Assembly: GCA_017621695.1 (NCBI GenBank)
Contig: JAGASP010000034.1
Span: forward strand, 1-46,195
Reading direction: 5' to 3'
Source of the DNA: Clostridia bacterium
GTDB taxonomy: Bacteria; Bacillota; Clostridia; Oscillospirales; CAG-272
Length of the DNA: 46,195 bases
How positions within the stretch are numbered: the stretch's first letter is position 1; each line of letters starts with the position of its first letter. Under the pieces are notes generated by a model. That model was given only the letters and a program-made list of their open reading frames with translations, was not told the DNA's origin and searched no databases. Below, one piece after another: positions 1 to 46,195 of the stretch. A program made the position numbers and the translations under genes.

Positions 1-141
1 CTCAGAAAGCTGGAGTCACAGAATCCCGTGTACGTTCGCAGTGCCGCCGACGGCCTGTGCACCTACCTTGAGGAGCTCTTCGGCAGCGATCATATGACCT
101 TGTGCAAGGATTATCTCCGCAGACTGGAGAGGAGCGCGTAA
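1..141 (+). CDS. C-terminal fragment of an unidentified protein
   Basis: An open frame enters from the left edge and ends at TAA 139-141, giving 46 residues with no internal stop. It is rich in Leu, Glu and Arg and ends in LRRLERSA, which looks like a soluble helical C-terminus. The ribosome binding site of the next gene (GGAGAGGAG) lies inside its last codons and only 3 nt separate its stop from the next ATG, so the two genes are almost certainly co-transcribed and translationally coupled. Transglutaminase-fold membrane proteins often follow MoxR ATPase and DUF58 genes, but this fragment is too short to say it is either. Function unknown. Confidence 0.6.
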   Translation, partial: LRKLESQNPVYVRSAADGLCTYLEELFGSDHMTLCKDYLRRLERSA

Positions 142-144
142 TAT

Positions 145-3100
145 ATGAAAATCAGTAAAAACAGAAAAGCGTTATACGTCACCGGATGTGCAATTTTGGC
201 GGTGGCTATGTTGCTTGCCGTGTATTTTGTGCTGCTTGGCACAGGTGTGATTCACGGCCGCGAGCAAATCATTGTCATCAAAGCCAATTCCGCCGAAAAA
301 ATATATGACGGCGAGCCATTGACTTGTTCGGAATGGGAGATTCTTAAAGGAGAAGTGCGTCCCGGACATACTATGCATATCTATCCTGTCGGTGAACAGA
401 CCGAACCCGGAAAAAGTGAGAACCAGCTTCGTGTCACCATCGAAGACTCTCTTGGTGCTGATGTCAGCGACGATTATCACATCGAATATGTTCCCGGAAC
501 GTTGACCGTCTATGCACAGGAATTGAAGCTCAAATCCATCAACCAATCCCAGGTATATAACGGTCAACCGCTCAAAGCCAATCCCGACGGTTGGGAAATC
601 CTGTCGGGCGGTGTTTTAGACGATCATACGCTCAGCGTGACCATGAATGCATCTATATCCGAAATCGGAAGCTGCGAGAATTTGATGGAGGTTCTCATTA
701 CAGACAAAAAAGGAACGGACGTAACCTCCCTGTATAAAATTTCTCTGATCACAGGCTCGCTGACGATTTATCCGTATACCTTAAAGCTGCAATCCGGCAG
801 TGAAACAAAATACTATGACGGTGAGCCTTTGACCAATCATACCTATCAGATCCTGGGCGGTGAATTGCAAAACGGACACCGTCTGGAGATCGACTACAGT
901 GGCGAGATCACCGAGGTAGGATATATTGACAACGCGTACACCGTCAGAATTTACGACGAGCAGAACAATGATGTCACCAACCAATATTATCTGGACTGCA
1001 TGACAGGAACCTTGGTGATTTTACCTGCGCGCTTCTGGGTCGAGAGCGGAAGTGCCTGGAAGGTTTATGACGGTTTGCCTCTGATCTACAACAAATATCA
1101 GATCATATCAGGCGGTCCCGTCAACGGTGATACCTACGAGGTTATCGTGACAGGCTCCCAGACAGAAATCGGATCCAGTAATAACACGACCGAATTGCAT
1201 ATATATGACAAGGACGGAAATGATGTCAGTGCCAACTACAGCATTGAAATTTTTGAAGGCACTTTGGTCGTATACGAAGTGATCCCCGATCCTGATGACG
1301 TTCCCGATAATATGGAGCACGTCAAGCCCGAAATATCGGATGATCCCGATGCGCCTGACGTTCCCATCAATCCGGATGATCCCGATCCCGATAACCCGGA
1401 TGTTCCCGACGTTCCCGTGAACCCGAATCCGGATGATCCGAATCCCGACAATCCCGACGTTCCCGTGAATCCGAATCCGGATGATCCCGATAATCCTGAT
1501 GTTCCCGTGAACCCGAATCCGGATGATCCGAATCCCGACAATCCCGACGTTCCCGTGAACCCGAATCCGGATGATCCGAATCCCGATAATCCTGATGTTC
1601 CCGTGAATCCGAATCCGGATGATCCCGATAATCCTGACAACCCTGACAACCCCGATCAGGGTGGAAATGATTCCGGTTCAAGCTCCGGCGGCTCCGGAGG
1701 TGGTGGAGGCGGCGGAGGCGGTGAAGGAGATGGAACAGGTGGTTCCGGCTCCGGCTCCGGCGGCGAAGGTGAAGGAGAAGGTGGTTCCGGCTCCGGCTCC
1801 GGCGGCGAAGGTGAAGGTGAAGGAGGAAGCGGCTCCGGTGGCGGAGGCGGAGGTGGCGGAGGTGGAGAACCTCAAGAGCCTGAAGAAAAGAAGATCCTCT
1901 GGGTGAAATCCGAAAAAAGCGGAAAGTTTTACCTCAGCGCACAGATGTTTGGTGATTACGTAGATGGTATGTTGAATGATGCGCCTGTCTACACCAACAG
2001 CGCCATGACCATCAATCCGTTGTCTTTTGCTGCCATCGCTGCACAACAGGTCAACCCGGATGTGTTTGTGGTGGATATCGCTTGCAACTTCCCGTCGCAG
2101 GTGCTTGCTTATTATGCCCTGAACGGTTATATGCACGCCTCTAAAGATGCGAACATCAAGTCCACCGACGTAGCCTTTGATATGGATTGTCTCACCTACA
2201 GCTTTGAAGAGTTGGGGACGATTCTTTTGCCTGAAGAATATGCAGCTTTGGAAGAACAGTATCGCGCGCATACCCATACCAATTACATTGCCGTTCCCGA
2301 TGAAATAAACGACTTGTTCTCGGTATTGATGGCCGATATTGGCATCATGGGTGAACTCACAGACGCTGATATCATCCGCATCGCGGAATTTGTTCGCTCC
2401 TATGAAGGATATCGCTATGCCGATCAGATGGGTAGTGAGCATGAAGATCCGATGGCAAAGTTTATCGCAGGACAAAGACTCGGTTTTGCAAGCGACTATG
2501 CATTGCTGGCTACAATGCTGTACCGTTATTACGGCATCCCCGCAAGAACCGTTATGGGCTATGCAATTGATATCACGGAAGCGGATGTATGGTATGATGA
2601 TATCGACGCAACCGACGTATATTATTGGGTCGAAATCTATATCGACGGCATGGGCTGGGTGATGATGGACGTATCAGGTGATATCCCTCCGCAACATCAA
2701 ACACCGGGTCCTGAAACAGATTTGGACAGCGAAGGCTCACCCGAGCAAAATCAGAACCGATTGTTTTTTCGTGTGAAAACCGATATTGCCGAATATCTGT
2801 ATTTCCGCGGTCAATCCTACGGTGACTATACAGGTATCGGTTGGACGCCCGCGCCGACAAGTGTCAACGGCTTCAACTCTACCAATCCGCTGTATCTTGC
2901 AGGCCATATCCTGCAAGCCAATGGACTCTCTCCCCACGAAGTAGAAGTAGAATGGGTCTTGCCCTCCATGGGTATTTTCTCGCCTTACTATACGGTTGAC
3001 GGCCTGCAGGATTGTATTTTGGATACGCATATTGATATTTTCGATCAAGCTTATACCTTGCAGTACATTCCGTATAACATTTACGGCGCTATTGACGGCC

Positions 3101-4695
3101 AGGAATCTCTCGTTCATCTTGAGGGTGTATTGGCTTTGAGAGAAGAAGCTCTCAGAAATCATGCATATCAAAATTATCTCGCCGTTCCGGATAACGTTCG
3201 TGAGGTTTTGCAAAGACTTGCCGACGAAAACGGTCTTAATGTCAATGACCGACGTTTTGTGCAAAACGTGGCCGCTTATATCCAGAATGCCGCGAAATAT
3301 AATTTGGAGTTTGCTCCTTTTCCTGAAGGTGAGGATATGGTTATTTATTTCCTTACCGAAGGTAAGGAGGGTATTTGTCAGCACTATGCTTCGGCAGCGA
3401 CGCTGATGTTCCGTACCTTGGGCGTGCCTGCACGTTACGTCACAGGCTTTACCTGTGAAACCATCCCCGGCGAATGGACGGATGTCAAAGAACCCGGACA
3501 CGCTTGGGTAGAGGTCTATATCAATGGACTGGGATGGATTCCCGTGGAAGTTACCGGCAGTGCTGAAAACGATCCCGATGCAATTACGGAAATTACCGTT
3601 TATCCTCCTTTGGATGATATGAAGCTCTTTGACGGCACGCCACTTACACCTTCAGATGTTCTTTATACAGGAAAACTGAAGCCCGGGCACAGTATCGACA
3701 AAGAGAGTGCTACCTTTATTGGTTCGATCACCTATCCCGGTACTTGCGTCAGCAGTATTGATCAGATCAGAATTGTGGATGAAGCGGGAAATGATGTTTC
3801 GGATCAGTATAAAATCAACCGTAAGGACGGAAAACTGGAAGTCTTCTACCGCACGGTTCGAGTGATCACGGATAGTGCATGGAAGAAGTATGACGGAACT
3901 CCCCTGATTGCACATGGCTATACCTACAACAACTATGCTTCAACGTCTACTCCGACCGAATATGTCATAGCAGAAGGACATCGTTTGGATTTCCAATTCA
4001 ATGCTTCCATTACCAATTACGGTATAGTTGACAATACGATCGAAGGCGGTGTGGACGGTATCAAGGTCTACGATGCCGAAGGAAATGATGTAACCGCAGG
4101 TTATAGCTTCAAAATCACCAACGGTAAACTCCAGATTTATTACGATAAACTTGTCTACAAAACTCCCAGCGCCACCAAAGAGTACGACGGTCTGCCGCTG
4201 TCGAGCGAAGGCGTTCAGCTGATGCAGGGTCAATTGATGCCGGGGCATAGAATTGAGGTATTCAATTTTGCTTCTCTGACGAATGTCGGTAAGGTTTCCA
4301 ATACGTTTGAGTATCGCATCTATGATGAAAACGGGCAGGATATCACGGCGCATTATAAAGTAGAAGTGGATTCCTCCAGCCAATTGGAAGTCACGCCTCG
4401 ACTGCTTTACGTTGAATCGAAATCCGCCGAAAAAGTGCGCGACGGTTTGCCTCTTATTTGCCACGAATTCATTCTGTGGGATTCCAATAAGAATGAGTAT
4501 GAGCTTCCCGACACGCTGGAGATTAAAGTAACATTCAATGAAAAATCTACATTGACCAATGTAGGTCAGGCAGTCAACGCTATCGAATCCGTTCAGATTT
4601 ACCGGATCGACAGTCAAACAAACCAAAAAATTGATGTGACCTCGAACTTTACCATTGAGTACATCGAAGGTCTGCTTCAGGTCAAGAGTGCCTGA
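145..4695 (+). CDS. Membrane-anchored YDG-repeat surface protein with two transglutaminase-like domains
   Basis: 1516 residues. A basic N-terminus is followed by one hydrophobic segment (about residues 9-34), read as a signal anchor. Four YDG/MBG-like repeats follow (about 45-378), each of about 84 residues and marked by K-x-YDG-x-PLT and a closing NDVTxxYxI...GTLxV. Then come an Asp/Asn/Pro-rich linker (about 381-506), a Gly/Ser/Glu-rich linker (about 506-577), two transglutaminase-like modules and four more repeats. The second module keeps Cys1078 (EGICQHYAS) and His1119 (GHAWVEV), with Glu1135 in the usual Asp position. The first module has Ala782 where Cys is expected and Tyr826 where His is expected, so it should be inactive. 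No LPXTG motif or C-terminal membrane segment is seen. Inference: an extracellular repeat protein held by its N-terminus, with one active domain for cross-linking or proteolysis. Substrate unknown. Confidence 0.8.
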   Translation: MKISKNRKALYVTGCAILAVAMLLAVYFVLLGTGVIHGREQIIVIKANSAEKIYDGEPLTCSEWEILKGEVRPGHTMHIYPVGEQTEPGKSENQLRVTIEDSLGADVSDDYHIEYVPGTLTVYAQELKLKSINQSQVYNGQPLKANPDGWEILSGGVLDDHTLSVTMNASISEIGSCENLMEVLITDKKGTDVTSLYKISLITGSLTIYPYTLKLQSGSETKYYDGEPLTNHTYQILGGELQNGHRLEIDYSGEITEVGYIDNAYTVRIYDEQNNDVTNQYYLDCMTGTLVILPARFWVESGSAWKVYDGLPLIYNKYQIISGGPVNGDTYEVIVTGSQTEIGSSNNTTELHIYDKDGNDVSANYSIEIFEGTLVVYEVIPDPDDVPDNMEHVKPEISDDPDAPDVPINPDDPDPDNPDVPDVPVNPNPDDPNPDNPDVPVNPNPDDPDNPDVPVNPNPDDPNPDNPDVPVNPNPDDPNPDNPDVPVNPNPDDPDNPDNPDNPDQGGNDSGSSSGGSGGGGGGGGGEGDGTGGSGSGSGGEGEGEGGSGSGSGGEGEGEGGSGSGGGGGGGGGGEPQEPEEKKILWVKSEKSGKFYLSAQMFGDYVDGMLNDAPVYTNSAMTINPLSFAAIAAQQVNPDVFVVDIACNFPSQVLAYYALNGYMHASKDANIKSTDVAFDMDCLTYSFEELGTILLPEEYAALEEQYRAHTHTNYIAVPDEINDLFSVLMADIGIMGELTDADIIRIAEFVRSYEGYRYADQMGSEHEDPMAKFIAGQRLGFASDYALLATMLYRYYGIPARTVMGYAIDITEADVWYDDIDATDVYYWVEIYIDGMGWVMMDVSGDIPPQHQTPGPETDLDSEGSPEQNQNRLFFRVKTDIAEYLYFRGQSYGDYTGIGWTPAPTSVNGFNSTNPLYLAGHILQANGLSPHEVEVEWVLPSMGIFSPYYTVDGLQDCILDTHIDIFDQAYTLQYIPYNIYGAIDGQESLVHLEGVLALREEALRNHAYQNYLAVPDNVREVLQRLADENGLNVNDRRFVQNVAAYIQNAAKYNLEFAPFPEGEDMVIYFLTEGKEGICQHYASAATLMFRTLGVPARYVTGFTCETIPGEWTDVKEPGHAWVEVYINGLGWIPVEVTGSAENDPDAITEITVYPPLDDMKLFDGTPLTPSDVLYTGKLKPGHSIDKESATFIGSITYPGTCVSSIDQIRIVDEAGNDVSDQYKINRKDGKLEVFYRTVRVITDSAWKKYDGTPLIAHGYTYNNYASTSTPTEYVIAEGHRLDFQFNASITNYGIVDNTIEGGVDGIKVYDAEGNDVTAGYSFKITNGKLQIYYDKLVYKTPSATKEYDGLPLSSEGVQLMQGQLMPGHRIEVFNFASLTNVGKVSNTFEYRIYDENGQDITAHYKVEVDSSSQLEVTPRLLYVESKSAEKVRDGLPLICHEFILWDSNKNEYELPDTLEIKVTFNEKSTLTNVGQAVNAIESVQIYRIDSQTNQKIDVTSNFTIEYIEGLLQVKSA
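1285..1875 (+). repeat. Tandem low-complexity linker coding repeats (Pro/Asp/Asn then Gly/Ser/Glu)
   Basis: Inside the first surface-protein gene, 1285-1660 is an imperfect tandem repeat of codons for NPDDP, NPDNP and DVPVNPN. It is followed at 1661-1875 by tandem codons for Gly, Ser and Glu. The units are near-identical at DNA level, so the tract can expand or contract by slippage in multiples of three. It separates the N-terminal repeat stalk from the enzymatic modules and probably forms an extended wall-spanning linker. Confidence 0.85.
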
Positions 4696-4714
4696 AACAA
4701 GAACATTTATTTCC

Positions 4715-4767
4715 GAGAGGAGACTTCGGCGCTTTGATTTCAAAGCGCCGAAGTGAAAGAAAACATG
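4715..4767 (+). promoter_or_regulatory. Hairpin between the Shine-Dalgarno and start codon of the second surface protein
   Basis: A purine-rich ribosome binding site (GAGAGGAGA, 4715-4723) is followed at once by a perfect inverted repeat: ACTTCGGCGCTTTG (4723-4736), loop ATTT, CAAAGCGCCGAAGT (4741-4754). ATG 4765 comes 10 nt after the stem. Unfolded, the site is about 40 nt from the ATG and cannot serve it; folded, it sits at a normal distance. No T tract follows the stem, so it is a poor intrinsic terminator. A GTG at 4753 is in frame but buried in the stem. Structure-assisted initiation is inferred. Confidence 0.6.
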
Positions 4768-7700
4768 ACTTATCAAGCATATGTACATAAAATCAAGCGA
4801 ATTGCAGTCGTCTTTGATGCTATCAGAAAACGCAAGGTACCGATTCTGGCCTTTATTGCTTTTCTGATCCTTTTGACGAGCGCATTTTTGTTCGTAAACG
4901 GAATGCTCATTGGAGACCCCTCCTGTGAAGAAAGCATCGTATACGGTCAATCTCTCTCCTGCGATTCGTTTGTTTTATTTGGAGATGCAACGTATGAATA
5001 TACGTCTGCTGAAAACGAAAGCTGGACAGATGAAATGCCCCGTATGCCGGGTGAGTATCTCATGAGAGCTGTTACGGTGCGCTCCTTTGGCATTACATCG
5101 TACAGCGATCCCATTCCGTTTACCATTGAAGCATATGCTACGGAAATATCCGCGGCAGGTGACCGTTTACCGTACGGCCAAAAGCCTGAAGCGGACATCA
5201 AGCTGATCAACGGTGACAAGCTTCAAACGGTCGAATTTACATATGATAATTATGACTTGAATCCCACAAACGTGATTCCCGTGGCAGGCTCGGTTCGGAT
5301 CATTGACAAAAACGGTGAAGACGTTACCTCTGCGTATGCCTTGGAATTTGTTCCCAAAACTTTGGAGATCATTCCGAGACCATTGCGCGTGCATATAAGC
5401 GGTGCTGAAAAAATCTATGATGGCACGCCGTTGACACATACGGATTGGGAAATTGTTGCAGGCTCTCTTTTGGAAGGAGACGAAGCGATTCTTGATTTTA
5501 TATCGGCGCAGACCCAAGTCGGCCTCTGTGAAAATCAGGCGAATGTTACGGTCATCAATCATGAATTGGGCGAAAATGTCAGCGCTTATTATGACATCAG
5601 TTTGGATGTTGGAAATCTTGTGGTGACCCCTCGTCCCATCACGTTGAAAACCCACAGCGGAATACACGTGTATGACGCAATCGTGTTCTCGCTGAATACC
5701 TACGATATTATTTCGGAATACGGACTTCCCGAGGGACACACCCTGCACGTCGATGCATCCACATCGCTTGTAGACGTTGCATCTGATATTCCCAATGCAT
5801 TTGATGCAGTAAGGATCACCCTTGCGGACGGTAGCGACGTTACGTCAAATTTCGATATCAGTTACGAATGCGGTACGCTGACCGTTACCAAGCGTCCGCT
5901 CCTCTTGCAAACCGAAAGCAAGGATAAGGTGTATGATGCAACCGCACTGTCCGCCCCCCATGCAACACCTGTCAACACGGGGGAGCTTTTGGCGGGGCAT
6001 ACCGTAGAGATCCTGCAAAGCGCAGTTGTCATCAACGCAGGTCTCTATGAAAACACGGTAGAGGAGATCAGAATTCTCAGCGGCAGCGGAGATGCCTCCA
6101 AGGATGTCACCCACAACTACGAAGTTTCTTATCAATACGGATCTTTGGAAATTCATAAGCGTCCCGTAACCTTGAAGGGTGCGGGCGGTGAATGGATGTA
6201 CGACGGACTGGATCATGCTACAACCGAAAGCGGAACGGTTGTTTCGGGAAGTCTTGTGGAGGGTCAGACTGCCAAGTATACCTATACGAACAGCATCCGC
6301 TACGTGAGCGCCTCTCCGACGGATAACGTCTTTACAGCGTTGATTCTGAATGGGGAAGAGGACGTTACCGCAAACTATGAGATCTCTTATGAATACGATA
6401 CCCTGCGGATCACGCCTCGCCCCATTACCGTGCAGAGTGACGGCCGCAAGGTATACGATGCGACACCTCTGACCTCTCAGCTTCCCACGGTTATCTCTGA
6501 ACTTGGTCTTGTGGATGGAGATATCCTCGCGATTACGACCGAGGGCTCTATTACCAATGCAGGATCCTGTGAGAACCGTATCTTGACGGCGACTGTGACA
6601 AATGAGGACGGAGATATCACCGATTCTTATGAGATCACATACGCCGTTGGTACGCTCACTGTCGACAAGAGGGAAGTATCTCTCCGAAGCGACGGAGAAA
6701 AGATGTACGACGGCACTCCCTTGACAAGCACGGCATACACCGATCTTGAAAGTGTGTATCCGTTGGTGGAAGGTCACTACGCCGTACTGACGACCGATGG
6801 CAGTATCATCAACGTTGGTACAGCAACCAATCGCATCACGGGCTATCATATCTATGATGCAAGTGAAAATGACGTGATCGACAATTATGCTGTGAATACG
6901 GTAGAGGGTACTTTGACGGTGACGCCTCGTCCCATCACGGTTCAAATGGTTAGCGATCAAAAAATCTACGATGCTACCGAGCTGATTTGCAGAGACGTCA
7001 GCGTTGTGTCTGATCTGAAGCTTGTGGGAGATCATGTCCTTTACGTTACTTCCTCTTCTTCGATCACAAACGTCGGCAAAATTGACAATGAATGCTATGA
7101 CTTTGTGATCCGCAGTGCCGATCATCAAGATCAGACCGGCAATTATACAGTTACCTTCATCGCAGGCACTTTGGAAATTACGCCCAGACACGTGCATATC
7201 ATAACACACAGCGCCAATAAGATGTATGACGGTACTGCACTGGTCGAACAAGGCTTTGATTACCTTGAAAATCCTGCTGCGGATATATATCTTCCTGTGA
7301 ACGGCCATACCTTGCTGGTTCTGTCCTCTGCGCAGGTAACGACAGTTACGGAGGGTGTGATTCAAAACGTATTCCACACGGTGGATATTCGTGATGATTA
7401 CGGCACATCTTACCTTTCTAACTATATCGTAACTATGGATGAGGGTCAACTGCATATTACCCCCCGTCCCATCGTGGTTGAATCCATGGGTGCTCAAAAG
7501 GTATACGATGATACCCCCTTGACCACAACAGAGTATAGAATCGGCGGAGAAGGCCTGGTATTGGATCATATCCTTACCATTCCCGAAGGAGGCTCTGCGT
7601 CCATTCGCTACGTCAGCGAAAGCGGCACACCCAATATTTTCTATTCGTTTGACATTGTGGACGGTCACGGAAAATCCATGATGGATAACTATACCGTTAC

Positions 7701-10700
7701 AGACAAAATCTGGGGGACCCTGACCATTCTGAAACGTACCGTGGTCATGCAGATCACGGATTCTCGCCCTGTTTACAACGGTGAATGGCAGTCCTCTAAA
7801 ACATGGGAATTGGATCTTGCATCTCCCTATGATCTGGTAGAAGGGCATATCATCAACGTTCTCTCCGCCACCGAAAAGATCGATGCCGGCGAATATATAA
7901 ATCAGTTCGATCGATTTGAAATCATGGCATCCGACAGCAGAAACGTAACCGACAACTATGATCTGCAATGGCTGGAAGGAACGCTGACCATCCAAAAGAG
8001 AAAGGTTGCCATCATTCCTGACGGTGACTCCAAAATCTACGATGATGAATTCTTCTCGCATAAGAATTATCATGTTTTCCTGGACGGTGAAGAATATCCC
8101 TATGACTTTGTGCTGGACCACAGGCTGAAGGTATATACATCCCTTGAAATTCGTTACGTCAAGGATTCTGCGCCCAATGAATTCTATTCTTACGACGTGG
8201 TTTCCGACGGAAGCGGAGAAATTCTTTCCAGAAACTATGAAATTGTCATCTTGAAAGAACAAAGCGGCCTTTTGGAAATCAAACCCCGTCCGATCGTGAT
8301 CGATATTCAGGATGCAGAAAAGATGTATGACGGTACGCCGCTTTCCCAGCCTGAATATCTGATTCCCGAAAGAACAGGCTATTATTTGCTCGTCCCGAAG
8401 CATTATGTTGCTTCCTACGATTATCCTTCTTATACGAATGTGGGTGTCTACGTCAATACCTTCACGAATCTGATAATTATGACGCAGGATGATCGCGATG
8501 TTACGGAAAATTACGACATTCATATGGAAGACGGTCAGATCGTCATTACCAAGCGTCCCATTAAGATTACAACGGGATCCTCTGAAAAGTATTACGACGG
8601 AACATATCTGCAGGATCAATCCTTTGTAACCGACTGGAACGGCATGGGAGACGCCCAAATTCCGCTGGTTCTGGATCACGCTGTTCTCTTTGAAGATTCC
8701 GCTGCCATCAAGAATGTGGGCACGATTCCCAATGAATTTTACGGCGTATATATCTTCTCTCCTGCGACGGATGAAGATGTCACGGATAACTATGATCTTA
8801 CTTTTGTATGGGGAACTTTGACGGTTAAGAAACGTGAAATCACCGTCGTTACCCATGGAGCCGATCAGGTTTACGACGGAACGCCCCTGTCGAATCCGGA
8901 ATTCCACATTGAGGGTATGGGTCTTGCGCCCGGGGAATGTTTCGTTCCTACCGTTTCTACCGCTATCATCAACGCCAACGAGCTGGATGCAGCAGGAAAT
9001 CCCATTCCCGTGCCCAACGTCTTTGAAGAATATGAAATTCTTAACGGTAGTGAGCCTGTAGATCTCGAAAATTATGATATCAGCTTCGTATATGGGGATC
9101 TCGTGATTTATCGCCGACAGGTTACGATTGAAATCAGCGGACGAAAGTCCTATGATGGATTGCCGATGACTACAAGCGTATTGCAGGCCATTGATCTCGA
9201 AACTCCCTACAATATTCTTCCTGCGCATCATATCGTCTTTGCGATCAATGAAATGGCCGTGGAAGTCGGAACGTATGATGACGCGCTTTTGGAATATCTG
9301 CATATTCTCGACGAAAACGATCAGAATATGACATCGAACTATGATATTTCCGTACAAATGGACGTTGCCATTGAAAAAGCGGAGATAGAGATTACAAGTA
9401 GCGCCGAGAAAATGTATGACGGTACCCCTCTGACCTGCAATGAGCCGCAGTATAAGGGATTCTTACATGAAGAGCATGAAATTATCCTCGAAACCTACGG
9501 TAGCCAAACCGAAGTGGGCTCCTCCCCCAACAAGATCATTTCGGTGGTCATTCGCAATATCTTGACCGGTGATGATGTGACCCACAATTACAATATCATT
9601 AAGGTAGAGGGCACGTTGACCGTATTGGATTCCACCATATATATCACGTCGGGTTCGGATGAAAAAGAATACGACGGTACACCGCTTGTTAATCCGAGCT
9701 ATGAAGTTGAGGGCTCTGAGCTTCCCGAGGGCTATCGTCTGATCGTAACTGTAACCGGCTCCCAGACCGAGATCGGTGAATCTCCCAACTACTTTACCTA
9801 TCAGATCCTGGATGCCGACGGAAACGACGTAACCGATCGTATGTTCGTAGAAACAACGTTTGGTGTGTTGACGGTGAAAGAGCCGCAAGGAACAGATATT
9901 TCGGGCGGTGTCGCCACATTCATTATCACCATGTATTCACAGTTGGGCGGCAGCTATTATGTCAGAGACGCATTCTACGGCGATTATAACGGCAAGTCCT
10001 TTGATCCTGCACCCAGATATACCGGCGGCCTCGTCAATCCTATGATGCTGACAGGTTTGGCACTGCAGAACGAAGGCTTCTCGGGGCACATTGTCAAATT
10101 CAAAGGCGGACACTATATGGTGTACAATATTGTCAACGGTTTGGCAACCGACACCATGGCTCCCACAAATATTTCGGGTAATACGTATGCTTATGAAACC
10201 ATTCGCGGAAATGCGTTCCAAGGCATACTTCCCGATGATCTGGTGGAATTTGAAAGAGACTACCGCGCATTTGTTTACGACAATTATCTGCAAATTCCCG
10301 ACAATACAAAGGAAGTTCTGCTGAGTCTTGCGGCCGAAGCGGGTCTTGATCCCAACAGTCCCAACATTATCTCCGAAGTAACGGCGTACATTGCAAGCTC
10401 TGCCGAGTATAGCCTGGATTATGCAGGTTGGGATTATCGTGAAGATACCGTTGTGGAATTTTTGACAGAGGTCAAAAAGGGTGTATGCGTGCACTTTGCT
10501 TCCTCGGCCACGATGATGTTCCGTGCTCTCGGTATTCCCGCAAGATACGTCACAGGTGCTGTTCCCACGGCAGTTGCAGGAGAATGGGCAGACATTGAGG
10601 TCATCGGTCATGCGTGGACGGAGGTCTATATTGACGGATTGGGTTGGATCTATATTGACGCTACAGGTAGCGGAGATTCCGGCGAGTTGCCTGAAACAGA

Positions 10701-11277
10701 AACAACCATCATTCCTACGAATAAAATCTTTTTGAAGCCTCACGAGATCAAGGTCACGTTTGACGGAAAGCTGCACGGCCCCTCGGGAGACCAATTTACC
10801 ATTGAAGGTGACCTTCCCGAAGGCTACACCATCACCGACGTAACATTCTCGGCTCCTCAATGGGAAGCAGGCAGTTATAAATCCAACGTCGTAAGTTTCA
10901 AGGTTCTTGACCCCGACGGAAAGGATGTAACTATGGATTACGCAGATTTGATTATGCCGGAATCCGCGCTCCTGGAGATCATCCAATGTCCGCTTACCAT
11001 CAGATCCAGTAGCGCCACCATGGTTTACAACGGGTTGTCGCTGACCGCGAATAAAACTACCGGATTAGATAAAGACTGGTGGTATTCTGAAGGCATTCTT
11101 CCTTCGGGATTTACCATATCGCTGAAGATCACCGGTACAATCACCAAGGTAGGTGAAAAGGAAAATACCATTGAAGAAGTGATTATACGGAATGAAAAAG
11201 GCGAAAACATGACAGAACACTTTAAAATCACTTTGATTCCGGGCACTCTGACCATCACTCCTCCTCGCGTTGGCTGA
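4765..11277 (+). CDS. Giant YDG-repeat surface protein with one transglutaminase domain
   Basis: 2170 residues from ATG 4765; an in-frame GTG at 4753 is disfavoured because it lies in a hairpin. One hydrophobic segment (about residues 25-47) is read as a signal anchor. After a divergent N-terminal domain come about 17 YDG/MBG-like repeats (about 210-1690), each near 88 residues. They show KxYDGTPLT cores and the separator ITPRPI or TKRP, and several are degenerate (YDA, YDD, YNG). A transglutaminase module follows with an intact triad: Cys1908 (KGVCVHFAS), His1949 (GHAWTEV) and Asp1965 (IYIDATGS). Two further repeat-like domains close the protein, and the frame ends in tandem stops TGA TAA. 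There is no sortase signal. It lies 69 nt after the first surface-protein gene and shares its whole architecture, so the two are paralogs probably made and displayed together. The repeats may be the structural stalk or the cross-linking substrate (inference). Confidence 0.8.
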   Translation: MTYQAYVHKIKRIAVVFDAIRKRKVPILAFIAFLILLTSAFLFVNGMLIGDPSCEESIVYGQSLSCDSFVLFGDATYEYTSAENESWTDEMPRMPGEYLMRAVTVRSFGITSYSDPIPFTIEAYATEISAAGDRLPYGQKPEADIKLINGDKLQTVEFTYDNYDLNPTNVIPVAGSVRIIDKNGEDVTSAYALEFVPKTLEIIPRPLRVHISGAEKIYDGTPLTHTDWEIVAGSLLEGDEAILDFISAQTQVGLCENQANVTVINHELGENVSAYYDISLDVGNLVVTPRPITLKTHSGIHVYDAIVFSLNTYDIISEYGLPEGHTLHVDASTSLVDVASDIPNAFDAVRITLADGSDVTSNFDISYECGTLTVTKRPLLLQTESKDKVYDATALSAPHATPVNTGELLAGHTVEILQSAVVINAGLYENTVEEIRILSGSGDASKDVTHNYEVSYQYGSLEIHKRPVTLKGAGGEWMYDGLDHATTESGTVVSGSLVEGQTAKYTYTNSIRYVSASPTDNVFTALILNGEEDVTANYEISYEYDTLRITPRPITVQSDGRKVYDATPLTSQLPTVISELGLVDGDILAITTEGSITNAGSCENRILTATVTNEDGDITDSYEITYAVGTLTVDKREVSLRSDGEKMYDGTPLTSTAYTDLESVYPLVEGHYAVLTTDGSIINVGTATNRITGYHIYDASENDVIDNYAVNTVEGTLTVTPRPITVQMVSDQKIYDATELICRDVSVVSDLKLVGDHVLYVTSSSSITNVGKIDNECYDFVIRSADHQDQTGNYTVTFIAGTLEITPRHVHIITHSANKMYDGTALVEQGFDYLENPAADIYLPVNGHTLLVLSSAQVTTVTEGVIQNVFHTVDIRDDYGTSYLSNYIVTMDEGQLHITPRPIVVESMGAQKVYDDTPLTTTEYRIGGEGLVLDHILTIPEGGSASIRYVSESGTPNIFYSFDIVDGHGKSMMDNYTVTDKIWGTLTILKRTVVMQITDSRPVYNGEWQSSKTWELDLASPYDLVEGHIINVLSATEKIDAGEYINQFDRFEIMASDSRNVTDNYDLQWLEGTLTIQKRKVAIIPDGDSKIYDDEFFSHKNYHVFLDGEEYPYDFVLDHRLKVYTSLEIRYVKDSAPNEFYSYDVVSDGSGEILSRNYEIVILKEQSGLLEIKPRPIVIDIQDAEKMYDGTPLSQPEYLIPERTGYYLLVPKHYVASYDYPSYTNVGVYVNTFTNLIIMTQDDRDVTENYDIHMEDGQIVITKRPIKITTGSSEKYYDGTYLQDQSFVTDWNGMGDAQIPLVLDHAVLFEDSAAIKNVGTIPNEFYGVYIFSPATDEDVTDNYDLTFVWGTLTVKKREITVVTHGADQVYDGTPLSNPEFHIEGMGLAPGECFVPTVSTAIINANELDAAGNPIPVPNVFEEYEILNGSEPVDLENYDISFVYGDLVIYRRQVTIEISGRKSYDGLPMTTSVLQAIDLETPYNILPAHHIVFAINEMAVEVGTYDDALLEYLHILDENDQNMTSNYDISVQMDVAIEKAEIEITSSAEKMYDGTPLTCNEPQYKGFLHEEHEIILETYGSQTEVGSSPNKIISVVIRNILTGDDVTHNYNIIKVEGTLTVLDSTIYITSGSDEKEYDGTPLVNPSYEVEGSELPEGYRLIVTVTGSQTEIGESPNYFTYQILDADGNDVTDRMFVETTFGVLTVKEPQGTDISGGVATFIITMYSQLGGSYYVRDAFYGDYNGKSFDPAPRYTGGLVNPMMLTGLALQNEGFSGHIVKFKGGHYMVYNIVNGLATDTMAPTNISGNTYAYETIRGNAFQGILPDDLVEFERDYRAFVYDNYLQIPDNTKEVLLSLAAEAGLDPNSPNIISEVTAYIASSAEYSLDYAGWDYREDTVVEFLTEVKKGVCVHFASSATMMFRALGIPARYVTGAVPTAVAGEWADIEVIGHAWTEVYIDGLGWIYIDATGSGDSGELPETETTIIPTNKIFLKPHEIKVTFDGKLHGPSGDQFTIEGDLPEGYTITDVTFSAPQWEAGSYKSNVVSFKVLDPDGKDVTMDYADLIMPESALLEIIQCPLTIRSSSATMVYNGLSLTANKTTGLDKDWWYSEGILPSGFTISLKITGTITKVGEKENTIEEVIIRNEKGENMTEHFKITLIPGTLTITPPRVG

Positions 11278-11302
11278 TAACAGCAATTATGCAGCTTTTC
11301 CC

Positions 11303-11345
11303 GCCCCCTTCTGCACAAACGTGCGGAGGGGGGCATTGTTTATGC
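11303..11345 (+). terminator. Intrinsic terminator of the surface-protein operon
   Basis: The stem pairs 11303-11316 with 11321-11334 (left arm CCCCCTTCTGCAC, loop AAAC, right arm GTGCGGAGGGGGG, two G-T pairs, closed by an outer G-C). A T-rich stretch (CATTGTTTATGCTT) follows. It starts 26 nt after the stop codon of the giant surface protein. Confidence 0.85.
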
Positions 11346-11354
11346 TTACATGGC

Positions 11355-11383
11355 TTGACAAATATCGAAAAATAAGGTATAAT
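11355..11383 (+). promoter_or_regulatory. Consensus sigma-A promoter of the miaB operon
   Basis: TTGACA (11355-11360) and TATAAT (11378-11383) are separated by exactly 17 bp, a perfect vegetative promoter. It lies between the upstream terminator and the miaB start, with an expected leader of about 34 nt. It probably drives miaB, the YlbF-family gene, and possibly mutS and mutL. Confidence 0.92.
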
Positions 11384-11423
11384 GTAAGGTGCGAAATTAT
11401 GTACATCAAAGGATGATTACCAT

Positions 11424-12839
11424 ATGGCAAAGCAAATGATGATGCCTCCCGATGACCTTGCGTCACGGTGGGAATATACCAATAAAATAAGACTTTGGAA
11501 TCAGGAATGTGTTTCCCAACGTAAAGTTTTCGTGCAGACATTTGGTTGTCAGCAAAACGAGGCTGACAGTGAAAAATACCTCGGCATGGCCGTCAGCATG
11601 GGCTATAAGGCTACGGATACCCCTGATAATGCGGATCTTATCATTGTCAATACCTGTGCCATTCGTGAGCACGCTGAGAAAAAGGCTTTGTCCATCATTG
11701 GCCAGTATAAGCATATCAAAGCGAAAAACAAAGATCTCATCATCGGTGTCTGCGGATGCATGGTTGCCCAGGAGCACCGCAGGGAAGAGCTGAAAATGAA
11801 ATATCCTTACGTCACGTTTACGTTGGGTACGGCATCTCTTCACCATTTGCCGCGCGTGCTGTGGGAGGCAATTGAGTCCAAAAAGCGGCTCATTACCACC
11901 GACAGCGACGTAGACTTTACCGAGACCGTGGCCGAGGGTATGCCCGTCCGCCGAGGCTCGGATTACCGTGCATGGGTATCCATCATGTATGGCTGCAACA
12001 ATTTTTGTTCATACTGCATCGTACCCTACGTCCGCGGCCGTGAGCGCAGCCGTAAGAAGGAGGACATCATAGCCGAGGTCAAGGCTCTCGTGGCGGAAGG
12101 CTATAAGGACATCACCCTCCTCGGACAGAACGTCAATTCCTATGGCAAGGGAACAGATACCGACTTTGCTGATCTTCTGGCAGAGCTTGATACCGTTGAG
12201 GGAGACTTTTGGCTTCGTTTTATGACCAGCCACCCGAAGGACGCAAGCCACAAGCTCATTGACGTGATGGCGGGCGGCAAGCACATCGCGCACCAGTTCC
12301 ATTTGCCCCTGCAATCCGGTAACGATGCTGTATTGAAGGCTATGAACCGTCATTACGATATGAACAGATACATGGACAGCATCCACTATATGCGTGAAAA
12401 AATGCCGGGGATAACCGTTACCTCTGATATCATCGTAGGCTTCCCCGGAGAGACCGAAGATCAGTTTGAAGACACCTTGACAGCGCTCAAAGAAGTACAG
12501 TTTGATATGCTGTATTCCTTCATCTATTCTCCGCGTAAGGGTACGCCCGCAGCTGAGAAGGAACAGATTCCAGATACCGTCAAGGGGAATCGTTTTGACC
12601 GTCTCTTGGCTACGCAAAATGAGATTGCTAAGGAAAAAAATCTTTTGCTGCAAGATCAGATCTTGCGTGTCCTGTGCGACGGAGTCAGCAAGGGGGATCC
12701 CGGCGTTTACAGTGGGCGCACAGAAGGGAATAAGATCGTCTTTTTTAAGGGAACGCCCGACATGGTGGGACAGTTTGTCAACGTAAAAATCGACAAAACC
12801 GAAGCCTTCGCTCTTTGGGGCGAAATAGAAAAAACGTAA
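11424..12839 (+). CDS. miaB: tRNA-2-methylthio-N6-dimethylallyladenosine synthase MiaB
   Basis: 471 residues. This radical SAM methylthiotransferase converts i6A37 to ms2i6A37 in tRNAs reading UNN codons. The N-terminal methylthiotransferase domain shows the three auxiliary-cluster cysteines in FGCQQNEAD, NTCAIRE and GVCGCMVAQE. The radical SAM motif CxxxCxxC is CNNFCSYC, followed by the usual YVRGRERSR segment, and a TRAM-like domain ends the protein. ATG 11424 has AAAGGA about 10 nt upstream and a consensus promoter before it. The length fits the family. The neighbouring YlbF/RicA-family, mutS and mutL genes reproduce the Bacillus miaB(ymcB)-ymcA-mutS-mutL neighbourhood. A paralog such as MtaB or RimO is unlikely given the extended N-terminus and this synteny. 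Confidence 0.95.
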   Translation: MAKQMMMPPDDLASRWEYTNKIRLWNQECVSQRKVFVQTFGCQQNEADSEKYLGMAVSMGYKATDTPDNADLIIVNTCAIREHAEKKALSIIGQYKHIKAKNKDLIIGVCGCMVAQEHRREELKMKYPYVTFTLGTASLHHLPRVLWEAIESKKRLITTDSDVDFTETVAEGMPVRRGSDYRAWVSIMYGCNNFCSYCIVPYVRGRERSRKKEDIIAEVKALVAEGYKDITLLGQNVNSYGKGTDTDFADLLAELDTVEGDFWLRFMTSHPKDASHKLIDVMAGGKHIAHQFHLPLQSGNDAVLKAMNRHYDMNRYMDSIHYMREKMPGITVTSDIIVGFPGETEDQFEDTLTALKEVQFDMLYSFIYSPRKGTPAAEKEQIPDTVKGNRFDRLLATQNEIAKEKNLLLQDQILRVLCDGVSKGDPGVYSGRTEGNKIVFFKGTPDMVGQFVNVKIDKTEAFALWGEIEKT

Positions 12840-12882
12840 CGTCATCCTGAGGGAGGGCTCTGCCCAAGTCGAAGGATCTCAA
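12840..12882. repeat. Single copy of a widespread GTCATCCTGAG...CGAAGGATCTC interspersed element
   Basis: Just after the miaB stop the sequence reads GTCATCCTGAG, a GC-rich centre containing GGGCTCTGCCC, then AGTCGAAGGATCTC. From memory this matches a short interspersed element found in many bacterial genomes (complement GATCCTTCGACT...CTCAGGATGAC). Only one copy is seen in this window. It forms part of the spacer before the YlbF-family gene. Confidence 0.5.
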
Positions 12883-12913
12883 AAATATATGATACAAATA
12901 GGAGAATAAAATC

Positions 12914-13324
12914 ATGGAAAACAACAACATTGATACCAAAAACGTCTTTGAACTGGCCATCATCCTGGGCAAGGCCCTGAAGGAAGACCCTCGCCTCGTC
13001 AAAATGGAGGAGTGCCGCAAGGCTTACGAGGAAGATGCCGAGTTGTCCCAACTCATGGCAGAATACAATGTCCAGCAGAAGGCCATGGAGAACGTGACCA
13101 TGGGCGAGGACTTCGATCCCCAGCTCATCCAGAATATCCAGGACCGCATCAACGTTCTCTATGAGAAGATCACTGTCCATCCCGTGTTCGTGGAGTTGAA
13201 CAAGGCGCAGGAGGCTGTCAACGAGCTGATGAATGCCGTCAATAATACCATCACCTTTGCCATCACGGGAGAGATGCCCTCTAACTGCACCCACGATTGC
13301 TCTACCTGCGGTGGGTGCCACTGA
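12914..13324 (+). CDS. YlbF/YmcA (RicA/RicF) family protein with a Cys-rich tail
   Basis: 136 residues, mostly helical and charged, matching the YlbF/YmcA family (DUF964) in length and in the central LxxEYNxQQ-like region. In Bacillus, family members YmcA (RicA) and YlbF (RicF) form a complex with YaaT (RicT) that binds Fe-S clusters and affects RNase Y processing, competence, sporulation and biofilm formation. Its place between miaB and mutS matches that of Bacillus ymcA. The C-terminus is C-x3-C-x2-C-x2-C (Cys125, 129, 132, 135; CTHDCSTCGGCH), a plausible Fe-S or zinc ligand set. ATG 12914 has GGAG about 10 nt upstream. The family call is fairly firm; whether it is the RicA or RicF equivalent is open. 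Confidence 0.8.
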   Translation: MENNNIDTKNVFELAIILGKALKEDPRLVKMEECRKAYEEDAELSQLMAEYNVQQKAMENVTMGEDFDPQLIQNIQDRINVLYEKITVHPVFVELNKAQEAVNELMNAVNNTITFAITGEMPSNCTHDCSTCGGCH

Positions 13325-13457
13325 GTATCCTTCGGACACAGTGATATTCGCACGTGGTGCGAGTGAGATCCGCGCCGGGCGCGGGTGATATTCGTGCTTT
13401 GCACGAGTGAAATCTGCCTCTTTGAGGCAGGTGAAGGAATGTTTTGCTATGCAAACA
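13325..13457 (+). repeat. Tandem array of short hairpins with a GTGATAT-type linker
   Basis: Six consecutive small inverted repeats fill the gap before mutS. Stems and loops: GTATCC-TTC-GGACAC (13325-13339, one mismatch); TCGCAC-GTG-GTGCGA (13348-13362); CCGCGC-CGG-GCGCGG (13370-13384); TCGTGC-TTT-GCACGA (13392-13406); CTGCCTC-TTT-GAGGCAG (13414-13430); TGTTTTGC-TAT-GCAAACA (13440-13457, one bulge). Linkers are GTGATAT, GTGAGAT, GTGATAT, GTGAAAT and a longer GTGA-initial one. Unit length is 22 bp for three units and 24 for the next. Every loop is 3 nt. Stem sequences are unrelated yet complementary, so the structure rather than the sequence is kept. I cannot name an established family for it. 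Confidence 0.85.
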
Positions 13458-13489
13458 ATTGAATTTGATGTGAGAAAGAGGAACGTGTC

Positions 13490-16087
13490 ATGACACCCAT
13501 GATGCAGCAGTATTTTGAGATCAAAAATCAGTACAAGGATTTCCTTGTGTTCTACCGTCTCGGAGATTTCTACGAGATGTTCTTTGACGATGCCATCACC
13601 GCCTCCCGCGTGCTGGAGTTGACCCTCACGGGCAGAGATTGCGGCGAAGCCGAGCGTGCGCCCATGTGTGGCGTCCCCTTTCACTCGGCAGAGGGCTATA
13701 TCGGCAAGCTGATCGAGAAGGGCTTCAAGGTGGCCATCTGTGAGCAGGTGGAGGATCCCGCCACTGCAAAAGGGCTGGTCAGGCGCGAGGTCATCCGTGT
13801 TATCACCCCGGGTACGGTCATTGAATCGTCTCTCTTACCTGAGCAGAAAAACAACTATATCTGCTCCATGTACCTCTCGGAGATGTCCTTCGGCCTCTGC
13901 TTTGCCGATGTCTCCACGGCTCAGGTGCACGCCACCGTCATTGACGGAGACCGCATGGACGAGCATCTCATCAACGAGCTAGGTACCTATATGCCTCGCG
14001 AGGTCATCAGCAATCTTTCAACCAAGAAATTTTCAAATGCTGCTGAGTACATTACATCCCACGGCGGACTCATCACAGACAATCAAAGCGGCCGCTTCGA
14101 CTATACGATATGTGCCGCCCGCGTGTCAGCCCAGTTTGGTGAAAATCTCAAGGAAGGGATTCTTGAAAACAAACCCCTCGTTTCTGCTGTTGGCGCTCTG
14201 CTTGATTATCTGACCGAAACACAGAAGAACGATTTATCCTATATCAAAGAACTGTTGGTCTATGATGAAGGTCAATATCTGGAGCTTGACGTCAACACAA
14301 GACGCAATCTGGAGCTGACGGAAACCATGCGTACCAAGGAGAAAAAAGGATCGCTTCTTTGGGTATTGGATAAGACCAAAACTTCTTCGGGCGCTCGTAT
14401 GCTGCGCCGTTGGGTTGAGCATCCTCTGCTTGCACCGGACAAGATCATTCGCCGCCAGAATGCGGTAGAAGAGCTTTACAGCACCTTTATGATGCGAGAA
14501 GAGATCTCAGAGCTTCTCTCGCACGTGCTTGATCTGGAACGGCTCATCACCAAGATCGTTTACGGCACGGCAAACGCTAAGGATCTGCGCGCTGTATGGA
14601 GTACTGCAAGCGTTTTGCCCGAAATCAAGACGCTTTTGCAGAATGCAGAGTCAGACGAGCTGCGCCGTATTTATCAGGAGTTGGATTGCCTCACGGATAT
14701 TTGCGACGAGATCCATCGCGGCATTACCGAGGAACCTCCTTTTACTGTCCGCGACGGCGGCATGATCTCCGACGGCTACGATCCCGAGGTTGACCGTCTC
14801 CGCTCCATTATGAAAAACGGTCAATCCTGGGTTGAACAGGTTGCCGCTGAGGAAAAGGAGCGTACGGGCATCAAAACCCTCAAGATCAGCTATAATAAGG
14901 TGTTCGGCTACTATATCGAGGTATCCAAGTCCTTTATGAACATGGTGCCCGATACCTACATCAGAAAGCAGACCCTCGCAAATTGCGAGCGTTATATCAC
15001 AAGCGAACTCAAAGACATGGAGTCCACCATTCTGGGCGCTAAAGACAAGGTCTGTGCCTTGGAATACGAAATTTTCAACCGTATCCGCTCGTTTGTGGCA
15101 GAACGAAGCGAGCGTGTCCAGCACACCGCCGCGCTTCTGTCTGAGTTGGATGTGTACTGTAGCCTTGCTACCGTAGCCTCCCGCTATCAGTACGTTCGTC
15201 CTGAGATCACCGCCACCGATGTCATTGACATCCGTGACGGCCGTCACCCCGTGGTGGAGCGGTTCGTTAAGGATCTCTATTTCGTTCCCAACGACGTGTA
15301 TCTCAACACCAAGGACGACCGCCTCATGCTCATCACAGGCCCTAACATGGCGGGTAAATCTACCTATATGCGACAGGTAGCTCTTATTGTCCTGCTCGCC
15401 CAGATCGGCTCCTTTGTGCCTGCGTCGAGTGCCAGCATCGGTATCGTGGACAAAATGTTCACCCGCGTGGGCGCGTCCGACGACCTGGCCAGCGGTCAGT
15501 CCACCTTCATGTTGGAAATGAACGAGGTGGCCTACATCCTACGCAACGCCACCAAAAAGAGCCTCATCATCTACGATGAAGTGGGTCGCGGTACGTCCAC
15601 CTTTGACGGTATGTCCATCGCCCGCGCCATCGTGGAGTACACCGCCAGCCGCAAGATCGGCGCGCGTACCCTGTTTGCCACCCATTACCACGAGCTGACA
15701 AGCATGGAAGGGGAGTACGACGGTGTGGTGAATTATCACATCGCCGCCAAGAAGCGGGGAGATTCCATCACCTTCCTCCGCAAGATCGTCAAAGGCTCCA
15801 CCGATGACAGCTACGGTATCGAGGTTGCCAAGTTGGCAGGTCTTCCTAACGAGGTCATCAAGCGCGCCAAGGAGGTGCTGTCCATGGTGGAGGCTTCTTC
15901 CAAGGCCGTTCGTGATGCTGTGGATGGTGACGCTTCGACGAAGGCGAAAGAAGACGATGGCTTGCTTTCTATTGATGATATGATCAATGATCAGCTTCTC
16001 GAAGAGCTTCGACAGGTAGATCTCAATACGCTGTCGCCCTTTGAGTGTATGTCGCTCATGTTTGAGTGGAAAAAGAGGTACAGATAA
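13490..16087 (+). CDS. mutS: DNA mismatch repair protein MutS
   Basis: 865 residues, full length for MutS1. It recognises mispairs and short loops and recruits MutL. The N-terminal mismatch-binding motif is visible as FYRLGDFYEMF (Phe-x-Glu). The C-terminal ABC-type ATPase has Walker A GPNMAGKST, the Q/signature stretch DDLASGQSTFMLEM, Walker B LIIYDEVGRGTSTFDG and a switch histidine in LFATHYHEL. The last 60 residues hold a helix-turn-helix-like dimerisation tail. ATG 13490 follows AGAGG (13477-13481). The gene begins 33 nt after a tandem hairpin array, which forms its leader or intercistronic region. The last third of the gene is visibly richer in C/G-ending codons than the middle. Confidence 0.97.
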   Translation: MTPMMQQYFEIKNQYKDFLVFYRLGDFYEMFFDDAITASRVLELTLTGRDCGEAERAPMCGVPFHSAEGYIGKLIEKGFKVAICEQVEDPATAKGLVRREVIRVITPGTVIESSLLPEQKNNYICSMYLSEMSFGLCFADVSTAQVHATVIDGDRMDEHLINELGTYMPREVISNLSTKKFSNAAEYITSHGGLITDNQSGRFDYTICAARVSAQFGENLKEGILENKPLVSAVGALLDYLTETQKNDLSYIKELLVYDEGQYLELDVNTRRNLELTETMRTKEKKGSLLWVLDKTKTSSGARMLRRWVEHPLLAPDKIIRRQNAVEELYSTFMMREEISELLSHVLDLERLITKIVYGTANAKDLRAVWSTASVLPEIKTLLQNAESDELRRIYQELDCLTDICDEIHRGITEEPPFTVRDGGMISDGYDPEVDRLRSIMKNGQSWVEQVAAEEKERTGIKTLKISYNKVFGYYIEVSKSFMNMVPDTYIRKQTLANCERYITSELKDMESTILGAKDKVCALEYEIFNRIRSFVAERSERVQHTAALLSELDVYCSLATVASRYQYVRPEITATDVIDIRDGRHPVVERFVKDLYFVPNDVYLNTKDDRLMLITGPNMAGKSTYMRQVALIVLLAQIGSFVPASSASIGIVDKMFTRVGASDDLASGQSTFMLEMNEVAYILRNATKKSLIIYDEVGRGTSTFDGMSIARAIVEYTASRKIGARTLFATHYHELTSMEGEYDGVVNYHIAAKKRGDSITFLRKIVKGSTDDSYGIEVAKLAGLPNEVIKRAKEVLSMVEASSKAVRDAVDGDASTKAKEDDGLLSIDDMINDQLLEELRQVDLNTLSPFECMSLMFEWKKRYR

Positions 16088-16155
16088 TATAGGCAGCGAT
16101 TTTGTGCAATAAGTGATCATCTCGACTGCCATGACCGATGGTTAGGAGTGTAACA

Positions 16156-16851
16156 ATGCAACCGAAAATGGTAATATTTGATGTTGGGCGCACATTGCTT
16201 GATTATTCAGACTTTGATTCATTGAAAGGTGTCAGAGCCTTGATGCCATACATTTCAGAGAACCCTCATAATTTGACGGCAGAGGAAATAGACCAACGCA
16301 CCAATGAAATTTTTGCTCTTTTTGATGAAAGTCGCAAACAACTTTTCGAAGTTCCCGAAAAGACGATACTCACATTGGTATACGATGTTTTGGGATTGAA
16401 ATTTTCCATTTCTATTGACGAAATCGAGCGTATCATTTGGAGTGAGGATGTGGCCAAGGATCCAATTCCTCATGCAAACGAGCTTCTTCACAAACTATAT
16501 GAAATGGGAATACAAACGGCTGTTATATCCAACCTTGACTTCAGTGGTGATCTGCTCCGAAATACTCTTGACGAATTATTCCCCCATCACCACTTTGAGT
16601 TTGTCATCGCATCAAGTGATTACGGCGTGCGTAAACCGAATCATTATATTTTTGATGTCGGAATTACACGAAGCAATCTGCCGCCCACGGACATCTGGTA
16701 TGTTGGAGACAAAGTGAAAGTAGATGTAGAGGGCAGTCGAGCTGTGGGTATGACACCTGTTTTGTTTAAGTTTGAAAGGAACACATACGGTGAACTTCCC
16801 GAAGGATTGATCGTTATTGACGATCTGCTTGATCTGCTCAAACACATGTAA
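16156..16851 (+). CDS. HAD-superfamily hydrolase-like protein
   Basis: 231 residues from ATG 16156, which has GGAG 7 nt upstream; an in-frame ATG at 16138 lacks such a site. HAD motif I is IFDVGRTLLDY: the nucleophile Asp is present but the second Asp of DxD is Gly. Motif II is VISNLD, motif III includes RKPNHYIFD, and motif IV is YVGDKVKVDVEG. The sequence between motifs I and II is helical, as in C1-cap (subfamily I) enzymes such as YjjG-like phosphatases. The Gly substitution removes the usual acid/base of HAD phosphatases, so activity is uncertain. It lies between mutS and mutL on the same strand, with no obvious link to repair. It is more A/T-ending in codon use than mutL. Confidence 0.75.
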   Translation: MQPKMVIFDVGRTLLDYSDFDSLKGVRALMPYISENPHNLTAEEIDQRTNEIFALFDESRKQLFEVPEKTILTLVYDVLGLKFSISIDEIERIIWSEDVAKDPIPHANELLHKLYEMGIQTAVISNLDFSGDLLRNTLDELFPHHHFEFVIASSDYGVRKPNHYIFDVGITRSNLPPTDIWYVGDKVKVDVEGSRAVGMTPVLFKFERNTYGELPEGLIVIDDLLDLLKHM

Positions 16852-16948
16852 GAAGCGTTTATTGAAGAGACCAAGCACTATTTCGGCATGGTCGCTAAGA
16901 CCGAAGTCCGCCCCTCATTTTTCTCATTATTCAAGAAAGGAAAACGCC

Positions 16949-19138
16949 ATGGGAACTATCCAAGTCCTATCCTTCGAGGTCGCCAACCTCATCGCCGCGG
17001 GTGAGGTGGTGGACCGCCCCGCCTCCGCCATCAAGGAGATGATGGAAAACGCCATCGACGCGGGGGCCAAGCATATCACCGTGGAGATCCAGCACGGCGG
17101 TGTGACCTTCATGCGGGTCACCGACGACGGCTGCGGTATGTCTGAGGAAGATCTCCCTATGGCCATTCGCCGCCACGCCACCAGTAAGATCAAGGATGCT
17201 ACCGATCTGGAGAGCATCTTCACCCTGGGCTTCCGAGGCGAGGCGCTGGCCGCCATTTCATCGGTGTCGGATATGCGTATTATTTCCAAACGCCGCGAGG
17301 ATGCTATGGGACACGTACTGGAGGTTCGCGGCGGTCAATTCTTGGGAGTGACCGAGCATGGCAGCCGTGACGGAACAACCGTCATCGTAGAAAACCTGTT
17401 TTCCAATGTTCCTGCTCGCCGCAAGTTCTTGAAGCGCGATGCTACCGAATCCATGGCCGTCTCCGCCAACGTGGAGCGGGTGGCGCTGTCCCATCCCGAG
17501 ATCGCCGTGCGCTTCATCGTGGACGGCGTTCAAAAGCTGGAGACTGCGGGAGACGGACAGCTCAAAAGTGCCATTTACGCCGTCTTTGGCCGTGACTTCG
17601 CCTCTCGTCTTATCCCCGTCTCGGGAGATTACGAGGGCATTACCATCAGCGGCTTTATCGGCCGCCCCGATCACGTCAAGGTCAACCGCAATTACCAGAA
17701 TTTCTTTATCAACCACCGATACGTCCGCTCCAAGACCGCCATGGCGGCCATCGAGCAGGCCTTCGTGTCCTACTGCGCTCCCGAAAAATACCCCTGTTGT
17801 GTCATTTTTATCGAGTTGAACCCCGCCCGCGTGGATGTTAACGTCCACCCCGCCAAGCTGGAGGTGAAATTCTCCAACGAAAAGCCTGTGTTTGAGGCCA
17901 TCTATTACAGCGTCCGTCAAGCCTTGGAGCAAAACACAACCCGCCCTGATATGTCGGCGGTGAATCCTGCCGCCAAGCTGGGTGTGATCGGTGACCGCGT
18001 GTCAGATGCAACGACCCCCATTGAAACAGGCCGCGCCGAATCTTTGGCCAAACGCCAGCTCTCTATGGATACAAGTCTTCCCAAGGATCAAAAGGGAAGT
18101 ACGTCTCCCTATACTTCTCCAAAGACCTCTCCCGCATTCCAATCTGCAACTGAGGTCAAACCGCCGCAAGAGCGTATCACCGCCGAGGAATATATGCAGC
18201 GCTACGGAACCCGCGGACAATCCAAAACATTAAACAGGGAAACGGATCAAGCGCCGAAAGAGCCGCCTGTTTCAATTCCCCGCATTCCCGATACACCCGC
18301 AAAACTTTCCGGAGCAAATGCAGAGATCCCTGTGACAGAAGAAATTCCTATGGAGGTCTATGAGGCAGAGGCTCGAGCAATGATGGGTTTCGCTCAAACA
18401 GAGAATCCCATCCATGTGCCGGAGAATATTCCCGTTGAGTCTCCCCCTGAATATGCGGTTGATCCTGTCAAAACCATGCCCGCCCATCATCCAGACCCTT
18501 TACAGGTCGAAGAAAAGAATGCGTCGGTTGCCGAATCTCCGACGGATGAAGCACTGCCTAAGCCTTGGCGTATCGTTGGTGAGGTGTTCAATTCCTACGT
18601 GATTGTGGAACAAGGTGATCAAATGCTCATCATCGACAAGCACGCCGCCCACGAGCGCATTATCTTTGAAGAACTCAAAGCGCAAATGAAAGCCGGGGAG
18701 GCCAACGTGCAAATGCTGATGCTCCCCATCGACGTGATGCTCATGAGCGACGAGGTAGGGCTGATCGATACATATCGCCACGAGCTGGAGGCCATCGGCT
18801 TTTCCTTCTCCTGCATGAGAAATACCGTCAGCGTGGATGCCATCCCCACGGGCATCGAGCCGGGGGCGGTTCCCGATATGTTCGCCACCTTTGCCGAACA
18901 GCTCCGCGACGGCTCGGGCGTTGCCAAGCTGACCCGCGATATCGCTTTTGAAAAGGCCCTCTATCAGGCCTCCTGCAAGGCCGCCATCAAGGCGGGCCGC
19001 GTTTATCCTCCCGAGCATATCCAATGGCTCGTCGGTAAGCTCATGGAACTGCCCGACATCACCTACTGTCCGCATGGACGGCCGGTGGCTATGGAGATGA
19101 AGAAGAGGAATATTGATCATCAGTTTGAGAGGTGCTGA
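16949..19138 (+). CDS. mutL: DNA mismatch repair endonuclease MutL
   Basis: 729 residues from ATG 16949 (GAAAGG 8 nt upstream); the frame is open further upstream but lacks a better start. The N-terminal GHKL ATPase motifs are EMMENAIDAGA, TDDGCGM and GFRGEALAAISSV. A long variable Pro/Glu-rich linker spans about residues 330-530. The C-terminal domain carries the endonuclease signature DKHAAHERIIFEE (a variant of DQHAxxERxxYE), CKAAIKAG, and CPHGRP plus a closing FER, which form the metal site of nicking MutL proteins in bacteria without MutH. It nicks the nascent strand after MutS activation. It sits in the conserved mutS-mutL order, here with a HAD gene between them. Confidence 0.96.
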   Translation: MGTIQVLSFEVANLIAAGEVVDRPASAIKEMMENAIDAGAKHITVEIQHGGVTFMRVTDDGCGMSEEDLPMAIRRHATSKIKDATDLESIFTLGFRGEALAAISSVSDMRIISKRREDAMGHVLEVRGGQFLGVTEHGSRDGTTVIVENLFSNVPARRKFLKRDATESMAVSANVERVALSHPEIAVRFIVDGVQKLETAGDGQLKSAIYAVFGRDFASRLIPVSGDYEGITISGFIGRPDHVKVNRNYQNFFINHRYVRSKTAMAAIEQAFVSYCAPEKYPCCVIFIELNPARVDVNVHPAKLEVKFSNEKPVFEAIYYSVRQALEQNTTRPDMSAVNPAAKLGVIGDRVSDATTPIETGRAESLAKRQLSMDTSLPKDQKGSTSPYTSPKTSPAFQSATEVKPPQERITAEEYMQRYGTRGQSKTLNRETDQAPKEPPVSIPRIPDTPAKLSGANAEIPVTEEIPMEVYEAEARAMMGFAQTENPIHVPENIPVESPPEYAVDPVKTMPAHHPDPLQVEEKNASVAESPTDEALPKPWRIVGEVFNSYVIVEQGDQMLIIDKHAAHERIIFEELKAQMKAGEANVQMLMLPIDVMLMSDEVGLIDTYRHELEAIGFSFSCMRNTVSVDAIPTGIEPGAVPDMFATFAEQLRDGSGVAKLTRDIAFEKALYQASCKAAIKAGRVYPPEHIQWLVGKLMELPDITYCPHGRPVAMEMKKRNIDHQFERC

Positions 19139-19210
19139 TCTTTTCAAAGACCGCAATTTTTATCAATCATTACGCTGGGATATCCGCTATAATAAGGGTG
19201 AGGTGAGACC

Positions 19211-20071
19211 ATGACCGAGCTGAAAGAGAATGCCCTTCCCGTGTCCAAGGTGATGAAGGTGATCGACTACATCGAAGCCCATCTGAAGGACGACCGCGAA
19301 GGGGTACTGGACAATGCCACCCTTGCCCGTGTGGCGGGGTATTCCGAATACCATTTTCTCCGTCTGTTCCGCGTCACCGTCTCCCTCACGCCTGCTGACT
19401 ACATACGCAAGCGCCGACTCACCGAAATCATCCGCCGCATCGGGGATAGCGCGCGCCCCATGTCGGATATCGCCTTTGAGTACGGCTTCAATTCCAAGGA
19501 AAATTTCACCCGCGCCTTCAAGACCGAGCACAATATCCTGCCCACCCAGTTTCGGGAGGTCAGCTGCTCTCTGCGCTTGTACGAGCCCTTTGACCCTGAC
19601 CCCGCCGAGCCTACGCCCGCCGTGTCCTTAGCGTTTTTGCAGGACTTCACTCTGATCGTCTATCCCTCCGATATCCATTTCCCTCCGCACTTCTGGAATC
19701 GCTACAACGCCGAGGGGCGTTCGGCGCGGCTCTCGGGTGGAAGGATCGTCGAGGACTACGGAGCCATGCGGTGGGATCCCCAAAAGAACTGCCTTGATTA
19801 CTTTATCGGCATCAGGGAAGAGGACGCAACGGGCGACCGAACGGGAACGGTGGAGCTGTCGATCAAGGGCGGTCTGTACGCGCTCTTTGATACCGCGCCT
19901 GCGGGACAGCACGATTTTGTGGATACCATCCGCCGCACATGGGATTGGATCGGTGCCGTATGGCTCCCGCAAAACGGCTATCGGCGTTCGGGGGGATTCG
20001 AGCTGGAAAGCTATGTGGAATCCGGCAGAGACTATTCGGAGCGGATCTATATCCCGCTCATAAAGGAGTAA
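19211..20071 (+). CDS. AraC-family regulator with C-terminal effector-binding (GyrI-like) domain
   Basis: 286 residues. Residues about 12-110 form the double helix-turn-helix of AraC/XylS regulators: LARVAGYSEYHFLRLFR for the first helix pair and MSDIAFEYGFNSKENFTRAFK for the second. The remaining 170 residues resemble the GyrI-like/SRPBCC effector-binding domain found in Rob and BmrR-type regulators, ending in the typical YIPLIKE. Such proteins sense small hydrophobic ligands. A TATAAT hexamer lies at 19188-19193, just upstream of the start, but no good -35 box was found. ATG 19211 follows GGTGAGG. It is directly followed (3 nt) by a second, stand-alone GyrI-like gene, so both may respond to the same ligand. 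Confidence 0.85.
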   Translation: MTELKENALPVSKVMKVIDYIEAHLKDDREGVLDNATLARVAGYSEYHFLRLFRVTVSLTPADYIRKRRLTEIIRRIGDSARPMSDIAFEYGFNSKENFTRAFKTEHNILPTQFREVSCSLRLYEPFDPDPAEPTPAVSLAFLQDFTLIVYPSDIHFPPHFWNRYNAEGRSARLSGGRIVEDYGAMRWDPQKNCLDYFIGIREEDATGDRTGTVELSIKGGLYALFDTAPAGQHDFVDTIRRTWDWIGAVWLPQNGYRRSGGFELESYVESGRDYSERIYIPLIKE

Positions 20072-20074
20072 AAA

Positions 20075-20584
20075 ATGCCTACTATTCAAAAGATCTTCCG
20101 CGACCCCACCCCCGCCCTCCGCTTCATCGGCAAGCGCTACTTCGAGGTAGGCGGCCATTGGGGCGAATGGTTTGCGAACGGCTGGTTTGACGCCGTGGAG
20201 TCCGCCATGGGCGGCACCGACAAGATCACTGCCATCTGGGAAAATGGCGGCGGCTATATTGGTCTGGAGCGCCACAAGGACGGCGAGCCCTGGCAGTACT
20301 GGCTGGGTATGTTCACCCCCGCCGACACCCCCGTCCCCGAGGGCTTTGACTGTGTGGATTTCCCCGCCGCCGCCGACCTCGGCACCAGCTGGATCTACGG
20401 TAAGGAGGGAGAGGTACATTCCCTGTGCGGAAAGTGCCGCCCCGCCATCGAGGAGGCGGGCATGACTGTCTGGCGCGACGCCGAGGGAGCCGCCTGGTGC
20501 TTTGAGAATTGCACCTGTCCGCGGTATACTACGCCCGACGGGGAGGGGAATATTATATTGGATTACTGCTGGTTCGTGCAGTAA
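20075..20584 (+). CDS. Stand-alone GyrI-like small-molecule-binding protein
   Basis: 169 residues, with AAAGGAG just before ATG 20075 and a 3-nt gap from the AraC gene. The pattern of strands and aromatic residues (GKRYFEVGGHWGEWFANGWF, YIGLERHKDG, YWLGMFTPADTPVP, CVDFPAAADLGTSWIYG) resembles GyrI-like/AraC effector-binding domain proteins that bind or sequester drugs and dyes. It also carries several cysteines (CGKC, CFENCTCP) that could bind metal, which is not usual for the fold. Its position after a regulator that ends in a similar domain suggests a joint role in sensing or resistance (inference). Codons are strongly C/G-ending. Confidence 0.7.
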   Translation: MPTIQKIFRDPTPALRFIGKRYFEVGGHWGEWFANGWFDAVESAMGGTDKITAIWENGGGYIGLERHKDGEPWQYWLGMFTPADTPVPEGFDCVDFPAAADLGTSWIYGKEGEVHSLCGKCRPAIEEAGMTVWRDAEGAAWCFENCTCPRYTTPDGEGNIILDYCWFVQ

Positions 20585-20598
20585 ATGGAGCAGGGATC

Positions 20599-21441
20599 AT
20601 GAAAATCGCGGCCATAGGTGATATTCACGGCAATCATTACGCGCTGGAAGCCTGCTTGGAGCAGATCGAAAAGCTACATATCCGAACCATCGCCTTTTTG
20701 GGTGACTATATCACAGACTGCCCGTGTCCCGAAAAGACCATTGCCTTGCTCCGACAGGCACAAGAGCGGTATCAGACCTATTTTGTACGAGGCAACCGTG
20801 AGGATTATATGCTTTCTCACCACGACGATCCCCATGACGGTTGGACGTATGGATCCAGATACGGATCATTGCTGTACACATACGAGCATTTGACAGAGGA
20901 GGATCTTTCATGGTTCAGAAGTATGCCCGAGAGTATGCAGGTGCAGATAGACGGAGCCGAGAGCTTTGAAATATGCCATGGCTCTATGAAGACGAACCGT
21001 TATTTGCTCCTTCCCGGATCCTCTGAGTGGGAAACGACTCCCGAAAGCATGAAAACGGATCTATTGCTGTGCGCTCATTCCCACCAGTCCTTTATTCACG
21101 AGATTCATGGAAAATGGATCGTGAACGGCGGGTCTGTCGGTGTGAACGTGCAGGATCGAACCGACGCAGATTTCGCCGTGATCGAATATTCCGAAAATCG
21201 GTGGATCCCACAGCTGATCCGTGTTCCATACGATACGGACAGCGCGATAAAGGAGTTCTATGAAAGCGGTTTCATCGACAAGGCAAATGTCTGGGCAAGA
21301 GCCGTTATGGGCATTTTGAAAACAGGCAGACATTACGCTATGGAGTGCCTTCAAACCGTGAACAGAATGAAGGCTGAAATGAATACCGACCATGATGAGG
21401 AATTTCTATGGGAATCCGTCGCCCGATCTTTAGGGATATAG
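20599..21441 (+). CDS. Metallophosphoesterase (YfcE-like family)
   Basis: 280 residues from ATG 20599, which has GGAG 8 nt upstream; the open frame extends into the preceding gene, but that part lacks a suitable start. Calcineurin-like metal-binding motifs occur in order: GDIHGN, FLGDYITD, VRGNRED, a histidine in the middle (CHGSM), CAHSHQSF and NGGSVG. This predicts a two-metal phosphodiesterase or phosphatase of the YfcE/MJ0936 type, cytoplasmic and without a signal peptide. The C-terminal 60 residues are extra to the core fold, with no known role. It starts 14 nt after the GyrI-like gene and is probably co-transcribed with it. Confidence 0.85.
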   Translation: MKIAAIGDIHGNHYALEACLEQIEKLHIRTIAFLGDYITDCPCPEKTIALLRQAQERYQTYFVRGNREDYMLSHHDDPHDGWTYGSRYGSLLYTYEHLTEEDLSWFRSMPESMQVQIDGAESFEICHGSMKTNRYLLLPGSSEWETTPESMKTDLLLCAHSHQSFIHEIHGKWIVNGGSVGVNVQDRTDADFAVIEYSENRWIPQLIRVPYDTDSAIKEFYESGFIDKANVWARAVMGILKTGRHYAMECLQTVNRMKAEMNTDHDEEFLWESVARSLGI

Positions 21442-21484
21442 GTATTTCATAACAAAAAAACTATTTTTGAAAGTTTTTGGGATC

Positions 21485-21523
21485 CTCAAACCCTTTTTTC
21501 AAAAAGGGTTTGAGCCGCCGGAG
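21485..21523 (+). terminator. Palindromic terminator-like element with a CCGCCGGAGGC tail
   Basis: A 14-bp perfect stem, CTCAAACCCTTTTT (21485-21498) with AAAAAGGGTTTGAG (21501-21514), is preceded by AAAGTTTTTGGGATC and followed by CCGCCGGAGGC. From memory, hairpins of varied sequence followed by this tail recur in intergenic regions of gut Clostridia, so it may be a dispersed repeat as well as the end of the metallophosphoesterase transcript. No T tract follows the stem on the plus strand. Confidence 0.6.
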
Positions 21524-21603
21524 GCACGTTCTCCCGCGTTCCCTGACTTAATACATTACTACGGCCTCACATTGCATTGTGACAAGCCAAGAAAGAGGAA
21601 CCG

Positions 21604-22743
21604 ATGTTTACGATTCTCGCAACCGACGGACGCGCCCGCAGAGGCGTGCTCCACACCGTTCACGGTGACATCCAGACCCCCGTTTTCATGAACGTGGGCA
21701 CCTGCGCCGCCATCAAGGGCGGCGTATCCACCATGGAGCTGCTCAATGACGTGGATTGCCAGGTCGAGCTCTCCAACACCTACCACCTCCACATCCGCCC
21801 CGGCGACAAGCTCATCTACGACATGGGCGGCCTCCACAAGTTCATGAATTGGCCCAAGCCCATCCTCACCGACAGCGGCGGATTCCAGGTCTTCTCCCTG
21901 TCCTCCCTCCGCAAGATCACCGAGGAGGGCGTGAAGTTCGCCTCCCACGTGGACGGCAAACGCATCTTCATGGGCCCCGAGGAGAGCATGCAGATCCAGT
22001 CCCACCTGGCCTCCACCATCGCTATGGCCTTTGACGAGTGCATCGAGAACCCCGCCCCCTACCAGTACGTCAAGCAGTCCTGCGCCCGCACCGTCCGTTG
22101 GCTGGAGCGTTGCCGCGCCGAGATGGACCGCCTCAACAGCCTCCCCGAGACCATTAACCGCAACCAGATGCTCTTCGGCATCAACCAGGGCGGTACCTAC
22201 GAGGATCTCCGTATCGAGCATATGCACCAGATCTCCGAGATCCCCTGCGAGGGCTACGCCATCGGCGGCCTGGCGGTCGGTGAAGCCACCGAGGAGATGT
22301 ACCGCATCATCGACGCCGTGGAGCCTCATATGCCCAAGGATAAGCCCCGCTACCTCATGGGCGTGGGGACACCCTGCAACATCCTGGAGGCCGTCCACAT
22401 GGGCGTGGACTTCTTCGACTGCGTCATGCCCTCCCGCAACGCCCGCCACGGCAACCTCTTCACCTGGGAGGGTAAGATCAACCTCCTCAACGAGAAGTAC
22501 ATGAAGGATCCCCGCCCCATCGGCCTGACCTGCGACTGCCCCACCTGCAAGAGCTACTCCCGCTCCTACATCCGCCACCTCATCAAGGCCAAGGAGTCCC
22601 TGGGTATGCGCCTGGCGGTCACCCACAACCTGTACTTCTACAACAACCTCACCCGCAAGATCCGCGAGGCTCTGGAGGGGGGCTACTTCGAGAGCTTCTA
22701 CCAGAAGTACCGCGTGATTTTGGGTGAGCGTTGCCCCGACTAA
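21604..22743 (+). CDS. tgt: tRNA-guanine transglycosylase (queuine/preQ1 tRNA-ribosyltransferase)
   Basis: 379 residues, normal for bacterial Tgt. It swaps G34 of GUN-anticodon tRNAs for preQ1. Substrate-binding and catalytic segments are visible: ILTDSGGFQVFSL with the conserved Asp, GINQGGTYEDLR, YAIGGLAVGE, and DFFDCVMPSRNARHG with the nucleophile Asp. The zinc site is CDCPTC followed by a distal His in THNLYFYNN. ATG 21604 has AGAGGAA upstream. Codon use is extreme: nearly every third position in 21740-22640 is C or G, unlike the A/T-rich addAB genes nearby. A QueG-like gene lies 8 kb away on the other strand and could act later in queuosine synthesis. Confidence 0.96.
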   Translation: MFTILATDGRARRGVLHTVHGDIQTPVFMNVGTCAAIKGGVSTMELLNDVDCQVELSNTYHLHIRPGDKLIYDMGGLHKFMNWPKPILTDSGGFQVFSLSSLRKITEEGVKFASHVDGKRIFMGPEESMQIQSHLASTIAMAFDECIENPAPYQYVKQSCARTVRWLERCRAEMDRLNSLPETINRNQMLFGINQGGTYEDLRIEHMHQISEIPCEGYAIGGLAVGEATEEMYRIIDAVEPHMPKDKPRYLMGVGTPCNILEAVHMGVDFFDCVMPSRNARHGNLFTWEGKINLLNEKYMKDPRPIGLTCDCPTCKSYSRSYIRHLIKAKESLGMRLAVTHNLYFYNNLTRKIREALEGGYFESFYQKYRVILGERCPD

Positions 22744-22754
22744 GTAAGATACGC

Positions 22755-22847
22755 GCCGAGCAAGCTCGGCAGATACAAAGATACAAGATACAAAGATATC
22801 AGATAAGCTGAACCCGAGGCATATCTTGTATCTCGTATCTTGTATCT
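22755..22847. repeat. Intergenic palindrome built of GATACAA heptads
   Basis: A small hairpin GCCGAG-CAAG-CTCGGC (22755-22770) is followed by AGATACAA/GATACAA/GATAC-type repeats (22771-22799). The near-complementary arm ATATCTTGTATCTC/GTATCTTGTATCT lies at 22821-22847. The two arms can pair over about 27 bp with a few bulges around a 21-nt centre. It fills the gap between tgt and the HAD gene. It looks like a dispersed palindromic element or an mRNA-stabilising structure rather than a gene. Confidence 0.7.
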
Positions 22848-22876
22848 CTACTCAACTATCCGAAAGGAGTATCCCT

Positions 22877-23533
22877 ATGTCTATCCGCGCCATCATCTTC
22901 GACAAGGACGGCACCCTCCATGACACAGAAAAAGTCTACCTGCAAGCCTGGAAGGCCGCCGCCGCTGAGTTTGGTGTCCCCGACATCGAGAACACCGTCC
23001 GCGACTGCACTGGCACCACCATCCCCTGGATCGCGGAGTACTGGGCGAAAAAGTACCCCGATATCCCCTTTGAGGACTACCTCCCCCGCCGTCAGTACTA
23101 CTATTTCGGCATCCTGGAGCAGGGAGTACCCGTTAAGGAGGGGGCTCACGAGGTGCTTTCCTACCTCAAGGCCCACGGCTACAAGGTGGGCATGGCTACC
23201 TCCACTCCCTGGGACACCGTCAAGGACCACCTGGAGCGGACGGATATGATGGGGTACTTCGACACCATCGTCACGGGCGACATGATCGAGCACGGCAAGC
23301 CCGCTCCCGATATCTACCTCCTGGCCGCCGAGCGGTTGGGGGTGGATCCCGCCGAGTGTATCGGCGTGGAGGACTCCCTCAGCGGTGTTCGCGCCGTCTG
23401 CGCCGCAGGCATGAGAGCAGTTATGGTGCCTGATCTGATCCCGCCCACAGAGGAAATTGAAAATATGCTGTGGAAAAAGTGCGAAGGGTTGGACGAGCTG
23501 ATCCCTATATTGGAAAATGACCGAAATCAATAA
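22877..23533 (+). CDS. HAD-superfamily hydrolase, beta-phosphoglucomutase-like
   Basis: 218 residues from ATG 22877, which has AAAGGAG 7 nt upstream. All HAD subfamily IA motifs are present: IIFDKDGTLHDTE (motif I with both Asp), ATSTPW (motif II), HGKPAPDIYLLAAERLG (motif III Lys) and GVEDSLSGVRAVCAAGM (motif IV acidic pair). The helical cap between motifs I and II and the KPAPD/VEDS wording fit the beta-phosphoglucomutase/phosphoglycolate phosphatase group. Substrate unknown; likely a small sugar phosphate or similar metabolite. Codons are C/G-ending as in tgt, with a shift to A/T-ending codons over the last 40 residues. Confidence 0.88.
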   Translation: MSIRAIIFDKDGTLHDTEKVYLQAWKAAAAEFGVPDIENTVRDCTGTTIPWIAEYWAKKYPDIPFEDYLPRRQYYYFGILEQGVPVKEGAHEVLSYLKAHGYKVGMATSTPWDTVKDHLERTDMMGYFDTIVTGDMIEHGKPAPDIYLLAAERLGVDPAECIGVEDSLSGVRAVCAAGMRAVMVPDLIPPTEEIENMLWKKCEGLDELIPILENDRNQ

Positions 23534-23538
23534 AAAGT

Positions 23539-23580
23539 AACCGCCGCCGATAGTTGTGACTACCGACGGCGGTTATATTT
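23539..23580. terminator. Bidirectional intrinsic terminator between convergent genes
   Basis: AACCGCCG (23539-23546) pairs with CGGCGGTT (23567-23574) around an inner stem CGATAGT/ACTACCG with one mismatch and a TGTG loop. A run of A residues precedes it and ATATTTG follows, so it can end both the plus-strand HAD gene (stop at 23533) and the minus-strand addA gene (stop at 23593). Confidence 0.9.
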
Positions 23581-23592
23581 GTTGGTGCTTAT

Positions 23593-26500
23593 TTAATCAT
23601 CAAGTGCTATCTCCACAGCCTCACCGAGTGCTAATGCAAAGATATACACCTTGTCGGGACGTCTCCCGTACATCTCCTCCATCGCCGCCGCGTATTGCCT
23701 CAGCTGAGAGAGATGCTTTTCGCGCAGATGTGAGACAAGTATATCTCGGTTTTCACGCTCTTCACGGGTGATATGATCGGTCTTATAGTCGCAGATCTCC
23801 AAGCACCCGTTGGGGTATTCACAAAGCAGATCAATAGAGCCACGTACGTACAGCGTGCGTTCTCCCAAGGCATCTGCCAATGCTTGATGGGTCGTTTGGG
23901 TACGGAGTGGGATGAATCGCTGAAATTTAAGCTCGCGCTCCATATGGGTAGCCGTGTAAGCGCGTTTGGCAAAATTGCTTTCAAAGAAAGCGGCGAGCTG
24001 CTTTCGATCGAGGATGGCTACTACACGCTCCGTGATAAAACCATCCTCGCGGAGGCGACAAATTTCCTCTTCTAAGCCTTTTTCGTATACTGCCTTCCAG
24101 TTACAGTACTGCAAGAACATATGCGCTGCCGTGCCTTTTTCAGCCGCTGTAGGACGGCTGTTGGCCTTGAGGAGAAGCTCAAACTCATCACTGCTGCTTC
24201 CATGACTCATAAGCATGAGTGAGCGGCGGATGTTTTCTTTGCTTTGAACGTCAAAGAGAGGAGCCATCCGCTCGGATACAGGAATCTTATCCTCATCTCC
24301 GAGCGAAAGATCGGAAGTGTAGTAAACACATTCATCGAGAAGCATATCCGTCATTCTGGATGCGGGAACCTTTGTCGGAACAGAGCGCAGAAGCTCTTCT
24401 ATGGGAGAAATCTTCGCACGCATCCGATGCAATTGACGGTATTTTTCTTTGTCCGCTTCCAAATCAGCCGTACCGCTTTGGGTGGTTTCTTGGATTTGGA
24501 CATAAACCCGCTCTATGGAATTTTCTGACACTTCATGTACGTCGCAGTAGGGAAGTATCTCAGGATGCGCCTCCATTCCCGCGCGAATCCACTCCATGTA
24601 CGAGCCGGCAGTCAAGGCATTGAAGCGGTCACCCTTGATAAAGGGGGCACGCGTGTCCGACTTGAATCCCACCAAGTACAAGTATTCTCTTGCACGGGTC
24701 ATGGCAACGTAGAGAATCCGCATTTCCTCCTCTTTTTCACGGTTAAGTCGGATCTGTGCGGCAATTCTTCTCAGCCCGTTGTCATATTTTCTGTGTTCCT
24801 CACGGTCATAAAATTTGAGGGATACACCTGTGCTTTTATCAAATACGAGGTCGGCAGTTGAGAGCTTGTCGCGCTTGCTGTTGCCGCAACGAGCCACAAA
24901 ACAGACAGGAAATTCCAAGCCTTTGGAAGCATGAATGGTCATAAGTGACACCACACCGCCGGGACGCGAAGTGTTCTCCGTGAGGGTCACTTTTTTCTCG
25001 TTGAGAATTTTGCTTTCAATGTAATGGAGGAATGTATAGATTCCGACAAAGGAAGACACACGGCAAGTCCGTGCGCTTTCATACAGATACCGAAATGCCT
25101 TACTGCTTTTGCATTGAACGCAAGGATCACTGCGAAGCTTACGCAAAAGCTCTTCTGCTGTCAGAGTCGTAGAAAGGGATCTGTAGCCGTCAAGCCAGGT
25201 AAGAAAAGCTGTTGCACGGTGTAAAATATCAGGATCAGGTGCCTCTGCGTCGGTATAGCTCTCAAGAGCCTCAAAAAGGGATGCGTTTTTTTCGGCACTG
25301 TGTCTTAGTGTAATGAGCTGATCCAAGCTGAAACCGGGAAAATCGCAGCGCAAAATTTCCGACAGCGGTACGTCATGGTTGGGATGATTGATCACACGCA
25401 AAAGGTTGAGTAGGTAGATCATATCCGCGCCGTGAAAAAGATCCTTCTTGGCCGCTTCCTTTTCCATATCCTCACATCCCGTAGGGATTCCCGCAGCGGA
25501 CAGGGCTGCCATATATGCATTCATCTGGGTGGTATCACGCATCAAAATGGCAATGTCTTTGGGTTGAATGACCTGTCCGTTAGCCAGCGTTTGGCGTGAG
25601 GAGAGCAGGTGCGCAATTTGGTTTGCCACGTATACCGCTTCTGCATCAGTTCCTTTGAAAGGCCCGGGCTCTTCATTTTTTCCTCCTGCAGTCAGCATGG
25701 CAATATGCACGTGGGGAGAGTGATAGCCCTCCGGGCATTTCTTGGAAAAACCCAGATCGTCCATAGGAAGATACCCAACAGTTTCAGGACAGACCTCAAA
25801 CATATGGCTACAGACACCGTTGGTTACGCGGATCACGGATTCATCACAACGGAAGTTATCTGACATGAAAATGCTGTTTCCTCGATCCGAAAGACCTTCT
25901 TCAAGAGGAGGAAGAGCTTGGCGGTAACGCGAAAATACCGTAGGATCTGCACCTCTGAAGCCATAAATGCTTTGTTTGATGTCTCCCACCATAAAGCGGT
26001 GATTGCCACCGATCAATCGGAAAATGGTGTCTTGCAATTCATCCACATCCTGATACTCATCGATGTAAACCTCATCAAAATTTTCAAGATAGGACTGCGA
26101 CAGGGGAGAGGGCGACCCATCGGGATTTTGGAGCATGGCGAGCAGGCGTCTTCGGTTATCCGTAAAATCACAAATGCCGCGCTTCAGCTTCTCTTCGGTC
26201 AGCGCTTTGTCAAAGGTATCGAAAAAGTCAAACAACACGTCTGCCAGAGAAGCAAGATGTCGCATATCCTTTGACAAGGTCTCCGCAGTGAAGGCATACA
26301 ACGATTCACGGAAATCGTCCAAATCTCCATGAATTTTGTTTCGCCTTTTTTTGAGATCACTGTAATCCTTGGCGTGTCCCCGTTTGGTGATAAAGCCCTT
26401 GGGAATGTGATTATGAATCAAAAGGCGTACCTGTGCATAAGACGGCGTTTGCAAAAGAAGCTCTAATTTTTGGAAGAACTCGAAGTCGTGCGAAAGGCTT

Positions 26501-27300
26501 TCTCCGTAAGACGCAACGGCAACGGGATCATCCGAAATATAGAGAAGTGCATCCTCGTAGAATGCAATGGCAGATTTGCAGAAATTTTTTGTCCAATCAA
26601 AGAGCTGTTTCCCGTGATGGGAATCAAAGAATTCATTTTCTGCCTCGACGGCAAGACGTTCTGCCTGGGTTTTTAGAAGTCGGATCCCTTCGGGGAAGTT
26701 CAAAAGCTCCTGATAAAGCTTGTTGAGGGTAACCGTGATGTTTTCGTCATTTTTGAAGGAAGACAGGCTGTCACAGAGATCGGCAAATATATTCTGCTTG
26801 AGAATTGAGAAAATCTCGTCGCCGGAATCAGGAGAGAGCTCTGTTGCATAACGTTCATAAAACGCATCGATCGTTTCGTTCATGATCCTATCCTGCATCG
26901 GCTGTAACTCTGCAGCATCCGCGATACGGAAGGATGCGGGCATACCCGACTCCGCAAAATGCTCCTTGACAGGTTGATAACAAAATGCATCGATCGTGCT
27001 GATCGGGGCACTACCCAAATGAATGAGCTGGGATTGCAGATGGCGGTTGGTAGGGGCAGCCGCGATGGCATCCGACAAAGCTTGAGAAATACGCTGCTTG
27101 AGCTCGGAAGCTGCAGCCTTGGTAAAGGTTACGATGAGCATTCTCGAAAGATCTCCCGGATTTTGGGAGTCAGTAATTCTTTGGATGATACGCTCCGTTA
27201 GGGTTGCGGTTTTACCCGAACCCGCTGCGGCGGAAACGAGCAGAGTCCTACCTTGGGTTTGAATTGCGGAAAGTTGTGCTTGCGTCCAATTTCTTGACAT
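23593..27300 (-). CDS. addA: ATP-dependent helicase/nuclease subunit A (AddA)
   Basis: 1235 residues, typical of AddA. With AddB it resects double-strand breaks to start RecA recombination. A UvrD-type superfamily 1 helicase starts at the N-terminus, with the Q-motif region WTQAQLSAI and Walker A SAAAGSGKTATL. Motif II is VYIDEYQDVDELQ, followed by FMVGDIKQSIYGFRGADP; later come the SLMTIHASKGLEFPVCFV and YVAMTRAREYLYLVG motifs. The C-terminal RecB-family nuclease shows the His in KGTAAHMFLQY and the metal-binding core GSIDLLCE...EICDYKTDH. It begins 18 nt after addB, the last gene of a four-gene operon. Codon use is A/T-leaning. Confidence 0.96.
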   Translation of the reverse strand: MSRNWTQAQLSAIQTQGRTLLVSAAAGSGKTATLTERIIQRITDSQNPGDLSRMLIVTFTKAAASELKQRISQALSDAIAAAPTNRHLQSQLIHLGSAPISTIDAFCYQPVKEHFAESGMPASFRIADAAELQPMQDRIMNETIDAFYERYATELSPDSGDEIFSILKQNIFADLCDSLSSFKNDENITVTLNKLYQELLNFPEGIRLLKTQAERLAVEAENEFFDSHHGKQLFDWTKNFCKSAIAFYEDALLYISDDPVAVASYGESLSHDFEFFQKLELLLQTPSYAQVRLLIHNHIPKGFITKRGHAKDYSDLKKRRNKIHGDLDDFRESLYAFTAETLSKDMRHLASLADVLFDFFDTFDKALTEEKLKRGICDFTDNRRRLLAMLQNPDGSPSPLSQSYLENFDEVYIDEYQDVDELQDTIFRLIGGNHRFMVGDIKQSIYGFRGADPTVFSRYRQALPPLEEGLSDRGNSIFMSDNFRCDESVIRVTNGVCSHMFEVCPETVGYLPMDDLGFSKKCPEGYHSPHVHIAMLTAGGKNEEPGPFKGTDAEAVYVANQIAHLLSSRQTLANGQVIQPKDIAILMRDTTQMNAYMAALSAAGIPTGCEDMEKEAAKKDLFHGADMIYLLNLLRVINHPNHDVPLSEILRCDFPGFSLDQLITLRHSAEKNASLFEALESYTDAEAPDPDILHRATAFLTWLDGYRSLSTTLTAEELLRKLRSDPCVQCKSSKAFRYLYESARTCRVSSFVGIYTFLHYIESKILNEKKVTLTENTSRPGGVVSLMTIHASKGLEFPVCFVARCGNSKRDKLSTADLVFDKSTGVSLKFYDREEHRKYDNGLRRIAAQIRLNREKEEEMRILYVAMTRAREYLYLVGFKSDTRAPFIKGDRFNALTAGSYMEWIRAGMEAHPEILPYCDVHEVSENSIERVYVQIQETTQSGTADLEADKEKYRQLHRMRAKISPIEELLRSVPTKVPASRMTDMLLDECVYYTSDLSLGDEDKIPVSERMAPLFDVQSKENIRRSLMLMSHGSSSDEFELLLKANSRPTAAEKGTAAHMFLQYCNWKAVYEKGLEEEICRLREDGFITERVVAILDRKQLAAFFESNFAKRAYTATHMERELKFQRFIPLRTQTTHQALADALGERTLYVRGSIDLLCEYPNGCLEICDYKTDHITREERENRDILVSHLREKHLSQLRQYAAAMEEMYGRRPDKVYIFALALGEAVEIALDD

Positions 27301-27318
27301 AGTTCCACTCCTTTCCTT

Positions 27319-30300
27319 TTAAAACGAATTGGTTTCGGATGCCACAGGACATCCTACACGCTGTCTGCAATATTTGCAAGCGTCAGATGATGGGGTCCTT
27401 TGCGCGTTCCCGCTGTACATCTGACGGGCATTTTCCAAGATGGTCTGATGCAAAATATCTTCGAGAGCTTGGATCCGTTCCGAAGAATATAGGGCTTTGC
27501 CGGAAAAATTGCCGTCTTTTCCGATTTTTGTGCCCTCCGGCATAAAGGAGATCAAGCCTTCACAAGAAACGGCGCGCAAAACCTCCGCATGATTCAAAAG
27601 AATTCCGGTTCTGACACAAGAAATCTCTCCGATGTCTGTGTCTTCCTTGGGAGATAGGTACATTGCCTGTGCCGGCAAGACCCGCTCGGGAAGATTGCCC
27701 TCTGCATCCGCGAATAGCCATTTGTTTTTTTCGGAACACAGCGTAAACAGATATAAAAGAAGCTGGATATCCATGTCGGCCGTAATGCTCTTGTCTGAAA
27801 AATCATGCTTGGAGGATTTATAATCCACCACGCGGATATAAACGGTTTGTCCATCACTTGAGCGATAGGTATCCACGCGGTCAATGATGCCGCCCATTTT
27901 GAGCTTGACGGATGCGCCTTGCTGAATTCCCACGGGGAGGTTTTCATCGGTTTCATCAAACAAAGAAAGCACCAAGGGCTGTGGGTCGTCAGGGGAATGA
28001 CCGTGTGTATCCCACTCAAAGCCGACAGGAGAAAAGCTGCCTTGGCGCAGTTCTTCTGTGATATTTTTCAGAAGCACCAGCGCAATTGCGCGAAGACGGT
28101 CAAAGGTATGCAAAAAACGACCTTCTCTGCAAATGGTGGGAGATGCATTGAGCGTTTGAATATAATCGTTGATGATTTGACTAGCGGTGTATATCATGTC
28201 ATCATCGCTCATCGGAAGCAGATTCCCACGCTCGTCGATGGCGTGACGGAGATAATGCTCCAAAACGTGATGCAAAAACAGTCCCGATACTTGATTGTCA
28301 ACCGAGGCAGAAATTTTTTCTCTGAGCTGTAATACGTAGGAACCGTAATAACTGTAGGGACATCCGGAATACCGTTGCAGCTTACTTCTGGAAAGCCACA
28401 TTTCCTCCCCCAAAAGAGCATAGGCCCGGGGGGGCGGCAAGGTGTCATCCGTCGCAGGAGAAAACACGTCCGAGGTGTTTTCGCCCAGATAAGCCGCAGA
28501 AAAAGGAATGGGCTTTATGTGCGGCAAAAGATATGCAACTCGTGTATATGCCGCAGAGGGTGTCAATTCCCGCCCGTCCGTTTGAAGTAAGCTACGGGAA
28601 AGAATCAATTGCTCCCGAGGCTTTGTCATAGCTCGGTAGACATACAGGAGCTCTTCAGAGGTCAGCATTTCCTTACGGGAGGAAAATTCAATGCCGCATT
28701 GGCACAAAGTATCTTTATCCTGATCCGTAAGAATTCCCTGGCTTCTTACATTGGCGGGGAATTCACCTTCGTTGAGACCAAGCAGTAGCGCGGATTTGAC
28801 ATTATCCACACGTAAATTGTCTGCTGTACCGATGATGACAGAATCATGCTGAGAGGGAACAGAGCCAATATCTGTGGCGGCATAGAGCATAGAAAGCAAG
28901 GATGCAAGCTCATCCGGAGTCAGCGTCGGCTCTTCGGTGGAGATCATGGTAGACACCGTCGCAAGTGTAGCCAGGGCCTCGTTGATAAATGACCACAGCC
29001 GAACGGTTTCTCCCGCTTCTCGGATATGCCCCAGAGAAAGATGAGTCTCTCCTTGCACAGCAAGCTGTTCTTTCACAGAAAGCTCACAGAGATACTCATA
29101 CAGCGCCTTGCATTGATCGGTCAAATCTTCGGCAGCTTTGAGCTTGACCTCTAAGCTTTGCAAGGGGCTTATGAGCTTTTCTCTGACAGAATTTGCATCA
29201 TCGAGTATACGTTTTCCGCGAGAAGACCATTCGATTTTATATCCGTCGGGATTCATGTTCCAGGAGGGTTCTAAGAGTCTGTTACCCGAAAGATGCCATG
29301 TTTCCGTGTATTCCTCAAAAGAGTCCAAAGCGCGGGGGGATATATCGCAGAGGCCTGTTTTAGAAAGCGACATCACATCCTGTATGCGATAGTGTCTCCC
29401 GATACATCTGAGTGCTAAAATGAGCAAACGAGCTGCAGGCTTTTTGTTGAGATCCGTTTTTTCAGATATATAATAGGGGATGCGGTATTGCTCCAACGCG
29501 GCATCCAAAACACCGCGCCATTGATTCATGTCCCGAACCACAACCACGATCTCGTCAAAAGAGTGCCCCTCTGCATGGAGCTCCAGAATATGCAGTGCAG
29601 CCGCCTGCGCTTCTTCATACGGATTCGGGGCTATCACCATACGAACATGGCCTTGGTTTTCAGAGGAAATTTCGGCAGGAGATTTTTGGAAATTCCATAG
29701 GGAAGACTCCAAAACACCAAGCTCTGTCTGATCATCAGAACGCTGTAGCTTTTCTACATAGCGCTGAATCCCTTGTGAAGAAGCAATTCCGTTCAATCTG
29801 CGGTATGTCTCTTTTAAACTGTCAAACTGCGGTTCCTCACAAAAAGGATCGTCAAACCCGAGTGTTACCGTCATTTCTTCTGCTTCGGTCATAGCCTCGG
29901 CCATCATCGCGTATTCTTGATAGGTATAGCTTGAAAAAGAATCAAAAAACAGATATTTCCCTCGGAAATAATTCTGCTTTCGTGCTGTATTTGTGGCGCG
30001 TATCAACCGATCTGCCGGATTATGCCCGCAGATTTCTTCGGCTAACGCAGAGTAAGAGGAAGTAATCAAGGCAATGTCCTTCAGCTTGGAAGCCAGGGGG
30101 ACATCGGAGGGAAGAGAATCTGCGACCGATTCCAGTTGCTCGGAAGTGATCCCGTTTCCCGAAAGCTCGCGATATAATGCGAGCATCATATCAACAAAAT
30201 TGGTATCCCCCGACGGAATGGAGTGATAGGTTTCCAAAAGCCCGTTCAGACTTTTCAGATTGAACCACATGAGCATCATTTCGGTGGCTTTGGAAAGGGA

Positions 30301-30543
30301 AGTATGCGTCCTTCCGCCGTACAGCTCTTCGATCGTATCACACAGCTTTGTAAAACTGGTAATGGTTAAATATGCGGATTCATCCGCAGAAAGTATGGGT
30401 AAGAATGCGCGCTCCATACTGAAAAGCTGTTGTTCGGGTACAAAAAGGATCACATCCTGCTTCATTTGAAGATGCGCTCGGATGCTTTGCATAACCGTTG
30501 CTGTTTTCCCGCTTCCGGTACGTCCCAACAAAAAGCGAATCAT
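27319..30543 (-). CDS. addB: ATP-dependent helicase/nuclease subunit B (AddB)
   Basis: 1074 residues, near the family norm. It is the partner of AddA in recombinational repair. The N-terminus has a Walker A motif, GRTGSGKTATV. The C-terminal nuclease domain has the active-site stretch VRVVDYKSSKHDFS. Four cysteines placed as in Bacillus AddB would bind the 4Fe-4S staple: one in RYSGCPYSYYG ahead of the nuclease core, and CKYCRQRVGC (C-x2-C-x5-C) at the extreme C-terminus. Its ATG overlaps the stop of the upstream QueG-like gene by 4 nt (ATGA), so translation is coupled. Confidence 0.96.
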   Translation of the reverse strand: MIRFLLGRTGSGKTATVMQSIRAHLQMKQDVILFVPEQQLFSMERAFLPILSADESAYLTITSFTKLCDTIEELYGGRTHTSLSKATEMMLMWFNLKSLNGLLETYHSIPSGDTNFVDMMLALYRELSGNGITSEQLESVADSLPSDVPLASKLKDIALITSSYSALAEEICGHNPADRLIRATNTARKQNYFRGKYLFFDSFSSYTYQEYAMMAEAMTEAEEMTVTLGFDDPFCEEPQFDSLKETYRRLNGIASSQGIQRYVEKLQRSDDQTELGVLESSLWNFQKSPAEISSENQGHVRMVIAPNPYEEAQAAALHILELHAEGHSFDEIVVVVRDMNQWRGVLDAALEQYRIPYYISEKTDLNKKPAARLLILALRCIGRHYRIQDVMSLSKTGLCDISPRALDSFEEYTETWHLSGNRLLEPSWNMNPDGYKIEWSSRGKRILDDANSVREKLISPLQSLEVKLKAAEDLTDQCKALYEYLCELSVKEQLAVQGETHLSLGHIREAGETVRLWSFINEALATLATVSTMISTEEPTLTPDELASLLSMLYAATDIGSVPSQHDSVIIGTADNLRVDNVKSALLLGLNEGEFPANVRSQGILTDQDKDTLCQCGIEFSSRKEMLTSEELLYVYRAMTKPREQLILSRSLLQTDGRELTPSAAYTRVAYLLPHIKPIPFSAAYLGENTSDVFSPATDDTLPPPRAYALLGEEMWLSRSKLQRYSGCPYSYYGSYVLQLREKISASVDNQVSGLFLHHVLEHYLRHAIDERGNLLPMSDDDMIYTASQIINDYIQTLNASPTICREGRFLHTFDRLRAIALVLLKNITEELRQGSFSPVGFEWDTHGHSPDDPQPLVLSLFDETDENLPVGIQQGASVKLKMGGIIDRVDTYRSSDGQTVYIRVVDYKSSKHDFSDKSITADMDIQLLLYLFTLCSEKNKWLFADAEGNLPERVLPAQAMYLSPKEDTDIGEISCVRTGILLNHAEVLRAVSCEGLISFMPEGTKIGKDGNFSGKALYSSERIQALEDILHQTILENARQMYSGNAQRTPSSDACKYCRQRVGCPVASETNSF

Positions 30544-31409
30544 GGCTTCCTCCTTTCCTTTTGCAGTCTCAGATTACGAAGAATGACATCGCGTCTTCTC
30601 CAGGAATAAGCGCGTTTTTTGAAGATCTCCTCGGGCATTCCCAAAATGTCATTTTCCTCAAGTACGGCGCGCCTGTTGCTTTGAAAAAATGCTACGGGTG
30701 TATTGATACCTTTCTCCAAAACCCGTTGGTTCATAGGGCAAACCAATTGGCAGGTGTCACATCCCCAAATCAAGTTTTGCCTACAAAGAAGAGATGTCTC
30801 TTCCTCACTCAATTCGCCCTTCTTTTGAGAAATGGCGGATATGCAGGTGCTTCTGGAATTCGGAAGACATTGTCCCGGGCACGCGGAAATGCAAGCGCCA
30901 CAGCCGGCACAACGTTGAATGGGGGACGGAACAAATGCGGTTACTTGACCTGTTGCAAGCTCGTAAGGCATATCTGTGATAACTTCTCCGATGAACACGA
31001 AGGAGCCGTATTCCGGGGTGATCAACAGCCCATTGTCACCCAATACTCCCATCCCGCATTTGACGGCGGCTTCCACCTCCAATATGGGGGAATGATCCGC
31101 AAACAAACCAAAATGGTGATCGGGAAAATGCTTGCAAAGCTCCGGGATCAGTTCTTGCTTGAGACCTTCAAAATAGCCGTGATAATCCTCCGGAATTGCA
31201 TAGAGAGACAGATTCCTCTGAGGATCATGTACGTCATCTGTCATCACATAGGGCACGGTTAAAAGGATCACTGTACCATCCAAGGAGAGTGCATTCTTTT
31301 CTAAAAGATACGTGCGCTCTATGCGGCATTCAGATAAAGGTATGGCTCCCAGCGGTACACCGAGAGCCTGTCTAAGAAAAGACAGCAGGGTAGGGGTGTT
31401 TTCTCGCAT
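30540..31409 (-). CDS. QueG-like (epoxyqueuosine reductase family) double 4Fe-4S protein
   Basis: 289 residues, shorter than classical QueG (about 350-390). Two ferredoxin-like clusters are visible: CAGCGACISACP and, after a CRQN segment, CDTCQLVCP. Upstream, DHSPILEVEAAVKCGMGVLGDNG matches the QueG region that normally reads DxxPxLExxAAxxAGLGxxGKN, but the Lys of GKN is Asp here. SFVFIGEVITD is also typical. QueG reduces epoxyqueuosine to queuosine in tRNA with a cobalamin cofactor. The presence of tgt in the window supports a queuosine role, while the short length and altered motif leave room for another reductase. ATG 31409 has AAGGAGG upstream. The gene lies 15 nt after the parvulin gene and overlaps addB by 4 nt. 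Confidence 0.75.
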   Translation of the reverse strand: MRENTPTLLSFLRQALGVPLGAIPLSECRIERTYLLEKNALSLDGTVILLTVPYVMTDDVHDPQRNLSLYAIPEDYHGYFEGLKQELIPELCKHFPDHHFGLFADHSPILEVEAAVKCGMGVLGDNGLLITPEYGSFVFIGEVITDMPYELATGQVTAFVPSPIQRCAGCGACISACPGQCLPNSRSTCISAISQKKGELSEEETSLLCRQNLIWGCDTCQLVCPMNQRVLEKGINTPVAFFQSNRRAVLEENDILGMPEEIFKKRAYSWRRRDVILRNLRLQKERRKP

Positions 31410-31424
31410 GGGAGCCTCCTTGTA

Positions 31425-32219
31425 TCAGAATTTGTCTACAGGATAAAGGATCTTGAGTTGGTTGACCTTGCTTTGGTAAGCTGCCTGCTGCTTTTCTCGG
31501 GTTACCTGTGCCATCAGCTCATCCTTGATATCCTCATAGGCCATGGGAGCAGCCTCATTTTTCTTGTTGAGCTTGATGATGTGGTAGCCGAATTGCGTCT
31601 GCACGGGACCTCTGACTTCTCCCTCAGCCATTTCAAAGCAAGCGGTATCGAATTCAGGCACCATCTGGCCACGACCAAACTCGCCAAGATTACCGCCCTG
31701 TGCAGAAGAAGGGCAAGAAGAATACTGACGGGCAGCATCTTCGAAAGTCATATCCCCATTTTCGATGGAAGCCATGATCTCCTGAGCCTTGTCCTCGCTG
31801 TCCACGAGAATGTGGCTGGCGTTCACGGTTTCTTCGGCATTGAGTTGATCCTTGTGTGCTTCATAAAAAGCAAGAACATCCTCGTCCTTGACTTTCACGG
31901 CTTCCACACACTTGGAAATTGCATACTCCATGAGGAGCTGTTCTTTGATTACAGCCAACTGCTCTTTGAATGCGGGTTCACGTTCCATCAGGTTTCGCTG
32001 TGCATCCAAAAGGAACAGCCTCTGTGCAACAAGCTGTTCCAGTACAGCGGCGCGTCCCTGAGGATTATTGTAAGCTTGTCCGTTGCGACCCATCGCCATA
32101 ATGTAGCGAGTTACGTCATCTTCGGTGATCACTTTTCCACCTACCGACGCGAGGGGTTTCTTTGCGGGATCCTGTCCCAAATCGGCACCGAATGCGTTGC
32201 CGGGAGTAATGATTGCCAT
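31425..32219 (-). CDS. Parvulin-type peptidyl-prolyl cis-trans isomerase
   Basis: 264 residues from the ATG at 32219, which has AAGGAGA about 10 nt upstream; an in-frame ATG at 32240 overlaps that site and is rejected. No signal peptide or lipobox is seen, unlike PrsA, so it is probably cytoplasmic. A SurA-N-like helical region spans about residues 20-125. The parvulin domain (about 135-235) shows VNASHILVDSEDKAQEIM, FEDAARQYSSCPSSAQGGNLGEFGRGQMVPEFD and GPVQTQFGYHIIKL. It is the first gene of the operon leading to the QueG-like gene, addB and addA, and has its own sigma-A promoter. Confidence 0.9.
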   Translation of the reverse strand: MAIITPGNAFGADLGQDPAKKPLASVGGKVITEDDVTRYIMAMGRNGQAYNNPQGRAAVLEQLVAQRLFLLDAQRNLMEREPAFKEQLAVIKEQLLMEYAISKCVEAVKVKDEDVLAFYEAHKDQLNAEETVNASHILVDSEDKAQEIMASIENGDMTFEDAARQYSSCPSSAQGGNLGEFGRGQMVPEFDTACFEMAEGEVRGPVQTQFGYHIIKLNKKNEAAPMAYEDIKDELMAQVTREKQQAAYQSKVNQLKILYPVDKF

Positions 32220-32260
32220 GATTTTACATCTCCTTTTCATTTATATCATAACATACGTTT

Positions 32261-32289
32261 ATTATATCACAGAATAAAAATTATTTCAA
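32261..32289 (-). promoter_or_regulatory. Sigma-A promoter for the parvulin - queG-like - addB - addA operon
   Basis: On the minus strand TTGAAA (32284-32289) and TATAAT (32261-32266) are 17 bp apart. The start codon lies about 42 nt downstream of the -10 box. It is one of a divergent promoter pair. Confidence 0.88.
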
Positions 32290-32331
32290 GTCATATGATG
32301 TTTTTTTGATACATAAATATCATGCAAAGGG

Positions 32332-32360
32332 TTGCCAAATCCAATTTTTTGTGATATAAT
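32332..32360 (+). promoter_or_regulatory. Sigma-A promoter of yccF
   Basis: TTGCCA (32332-32337) and TATAAT (32355-32360) are 17 bp apart on the plus strand, 36 nt before the yccF ATG. It diverges from the parvulin promoter; the two -35 boxes are 42 bp apart. Confidence 0.88.
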
Positions 32361-32396
32361 ATTTGTACCGAAATTTTACTCGAGGAGGATTACAGT

Positions 32397-32756
32397 ATGC
32401 GTCTCATAGCAAATATCATTTGGTTCCTTTTTGGCGGACTATGGTTGGGCCTTTTATGGTCTGTCGGCGGACTGATTCTTTGTATCACCATCGTAGGAAT
32501 TCCTCTTGGCACACAATGCTTTAAAGCCGCACGGCTTTCCTTTATGCCCTTTGGAAAAAAAGTAGAGTTGAATTTCCGAAAACATCCGATTGCCAATGTG
32601 ATTTGGGCGCTTGTCGGCGGTTGGGCAATTGCGATTGCTTATCTGGGCCTGGGTATTTTGAATTGCATTACCATCATCGGAATCCCCAACGGTATCCAGT
32701 GTATTAAAATGATGAAGCTCGCCATTTTCCCCTTCGGCGCCAAAATCAAAACCTGA
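32397..32756 (+). CDS. yccF: YccF domain-containing membrane protein
   Basis: 119 residues with two copies of the YccF (DUF307) motif: CITIVGIPLGTQCFKAARLSFMPFGKK and CITIIGIPNGIQCIKMMKLAIFPFGAK. Each is preceded by a hydrophobic, Trp/Gly-rich segment (IIWFLFGGLWLGLLW; VIWALVGGWAIAIAY). It should be a small integral inner-membrane protein; the biochemical role of the family is unknown. It is somewhat shorter than E. coli YccF. GAGGAGG precedes ATG 32397 and a strong promoter lies upstream. It is monocistronic, closed by a strong terminator. Confidence 0.92.
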   Translation: MRLIANIIWFLFGGLWLGLLWSVGGLILCITIVGIPLGTQCFKAARLSFMPFGKKVELNFRKHPIANVIWALVGGWAIAIAYLGLGILNCITIIGIPNGIQCIKMMKLAIFPFGAKIKT

Positions 32757-32766
32757 TTTATAAATG

Positions 32767-32807
32767 AATCCTCGCGGTCAGATTAGACTGAACCGCGAGG
32801 ATTTTTT
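32767..32807. terminator. Bidirectional terminator between yccF and the ABC permease
   Basis: AATCCTCGCGGT (32767-32778) pairs perfectly with ACCGCGAGGATT (32792-32803), with an inner CAG/CTG extension, followed by TTTT. The A/T-rich left flank may also allow termination of the convergent minus-strand ABC permease gene, whose stop is at 32806. Confidence 0.9.
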
Positions 32808-33573
32808 ATAATTGCTTGTGATTGAATAGCGGCACACTCAACAGTAATGCACCGATACCTGTAGAAGCTGTGGCAATGAAGGGCTTGAAATAGGCGCTTG
32901 CTTCAAACGGTTTCATCAGCTGTGTTGCATCCGTCATAGCCGTCGGGAGATACGGCTGTATCGTGGGAATAGCGGAGAGCAAATAGCATAAGAAAACGAT
33001 TGCCCCGGTACCCAAGAGAACCCCTATATAGGAACTGCTGAGTACAGAAAGTAAAGACAGCAGAGAAATGACCCAAATGCCAAAGCTCCAATAACCGATA
33101 ACTGCAGGCCAAAGGCCGACGGTTACGGAATTGTCCCAATAGAACGCATTATATCCATAGGTAATTCCAAAGCACAACCAATATCCAATCGTCCAAAAAA
33201 GCATTTGAACGGTTACCTTGGATATATATACCTTGTATCTCGGCATACCCTTGGTCAGAACCAGCAAAAGCGTGCCGGATTCATATTCCTTGGTGAAGGC
33301 ATTGCCGAACATACAGACAAACGCAATGAGCGCCATGGGAATATTCTTGAAGAATTGCGTCCAAGAAGTGATTGCATCTACCGAAACTGCGGTCACCGTC
33401 ATACCGTTTTCGCTCAATGAATCCGAAAGGAGCTCCAGTAATAGCGGTGTCAATTTGGCAATAGCGGGATTCATGATCCCAAACAAGCAAAAAATGATGC
33501 CTAAAATGTATAATTTCCCCGTACGCAAAAGATCCAGGCATTCTTTTTTGAAAAAAGCAGTAAATGCTCTCAT
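32806..33573 (-). CDS. ABC-2 type transporter permease
   Basis: 255 residues with about six hydrophobic segments: ILGIIFCLFGIM near the N-terminus, IPMALIAFVCMFGNAF, MLFWTIGYWLCFGITYGY, a WSFGIWVISLLSLLSVL stretch, GTGAIVFLCYLLSAI and a closing GIGALLLSVPLF. The short NAFTKEYESGTLLLVLTKGMPR loop (EYESGTL) is the typical conserved segment of ABC-2 permeases. It overlaps the ATPase gene by 4 nt, so the two form one exporter. Substrate unknown; the upstream membrane-tethered MerR regulator suggests an envelope or antibiotic response. Confidence 0.9.
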   Translation of the reverse strand: MRAFTAFFKKECLDLLRTGKLYILGIIFCLFGIMNPAIAKLTPLLLELLSDSLSENGMTVTAVSVDAITSWTQFFKNIPMALIAFVCMFGNAFTKEYESGTLLLVLTKGMPRYKVYISKVTVQMLFWTIGYWLCFGITYGYNAFYWDNSVTVGLWPAVIGYWSFGIWVISLLSLLSVLSSSYIGVLLGTGAIVFLCYLLSAIPTIQPYLPTAMTDATQLMKPFEASAYFKPFIATASTGIGALLLSVPLFNHKQL

Positions 33574-34466
33574 GAGGACACCTCCAGAAAAAGAGATTCC
33601 AATGAAGGCTCACAACGTTCGATCTTGCTGATAGGAATACGGTGATCTGTTAAATATTTCAGAACTTCAAACATTTTTTCCTCGTCCCCCTGAAAGACCA
33701 GAGTTTCTCCGGACACAGAAGCTTCGCCCCCAAAGGCTGTCAAAATTCGGATGATATCGTCCGAGCTTGAAGGAACAAGATAAAATTCATCTGACGTGCG
33801 CATCGCTTTCAAAGCAGAGACAGAGCCCTGCATCACGATATGACCGTCTTTTAAGATGGCGGCGTCTGTGCAGATTTTCTCCACATCGGAAAGAATATGG
33901 GTAGAGAAAACGACGGTCGTTTCTTCCTTGACAGCTTGTAAAATGTCCAGAACCTCCTTGCGGCCAAGGGGATCCAACGCAGAGGTGGGCTCATCACAGA
34001 TCAAAAGCTTGGGGCGATGCAGAAGGGCCTGTGCGATACCAAGCCGTTGCTTCATGCCTCGGGAATATCCTTTGATCCGATGTGTTTCATTGAACAGGCC
34101 AACCATCTCTAACAGCTGCGCAGATCTTTCTATGATCTCCGCCCGAGGCATACCCAACATTTCTCCGCAAAAGTGAAGATATTCTTTGGCTGTCATGTAG
34201 TCATAAAAGGCAGGCACGTCGGGTAAATATCCAATGCTTTGGTTGGTTTTGGTTTCGCCGTATACCACACGCTCGCCACAAACATGAATCTCCCCCGCAT
34301 CTGCTGCTAAAAGCCCCAAAATCAGCTTCATCGTCGTTGTTTTTCCTGCACCGTTCGCTCCGATAAAACCGAAAATGCTTTTGGGAGGCACACAAAGCTC
34401 AAGTCCTTTCAAAACCTGCTTTTCTCCAAAACGCTTTTCAAGACCTTGAATCGTCAGCACATCCAT
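33570..34466 (-). CDS. ABC transporter ATP-binding protein
   Basis: 298 residues from the ATG at 34466 (AGAGG 9 nt upstream); ATG 34475 and TTG 34487 are in-frame alternatives. Nucleotide-binding motifs: Walker A GANGAGKTT, Q-loop region SIGYLPDVPAFYDYM, signature YSRGMKQRLGIAQALL, Walker B LLICDEPTSALDP and switch His FSTHILSD. The C-terminal 80 residues form the accessory domain seen in bacitracin- and CcmA-type exporter ATPases. Signature and order identify an ABC-2 exporter ATPase. Its start nearly touches the PLDc_N gene, and its stop overlaps the permease start. Confidence 0.93.
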   Translation of the reverse strand: MDVLTIQGLEKRFGEKQVLKGLELCVPPKSIFGFIGANGAGKTTTMKLILGLLAADAGEIHVCGERVVYGETKTNQSIGYLPDVPAFYDYMTAKEYLHFCGEMLGMPRAEIIERSAQLLEMVGLFNETHRIKGYSRGMKQRLGIAQALLHRPKLLICDEPTSALDPLGRKEVLDILQAVKEETTVVFSTHILSDVEKICTDAAILKDGHIVMQGSVSALKAMRTSDEFYLVPSSSDDIIRILTAFGGEASVSGETLVFQGDEEKMFEVLKYLTDHRIPISKIERCEPSLESLFLEVSS

Positions 34467-34467
34467 C

Positions 34468-34671
34468 TCAGACATCCTCTTTTCCAAGGATAAAATACAG
34501 GATCGGGCCGATAAATTCCATGCCTACAAGCGTAACAATCATCCAAAGCAAGCGATTGCCGCGTTTATAATGCTTGTGTGTCAGGATATGATAGATCGTA
34601 TATCCGAGTAGCGCAAATTGCAAAACAATCAGCGGGATCAGAAAGGGCAGATATTCCATCAACTGTTCCAT
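34468..34671 (-). CDS. Small PLDc_N-type membrane protein
   Basis: 67 residues from the ATG at 34671, one nucleotide after the MerR gene stop, with GAGGA upstream. Two membrane segments (YLPFLIPLIVLQFALLGYTI and WMIVTLVGMEFIGPILYFIL) flank a basic loop HKHYKRGNRLLW. This is the phospholipase D nuclease N-terminal (PLDc_N) type found alone in many Firmicutes next to ABC exporters; it has no catalytic residues. Its place between the MerR gene and the ABC genes implies a part in the same exporter or immunity unit (inference). Confidence 0.8.
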   Translation of the reverse strand: MEQLMEYLPFLIPLIVLQFALLGYTIYHILTHKHYKRGNRLLWMIVTLVGMEFIGPILYFILGKEDV

Positions 34672-34672
34672 A

Positions 34673-35398
34673 TCAGGCGTCCTCCTTAGAATATGTTTCC
34701 ACGCAATAGCCGTGGTATCCACAGTGCTTGCAGGTCAGTTTTCTTGTTGTTGGCGTATGCGCTGCAAAAAAAGCTTCCTTTATATCCGGGCGAAAAACCT
34801 CGTGGCAGTTGGGGCAAATATAGGATACGCGTTTGAAGTAGTAAGAGGATATCCAAATTGCAAAAGGTATGGCAAGTACCGTATAGGCAACAAACGGCCA
34901 CCAGATTCCCGAAACGATCCAAAGAATGATGGAAATCCATTCCATAAGTGTAAACGGCAGCCCCATCAGAAGGAGCGTTATGTGGATCTTACGCAATTTT
35001 TTCTTGTTTTCCATGATGTTTGCCACGTCACCAATGCTCTCGACGGAAAATAACGGCTGTTTTTCAATGATCCGATTCACGCTTTCCAGATTTTGCAGCT
35101 TCTTTTGTTTTTCATCCAGCTCGGCTTTGATGAGCCGTTCTTGTTCTCGCAAAATCATAGAAATGACCTCGGCAGAGTTATCCGTCTTCATCAGTTCCGC
35201 GATCGTACCGAGAGGAATGTTCAATTCCCGCAAAAAGCAAATGATCTTGAGCCGCTTGACGTCTTCCTCGGAATACAGCCGCCGTCCTCCACTGGACAGC
35301 TCATTGGGTATCAATATCCCACGATTGTCATAATACTGAACGGTTCTGATGGAAACGCCGCACAGCTTCGCCAGCTCTCCGGTCGTATATTGAGACAC
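34673..35398 (-). CDS. Membrane-tethered MerR-family regulator with a C-terminal zinc ribbon
   Basis: 241 residues. The start is the GTG at 35398, chosen because AAAGGAGGTG lies 6 nt upstream; upstream in-frame ATGs precede that site. The MerR DNA-binding domain is clear: YTTGELAKLCGVSIRTVQYYDNRGILIPNELSSGGRRLYSEEDVKRLKII, then a coiled-coil linker (about 80-130). Two hydrophobic segments follow (LLLMGLPFTLMEWISIILWI; WWPFVAYTVLAIPFAIWI) and then a CPNC...CKHC zinc-ribbon-like tail. The regulator therefore appears to be membrane-bound, with DNA contact on the cytoplasmic side. A dyad 70 bp upstream has MerR-operator geometry. It heads the PLDc_N and ABC genes, so it probably controls the exporter. 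Confidence 0.85.
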   Translation of the reverse strand: MSQYTTGELAKLCGVSIRTVQYYDNRGILIPNELSSGGRRLYSEEDVKRLKIICFLRELNIPLGTIAELMKTDNSAEVISMILREQERLIKAELDEKQKKLQNLESVNRIIEKQPLFSVESIGDVANIMENKKKLRKIHITLLLMGLPFTLMEWISIILWIVSGIWWPFVAYTVLAIPFAIWISSYYFKRVSYICPNCHEVFRPDIKEAFFAAHTPTTRKLTCKHCGYHGYCVETYSKEDA

Positions 35399-35468
35399 AG
35401 CTTTCACCTCCTTTGCGTACATCATACATGATGACCCTGCGTGATAATCAAGATTCGATTGAGAGAAT

Positions 35469-35489
35469 GACTCTACCGATAGTAGAATC
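35469..35489. promoter_or_regulatory. Candidate MerR operator dyad
   Basis: GACTCTAC-CGATA-GTAGAATC is an 8-5-8 inverted repeat with one mismatch, 71 bp upstream of the MerR GTG start. The CTAC/GTAG core and size resemble MerR-family sites. I could not find clean -35 and -10 boxes around it with the 19-bp spacer usual for this family, so the promoter itself stays unassigned. Confidence 0.55.
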
Positions 35490-35508
35490 CTAAAAAACAA
35501 GATTGCAA

Positions 35509-36336
35509 TTATAAAAATCTCTGTGCGTATCCGCACCGGCGGCACAAATCTTCGGTGGCCTTTCGATGGGCAAAGCCATTTATCATATTTTTGACGCGAG
35601 AAGAATCCAAAATATCAGCGATGGGTTCTTTGAAAATATTTCCAAGTGCTATGACACCGTCGCTGTCCATACAGCAGGGAACCACCGTACCGTCACAGAG
35701 GATGCCAAAATGATCCCGCAGGCCGTAGCAAAAGACTTCATCCCCCCAGAGTGGAGCCTCTCGGTCAGGCCATACAAAGCGGTCGCCCCATTCCAGATGA
35801 AGCTTATCATGGATCCGGATGCCGCGGCTATTTTCGGTCCATTCGCCCTCAAAACGACGGCGTAGATAGTCATAGATGCTGTCGTTTCGTCCGCCGTCAA
35901 AGCCACGGTTCCAAAGGCGGAACACTACAATGATTCCCGCTTGGGAGGCGGTGTCTGCAAAATCGGTCACCTCGGTCATGTACCTTTCAAATGCTTCCGC
36001 ATCCTGTCCTTCAAAGCTGTGCAGTGAAATGCTGATCTTGTGTGGCCCGGCCGCGATCATATCCGCGCCTCGCTTGGAAAGCAACGTGCCGTTGGTGGTG
36101 ATGATGGACTTGAATCCGCGCTCCTTAGCGATACGCAGAAAATCGGGCAATTCAGGATGGATCAGCGGTTCTCCCATCAGATGGTAATAAATATATTTTG
36201 TCTGTCCATCCAGTTGATCCAAGACACGGCAAAATTCCTCCCGACTCATGCGTCTCGGCGGGCGGCTGTGTCCGTGACAAAAGGAACAGCGCATATTGCA
36301 AATATTGGTGATCTCGATATAAACCTTGGCGTACAT
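35509..36336 (-). CDS. Radical SAM protein with SPASM-like C-terminus
   Basis: 275 residues from the ATG at 36336 (CAGGAGG 7 nt upstream). The radical SAM motif is ITNICNMRCSFCHG (CxxxCxxC), followed by HLMGEPLIHPELPDFL (the GGE-equivalent) and SIITTNGTLL. The C-terminal part holds cysteines in FCYGL, GILCDGTVVPCCMD, and DLCRRCGY, the pattern of a SPASM or twitch auxiliary-cluster domain, together with the IALGNIF segment typical of this group. The family includes sactipeptide maturases, anSMEs and uncharacterised oxidoreductases; no precursor peptide gene was seen beside it. Expression may be controlled by a dyad on its -10 box and a terminator-like leader hairpin. Confidence 0.85.
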   Translation of the reverse strand: MYAKVYIEITNICNMRCSFCHGHSRPPRRMSREEFCRVLDQLDGQTKYIYYHLMGEPLIHPELPDFLRIAKERGFKSIITTNGTLLSKRGADMIAAGPHKISISLHSFEGQDAEAFERYMTEVTDFADTASQAGIIVVFRLWNRGFDGGRNDSIYDYLRRRFEGEWTENSRGIRIHDKLHLEWGDRFVWPDREAPLWGDEVFCYGLRDHFGILCDGTVVPCCMDSDGVIALGNIFKEPIADILDSSRVKNMINGFAHRKATEDLCRRCGYAQRFL

Positions 36337-36347
36337 GAAACCTCCTG

Positions 36348-36380
36348 AAAAAAGCGGCAAGACGCACCGCATCCTGCCGC
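36348..36380 (-). terminator. Terminator-like hairpin in the leader of the radical SAM gene
   Basis: On the minus strand GCGGCA (36375-36380) and TGCCGC (36354-36359) form a 6-bp stem followed immediately by TTTTTT (36348-36353) and then the AGGAGG site of the radical SAM gene. It lies downstream of that gene's promoter, so it would attenuate its transcript. It could also be the terminator of the upstream XRE gene. Confidence 0.65.
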
Positions 36381-36383
36381 CGT

Positions 36384-36422
36384 ATCTGTGGTCATTATAG
36401 CACAGATCGCTATTAAATTCAA
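36384..36422 (-). promoter_or_regulatory. Promoter of the radical SAM gene with a dyad over the -10 box
   Basis: On the minus strand TTGAAT (36417-36422) and TATAAT (36394-36399) are 17 bp apart, with an extended TGC before the -10. A perfect inverted repeat ATCTGTG (36401-36407 on the complement) and CACAGAT (36384-36390) is centred on the -10 box, with a 10-bp gap, as expected of a repressor operator. Confidence 0.78.
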
Positions 36423-36425
36423 TAC

Positions 36426-37085
36426 TTAATTCAATTCCTGTCCGGAACTTTCTTTCTGTTTTTTGAGTCTTTTGACGTAAAAGACCGTATAGACGATATT
36501 GCCCGCCAGCCAGATCCAGTCAATGTAGCCGAAAATCAGATGCCAGCTAACGCCGCCCACGTAATAGGCAGGATTGAAAATCAGAAACGGGCTTGATGTC
36601 ATGCCGAATACCGAGAGAAGGAAAAAGAAGAGCCAATATCCCCACCAAACCACGAGATTCTTGTGCTTTACCTGAATGAAGCCCATCACGGCGCAAAAAA
36701 TGAATGATATGGCAAGGGGTAACAGCCGTTCCTCGTCCATAACAATGCATAAAACACCGCAGACAAGCCCGCAGATCAAGAAGATGATGCCCAAAATATT
36801 GGAAAGCCCCAAGCTCTGACGATAATGGTTTGTCACCGCAACAGTTTTTTCAGCTTGCGGTGGGGGCGCCGTTTCGGTCGTGTTTTCCTTTTTGCCTACT
36901 GCAATATACTCCACAGACACCCCGAACAGCTCGGAGAGGGCGATGAGATTATAGGTGTCGGGCGCGGATGCGTCGCACTCCCACTTGGACACTGCCTGGC
37001 GGCTGACGTCCAGCTTTTCCGCCACGTATTCCTGGGAATACCCACGTTCTTTTCTTAAGTCACTGATTCTTTGACCTATGGTCAT
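36426..37085 (-). CDS. XRE-family regulator fused to a membrane domain
   Basis: 219 residues from the ATG at 37085 (GGAGGTG upstream). The N-terminal Cro/C1 helix-turn-helix is IGQRISDLRKERGYSQEYVA and KLDVSRQAVSKWECDASAPD, followed by a short linker (about residues 70-95). Four to five hydrophobic segments then follow (ILGIIFLICGLVCGVLCIV; LPLAISFIFCAVMGFI; WGYWLFFFLLSVFG; FGYIDWIWLAGNIVYTVFYV), and the tail is basic. This soluble-to-membrane layout recurs in Firmicutes as presumed membrane-sensing regulators. Target genes and signal are unknown; the divergent or following genes are candidates. Confidence 0.85.
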   Translation of the reverse strand: MTIGQRISDLRKERGYSQEYVAEKLDVSRQAVSKWECDASAPDTYNLIALSELFGVSVEYIAVGKKENTTETAPPPQAEKTVAVTNHYRQSLGLSNILGIIFLICGLVCGVLCIVMDEERLLPLAISFIFCAVMGFIQVKHKNLVVWWGYWLFFFLLSVFGMTSSPFLIFNPAYYVGGVSWHLIFGYIDWIWLAGNIVYTVFYVKRLKKQKESSGQELN

Positions 37086-37104
37086 TTGTATCACCTCCAC
37101 GTCA

Positions 37105-37133
37105 ATGATACCAAAATGGACGGTTGCAGTCTA
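37105..37133 (-). promoter_or_regulatory. Probable promoter of the XRE-membrane gene
   Basis: TAGACT (37128-37133, complement) and TATCAT (37105-37110, complement) are 17 bp apart, four and five matches to consensus. They lie 20 nt upstream of the start codon. Confidence 0.5.
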
Positions 37134-37181
37134 CCAACTACGGCGCAACTTTGGGTTGCATGATGGGAAAATCCGTGAGAA

Positions 37182-38147
37182 TCATCCTGTAACCTTGATT
37201 ATGATGTCTCCCGTATCCGTAACAACCTCACAGCGTCCGCCTGTAATGGTTTTGGGAACATCCATTTTTCCCGTGTCGGTTTGTACGATAAATACCTTGT
37301 CGGAAAGCAAATTTCCCGTAACGTCGCCCGTATCCGTTTCAACGAGAATCTCCGACGCATCGCTACCTTCAAATTTTACGTCCCCCGTGCTTCTTTCGAC
37401 AGAAAGCTTTTCAGAGGCAACGACGTTATTCAAGGTTATGTCACCCGTGCTTCCTGTGGAGTGGAGATTTGTACATGAAACGGTTGCCAGATTTGTTTTT
37501 CCCGTAGACACGCGGATCGAAAGATCACCGACACAGGCGATATCGGAAGCCGTCACGTTGCCTGTGGTAACCGACAGCGTAAGAGATCCCGCTGCGATAT
37601 TTTGTAAATAGATATTACCTGTGCTTGTGCTGATCTTCACATCTCCTGAGGCAGAAGCAGCGTTCTTTACGTCACCTGTACTGGTTGTAATGTCTATAGT
37701 TTCGAAGGAAAAAGCCTGAGGAATATCGATGTTTCCGGTGCTTTCCTTGATATATAGGGAAGCATATACCGTCTCGGGCAGATATACGGTGATTTTTGAT
37801 TTTCCCCATTGAATGCCGATATAATCGTACCACTTTCGATCGTCAGTCAGTTGAACCGTAAGGGTTCCTTCCTTTACAGATACGTCATGCTTGGTTTTGG
37901 AATTTTCACAGCAAACGACTTTGCAATTCCCGCCATCGTAGGGGATAAATTGAATATCCGCAGTGTCTGTTTTGACGGATATATTGACGAAAGAATCCCG
38001 GATCTCATGCTCGTTGGTTTCATAATTGAACGTACTCAGCTTTGTAAAATCCCAATCGTTCACAGACATGGTTATCACAAAAAAGATCATGCTGAGAAAG
38101 ACCAGAGCGGCGGCAACAATGAGCCATATAATCGCTGTTTTAGACAT
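37182..38147 (-). CDS. DUF4097-family beta-strand-repeat protein
   Basis: 321 residues from the ATG at 38147 (AAGGAGA upstream). One N-terminal membrane segment (IIWLIVAAALVFLSMIFFVIT) is followed by a parallel beta-repeat region. Its units end in STGDV, STGNI, TTGNV, STGKT, STGDI, STGDV, DTGDV, DTGKM and DTGDI, about 19-21 residues each. This is the DUF4097/DUF4098 (LiaG-like) solenoid facing outward from the membrane. Such proteins accompany PadR and DUF1700 genes in Firmicutes and are thought to act in envelope stress. It overlaps the DUF1700 reading frame by 8 nt and is the last gene of the padR operon. Confidence 0.9.
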   Translation of the reverse strand: MSKTAIIWLIVAAALVFLSMIFFVITMSVNDWDFTKLSTFNYETNEHEIRDSFVNISVKTDTADIQFIPYDGGNCKVVCCENSKTKHDVSVKEGTLTVQLTDDRKWYDYIGIQWGKSKITVYLPETVYASLYIKESTGNIDIPQAFSFETIDITTSTGDVKNAASASGDVKISTSTGNIYLQNIAAGSLTLSVTTGNVTASDIACVGDLSIRVSTGKTNLATVSCTNLHSTGSTGDITLNNVVASEKLSVERSTGDVKFEGSDASEILVETDTGDVTGNLLSDKVFIVQTDTGKMDVPKTITGGRCEVVTDTGDIIIKVTG

Positions 38148-38745
38148 GGTGCTTCTCCTTTCCAACAAAAGAATACTTGATTTTTAGCAGGATTTTTTTC
38201 GTCAATAGCAGCGTGCCCTTGGTCGCTGCCAGACATCCGAAGAATAAGAAAATGGACAGTCCCGCAGAGAGGAGGGAAACGCTGATCAAAAAAGATCCTG
38301 AGGCAGGATGACCTGTAAACAAATGTGCCGCGCCAATGAGGATTCCTCCCCCGCCGCAAACTACGAGTGCGGCAAATACCGCCCAGATAGAAAGAATCAG
38401 CGCTCACAGTACGATATACAGCGCAAGGATCACAATGATTGCCGCGAGCAAAAGCGGAGCCCACAGCGGGGAGCCAACAGCAAGCAGGACGATCTCCCAA
38501 GTCCTGCGCTTTTTTCGAGGCTTGGTTTTCTCCTTGACGATTTTTGTGAGAGGAATTTCCGCTATGATCTGTGCGGCAATTTCTTCGACAGAACCGATCT
38601 CGGAAATTGCGGCTTCTTCGGTAATGCCGTCCTCCATGCGGTCATCGATCATTTCCAAATAAAAATTCAGGCGGTCTTCAACCTCTTTTTTAGGAAGACC
38701 CGATAATTTCCCGCGAAGCTCAGAAACAAACGTTTGCTTATTCAT
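38140..38745 (-). pseudogene. DUF1700-family membrane protein interrupted by a nonsense codon
   Basis: The frame runs from ATG 38745 to TAA 38140, 201 codons, the normal size of DUF1700 proteins. Codon 114 (38404-38406, minus strand) is TGA where family members have a Trp in the pattern LYIVL-W-ALILSIWAVFA. Everything after it stays in frame and looks conserved: a second membrane region, SVSLLSAGLSIFLFFGCLAATKG, TLLLTKKI and a basic tail. The N-terminal part is soluble and helical (VEDRLNFYLEMIDDRMEDGITEEAAISEIGS, highly characteristic). Start and stop overlaps with padR and DUF4097 are intact, so the change is recent, an assembly error, or tolerated as a 113-residue protein. Other genes here use TGA as stop, so recoding to Trp is unlikely. 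Confidence 0.85.
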
Positions 38746-39058
38746 GCTGTACATCCTCCTTTGTGACAAATTGGTAAATGGACATAACTTCACGCCACTC
38801 CTCCTTGAATTCTTCGATGCGTTTAAGCCCCGCAGGTGTGATATGGTAATATTTACGGAGGCGTCCGCCATGCTCCGAGGTGCGCACCGTCAGCATTTCG
38901 GCAAGCTCCAAGCGTTTCAGGATGGTGTATAAGGTTGATTCCGACATTTCCATATACGGCTTCATATCTTTGATGATCTGATAGCCGTAGGAATCTTCAT
39001 TTTTGATGGCGGTCAGGACACATACGTCCAACAGGCCGCGTTTCAGTTGGATATCCAT
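38738..39058 (-). CDS. PadR-family transcriptional repressor
   Basis: 106 residues, the usual short PadR size. The winged helix shows the diagnostic run LKRGLLDVCVLTAIKNEDSYGYQI, then SESTLYTILKRLELAEMLTVRT and RLRKYYHITPAGLKRI. AAGGGAGG precedes ATG 39058. It heads the padR - DUF1700 - DUF4097 operon, each gene overlapping the next by 8 nt. Family members repress their own operon until a ligand or envelope signal appears; a dyad covers the -10 box here. Confidence 0.93.
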   Translation of the reverse strand: MDIQLKRGLLDVCVLTAIKNEDSYGYQIIKDMKPYMEMSESTLYTILKRLELAEMLTVRTSEHGGRLRKYYHITPAGLKRIEEFKEEWREVMSIYQFVTKEDVQHE

Positions 39059-39079
39059 GCAATACCTCCCTTCATGCTA

Positions 39080-39111
39080 TACATCATATCACGAAGTATA
39101 AAGCTTGTCAA
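39080..39111 (-). promoter_or_regulatory. Promoter and likely PadR operator
   Basis: On the minus strand TTGACA (39106-39111) and TATGAT (39083-39088) are 17 bp apart. ATACATC-ATATCAC-GAAGTAT (39080-39100, plus strand) is a 7-7-7 inverted repeat with one mismatch lying over the -10 box, which suits autoregulation by PadR. Confidence 0.8.
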
Positions 39112-39167
39112 GGGGTATGAGAAAAATTTTAAATTAAGTTGTAATTTTTAAAGGTTAAGAGTTAACG

Positions 39168-39210
39168 AAAAAAACGCCCCAAAGCCATGTGAAATCACAG
39201 TTTTGGGGCG
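39168..39210 (-). terminator. Strong minus-strand terminator
   Basis: CGCCCCAAA (39175-39183) pairs with TTTGGGGCG (39202-39210), with an inner GTGA/TCAC stem. Seven T residues follow on the minus strand (A run 39168-39174). It insulates the padR promoter from transcription arriving from the lectin-fold gene. About 70 nt separate it from another hairpin at 39281-39314. Confidence 0.85.
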
Positions 39211-39280
39211 AGTTATTCAATTCGTGGTACAAATAATATATCGTACTCATAAATCTTTAGGTTGGGGGATATTATAATAG

Positions 39281-39314
39281 AAAAGGGAGAAAACATGTGG
39301 AGCTTCTCCCTTTT
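39281..39314 (-). terminator. Terminator of the lectin-fold gene
   Basis: AAAAGGGAGAA (39281-39291) and TTCTCCCTTTT (39304-39314) form an 11-bp stem, 7 nt past the stop codon at 39321. The T residues of the minus-strand arm are part of the stem. Confidence 0.75.
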
Positions 39315-39320
39315 ATCGCT

Positions 39321-39890
39321 TTATTCGATTTTCATGTCATAAAAGCGGCATGGCCCCTCGCAACCGGTAATTCCCAGATAGAAAGAAGGGAAAAGATCCT
39401 CAGTACGGAGGTTGATTTTCATGCCGTCCAGATCTATCATAAAATAATTTTCCTCGGTTTTGACAGAAAGGGTGTGCATCTCGTTTTCTGTTACGGGGAA
39501 CTCCACGCCGAGACGCTTATGCCATGCCACGGTGCCGTCCTCCTCTCGCCAAAGACGCCATACATTGATGCCATCTTTGTACAGAACAACTTCAAAGTAG
39601 TTTCCATAGCGGTAAGAGCCGTCCTCGCAGAGAGTTAGGTCGTCGAAAAATATGAGGAGCGGGGCGGCCAGTCCTGAAAAGGAGCATCGGGTGGTGATGG
39701 TGGTTCCGAGAGGAAACCTTTCTCTGCTAATCAGGGAAAGGTAATCATAACCGAAATCAATCGCGGGATTTGCGGCATTTTCGATGTAATCGTCGTGCTG
39801 AATGAATCGGTTGGTGTCGGGGAAGCGGTAGGTGTAGGCGTGGGTGATGGAGGTTTCATCCCAAGCACCTTTTTTGAATGTGATGTACAT
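39321..39890 (-). CDS. Protein of concanavalin A-like lectin/glucanase fold (DUF1961-like)
   Basis: 189 residues from the ATG at 39890 (AGAGGGAG upstream). The sequence is beta-rich, with closely spaced aromatic strands (FGYDYLSLISRERFPLGTTITTRCSF, APLLIFFDDL, YFEVVLYKDGINVWRLW, YFMIDLDGMKINLRTEDLFPSFYLGITGCEG, CRFYDMKIE). This alternation, and the closing CRFYDMKI strand, resemble single-domain concanavalin A-like proteins of the DUF1961 kind. No signal peptide or clear catalytic Glu pair is seen, so carbohydrate binding or a structural role is guesswork. It lies next to the displaced end of a guaA-inserted element, and before insertion would have been the gene downstream of guaA. Confidence 0.6.
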   Translation of the reverse strand: MYITFKKGAWDETSITHAYTYRFPDTNRFIQHDDYIENAANPAIDFGYDYLSLISRERFPLGTTITTRCSFSGLAAPLLIFFDDLTLCEDGSYRYGNYFEVVLYKDGINVWRLWREEDGTVAWHKRLGVEFPVTENEMHTLSVKTEENYFMIDLDGMKINLRTEDLFPSFYLGITGCEGPCRFYDMKIE

Positions 39891-39929
39891 ATGGAACTCC
39901 CTCTTAGAATATATAGAACATCTTATATA

Positions 39930-39958
39930 AGCACGGCAGAGATTTTCTCTGCCGTGCT
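39930..39958. terminator. Terminator hairpin beside the displaced guaA end
   Basis: AGCACGGCAGAGA (39930-39942) and TCTCTGCCGTGCT (39946-39958) form a perfect 13-bp stem with a TTT loop. It lies 12 bp beyond the outer att copy, on the side away from the element, so it was probably the native guaA terminator before the insertion moved it 2 kb away (inference). Confidence 0.7.
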
Positions 39959-39970
39959 GGTGTTAATAGA

Positions 39971-39984
39971 TATTATTCCCACTC
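39971..39984. repeat. Outer attachment-site copy (duplicated guaA 3' end)
   Basis: TATTATTCCCACTC is identical to 41995-42008. Read on the minus strand it spells the last codons of guaA (GAG TGG GAA TAA) although no guaA gene is here, as expected of a recombination core duplicated by site-specific integration. Confidence 0.8.
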
Positions 39985-40087
39985 GCTTAAATTAGCATTA
40001 AATGTGGTGTATTCAGGTCTTTTTGCGTGATTTTTCGGGGGATTTGACCGCTATTTTCCGCCTCGTCTATGGAGTCCACGAAAAAAC

Positions 40088-40113
40088 GGTATCAAATGGG
40101 TATCACCGATACC
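40088..40113. repeat. GGTATCA arm-type repeats at the outer end of the element
   Basis: GGTATCA occurs at 40088-40094 and 40099-40105 (11 bp apart, one helical turn), followed by an inverted, one-mismatch copy CGATACC at 40107-40113. A further direct copy lies at 41931-41937 near the other end, within a longer shared AAAACGGTATCAAA (40083-40096 and 41926-41939). This arrangement resembles arm sites for the N-terminal domain of tyrosine recombinases (inference). Confidence 0.6.
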
Positions 40114-40144
40114 ACCCGAAAAACACACTTTTTCTGTTCGCTTT

Positions 40145-40173
40145 ATTATACCATAAAAGCGGAATAATTACAA
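40145..40173 (-). promoter_or_regulatory. Outward-facing promoter at the element end
   Basis: On the minus strand TTGTAA (40168-40173) and TATAAT (40145-40150) are 17 bp apart. It points out of the element toward the lectin-fold gene, after the membrane-protein stop at 40200, with the GGTATCA repeats and the outer att copy in its path. Confidence 0.55.
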
Positions 40174-40199
40174 GAAGTTTGCGGTAAAAACAGGCAACA

Positions 40200-41549
40200 T
40201 TATTGTAATTCTTTCTTTGTTCTCTTTGCTACACAAGTTACAAGTACGGCAAAATAGCAAAGTACGATTATTTCCACAATGAAATGATAAATGTTGACTT
40301 GCAAGATATCTACCTGTGTGCGTAAAAAGAGTTCAACACCACCGAGAACAGCGAAAGCACCTACCGCAAAACGATGCGCCTTGTGAATGAGCTTATCCTT
40401 TACAAGAGCGAAGATAATAAGCAAAAATCCTACGATGTTCGCAAGGCTTGAAGCATCCTCGATGGAAACATTTATTGTAGAGAAAAGTTGATTGATGATA
40501 TACGCATCTTGGCTCATTATCTCAGGCATAAATACGAGTATCAGGCTACCGGAAATCTGACCGATAAATATTGACAGAGTTTCGCTTAAAAGAATTGTTA
40601 CACAAGCAGCCGAGAGAAGCTTATTTTTACGAACTCTTTGATATTCATATCCGAAATATGTGAGGAAAATCAGAAGAGTAAACTTGATATAAGTATCAAG
40701 CGTGGATAATATGGAAACAAGCTGTAAGGCGGTTGCCTGCGATATTGCCGTGGAATCCACAAAAATTACGCCGGCGGTGTAAGCAGCATATATGAAGATT
40801 GTAATTACTAAAGAGATAATCGTAGATTTTGATATTGAATTTTCGCTATTGTAGCTGCATTTTTCAAGGAATGAATAAAGGAGATACAGAAGTGCAATCT
40901 CTATGAAAGCTCCAACATAATATGCCAACGTATTCAAGAGGATCTTAAGAACACGTGCGGAATCCGGCGGTTTTATTGCAATGATTCCTATAAAAGATAT
41001 TGCAGATATGCCGAGGAAAGCTAATGCGTAAAGAGAAATCTTGCCTATGTTCTTAAAAACGCCTTTATAATAATGGTCGCTGTCCATAATGGAATAGTTG
41101 AAATAAATATCATTCTTTCTGAAGCTGTAAACTACGTATATTCCAATAATGAAAAGCAACGTATAGATAATACCGCTTGGACCGCTGTCGGCAAAAGCAA
41201 GAGGTTTTCCGAGATATAAAACAATGGGTATATCAAAAGCAAAAGCACCTAAAGCTATTTTTATAAGGGTTGAAGCAGCTTTACTGTAAAATCTACCTTG
41301 CTCAACTTCGGTTCGTTCGTCTTTGGATATGATGATATGTCGAACGAGTCCAAGGATCAAAGTGACAATCGTGCTAAAGCAAATAATAACATCAGGAAGC
41401 GCAAACCAATAATAACGAACATCCGAAGCGTTTCTCAATAAATTCACACAATGAATTTCTGCAAGTACGATAGTTATGGTAAGCGCTATAAGAATAGATC
41501 TTTTTGCTATTTGACCCTTAACATTTTCAATTCTTTCATCGTAAAACAT
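40200..41549 (-). CDS. Polytopic membrane protein of unknown function
   Basis: 449 residues from the ATG at 41549 (TTGGAGGG upstream); an in-frame ATG 24 nt earlier lies inside the preceding gene. About a dozen hydrophobic segments run through the protein, spaced by short charged loops; there are no recognisable transporter or enzyme motifs. It follows the small XRE gene with one nucleotide between stop and start and shares its operator-controlled promoter. Pairing of a 60-70 residue XRE protein with a multi-spanning membrane protein is common in Firmicutes accessory DNA. A transporter, immunity or defence role is possible, but nothing in the sequence decides it. Confidence 0.75.
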   Translation of the reverse strand: MFYDERIENVKGQIAKRSILIALTITIVLAEIHCVNLLRNASDVRYYWFALPDVIICFSTIVTLILGLVRHIIISKDERTEVEQGRFYSKAASTLIKIALGAFAFDIPIVLYLGKPLAFADSGPSGIIYTLLFIIGIYVVYSFRKNDIYFNYSIMDSDHYYKGVFKNIGKISLYALAFLGISAISFIGIIAIKPPDSARVLKILLNTLAYYVGAFIEIALLYLLYSFLEKCSYNSENSISKSTIISLVITIFIYAAYTAGVIFVDSTAISQATALQLVSILSTLDTYIKFTLLIFLTYFGYEYQRVRKNKLLSAACVTILLSETLSIFIGQISGSLILVFMPEIMSQDAYIINQLFSTINVSIEDASSLANIVGFLLIIFALVKDKLIHKAHRFAVGAFAVLGGVELFLRTQVDILQVNIYHFIVEIIVLCYFAVLVTCVAKRTKKELQ

Positions 41550-41550
41550 T

Positions 41551-41742
41551 TCATTCCCTCCAAAATAAATCATTGAGCGTGACGCCCAACTCTTTGCATA
41601 TACGAATGCACAATTCTATCGTGGGATTATATACCCCGTTTTCGATCATATTGATCGTCTGTCGTGAAACCCCAATGTTCTTTGCAAGATCTGTTTGAGA
41701 TAAATTTTTCTCAATTCGAGCTTGTTTCATTTTCTCGTTCAT
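41551..41742 (-). CDS. Small Cro/C1-type (XRE) regulator
   Basis: 63 residues, a single helix-turn-helix domain: MKQARIEKNLSQTDLAKNIG and VSRQTINMIENGVYNPTIEL, ending CKELGVTLNDLFWRE, typical of minimal XRE regulators with no ligand domain. AAGGAGGAGC precedes ATG 41742. It is expressed from a consensus promoter flanked by two nearly identical 18-bp palindromes, so it almost surely represses itself and the downstream membrane-protein gene. Confidence 0.93.
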   Translation of the reverse strand: MNEKMKQARIEKNLSQTDLAKNIGVSRQTINMIENGVYNPTIELCIRICKELGVTLNDLFWRE

Positions 41743-41752
41743 AGCTCCTCCT

Positions 41753-41816
41753 TGTCAATTATATTTGACAGACACATTATAGCATACCAAAGCGATAATG
41801 TCAAGTATATTTGACA
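41753..41816 (-). promoter_or_regulatory. Promoter with two operators for the small XRE regulator
   Basis: On the minus strand TTGACA (41799-41804) and TATAAT (41776-41781) are 17 bp apart, with an extended TGC. Two palindromes share the form TGTCAA-N6-TTGACA: 41799-41816 (centre GTATAT), covering the -35 box, and 41753-41770 (centre TTATAT), between the -10 box and the ribosome binding site. Their centres are 46 bp apart. Confidence 0.92.
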
Positions 41817-41871
41817 AGTTTTGAAGATAAATTGTTCAAATGGTACCACCGAAGTGGCGCAGATATATGAA

Positions 41872-41906
41872 AACAGCGACAAGAAATCTTCATTCTTGTC
41901 GCTGTT
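41872..41906. terminator. Strong hairpin between guaA and the XRE promoter
   Basis: AACAGCGACAAGAA (41872-41885) and TTCTTGTCGCTGTT (41893-41906) form a perfect 14-bp stem with a 7-nt loop, and TTTT extends it on the minus strand. It would stop guaA transcription that now runs into the element, replacing the displaced native terminator. Confidence 0.8.
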
Positions 41907-41994
41907 CATTATTCGATTTAGCATCAAAACGGTATCAAAAAAGCGCTTTGATTACTGAAAACCATTGATATATAAGGCTTTTTCGACTTTCGTT

Positions 41995-42008
41995 TATTAT
42001 TCCCACTC
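41995..42008. repeat. Inner attachment-site copy at the guaA stop codon
   Basis: TATTATTCCCACTC, identical to 39971-39984, covers the last four codons of the GMP synthase gene (E-W-E-stop on the minus strand). The insertion thus keeps the coding sequence intact. Confidence 0.8.
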
Positions 42009-43007
42009 AATCGTTCCCGTGGGCTTCGGCGTCAGATCAAACAGCACTCTGTTGATGCCCTCGACCTCGGCGGTGATTCTTGCGGTGATCTTGTGCAGGA
42101 CGGCGTAGGGAACCTCCTCGATGGTGGCGGTCATGGCGTCCTTGGTATTGACGGCGCGGATGATGGCGGGCCAACCTTCGTAGCGGCTCTCGTCCTTCAC
42201 GCCCACGCTCTTCACGTCGGGCACGATGATGAAGTACTGCCACACCTTCTCGGAAAGGCCGTTGTTTGCGAACTCCTCACGCAGGATGGCGTCAGCCTCG
42301 CGGAGCGCGTGGAGTCTGTCGCGGGTGATGGCACCCAGGCAGCGGACACCGAGACCGGGGCCGGGGAAGGGCTGACGGTAGACCATGGCGTGGGGCAGAC
42401 CCAGGGCCTCGCCCACTACACGAACCTCGTCCTTAAACAGCAGCTTGATGGGCTCCACCAGAGCGAACTTCAGATCCTCGGGAAGGCCGCCCACGTTGTG
42501 GTGAGACTTGACTGCCTTCTTGCCTTCAGCCTGCTTGACGCTCTCCAGGATGTCGGGATAAATGGTGCCCTGGGCAAGGAACTCCACGCCCTCCAGCTTG
42601 CGAGCCTCGTCAGCGAAAACGTTGATAAATTCGGCACCGATGATCTTGCGCTTACGCTCAGGATCAGAAACGCCCGCCAAAAGATCCAGGAAGCGGTCGG
42701 TGGCGTCTACATACACCAGGTTAGCGTCCATCTCCTTGCCGAAAACCTCGATCACCTGCTCGGACTCGCCCTTGCGCATGAGACCGTGGTTGACATGAAC
42801 ACAGGTGAGCTGCTTGCCGATGGCCTTGATGAGCAGAGCGGCCACTACGGAGGAGTCTACACCGCCGGACAGTGCCAGCAGGACCTTTTTGTCGCCTACC
42901 TGGGCGCGGACGGCGGCAACGGCTTCGCTGATGAAAGCATTGGCCAGATTAAAATTGGTGATGCGCTCCATGGACTCGGGGCGCACGTTGGAAGTAAAGT
43001 CGATCAT
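41997..43007 (-). CDS. guaA: GMP synthase ATP-pyrophosphatase subunit, stand-alone
   Basis: 336 residues. It adenylates XMP and aminates it to GMP. The P-loop is LALSGGVDSSV; HVNHGLMRKGE, GTIYPD, KSHHNVGGLPEDL, and the dimerisation part PFPGPGLGVRCLGAI and KPTGTIEWE complete the synthase and C-terminal domains. The glutamine amidotransferase domain of standard GuaA (about 190 residues) is absent. The start is genuine: GGAGGA lies 7 nt before ATG 43007, and only 24 nt separate it from the CofE-like gene. The enzyme must use free ammonia or a separate amidotransferase (GuaAa) encoded outside the window, as in archaeal two-subunit enzymes. Its 3' end carries an integration site. Confidence 0.93.
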   Translation of the reverse strand: MIDFTSNVRPESMERITNFNLANAFISEAVAAVRAQVGDKKVLLALSGGVDSSVVAALLIKAIGKQLTCVHVNHGLMRKGESEQVIEVFGKEMDANLVYVDATDRFLDLLAGVSDPERKRKIIGAEFINVFADEARKLEGVEFLAQGTIYPDILESVKQAEGKKAVKSHHNVGGLPEDLKFALVEPIKLLFKDEVRVVGEALGLPHAMVYRQPFPGPGLGVRCLGAITRDRLHALREADAILREEFANNGLSEKVWQYFIIVPDVKSVGVKDESRYEGWPAIIRAVNTKDAMTATIEEVPYAVLHKITARITAEVEGINRVLFDLTPKPTGTIEWE

Positions 43008-43031
43008 ACGAAATTCCTCCTTTAGGCAATA

Positions 43032-44237
43032 TCAGTTGGTATAGTTGTCGAAATAACCCTGGACCAGCACAACGGGGGTACCCTTGTCACCAGAGCCGGA
43101 GGTCAGGTCGCAGAGGGAACCGATGAGGTCGGTGAGCTGACGGGGAGTTGTGCCCTGAGAGGCCATGTTGCCCACCAGAGATCCTTGCGCCTCCTTCTCG
43201 CGGATGGACTTGGAGATCGCCTCGCGGAGAGCCTCGCCGGAAAGATCCTTGTAATCGTTGTCTGCCAGATACTTGAGCTTGAGTTCGTTGGGAGTACCGA
43301 TCAAGCCGTCGGTGAAGGCAGGAGAGACCACGGGGTCGGCCAGCTCCCAGATCTTACCTTTGGGATCCTTGAAGGCACCGTCACCGTAGACCATGACCTC
43401 CACGTGCTTGCCGGTTGCCTCCAGGATACGAGCCTGGATGTCCAGCACCAGGGGCTTGCACTCGCGGGGGAAGAGCTTGACCTTGTCCTCAGTGGACTTG
43501 TTGGAGCCCAGCAGGCCGTACTTTTCGTTGCAACCGCTTCCGTTCACGGGAGCGTTCAGAATATCGTCCAAGCCGCATACCACCTTAGCACCTGCGGCCT
43601 TGAGGATGCGCTTGGTGCGGGCGCGGGTGTGAATATCACAGGTCAACACACAGTCAGTATAGTTCAGAATGGTCTTTGCCTGATTGGCGAAAATAATCTC
43701 CACATCAGCACCGCATTCGCGGACGAGATTGCCGTAGTATTCTACATAGTCAACGCCTGTGAATTCATGCTTGTTTTCTCCGAACAGCTCACGGTACTTC
43801 TCCAGAGAGAGGACATCGGAGTAGGGATTCACGCCTGCCTCGTCGATCTTGTCCAGAGATACCAATTCATTGCCCACCTCATCGGAAGGATAGGAGAGCA
43901 TCAGCACCACCTTCTTGCAGCCCATGGCGATGCCGCGCAGACAAATGGCAAAACGGTTACGGGAGAGAATAGGGAAAATGACGCCCACGGTTCCGCCACC
44001 CAACTTTTCTCGAACATCGGTTGCGATGGCCTCCACGGATGCGTAGTTACCCTGCGCACGGGCAACGATAGACTCTGTCAGGGAAATGACATCACGATCA
44101 TGGAGCGCAAAGCCTTCGGATTTTGCGGCTTCCAGAACACTTTCGGTGACGATCGCGGCCAGGTCATCTCCTTGACGAATGATGGGGCAACGGATGCCCC
44201 GAGACACGGTACCAACTCTTCTTTCAGTTTGTTCCAT
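43032..44237 (-). CDS. Coenzyme F420-0:L-glutamate ligase (CofE)-like protein
   Basis: 401 residues. The N-terminal part resembles the CofE/FbiB ligase family (PF01996): GIRCPIIRQGDDLAAIV, HDRDVISLTESIVARAQGNY, GGTVGVIFPILSRNRFAICLRGIA and a YGDGAFKDPKGKIWELADPVVSP motif with likely metal ligands. Homologs are frequent in Clostridia that are not known to make F420, so the real substrate is unknown; addition of Glu or another amino acid to a phosphate- or cofactor-like acceptor is a guess. GGAGATA precedes ATG 44237 and a clear promoter lies upstream. It is co-transcribed with the GMP synthase subunit, which may hint at a nucleotide link. Confidence 0.75.
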   Translation of the reverse strand: MEQTERRVGTVSRGIRCPIIRQGDDLAAIVTESVLEAAKSEGFALHDRDVISLTESIVARAQGNYASVEAIATDVREKLGGGTVGVIFPILSRNRFAICLRGIAMGCKKVVLMLSYPSDEVGNELVSLDKIDEAGVNPYSDVLSLEKYRELFGENKHEFTGVDYVEYYGNLVRECGADVEIIFANQAKTILNYTDCVLTCDIHTRARTKRILKAAGAKVVCGLDDILNAPVNGSGCNEKYGLLGSNKSTEDKVKLFPRECKPLVLDIQARILEATGKHVEVMVYGDGAFKDPKGKIWELADPVVSPAFTDGLIGTPNELKLKYLADNDYKDLSGEALREAISKSIREKEAQGSLVGNMASQGTTPRQLTDLIGSLCDLTSGSGDKGTPVVLVQGYFDNYTN

Positions 44238-44303
44238 GGTTTTATATCTCCTAAAATAGAATGACTGGATAATGGATTTAATGTCAAAACTTAACCACGC
44301 TAT

Positions 44304-44332
44304 ATTATATCAAATTTTCTTTCATTTTGCAA
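44304..44332 (-). promoter_or_regulatory. Promoter of the cofE-like - guaA operon
   Basis: On the minus strand TTGCAA (44327-44332) and TATAAT (44304-44309) are 17 bp apart, giving a leader of about 60 nt before ATG 44237. The leader is too short to hold a purine riboswitch plus terminator. Confidence 0.85.
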
Positions 44333-44487
44333 TAGTCCAAATGAAAATCTATAGCCCTTTGAGAAAAAATTTTTTGTGTAATTTTACATGATAAGAACCA
44401 TACATATTTCCGTCATTGTATCGGCACACTATCCATGGACAAAATTTCATCCTTCCGAGCGAAAATTTGCCCGAAATACTGAGCCGA

Positions 44488-44521
44488 AACCGCTCTCCTG
44501 AGAGAGCAGAAAGGAACGGTT
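44488..44521 (+). promoter_or_regulatory. Structured leader directly before the DUF378 start
   Basis: AACC (44488-44491) pairs with GGTT (44518-44521), and GCTCTC-CTGA-GAGAGC (44492-44507) forms an inner stem. The ribosome binding site AGAAAGGAAC is left in a bulge, with ATG 44522 immediately after. It may tune translation; no known riboswitch class was recognised. Confidence 0.4.
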
Positions 44522-44752
44522 ATGATCATAGACAGAATCGCCCTGATTATCGCCATCATAGGTACCTTGAACTGGGGCAGCGTCGGTCTTTTCCAGTTTG
44601 ATCTGGTCGCGTGGGCTTGCGGCGGCGTAGGTACGCTGCTGGCACGCATCATTTACACCGTGGTTGCCCTTGCGGGTATCTGGTGTATCTCTCTTCTGTT
44701 CAGATCCAGAAACTACGACGAGCTGGAAGAATCCGATATGGGGAACAGATAA
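44522..44752 (+). CDS. DUF378-family small membrane protein
   Basis: 76 residues. The family hallmark is TLNWGSVGLFQFDLVAWACGG between two hydrophobic helices (IDRIALIIAIIGTLNWG; LARIIYTVVALAGIWCISLLF), with an acidic tail. AAAGGAA precedes ATG 44522. Function of the family is unknown. The gene stands alone, flanked upstream by 284 bp that includes a divergent promoter and a small leader structure, and ends in a terminator. Confidence 0.92.
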   Translation: MIIDRIALIIAIIGTLNWGSVGLFQFDLVAWACGGVGTLLARIIYTVVALAGIWCISLLFRSRNYDELEESDMGNR

Positions 44753-44758
44753 AAAATG

Positions 44759-44795
44759 CAGGGTCGCTGTGAATGCATCGTAGCGACCCTGTTTT
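44759..44795. terminator. Bidirectional terminator between DUF378 and the TPR gene
   Basis: CAGGGTCGCT (44759-44768) pairs with AGCGACCCTG (44782-44791), flanked by AAAAAA on the left and TTTT on the right, serving the convergent genes on both sides. Confidence 0.9.
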
Positions 44796-44813
44796 CTGAT
44801 TTTGCAATTTCTT

Positions 44814-45869
44814 TCAAAAGTCCCAATTTTCAAAATCGTGAACTGCGACAAATGTCCACGCTGAAAGCTTTGCTGGTTTTCCCGCGAACAATATATCATA
44901 CTCTGCAGTCAGAGTCTTGACGTAATAATCCTTACAATAGACCGTGAATCTTTCCTTAGAAATATCTATGCGGCAGGAAAGTTTGCGCTTCATAAAAGGG
45001 AATGCATCCGTCAGAAGCGCTGAGACAATGGCTTCAGCTGATTCCGCATCACCGCGTTCCTGCAGCTCCTCCAGCTCAGTCAAGCGCTGTGAAAGAATCT
45101 GCCAAAAGCGTTCGTGATTCCGTCGTTTTTGCGGTACAATACAATAGTGGGGATCCGTCCCCGACAGTATTGCCTTGACCGTAGGCTCGCAGTTGCTCCG
45201 AAAAAATGGCTGGAGTTCGGAAAGTAGCCGTTGACTTGCTTCAGACTTGCCTTGTGCCGCATACAGAATGGCTTCGACAAAATCTCGTTGCTGATGATTT
45301 TGAGGGAGATAGGTTTTGGAAAAGTTCAAAAAACGTTCGCATTCGTCATATCGGTGCATATACAAGTATACGGTGGCAATATCGTATATGATCTGTCCTG
45401 CATTCGCGGAAATATGGGCATCCGGGACGATACCGTCATAAAAAGCCAATGCCTTCCGATAATAATGGACAGCTTTTCTGCACTCGGAATCCCGTTGTGC
45501 AAACTTAGCGGTTCGATAATACGGGTGGAAAGAGAAGGGAACTCGGAGCGGGATTTCGGAGGAAAGCAGCTTTTCATAATACGCCGTCATGCTTTCCTCA
45601 TTTTCCATGAACTCGTGATTAAGACCCTTGAAATAATATACAGCTGCCTCGTCAAATTCAGAAGCACAAATGCTTTCCAGCAAATCCAGCTTGGGCATGG
45701 CTTCCTCGAATCGACGGTTGGAGATATGGATGAGGGCGGCGGTCAAATGCACCTGTGCCTCGGGATGATCAGAAAAAGCGGAGGCGAAAATTTCCCCGAA
45801 AGTCCGCGTGTGGATCTCGCGCCAGCTTTGATAATTGGCGTTGTCAAATATTTCGTTATTTGCATCCAT
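44814..45869 (-). CDS. Tetratricopeptide-repeat protein of unknown function
   Basis: 351 residues, cytoplasmic, helical throughout. TPR-like pairs are visible, such as VHLTAALIHISNRRFEEAMPKLDLLE, DEAAVYYFKGLNHEFMENEESMTAYYEKLL, YYRTAKFAQRDSECRKAVHYYRKALAFYDG and IIYDIATVYLYMHRYDECERFLNFS (about residues 38-210). The remaining 140 residues are mixed alpha/beta with no recognised domain, and end in VAVHDFENWDF. The start, ATG 45869, has GAGGT about 8 nt upstream. No partner gene is adjacent; a 151-bp tandem repeat lies directly upstream and must contain or replace the promoter region. Confidence 0.75.
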   Translation of the reverse strand: MDANNEIFDNANYQSWREIHTRTFGEIFASAFSDHPEAQVHLTAALIHISNRRFEEAMPKLDLLESICASEFDEAAVYYFKGLNHEFMENEESMTAYYEKLLSSEIPLRVPFSFHPYYRTAKFAQRDSECRKAVHYYRKALAFYDGIVPDAHISANAGQIIYDIATVYLYMHRYDECERFLNFSKTYLPQNHQQRDFVEAILYAAQGKSEASQRLLSELQPFFRSNCEPTVKAILSGTDPHYCIVPQKRRNHERFWQILSQRLTELEELQERGDAESAEAIVSALLTDAFPFMKRKLSCRIDISKERFTVYCKDYYVKTLTAEYDILFAGKPAKLSAWTFVAVHDFENWDF

Positions 45870-45906
45870 ATATATTACCTCATGAAATTTTTTGTAAAAG
45901 ATTTAT

Positions 45907-46195
45907 AAAAGGCATCGCAGAAGCGAATATAGTCTCCCAACGGGAATCTGAACCCCGATTTGCGCCCAAATATCCTTTGAGCTGTAGTTACCGACAGCGC
46001 AAATGTTTCAAAGCTTCGCTTTGAGGGGTTCAATTCATTTTTGAGCATACGATCTACAAAAGGCATCGCAGAAGCGAATATAGTCTCCCAACGGGAATCT
46101 GAACCCCGATTTGCGCCCAAATATCCTTTGAGCTGTAGTTACCGACAGCGCAAATGTTTCAAAGCTTCGCTTTGAGGGGTTCAATTCATTTTTGA
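45907..46195. repeat. 151-bp tandem repeat, at least two copies, running off the window
   Basis: The sequence starting AAAAGGCATCGCAG at 45907 recurs exactly 151 bp later (46058) and continues identical to the right edge, where the second copy ends at the same TTTTTGA as 46044. Each unit contains internal inverted repeats: TTTGCGC with GCGCAAA, and CAAAGC-TTC-GCTTTG. A shortened, degenerate continuation (GATTTATAAAAGG against GATCTACAAAAGG) lies at 45900. The period is not a multiple of three, so it is not a coding repeat. Confidence 0.9.

Follow-up and report, generated by a model that had tools for sequence, protein, structure and literature searches.

A hairpin array upstream of mutS as a probable solo copy of a dispersed Gut-1-type repeat with a candidate PF05635 partner protein

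The array of short hairpins that lies between a ylbF-family gene and mutS in the window (the whole stretch of 46,195 nucleotides that was analysed) is probably an old solo copy of a hairpin-array repeat that occurs dispersed in related genomes and has a putative cognate protein of the PF05635 family. Complete copies of the repeat have two arms, and the mutS copy, which has neither a second arm nor an adjoining PF05635 gene, is most likely a solo relic of such an element.

Anatomy of the array and the mutS loci of related genomes

The anatomy was read directly from the plus strand, on which all features given here lie. The array begins immediately past the stop codon of the ylbF-family gene (12914..13324; Com_YlbF, PF06133, the upstream neighbour by Pfam) and comprises, as first described, six stem-loops upstream of mutS (13325-13456), all with 3-nt loops. 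Hairpin 1 (13325..13339, GTATCC-TTC-GGACAC, stems 13325-13330/13334-13339) forms five of six pairs and precedes linker 1, GTGATAT (13341..13347). Hairpin 2 (13348..13362, TCGCAC-GTG-GTGCGA, stems 13348-13353/13357-13362) is followed by linker 2, GTGAGAT (13363..13369), hairpin 3 (13370..13384, CCGCGC-CGG-GCGCGG, stems 13370-13375/13379-13384) by linker 3, GTGATAT (13385..13391), and hairpin 4 (13392..13406, TCGTGC-TTT-GCACGA, stems 13392-13397/13401-13406) by linker 4, GTGAAAT (13407..13413). Hairpin 5 (13414..13430, CTGCCTC-TTT-GAGGCAG, stems 13414-13420/13424-13430) leads into the tail linker GTGAAGGAATG (13431..13441); judged by eye, other solo arrays also carry GTGAAGG-like words at their 3' ends. 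Hairpin 6 (13442..13456, TTTTGC-TAT-GCAAAC, stems 13442-13447/13451-13456) again forms five of six pairs. Watson-Crick pairs thus make up 35 of the 37 in the stems, with a single mismatch each in hairpins 1 and 6. A likely mutS ribosome-binding site, AAAGAGG, is predicted from the sequence at 13475..13481, and mutS, the downstream neighbour by Pfam, occupies 13490..16087. The linkers start at 13341, 13363, 13385 and 13407, in the exact 22-bp steps of the preliminary description; the GTGATAT-type linker does recur, but its words vary more than had been implied.

The longest run in the window of perfect 6-bp hairpins no more than 10 nt apart has four members, and in 30 dinucleotide shuffles of the window the longest run was one (26 shuffles) or two (four shuffles). 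The single linker word is unenriched in the window (26 matches where 21 are expected), and the folding energy of the array (z -2.5) is a weak argument. Three further stretches of the window were seen in passing. Positions 12841-12882, between a miaB-like gene and ylbF, are partly palindromic and presumably resemble another dispersed repeat. A long, imperfect inverted repeat at 22743-22860, built of repeated AGATAC in one half and GTATCT in the other, precedes a gene that is HAD-like by eye, and the end of the contig (45900-46195) carries a direct duplication of 151 bp.

The window's own genome (G000) is one of 58 that were compared. A mutS match was obtained in 55 of them, G007 being one without, and the leader scan covered 30 of the 55 loci, of which that of G010 is cut by a contig end. 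Arrays were present at three of the 30 loci (G000, G004 and G006) and none was seen at the other 27. The same three are the only positives among 10 genomes of the genus with an extracted leader, the window's own included, and G001, a close relative of G004, has no array in its mutS leader. The array is not a conserved mutS feature.

Stem sequences differ yet remain complementary in the orthologous mutS leaders that carry the array and in complete elements, as first noted for the units of the window array. With stems placed by hand, the G000 and G004 arrays share 23 of 37 pairs unchanged, with 12 compensated, none changed on a single side and two broken. The G000-G006 comparison (36 pairs) gave 16 unchanged, 18 compensated, none single-sided and two broken, and the G004-G006 comparison (38 pairs) gave 24, 13, one and none. 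Four-fold sites flanking these arrays are 0.35-0.64 identical. At five other orthologous array loci (six pairwise comparisons), most stem pairs are unchanged, with two compensated changes versus six one-sided or broken; the flanking four-fold identity is 0.53-0.66 at three of these loci and 0.79-0.81 at two. The free change of stems is therefore a peculiarity of mutS among the loci examined.

The near absence of single-sided changes, together with a single G.U among the 119 pairs of the three mutS arrays, would be expected if the palindromes were kept by mutation alone, with template switching copying the stem from arm to arm and no function involved. Template switching has been proposed for RNA hairpins (PMC8794818). 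As a full account it is nevertheless unlikely, since it leaves the conserved linkers, the two-armed layout, the dispersal and the link to PF05635 unexplained, and the stems at the other orthologous loci are mostly unchanged or broken.

Gut-1 matches, solo arrays and complete elements

The preliminary description knew of no named family that fits the array, but Rfam Gut-1 (RF01706) matches it at 13339-13418 on the plus strand with 50.6 bits, barely above the gathering score of 50. The match covers model positions 1-77, and model and array have the hairpin-linker layout in common; the window copy differs from the model in its solo form and its 3' tail. Since 2010 Gut-1 has figured as a structured RNA known from gut metagenomes, its function unknown (Weinberg et al., PMC2864571). 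A literature search on Gut-1 and GTGAAAT hairpin palindromes, the scope of which did not extend to PF05635 together with repeats, found no paper on a GTGAAAT palindromic repeat.

The suggestion of a replicating repeat was borne out as far as copy number goes, which was observed directly. G000 holds nine Gut-1 matches, five of them over the cut-off, and 39 of the 58 genomes have matches (35 over the cut-off), with up to 60 per genome; 14 control genomes gave one match, in E. coli, below the cut-off. The exact triple-linker pattern was found 397 times, counting overlapping triples, in 26 of the 58 genomes, and never with the reversed pattern. Linker pairs 8-28 nt apart number 19 in G000 versus none for the reversed-pattern control; a few of the 19 (e.g. 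C3:48182) enclose a non-palindromic spacer. Among the relatives reached through YlbF, those with names are assemblies of Oscillospiraceae or Clostridia; where a title states the source, it is a ruminant (roe deer, sheep, goat, water buffalo or yak). Near-alike paired copies occur at many sites in G011 and G007, often at contig ends. In a viral collection at least 120 stretches matched, and three of the 80 listed loci that were examined carry truly palindromic arrays. One viral-collection locus (L326, IMGVR_UViG_650377966, 12967-13283) shows a tRNA-Ser, a terminator, a complete GTGAAAT element and then a short reading frame in which, by eye, both ends look like those of a PF05635 protein.

Gut-1-type arrays adjoin many unrelated genes in both orientations. 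Solo arrays in the genus, counted in rows that include orthologues of each other and are not independent, are sense in 11 cases and antisense in 16. With both neighbours called, 27 of 28 lie between co-directional genes (background, 145 of 203 gene pairs), and none of 50 arrays lies inside a gene called by a codon-based caller. Linkers are mixed in eight of 32 solo arrays versus none of 39 two-armed or paired arrays; in two of the eight (L003 and L191) the odd linker is a word beyond the array.

Across the family, full pairing is seen in 166 of 255 distinct spacers, versus at most 37 after partner swaps. Helices maintained as RNA should tolerate G.U. Among 210 spacers, mismatches beside 1222 Watson-Crick pairs comprise seven G.T versus 10 A.C, while the tRNA acceptor stem control gave 16 G.T versus one A.C; solo arrays alone gave three and two. 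The first count also included 60 C.T/T.C mismatches, which by eye seem attributable to a mismatched hairpin that recurs and to pairing close to loops. The mismatch test shows no RNA bias and is compatible with RNA roles. It is possible that stems are rewritten during copying, which fits the scarcity of G.U pairs.

These data bear on the earlier suggestion that the array acts as a folded leader in the mRNA, setting how strongly mutS is expressed or how stable its message is, with the structure kept by selection on the RNA. The array does sit in the ylbF-mutS spacer, a scan of 12800-13600 gave neither a promoter-like site nor, on the sense strand, a terminator-like one, and the stems are complementary in three species, the other five loci being mostly unchanged with more broken or one-sided than compensated pairs. 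However, no array was seen at 27 of the 30 mutS loci (one truncated), including that of G001 near G004, arrays elsewhere lie in both orientations, and G.U is not in excess, either in the family at large or in the mutS arrays. With three positive loci in 30, unrelated neighbour genes and both orientations, regulation of mutS is unsupported as a general explanation, and a dedicated leader is quite unlikely. The lack of a G.T excess and the occurrence in either orientation favour a DNA-level repeat rather than a dedicated mutS RNA regulator. Locally, the array would be at most a hairpin spacer in the ylbF-mutS message, through which it might affect mutS expression. Covariation, commonly taken to indicate a functional RNA, can on the evidence of mutS arise in a repeat that does not favour G.U.

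From the loci fetched for Gut-1 matches, 36 distinct two-armed GTGAAAT copies were extracted. In the left arm GTGAAAT linkers alternate with hairpins, and the right arm carries the reverse-complement linkers, ATTTCAC. The first stem of a complete element can pair with either of two partners. When 12 complete elements picked for variety were aligned, 94.3% of cells were paired, versus at most 47% in slid controls, and 29 of 43 pairs had changes on both sides; this covariation was observed directly, with the pairing structure taken from the same alignment. For these loci fetched by a Gut-1 match, to which the shares apply, a T-run lies directly 5' of 30 of the 36 elements; 20 have a co-oriented tRNA or tmRNA gene within 600 nt upstream, and for 16 of these 20 the distance is within 45 nt. 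Many complete elements begin straight behind the terminator of such a gene. Other linker words occur in the same two-armed layout and define several linker families, and complete and paired elements have terminal inverted repeats. The 77-position Rfam model, typed as an sRNA, fits one arm of this two-armed dispersed element.

No target-site duplication was evident by eye at the printed flanks. Two site differences were observed directly: two G011 copies were not found at the corresponding flanks in G010, G007 and G006. The matching flanks could be located, but other sequence lay between them rather than a clean empty site, in G006 a TCGATAT-linker array, and no excision was seen among the compared sites. 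A series of cassettes behind the elements was considered and rejected: 20 larger regions, the surroundings of arrays with at least three linkers in which the gene caller misses short genes, show one element and no long series, apart from two elements each in L210 and L229. By eye, what look like tRNA 3'-terminal fragments stand ahead of additional complete elements in L045, L170 and L048; those in L045 and L170 read TTCAGAATC, and the intact tRNAs there have TTCGAATC.

The covariation in complete elements and the original report (Weinberg et al. 2010, PMC2864571) speak for Gut-1 as a stand-alone noncoding RNA gene. The repeat is multi-copy, however, its linker occurs in both orientations within one element, there are several linker families, and the G.T/A.C ratio shows no G.U excess, so that a separate RNA gene is very unlikely.

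Association with PF05635 genes

A PF05635 (23S_rRNA_IVP) gene follows five of the 36 complete GTGAAAT elements (L042, L151, L159, L174 and L175), and other reading frames follow the remaining 31. Some complete elements are succeeded by promoter-like sequence, a ribosome-binding site and the PF05635 gene. Co-occurrence was observed directly: across the 58 genomes PF05635 is present in 32 of 39 Gut-1-positive versus four of 19 negative genomes (p = 2e-5), and with one row per genus, the only handling of kinship in this test, in 23 of 29 versus three of 18 of the 47 genera (p = 5e-5). Seven Gut-1-bearing genomes have no PF05635.

Of 102 PF05635 places, 91 were read, and a profile built from 15 of the proteins found 92 open reading frames. 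By a strict test an array lies upstream of 40 of the 92; the same test flags one of 86 control genes and six of 66 neighbours of PF05635 loci. A two-armed linker score found upstream repeats at 56 of 85 PF05635 genes versus four of 86 control genes. A tRNA lies within 450 nt upstream of 34 of 82 PF05635 genes. By sequence, a solved relative is 2rld.

Linker words by PF05635 clade include GTGAAAT, TCGATAT, ATGATGT and GTGAAGT, and a clade-specific linker array upstream of a PF05635 gene was found for the family as a whole. The match between linker and clade was itself observed: in 32 of 38 cases the nearest protein has the same linker, a number that none of 2000 shuffles reached. When neighbours were limited to less than 75% protein identity, the linker was common in 14 of 38, so that part of the match reflects common descent of whole loci.

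A prediction written beforehand placed TCGATAT arrays in G000, G001, G006, G013 and G020. All five were positive (p = 3e-4), with 74, 16, 92, 29 and 6 triple-linker matches, respectively. The accompanying prediction that TCGATAT is rare elsewhere held in part, as eight further genomes were positive. All 13 TCGATAT-positive genomes carry some PF05635 gene, and in one of the eight unpredicted ones, G010, the sole PF05635 match is of GTGAAAT type. The 74 matches in G000 count overlapping triples and lie on contigs C5, C8, C14, C16, C24, C37, C50, C73 and others, many at contig ends. Of the two PF05635 genes read in G000, one (L454) has TCGATAT arrays upstream and the other had none detected; by its TCGATAT counts the window's genome is rich in this sister family, with L454 aboard as the presumed partner gene. 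No GTGAAAT-type PF05635 gene was found in the drafts of G000 or G004 (91 and 94% complete), and GTGAAAT copies thus persist there without a seen partner.

The proposed element and known systems

From the sequence comparisons we infer that the PF05635 protein probably recognises the linker-plus-hairpin array bearing its own clade's word, and it may be needed for the spread or upkeep of the array. The stem sequence would be free provided that it stays palindromic, and copies without the protein gene would be left between genes. The mutS copy would be one of these, seen in three species with drifting linkers and stems that change freely yet stay complementary. We tentatively propose, as a possible new class of element, two-armed hairpin arrays in which a cognate four-helix-bundle protein of the PF05635 family reads the linker as its recognition word and the stems can be rewritten if palindromic; such elements would dock behind tRNA terminators and scatter protein-less copies (Gut-1 and its sister families) between genes. 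We know of no class of small bacterial genetic element of that kind. Should the link hold, Gut-1 would be one of the two arms of a mobile-looking DNA element that has a named protein as its partner. PF05635, named from rRNA insertions, would gain a testable role outside rRNA, and the repeat would have an explicit linker-protein code, analogous to but unlike that of REP and RAYT.

REP, BIME and REPIN elements with their RAYT genes likewise consist of palindromes scattered between genes; they too have a conserved foot and form inverted pairs, and some copies lie beside the gene of a partner protein. The conserved words by the hairpins, the inverted pairs with terminal hairpins, the lack of a target duplication evident by eye and the one Y1 gene of G000 would all suit movement by a resident RAYT (Y1 transposase, PF01797). 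This is highly improbable, and Y1 was rejected as the driver for lack of association with Gut-1: 12 genomes with at least nine Gut-1 matches have no Y1 match, Y1 is present in 20 of 39 Gut-1-positive versus eight of 19 negative genomes (Fisher p = 0.58), and the G000 Y1 gene carries another, GTAG-type palindrome, with no above-cut-off Gut-1 match in its 3.3-kb locus. The present repeats have several hairpins per arm, free stems, 7-nt linkers and PF05635 in place of a Y1 transposase. The REP foot is described as GTAG or CGTC (PMC3733652), and the linkers here are GTGAAAT and other words instead. In G000 just one Y1 transposase gene was found, at 1264-1842 of locus L058 (G000:C36), and it has GTAGGGGCGACC-type palindromes within and around its reading frame.

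The pneumococcal BOX repeat, described as MITE-like (PMC3049150), is also modular and interspersed; its module number varies, and stem-loops are predicted for it. Its modules are described there as conserved in sequence and accompanied by target duplications, whereas the repeat described here has stems of free sequence, and no such duplication was evident.

Intervening sequences of 23S rRNA carry an IVP gene, from which the PF05635 family takes its name, and there too a protein of this family stands beside a hairpin-forming insertion tied to a structural RNA gene. The window copy lies between ylbF and mutS and not inside 23S rRNA, and the elements described here lie beside tRNA or protein genes with the hairpin array before the gene. 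Avd of diversity-generating retroelements has a related four-helix-bundle fold.
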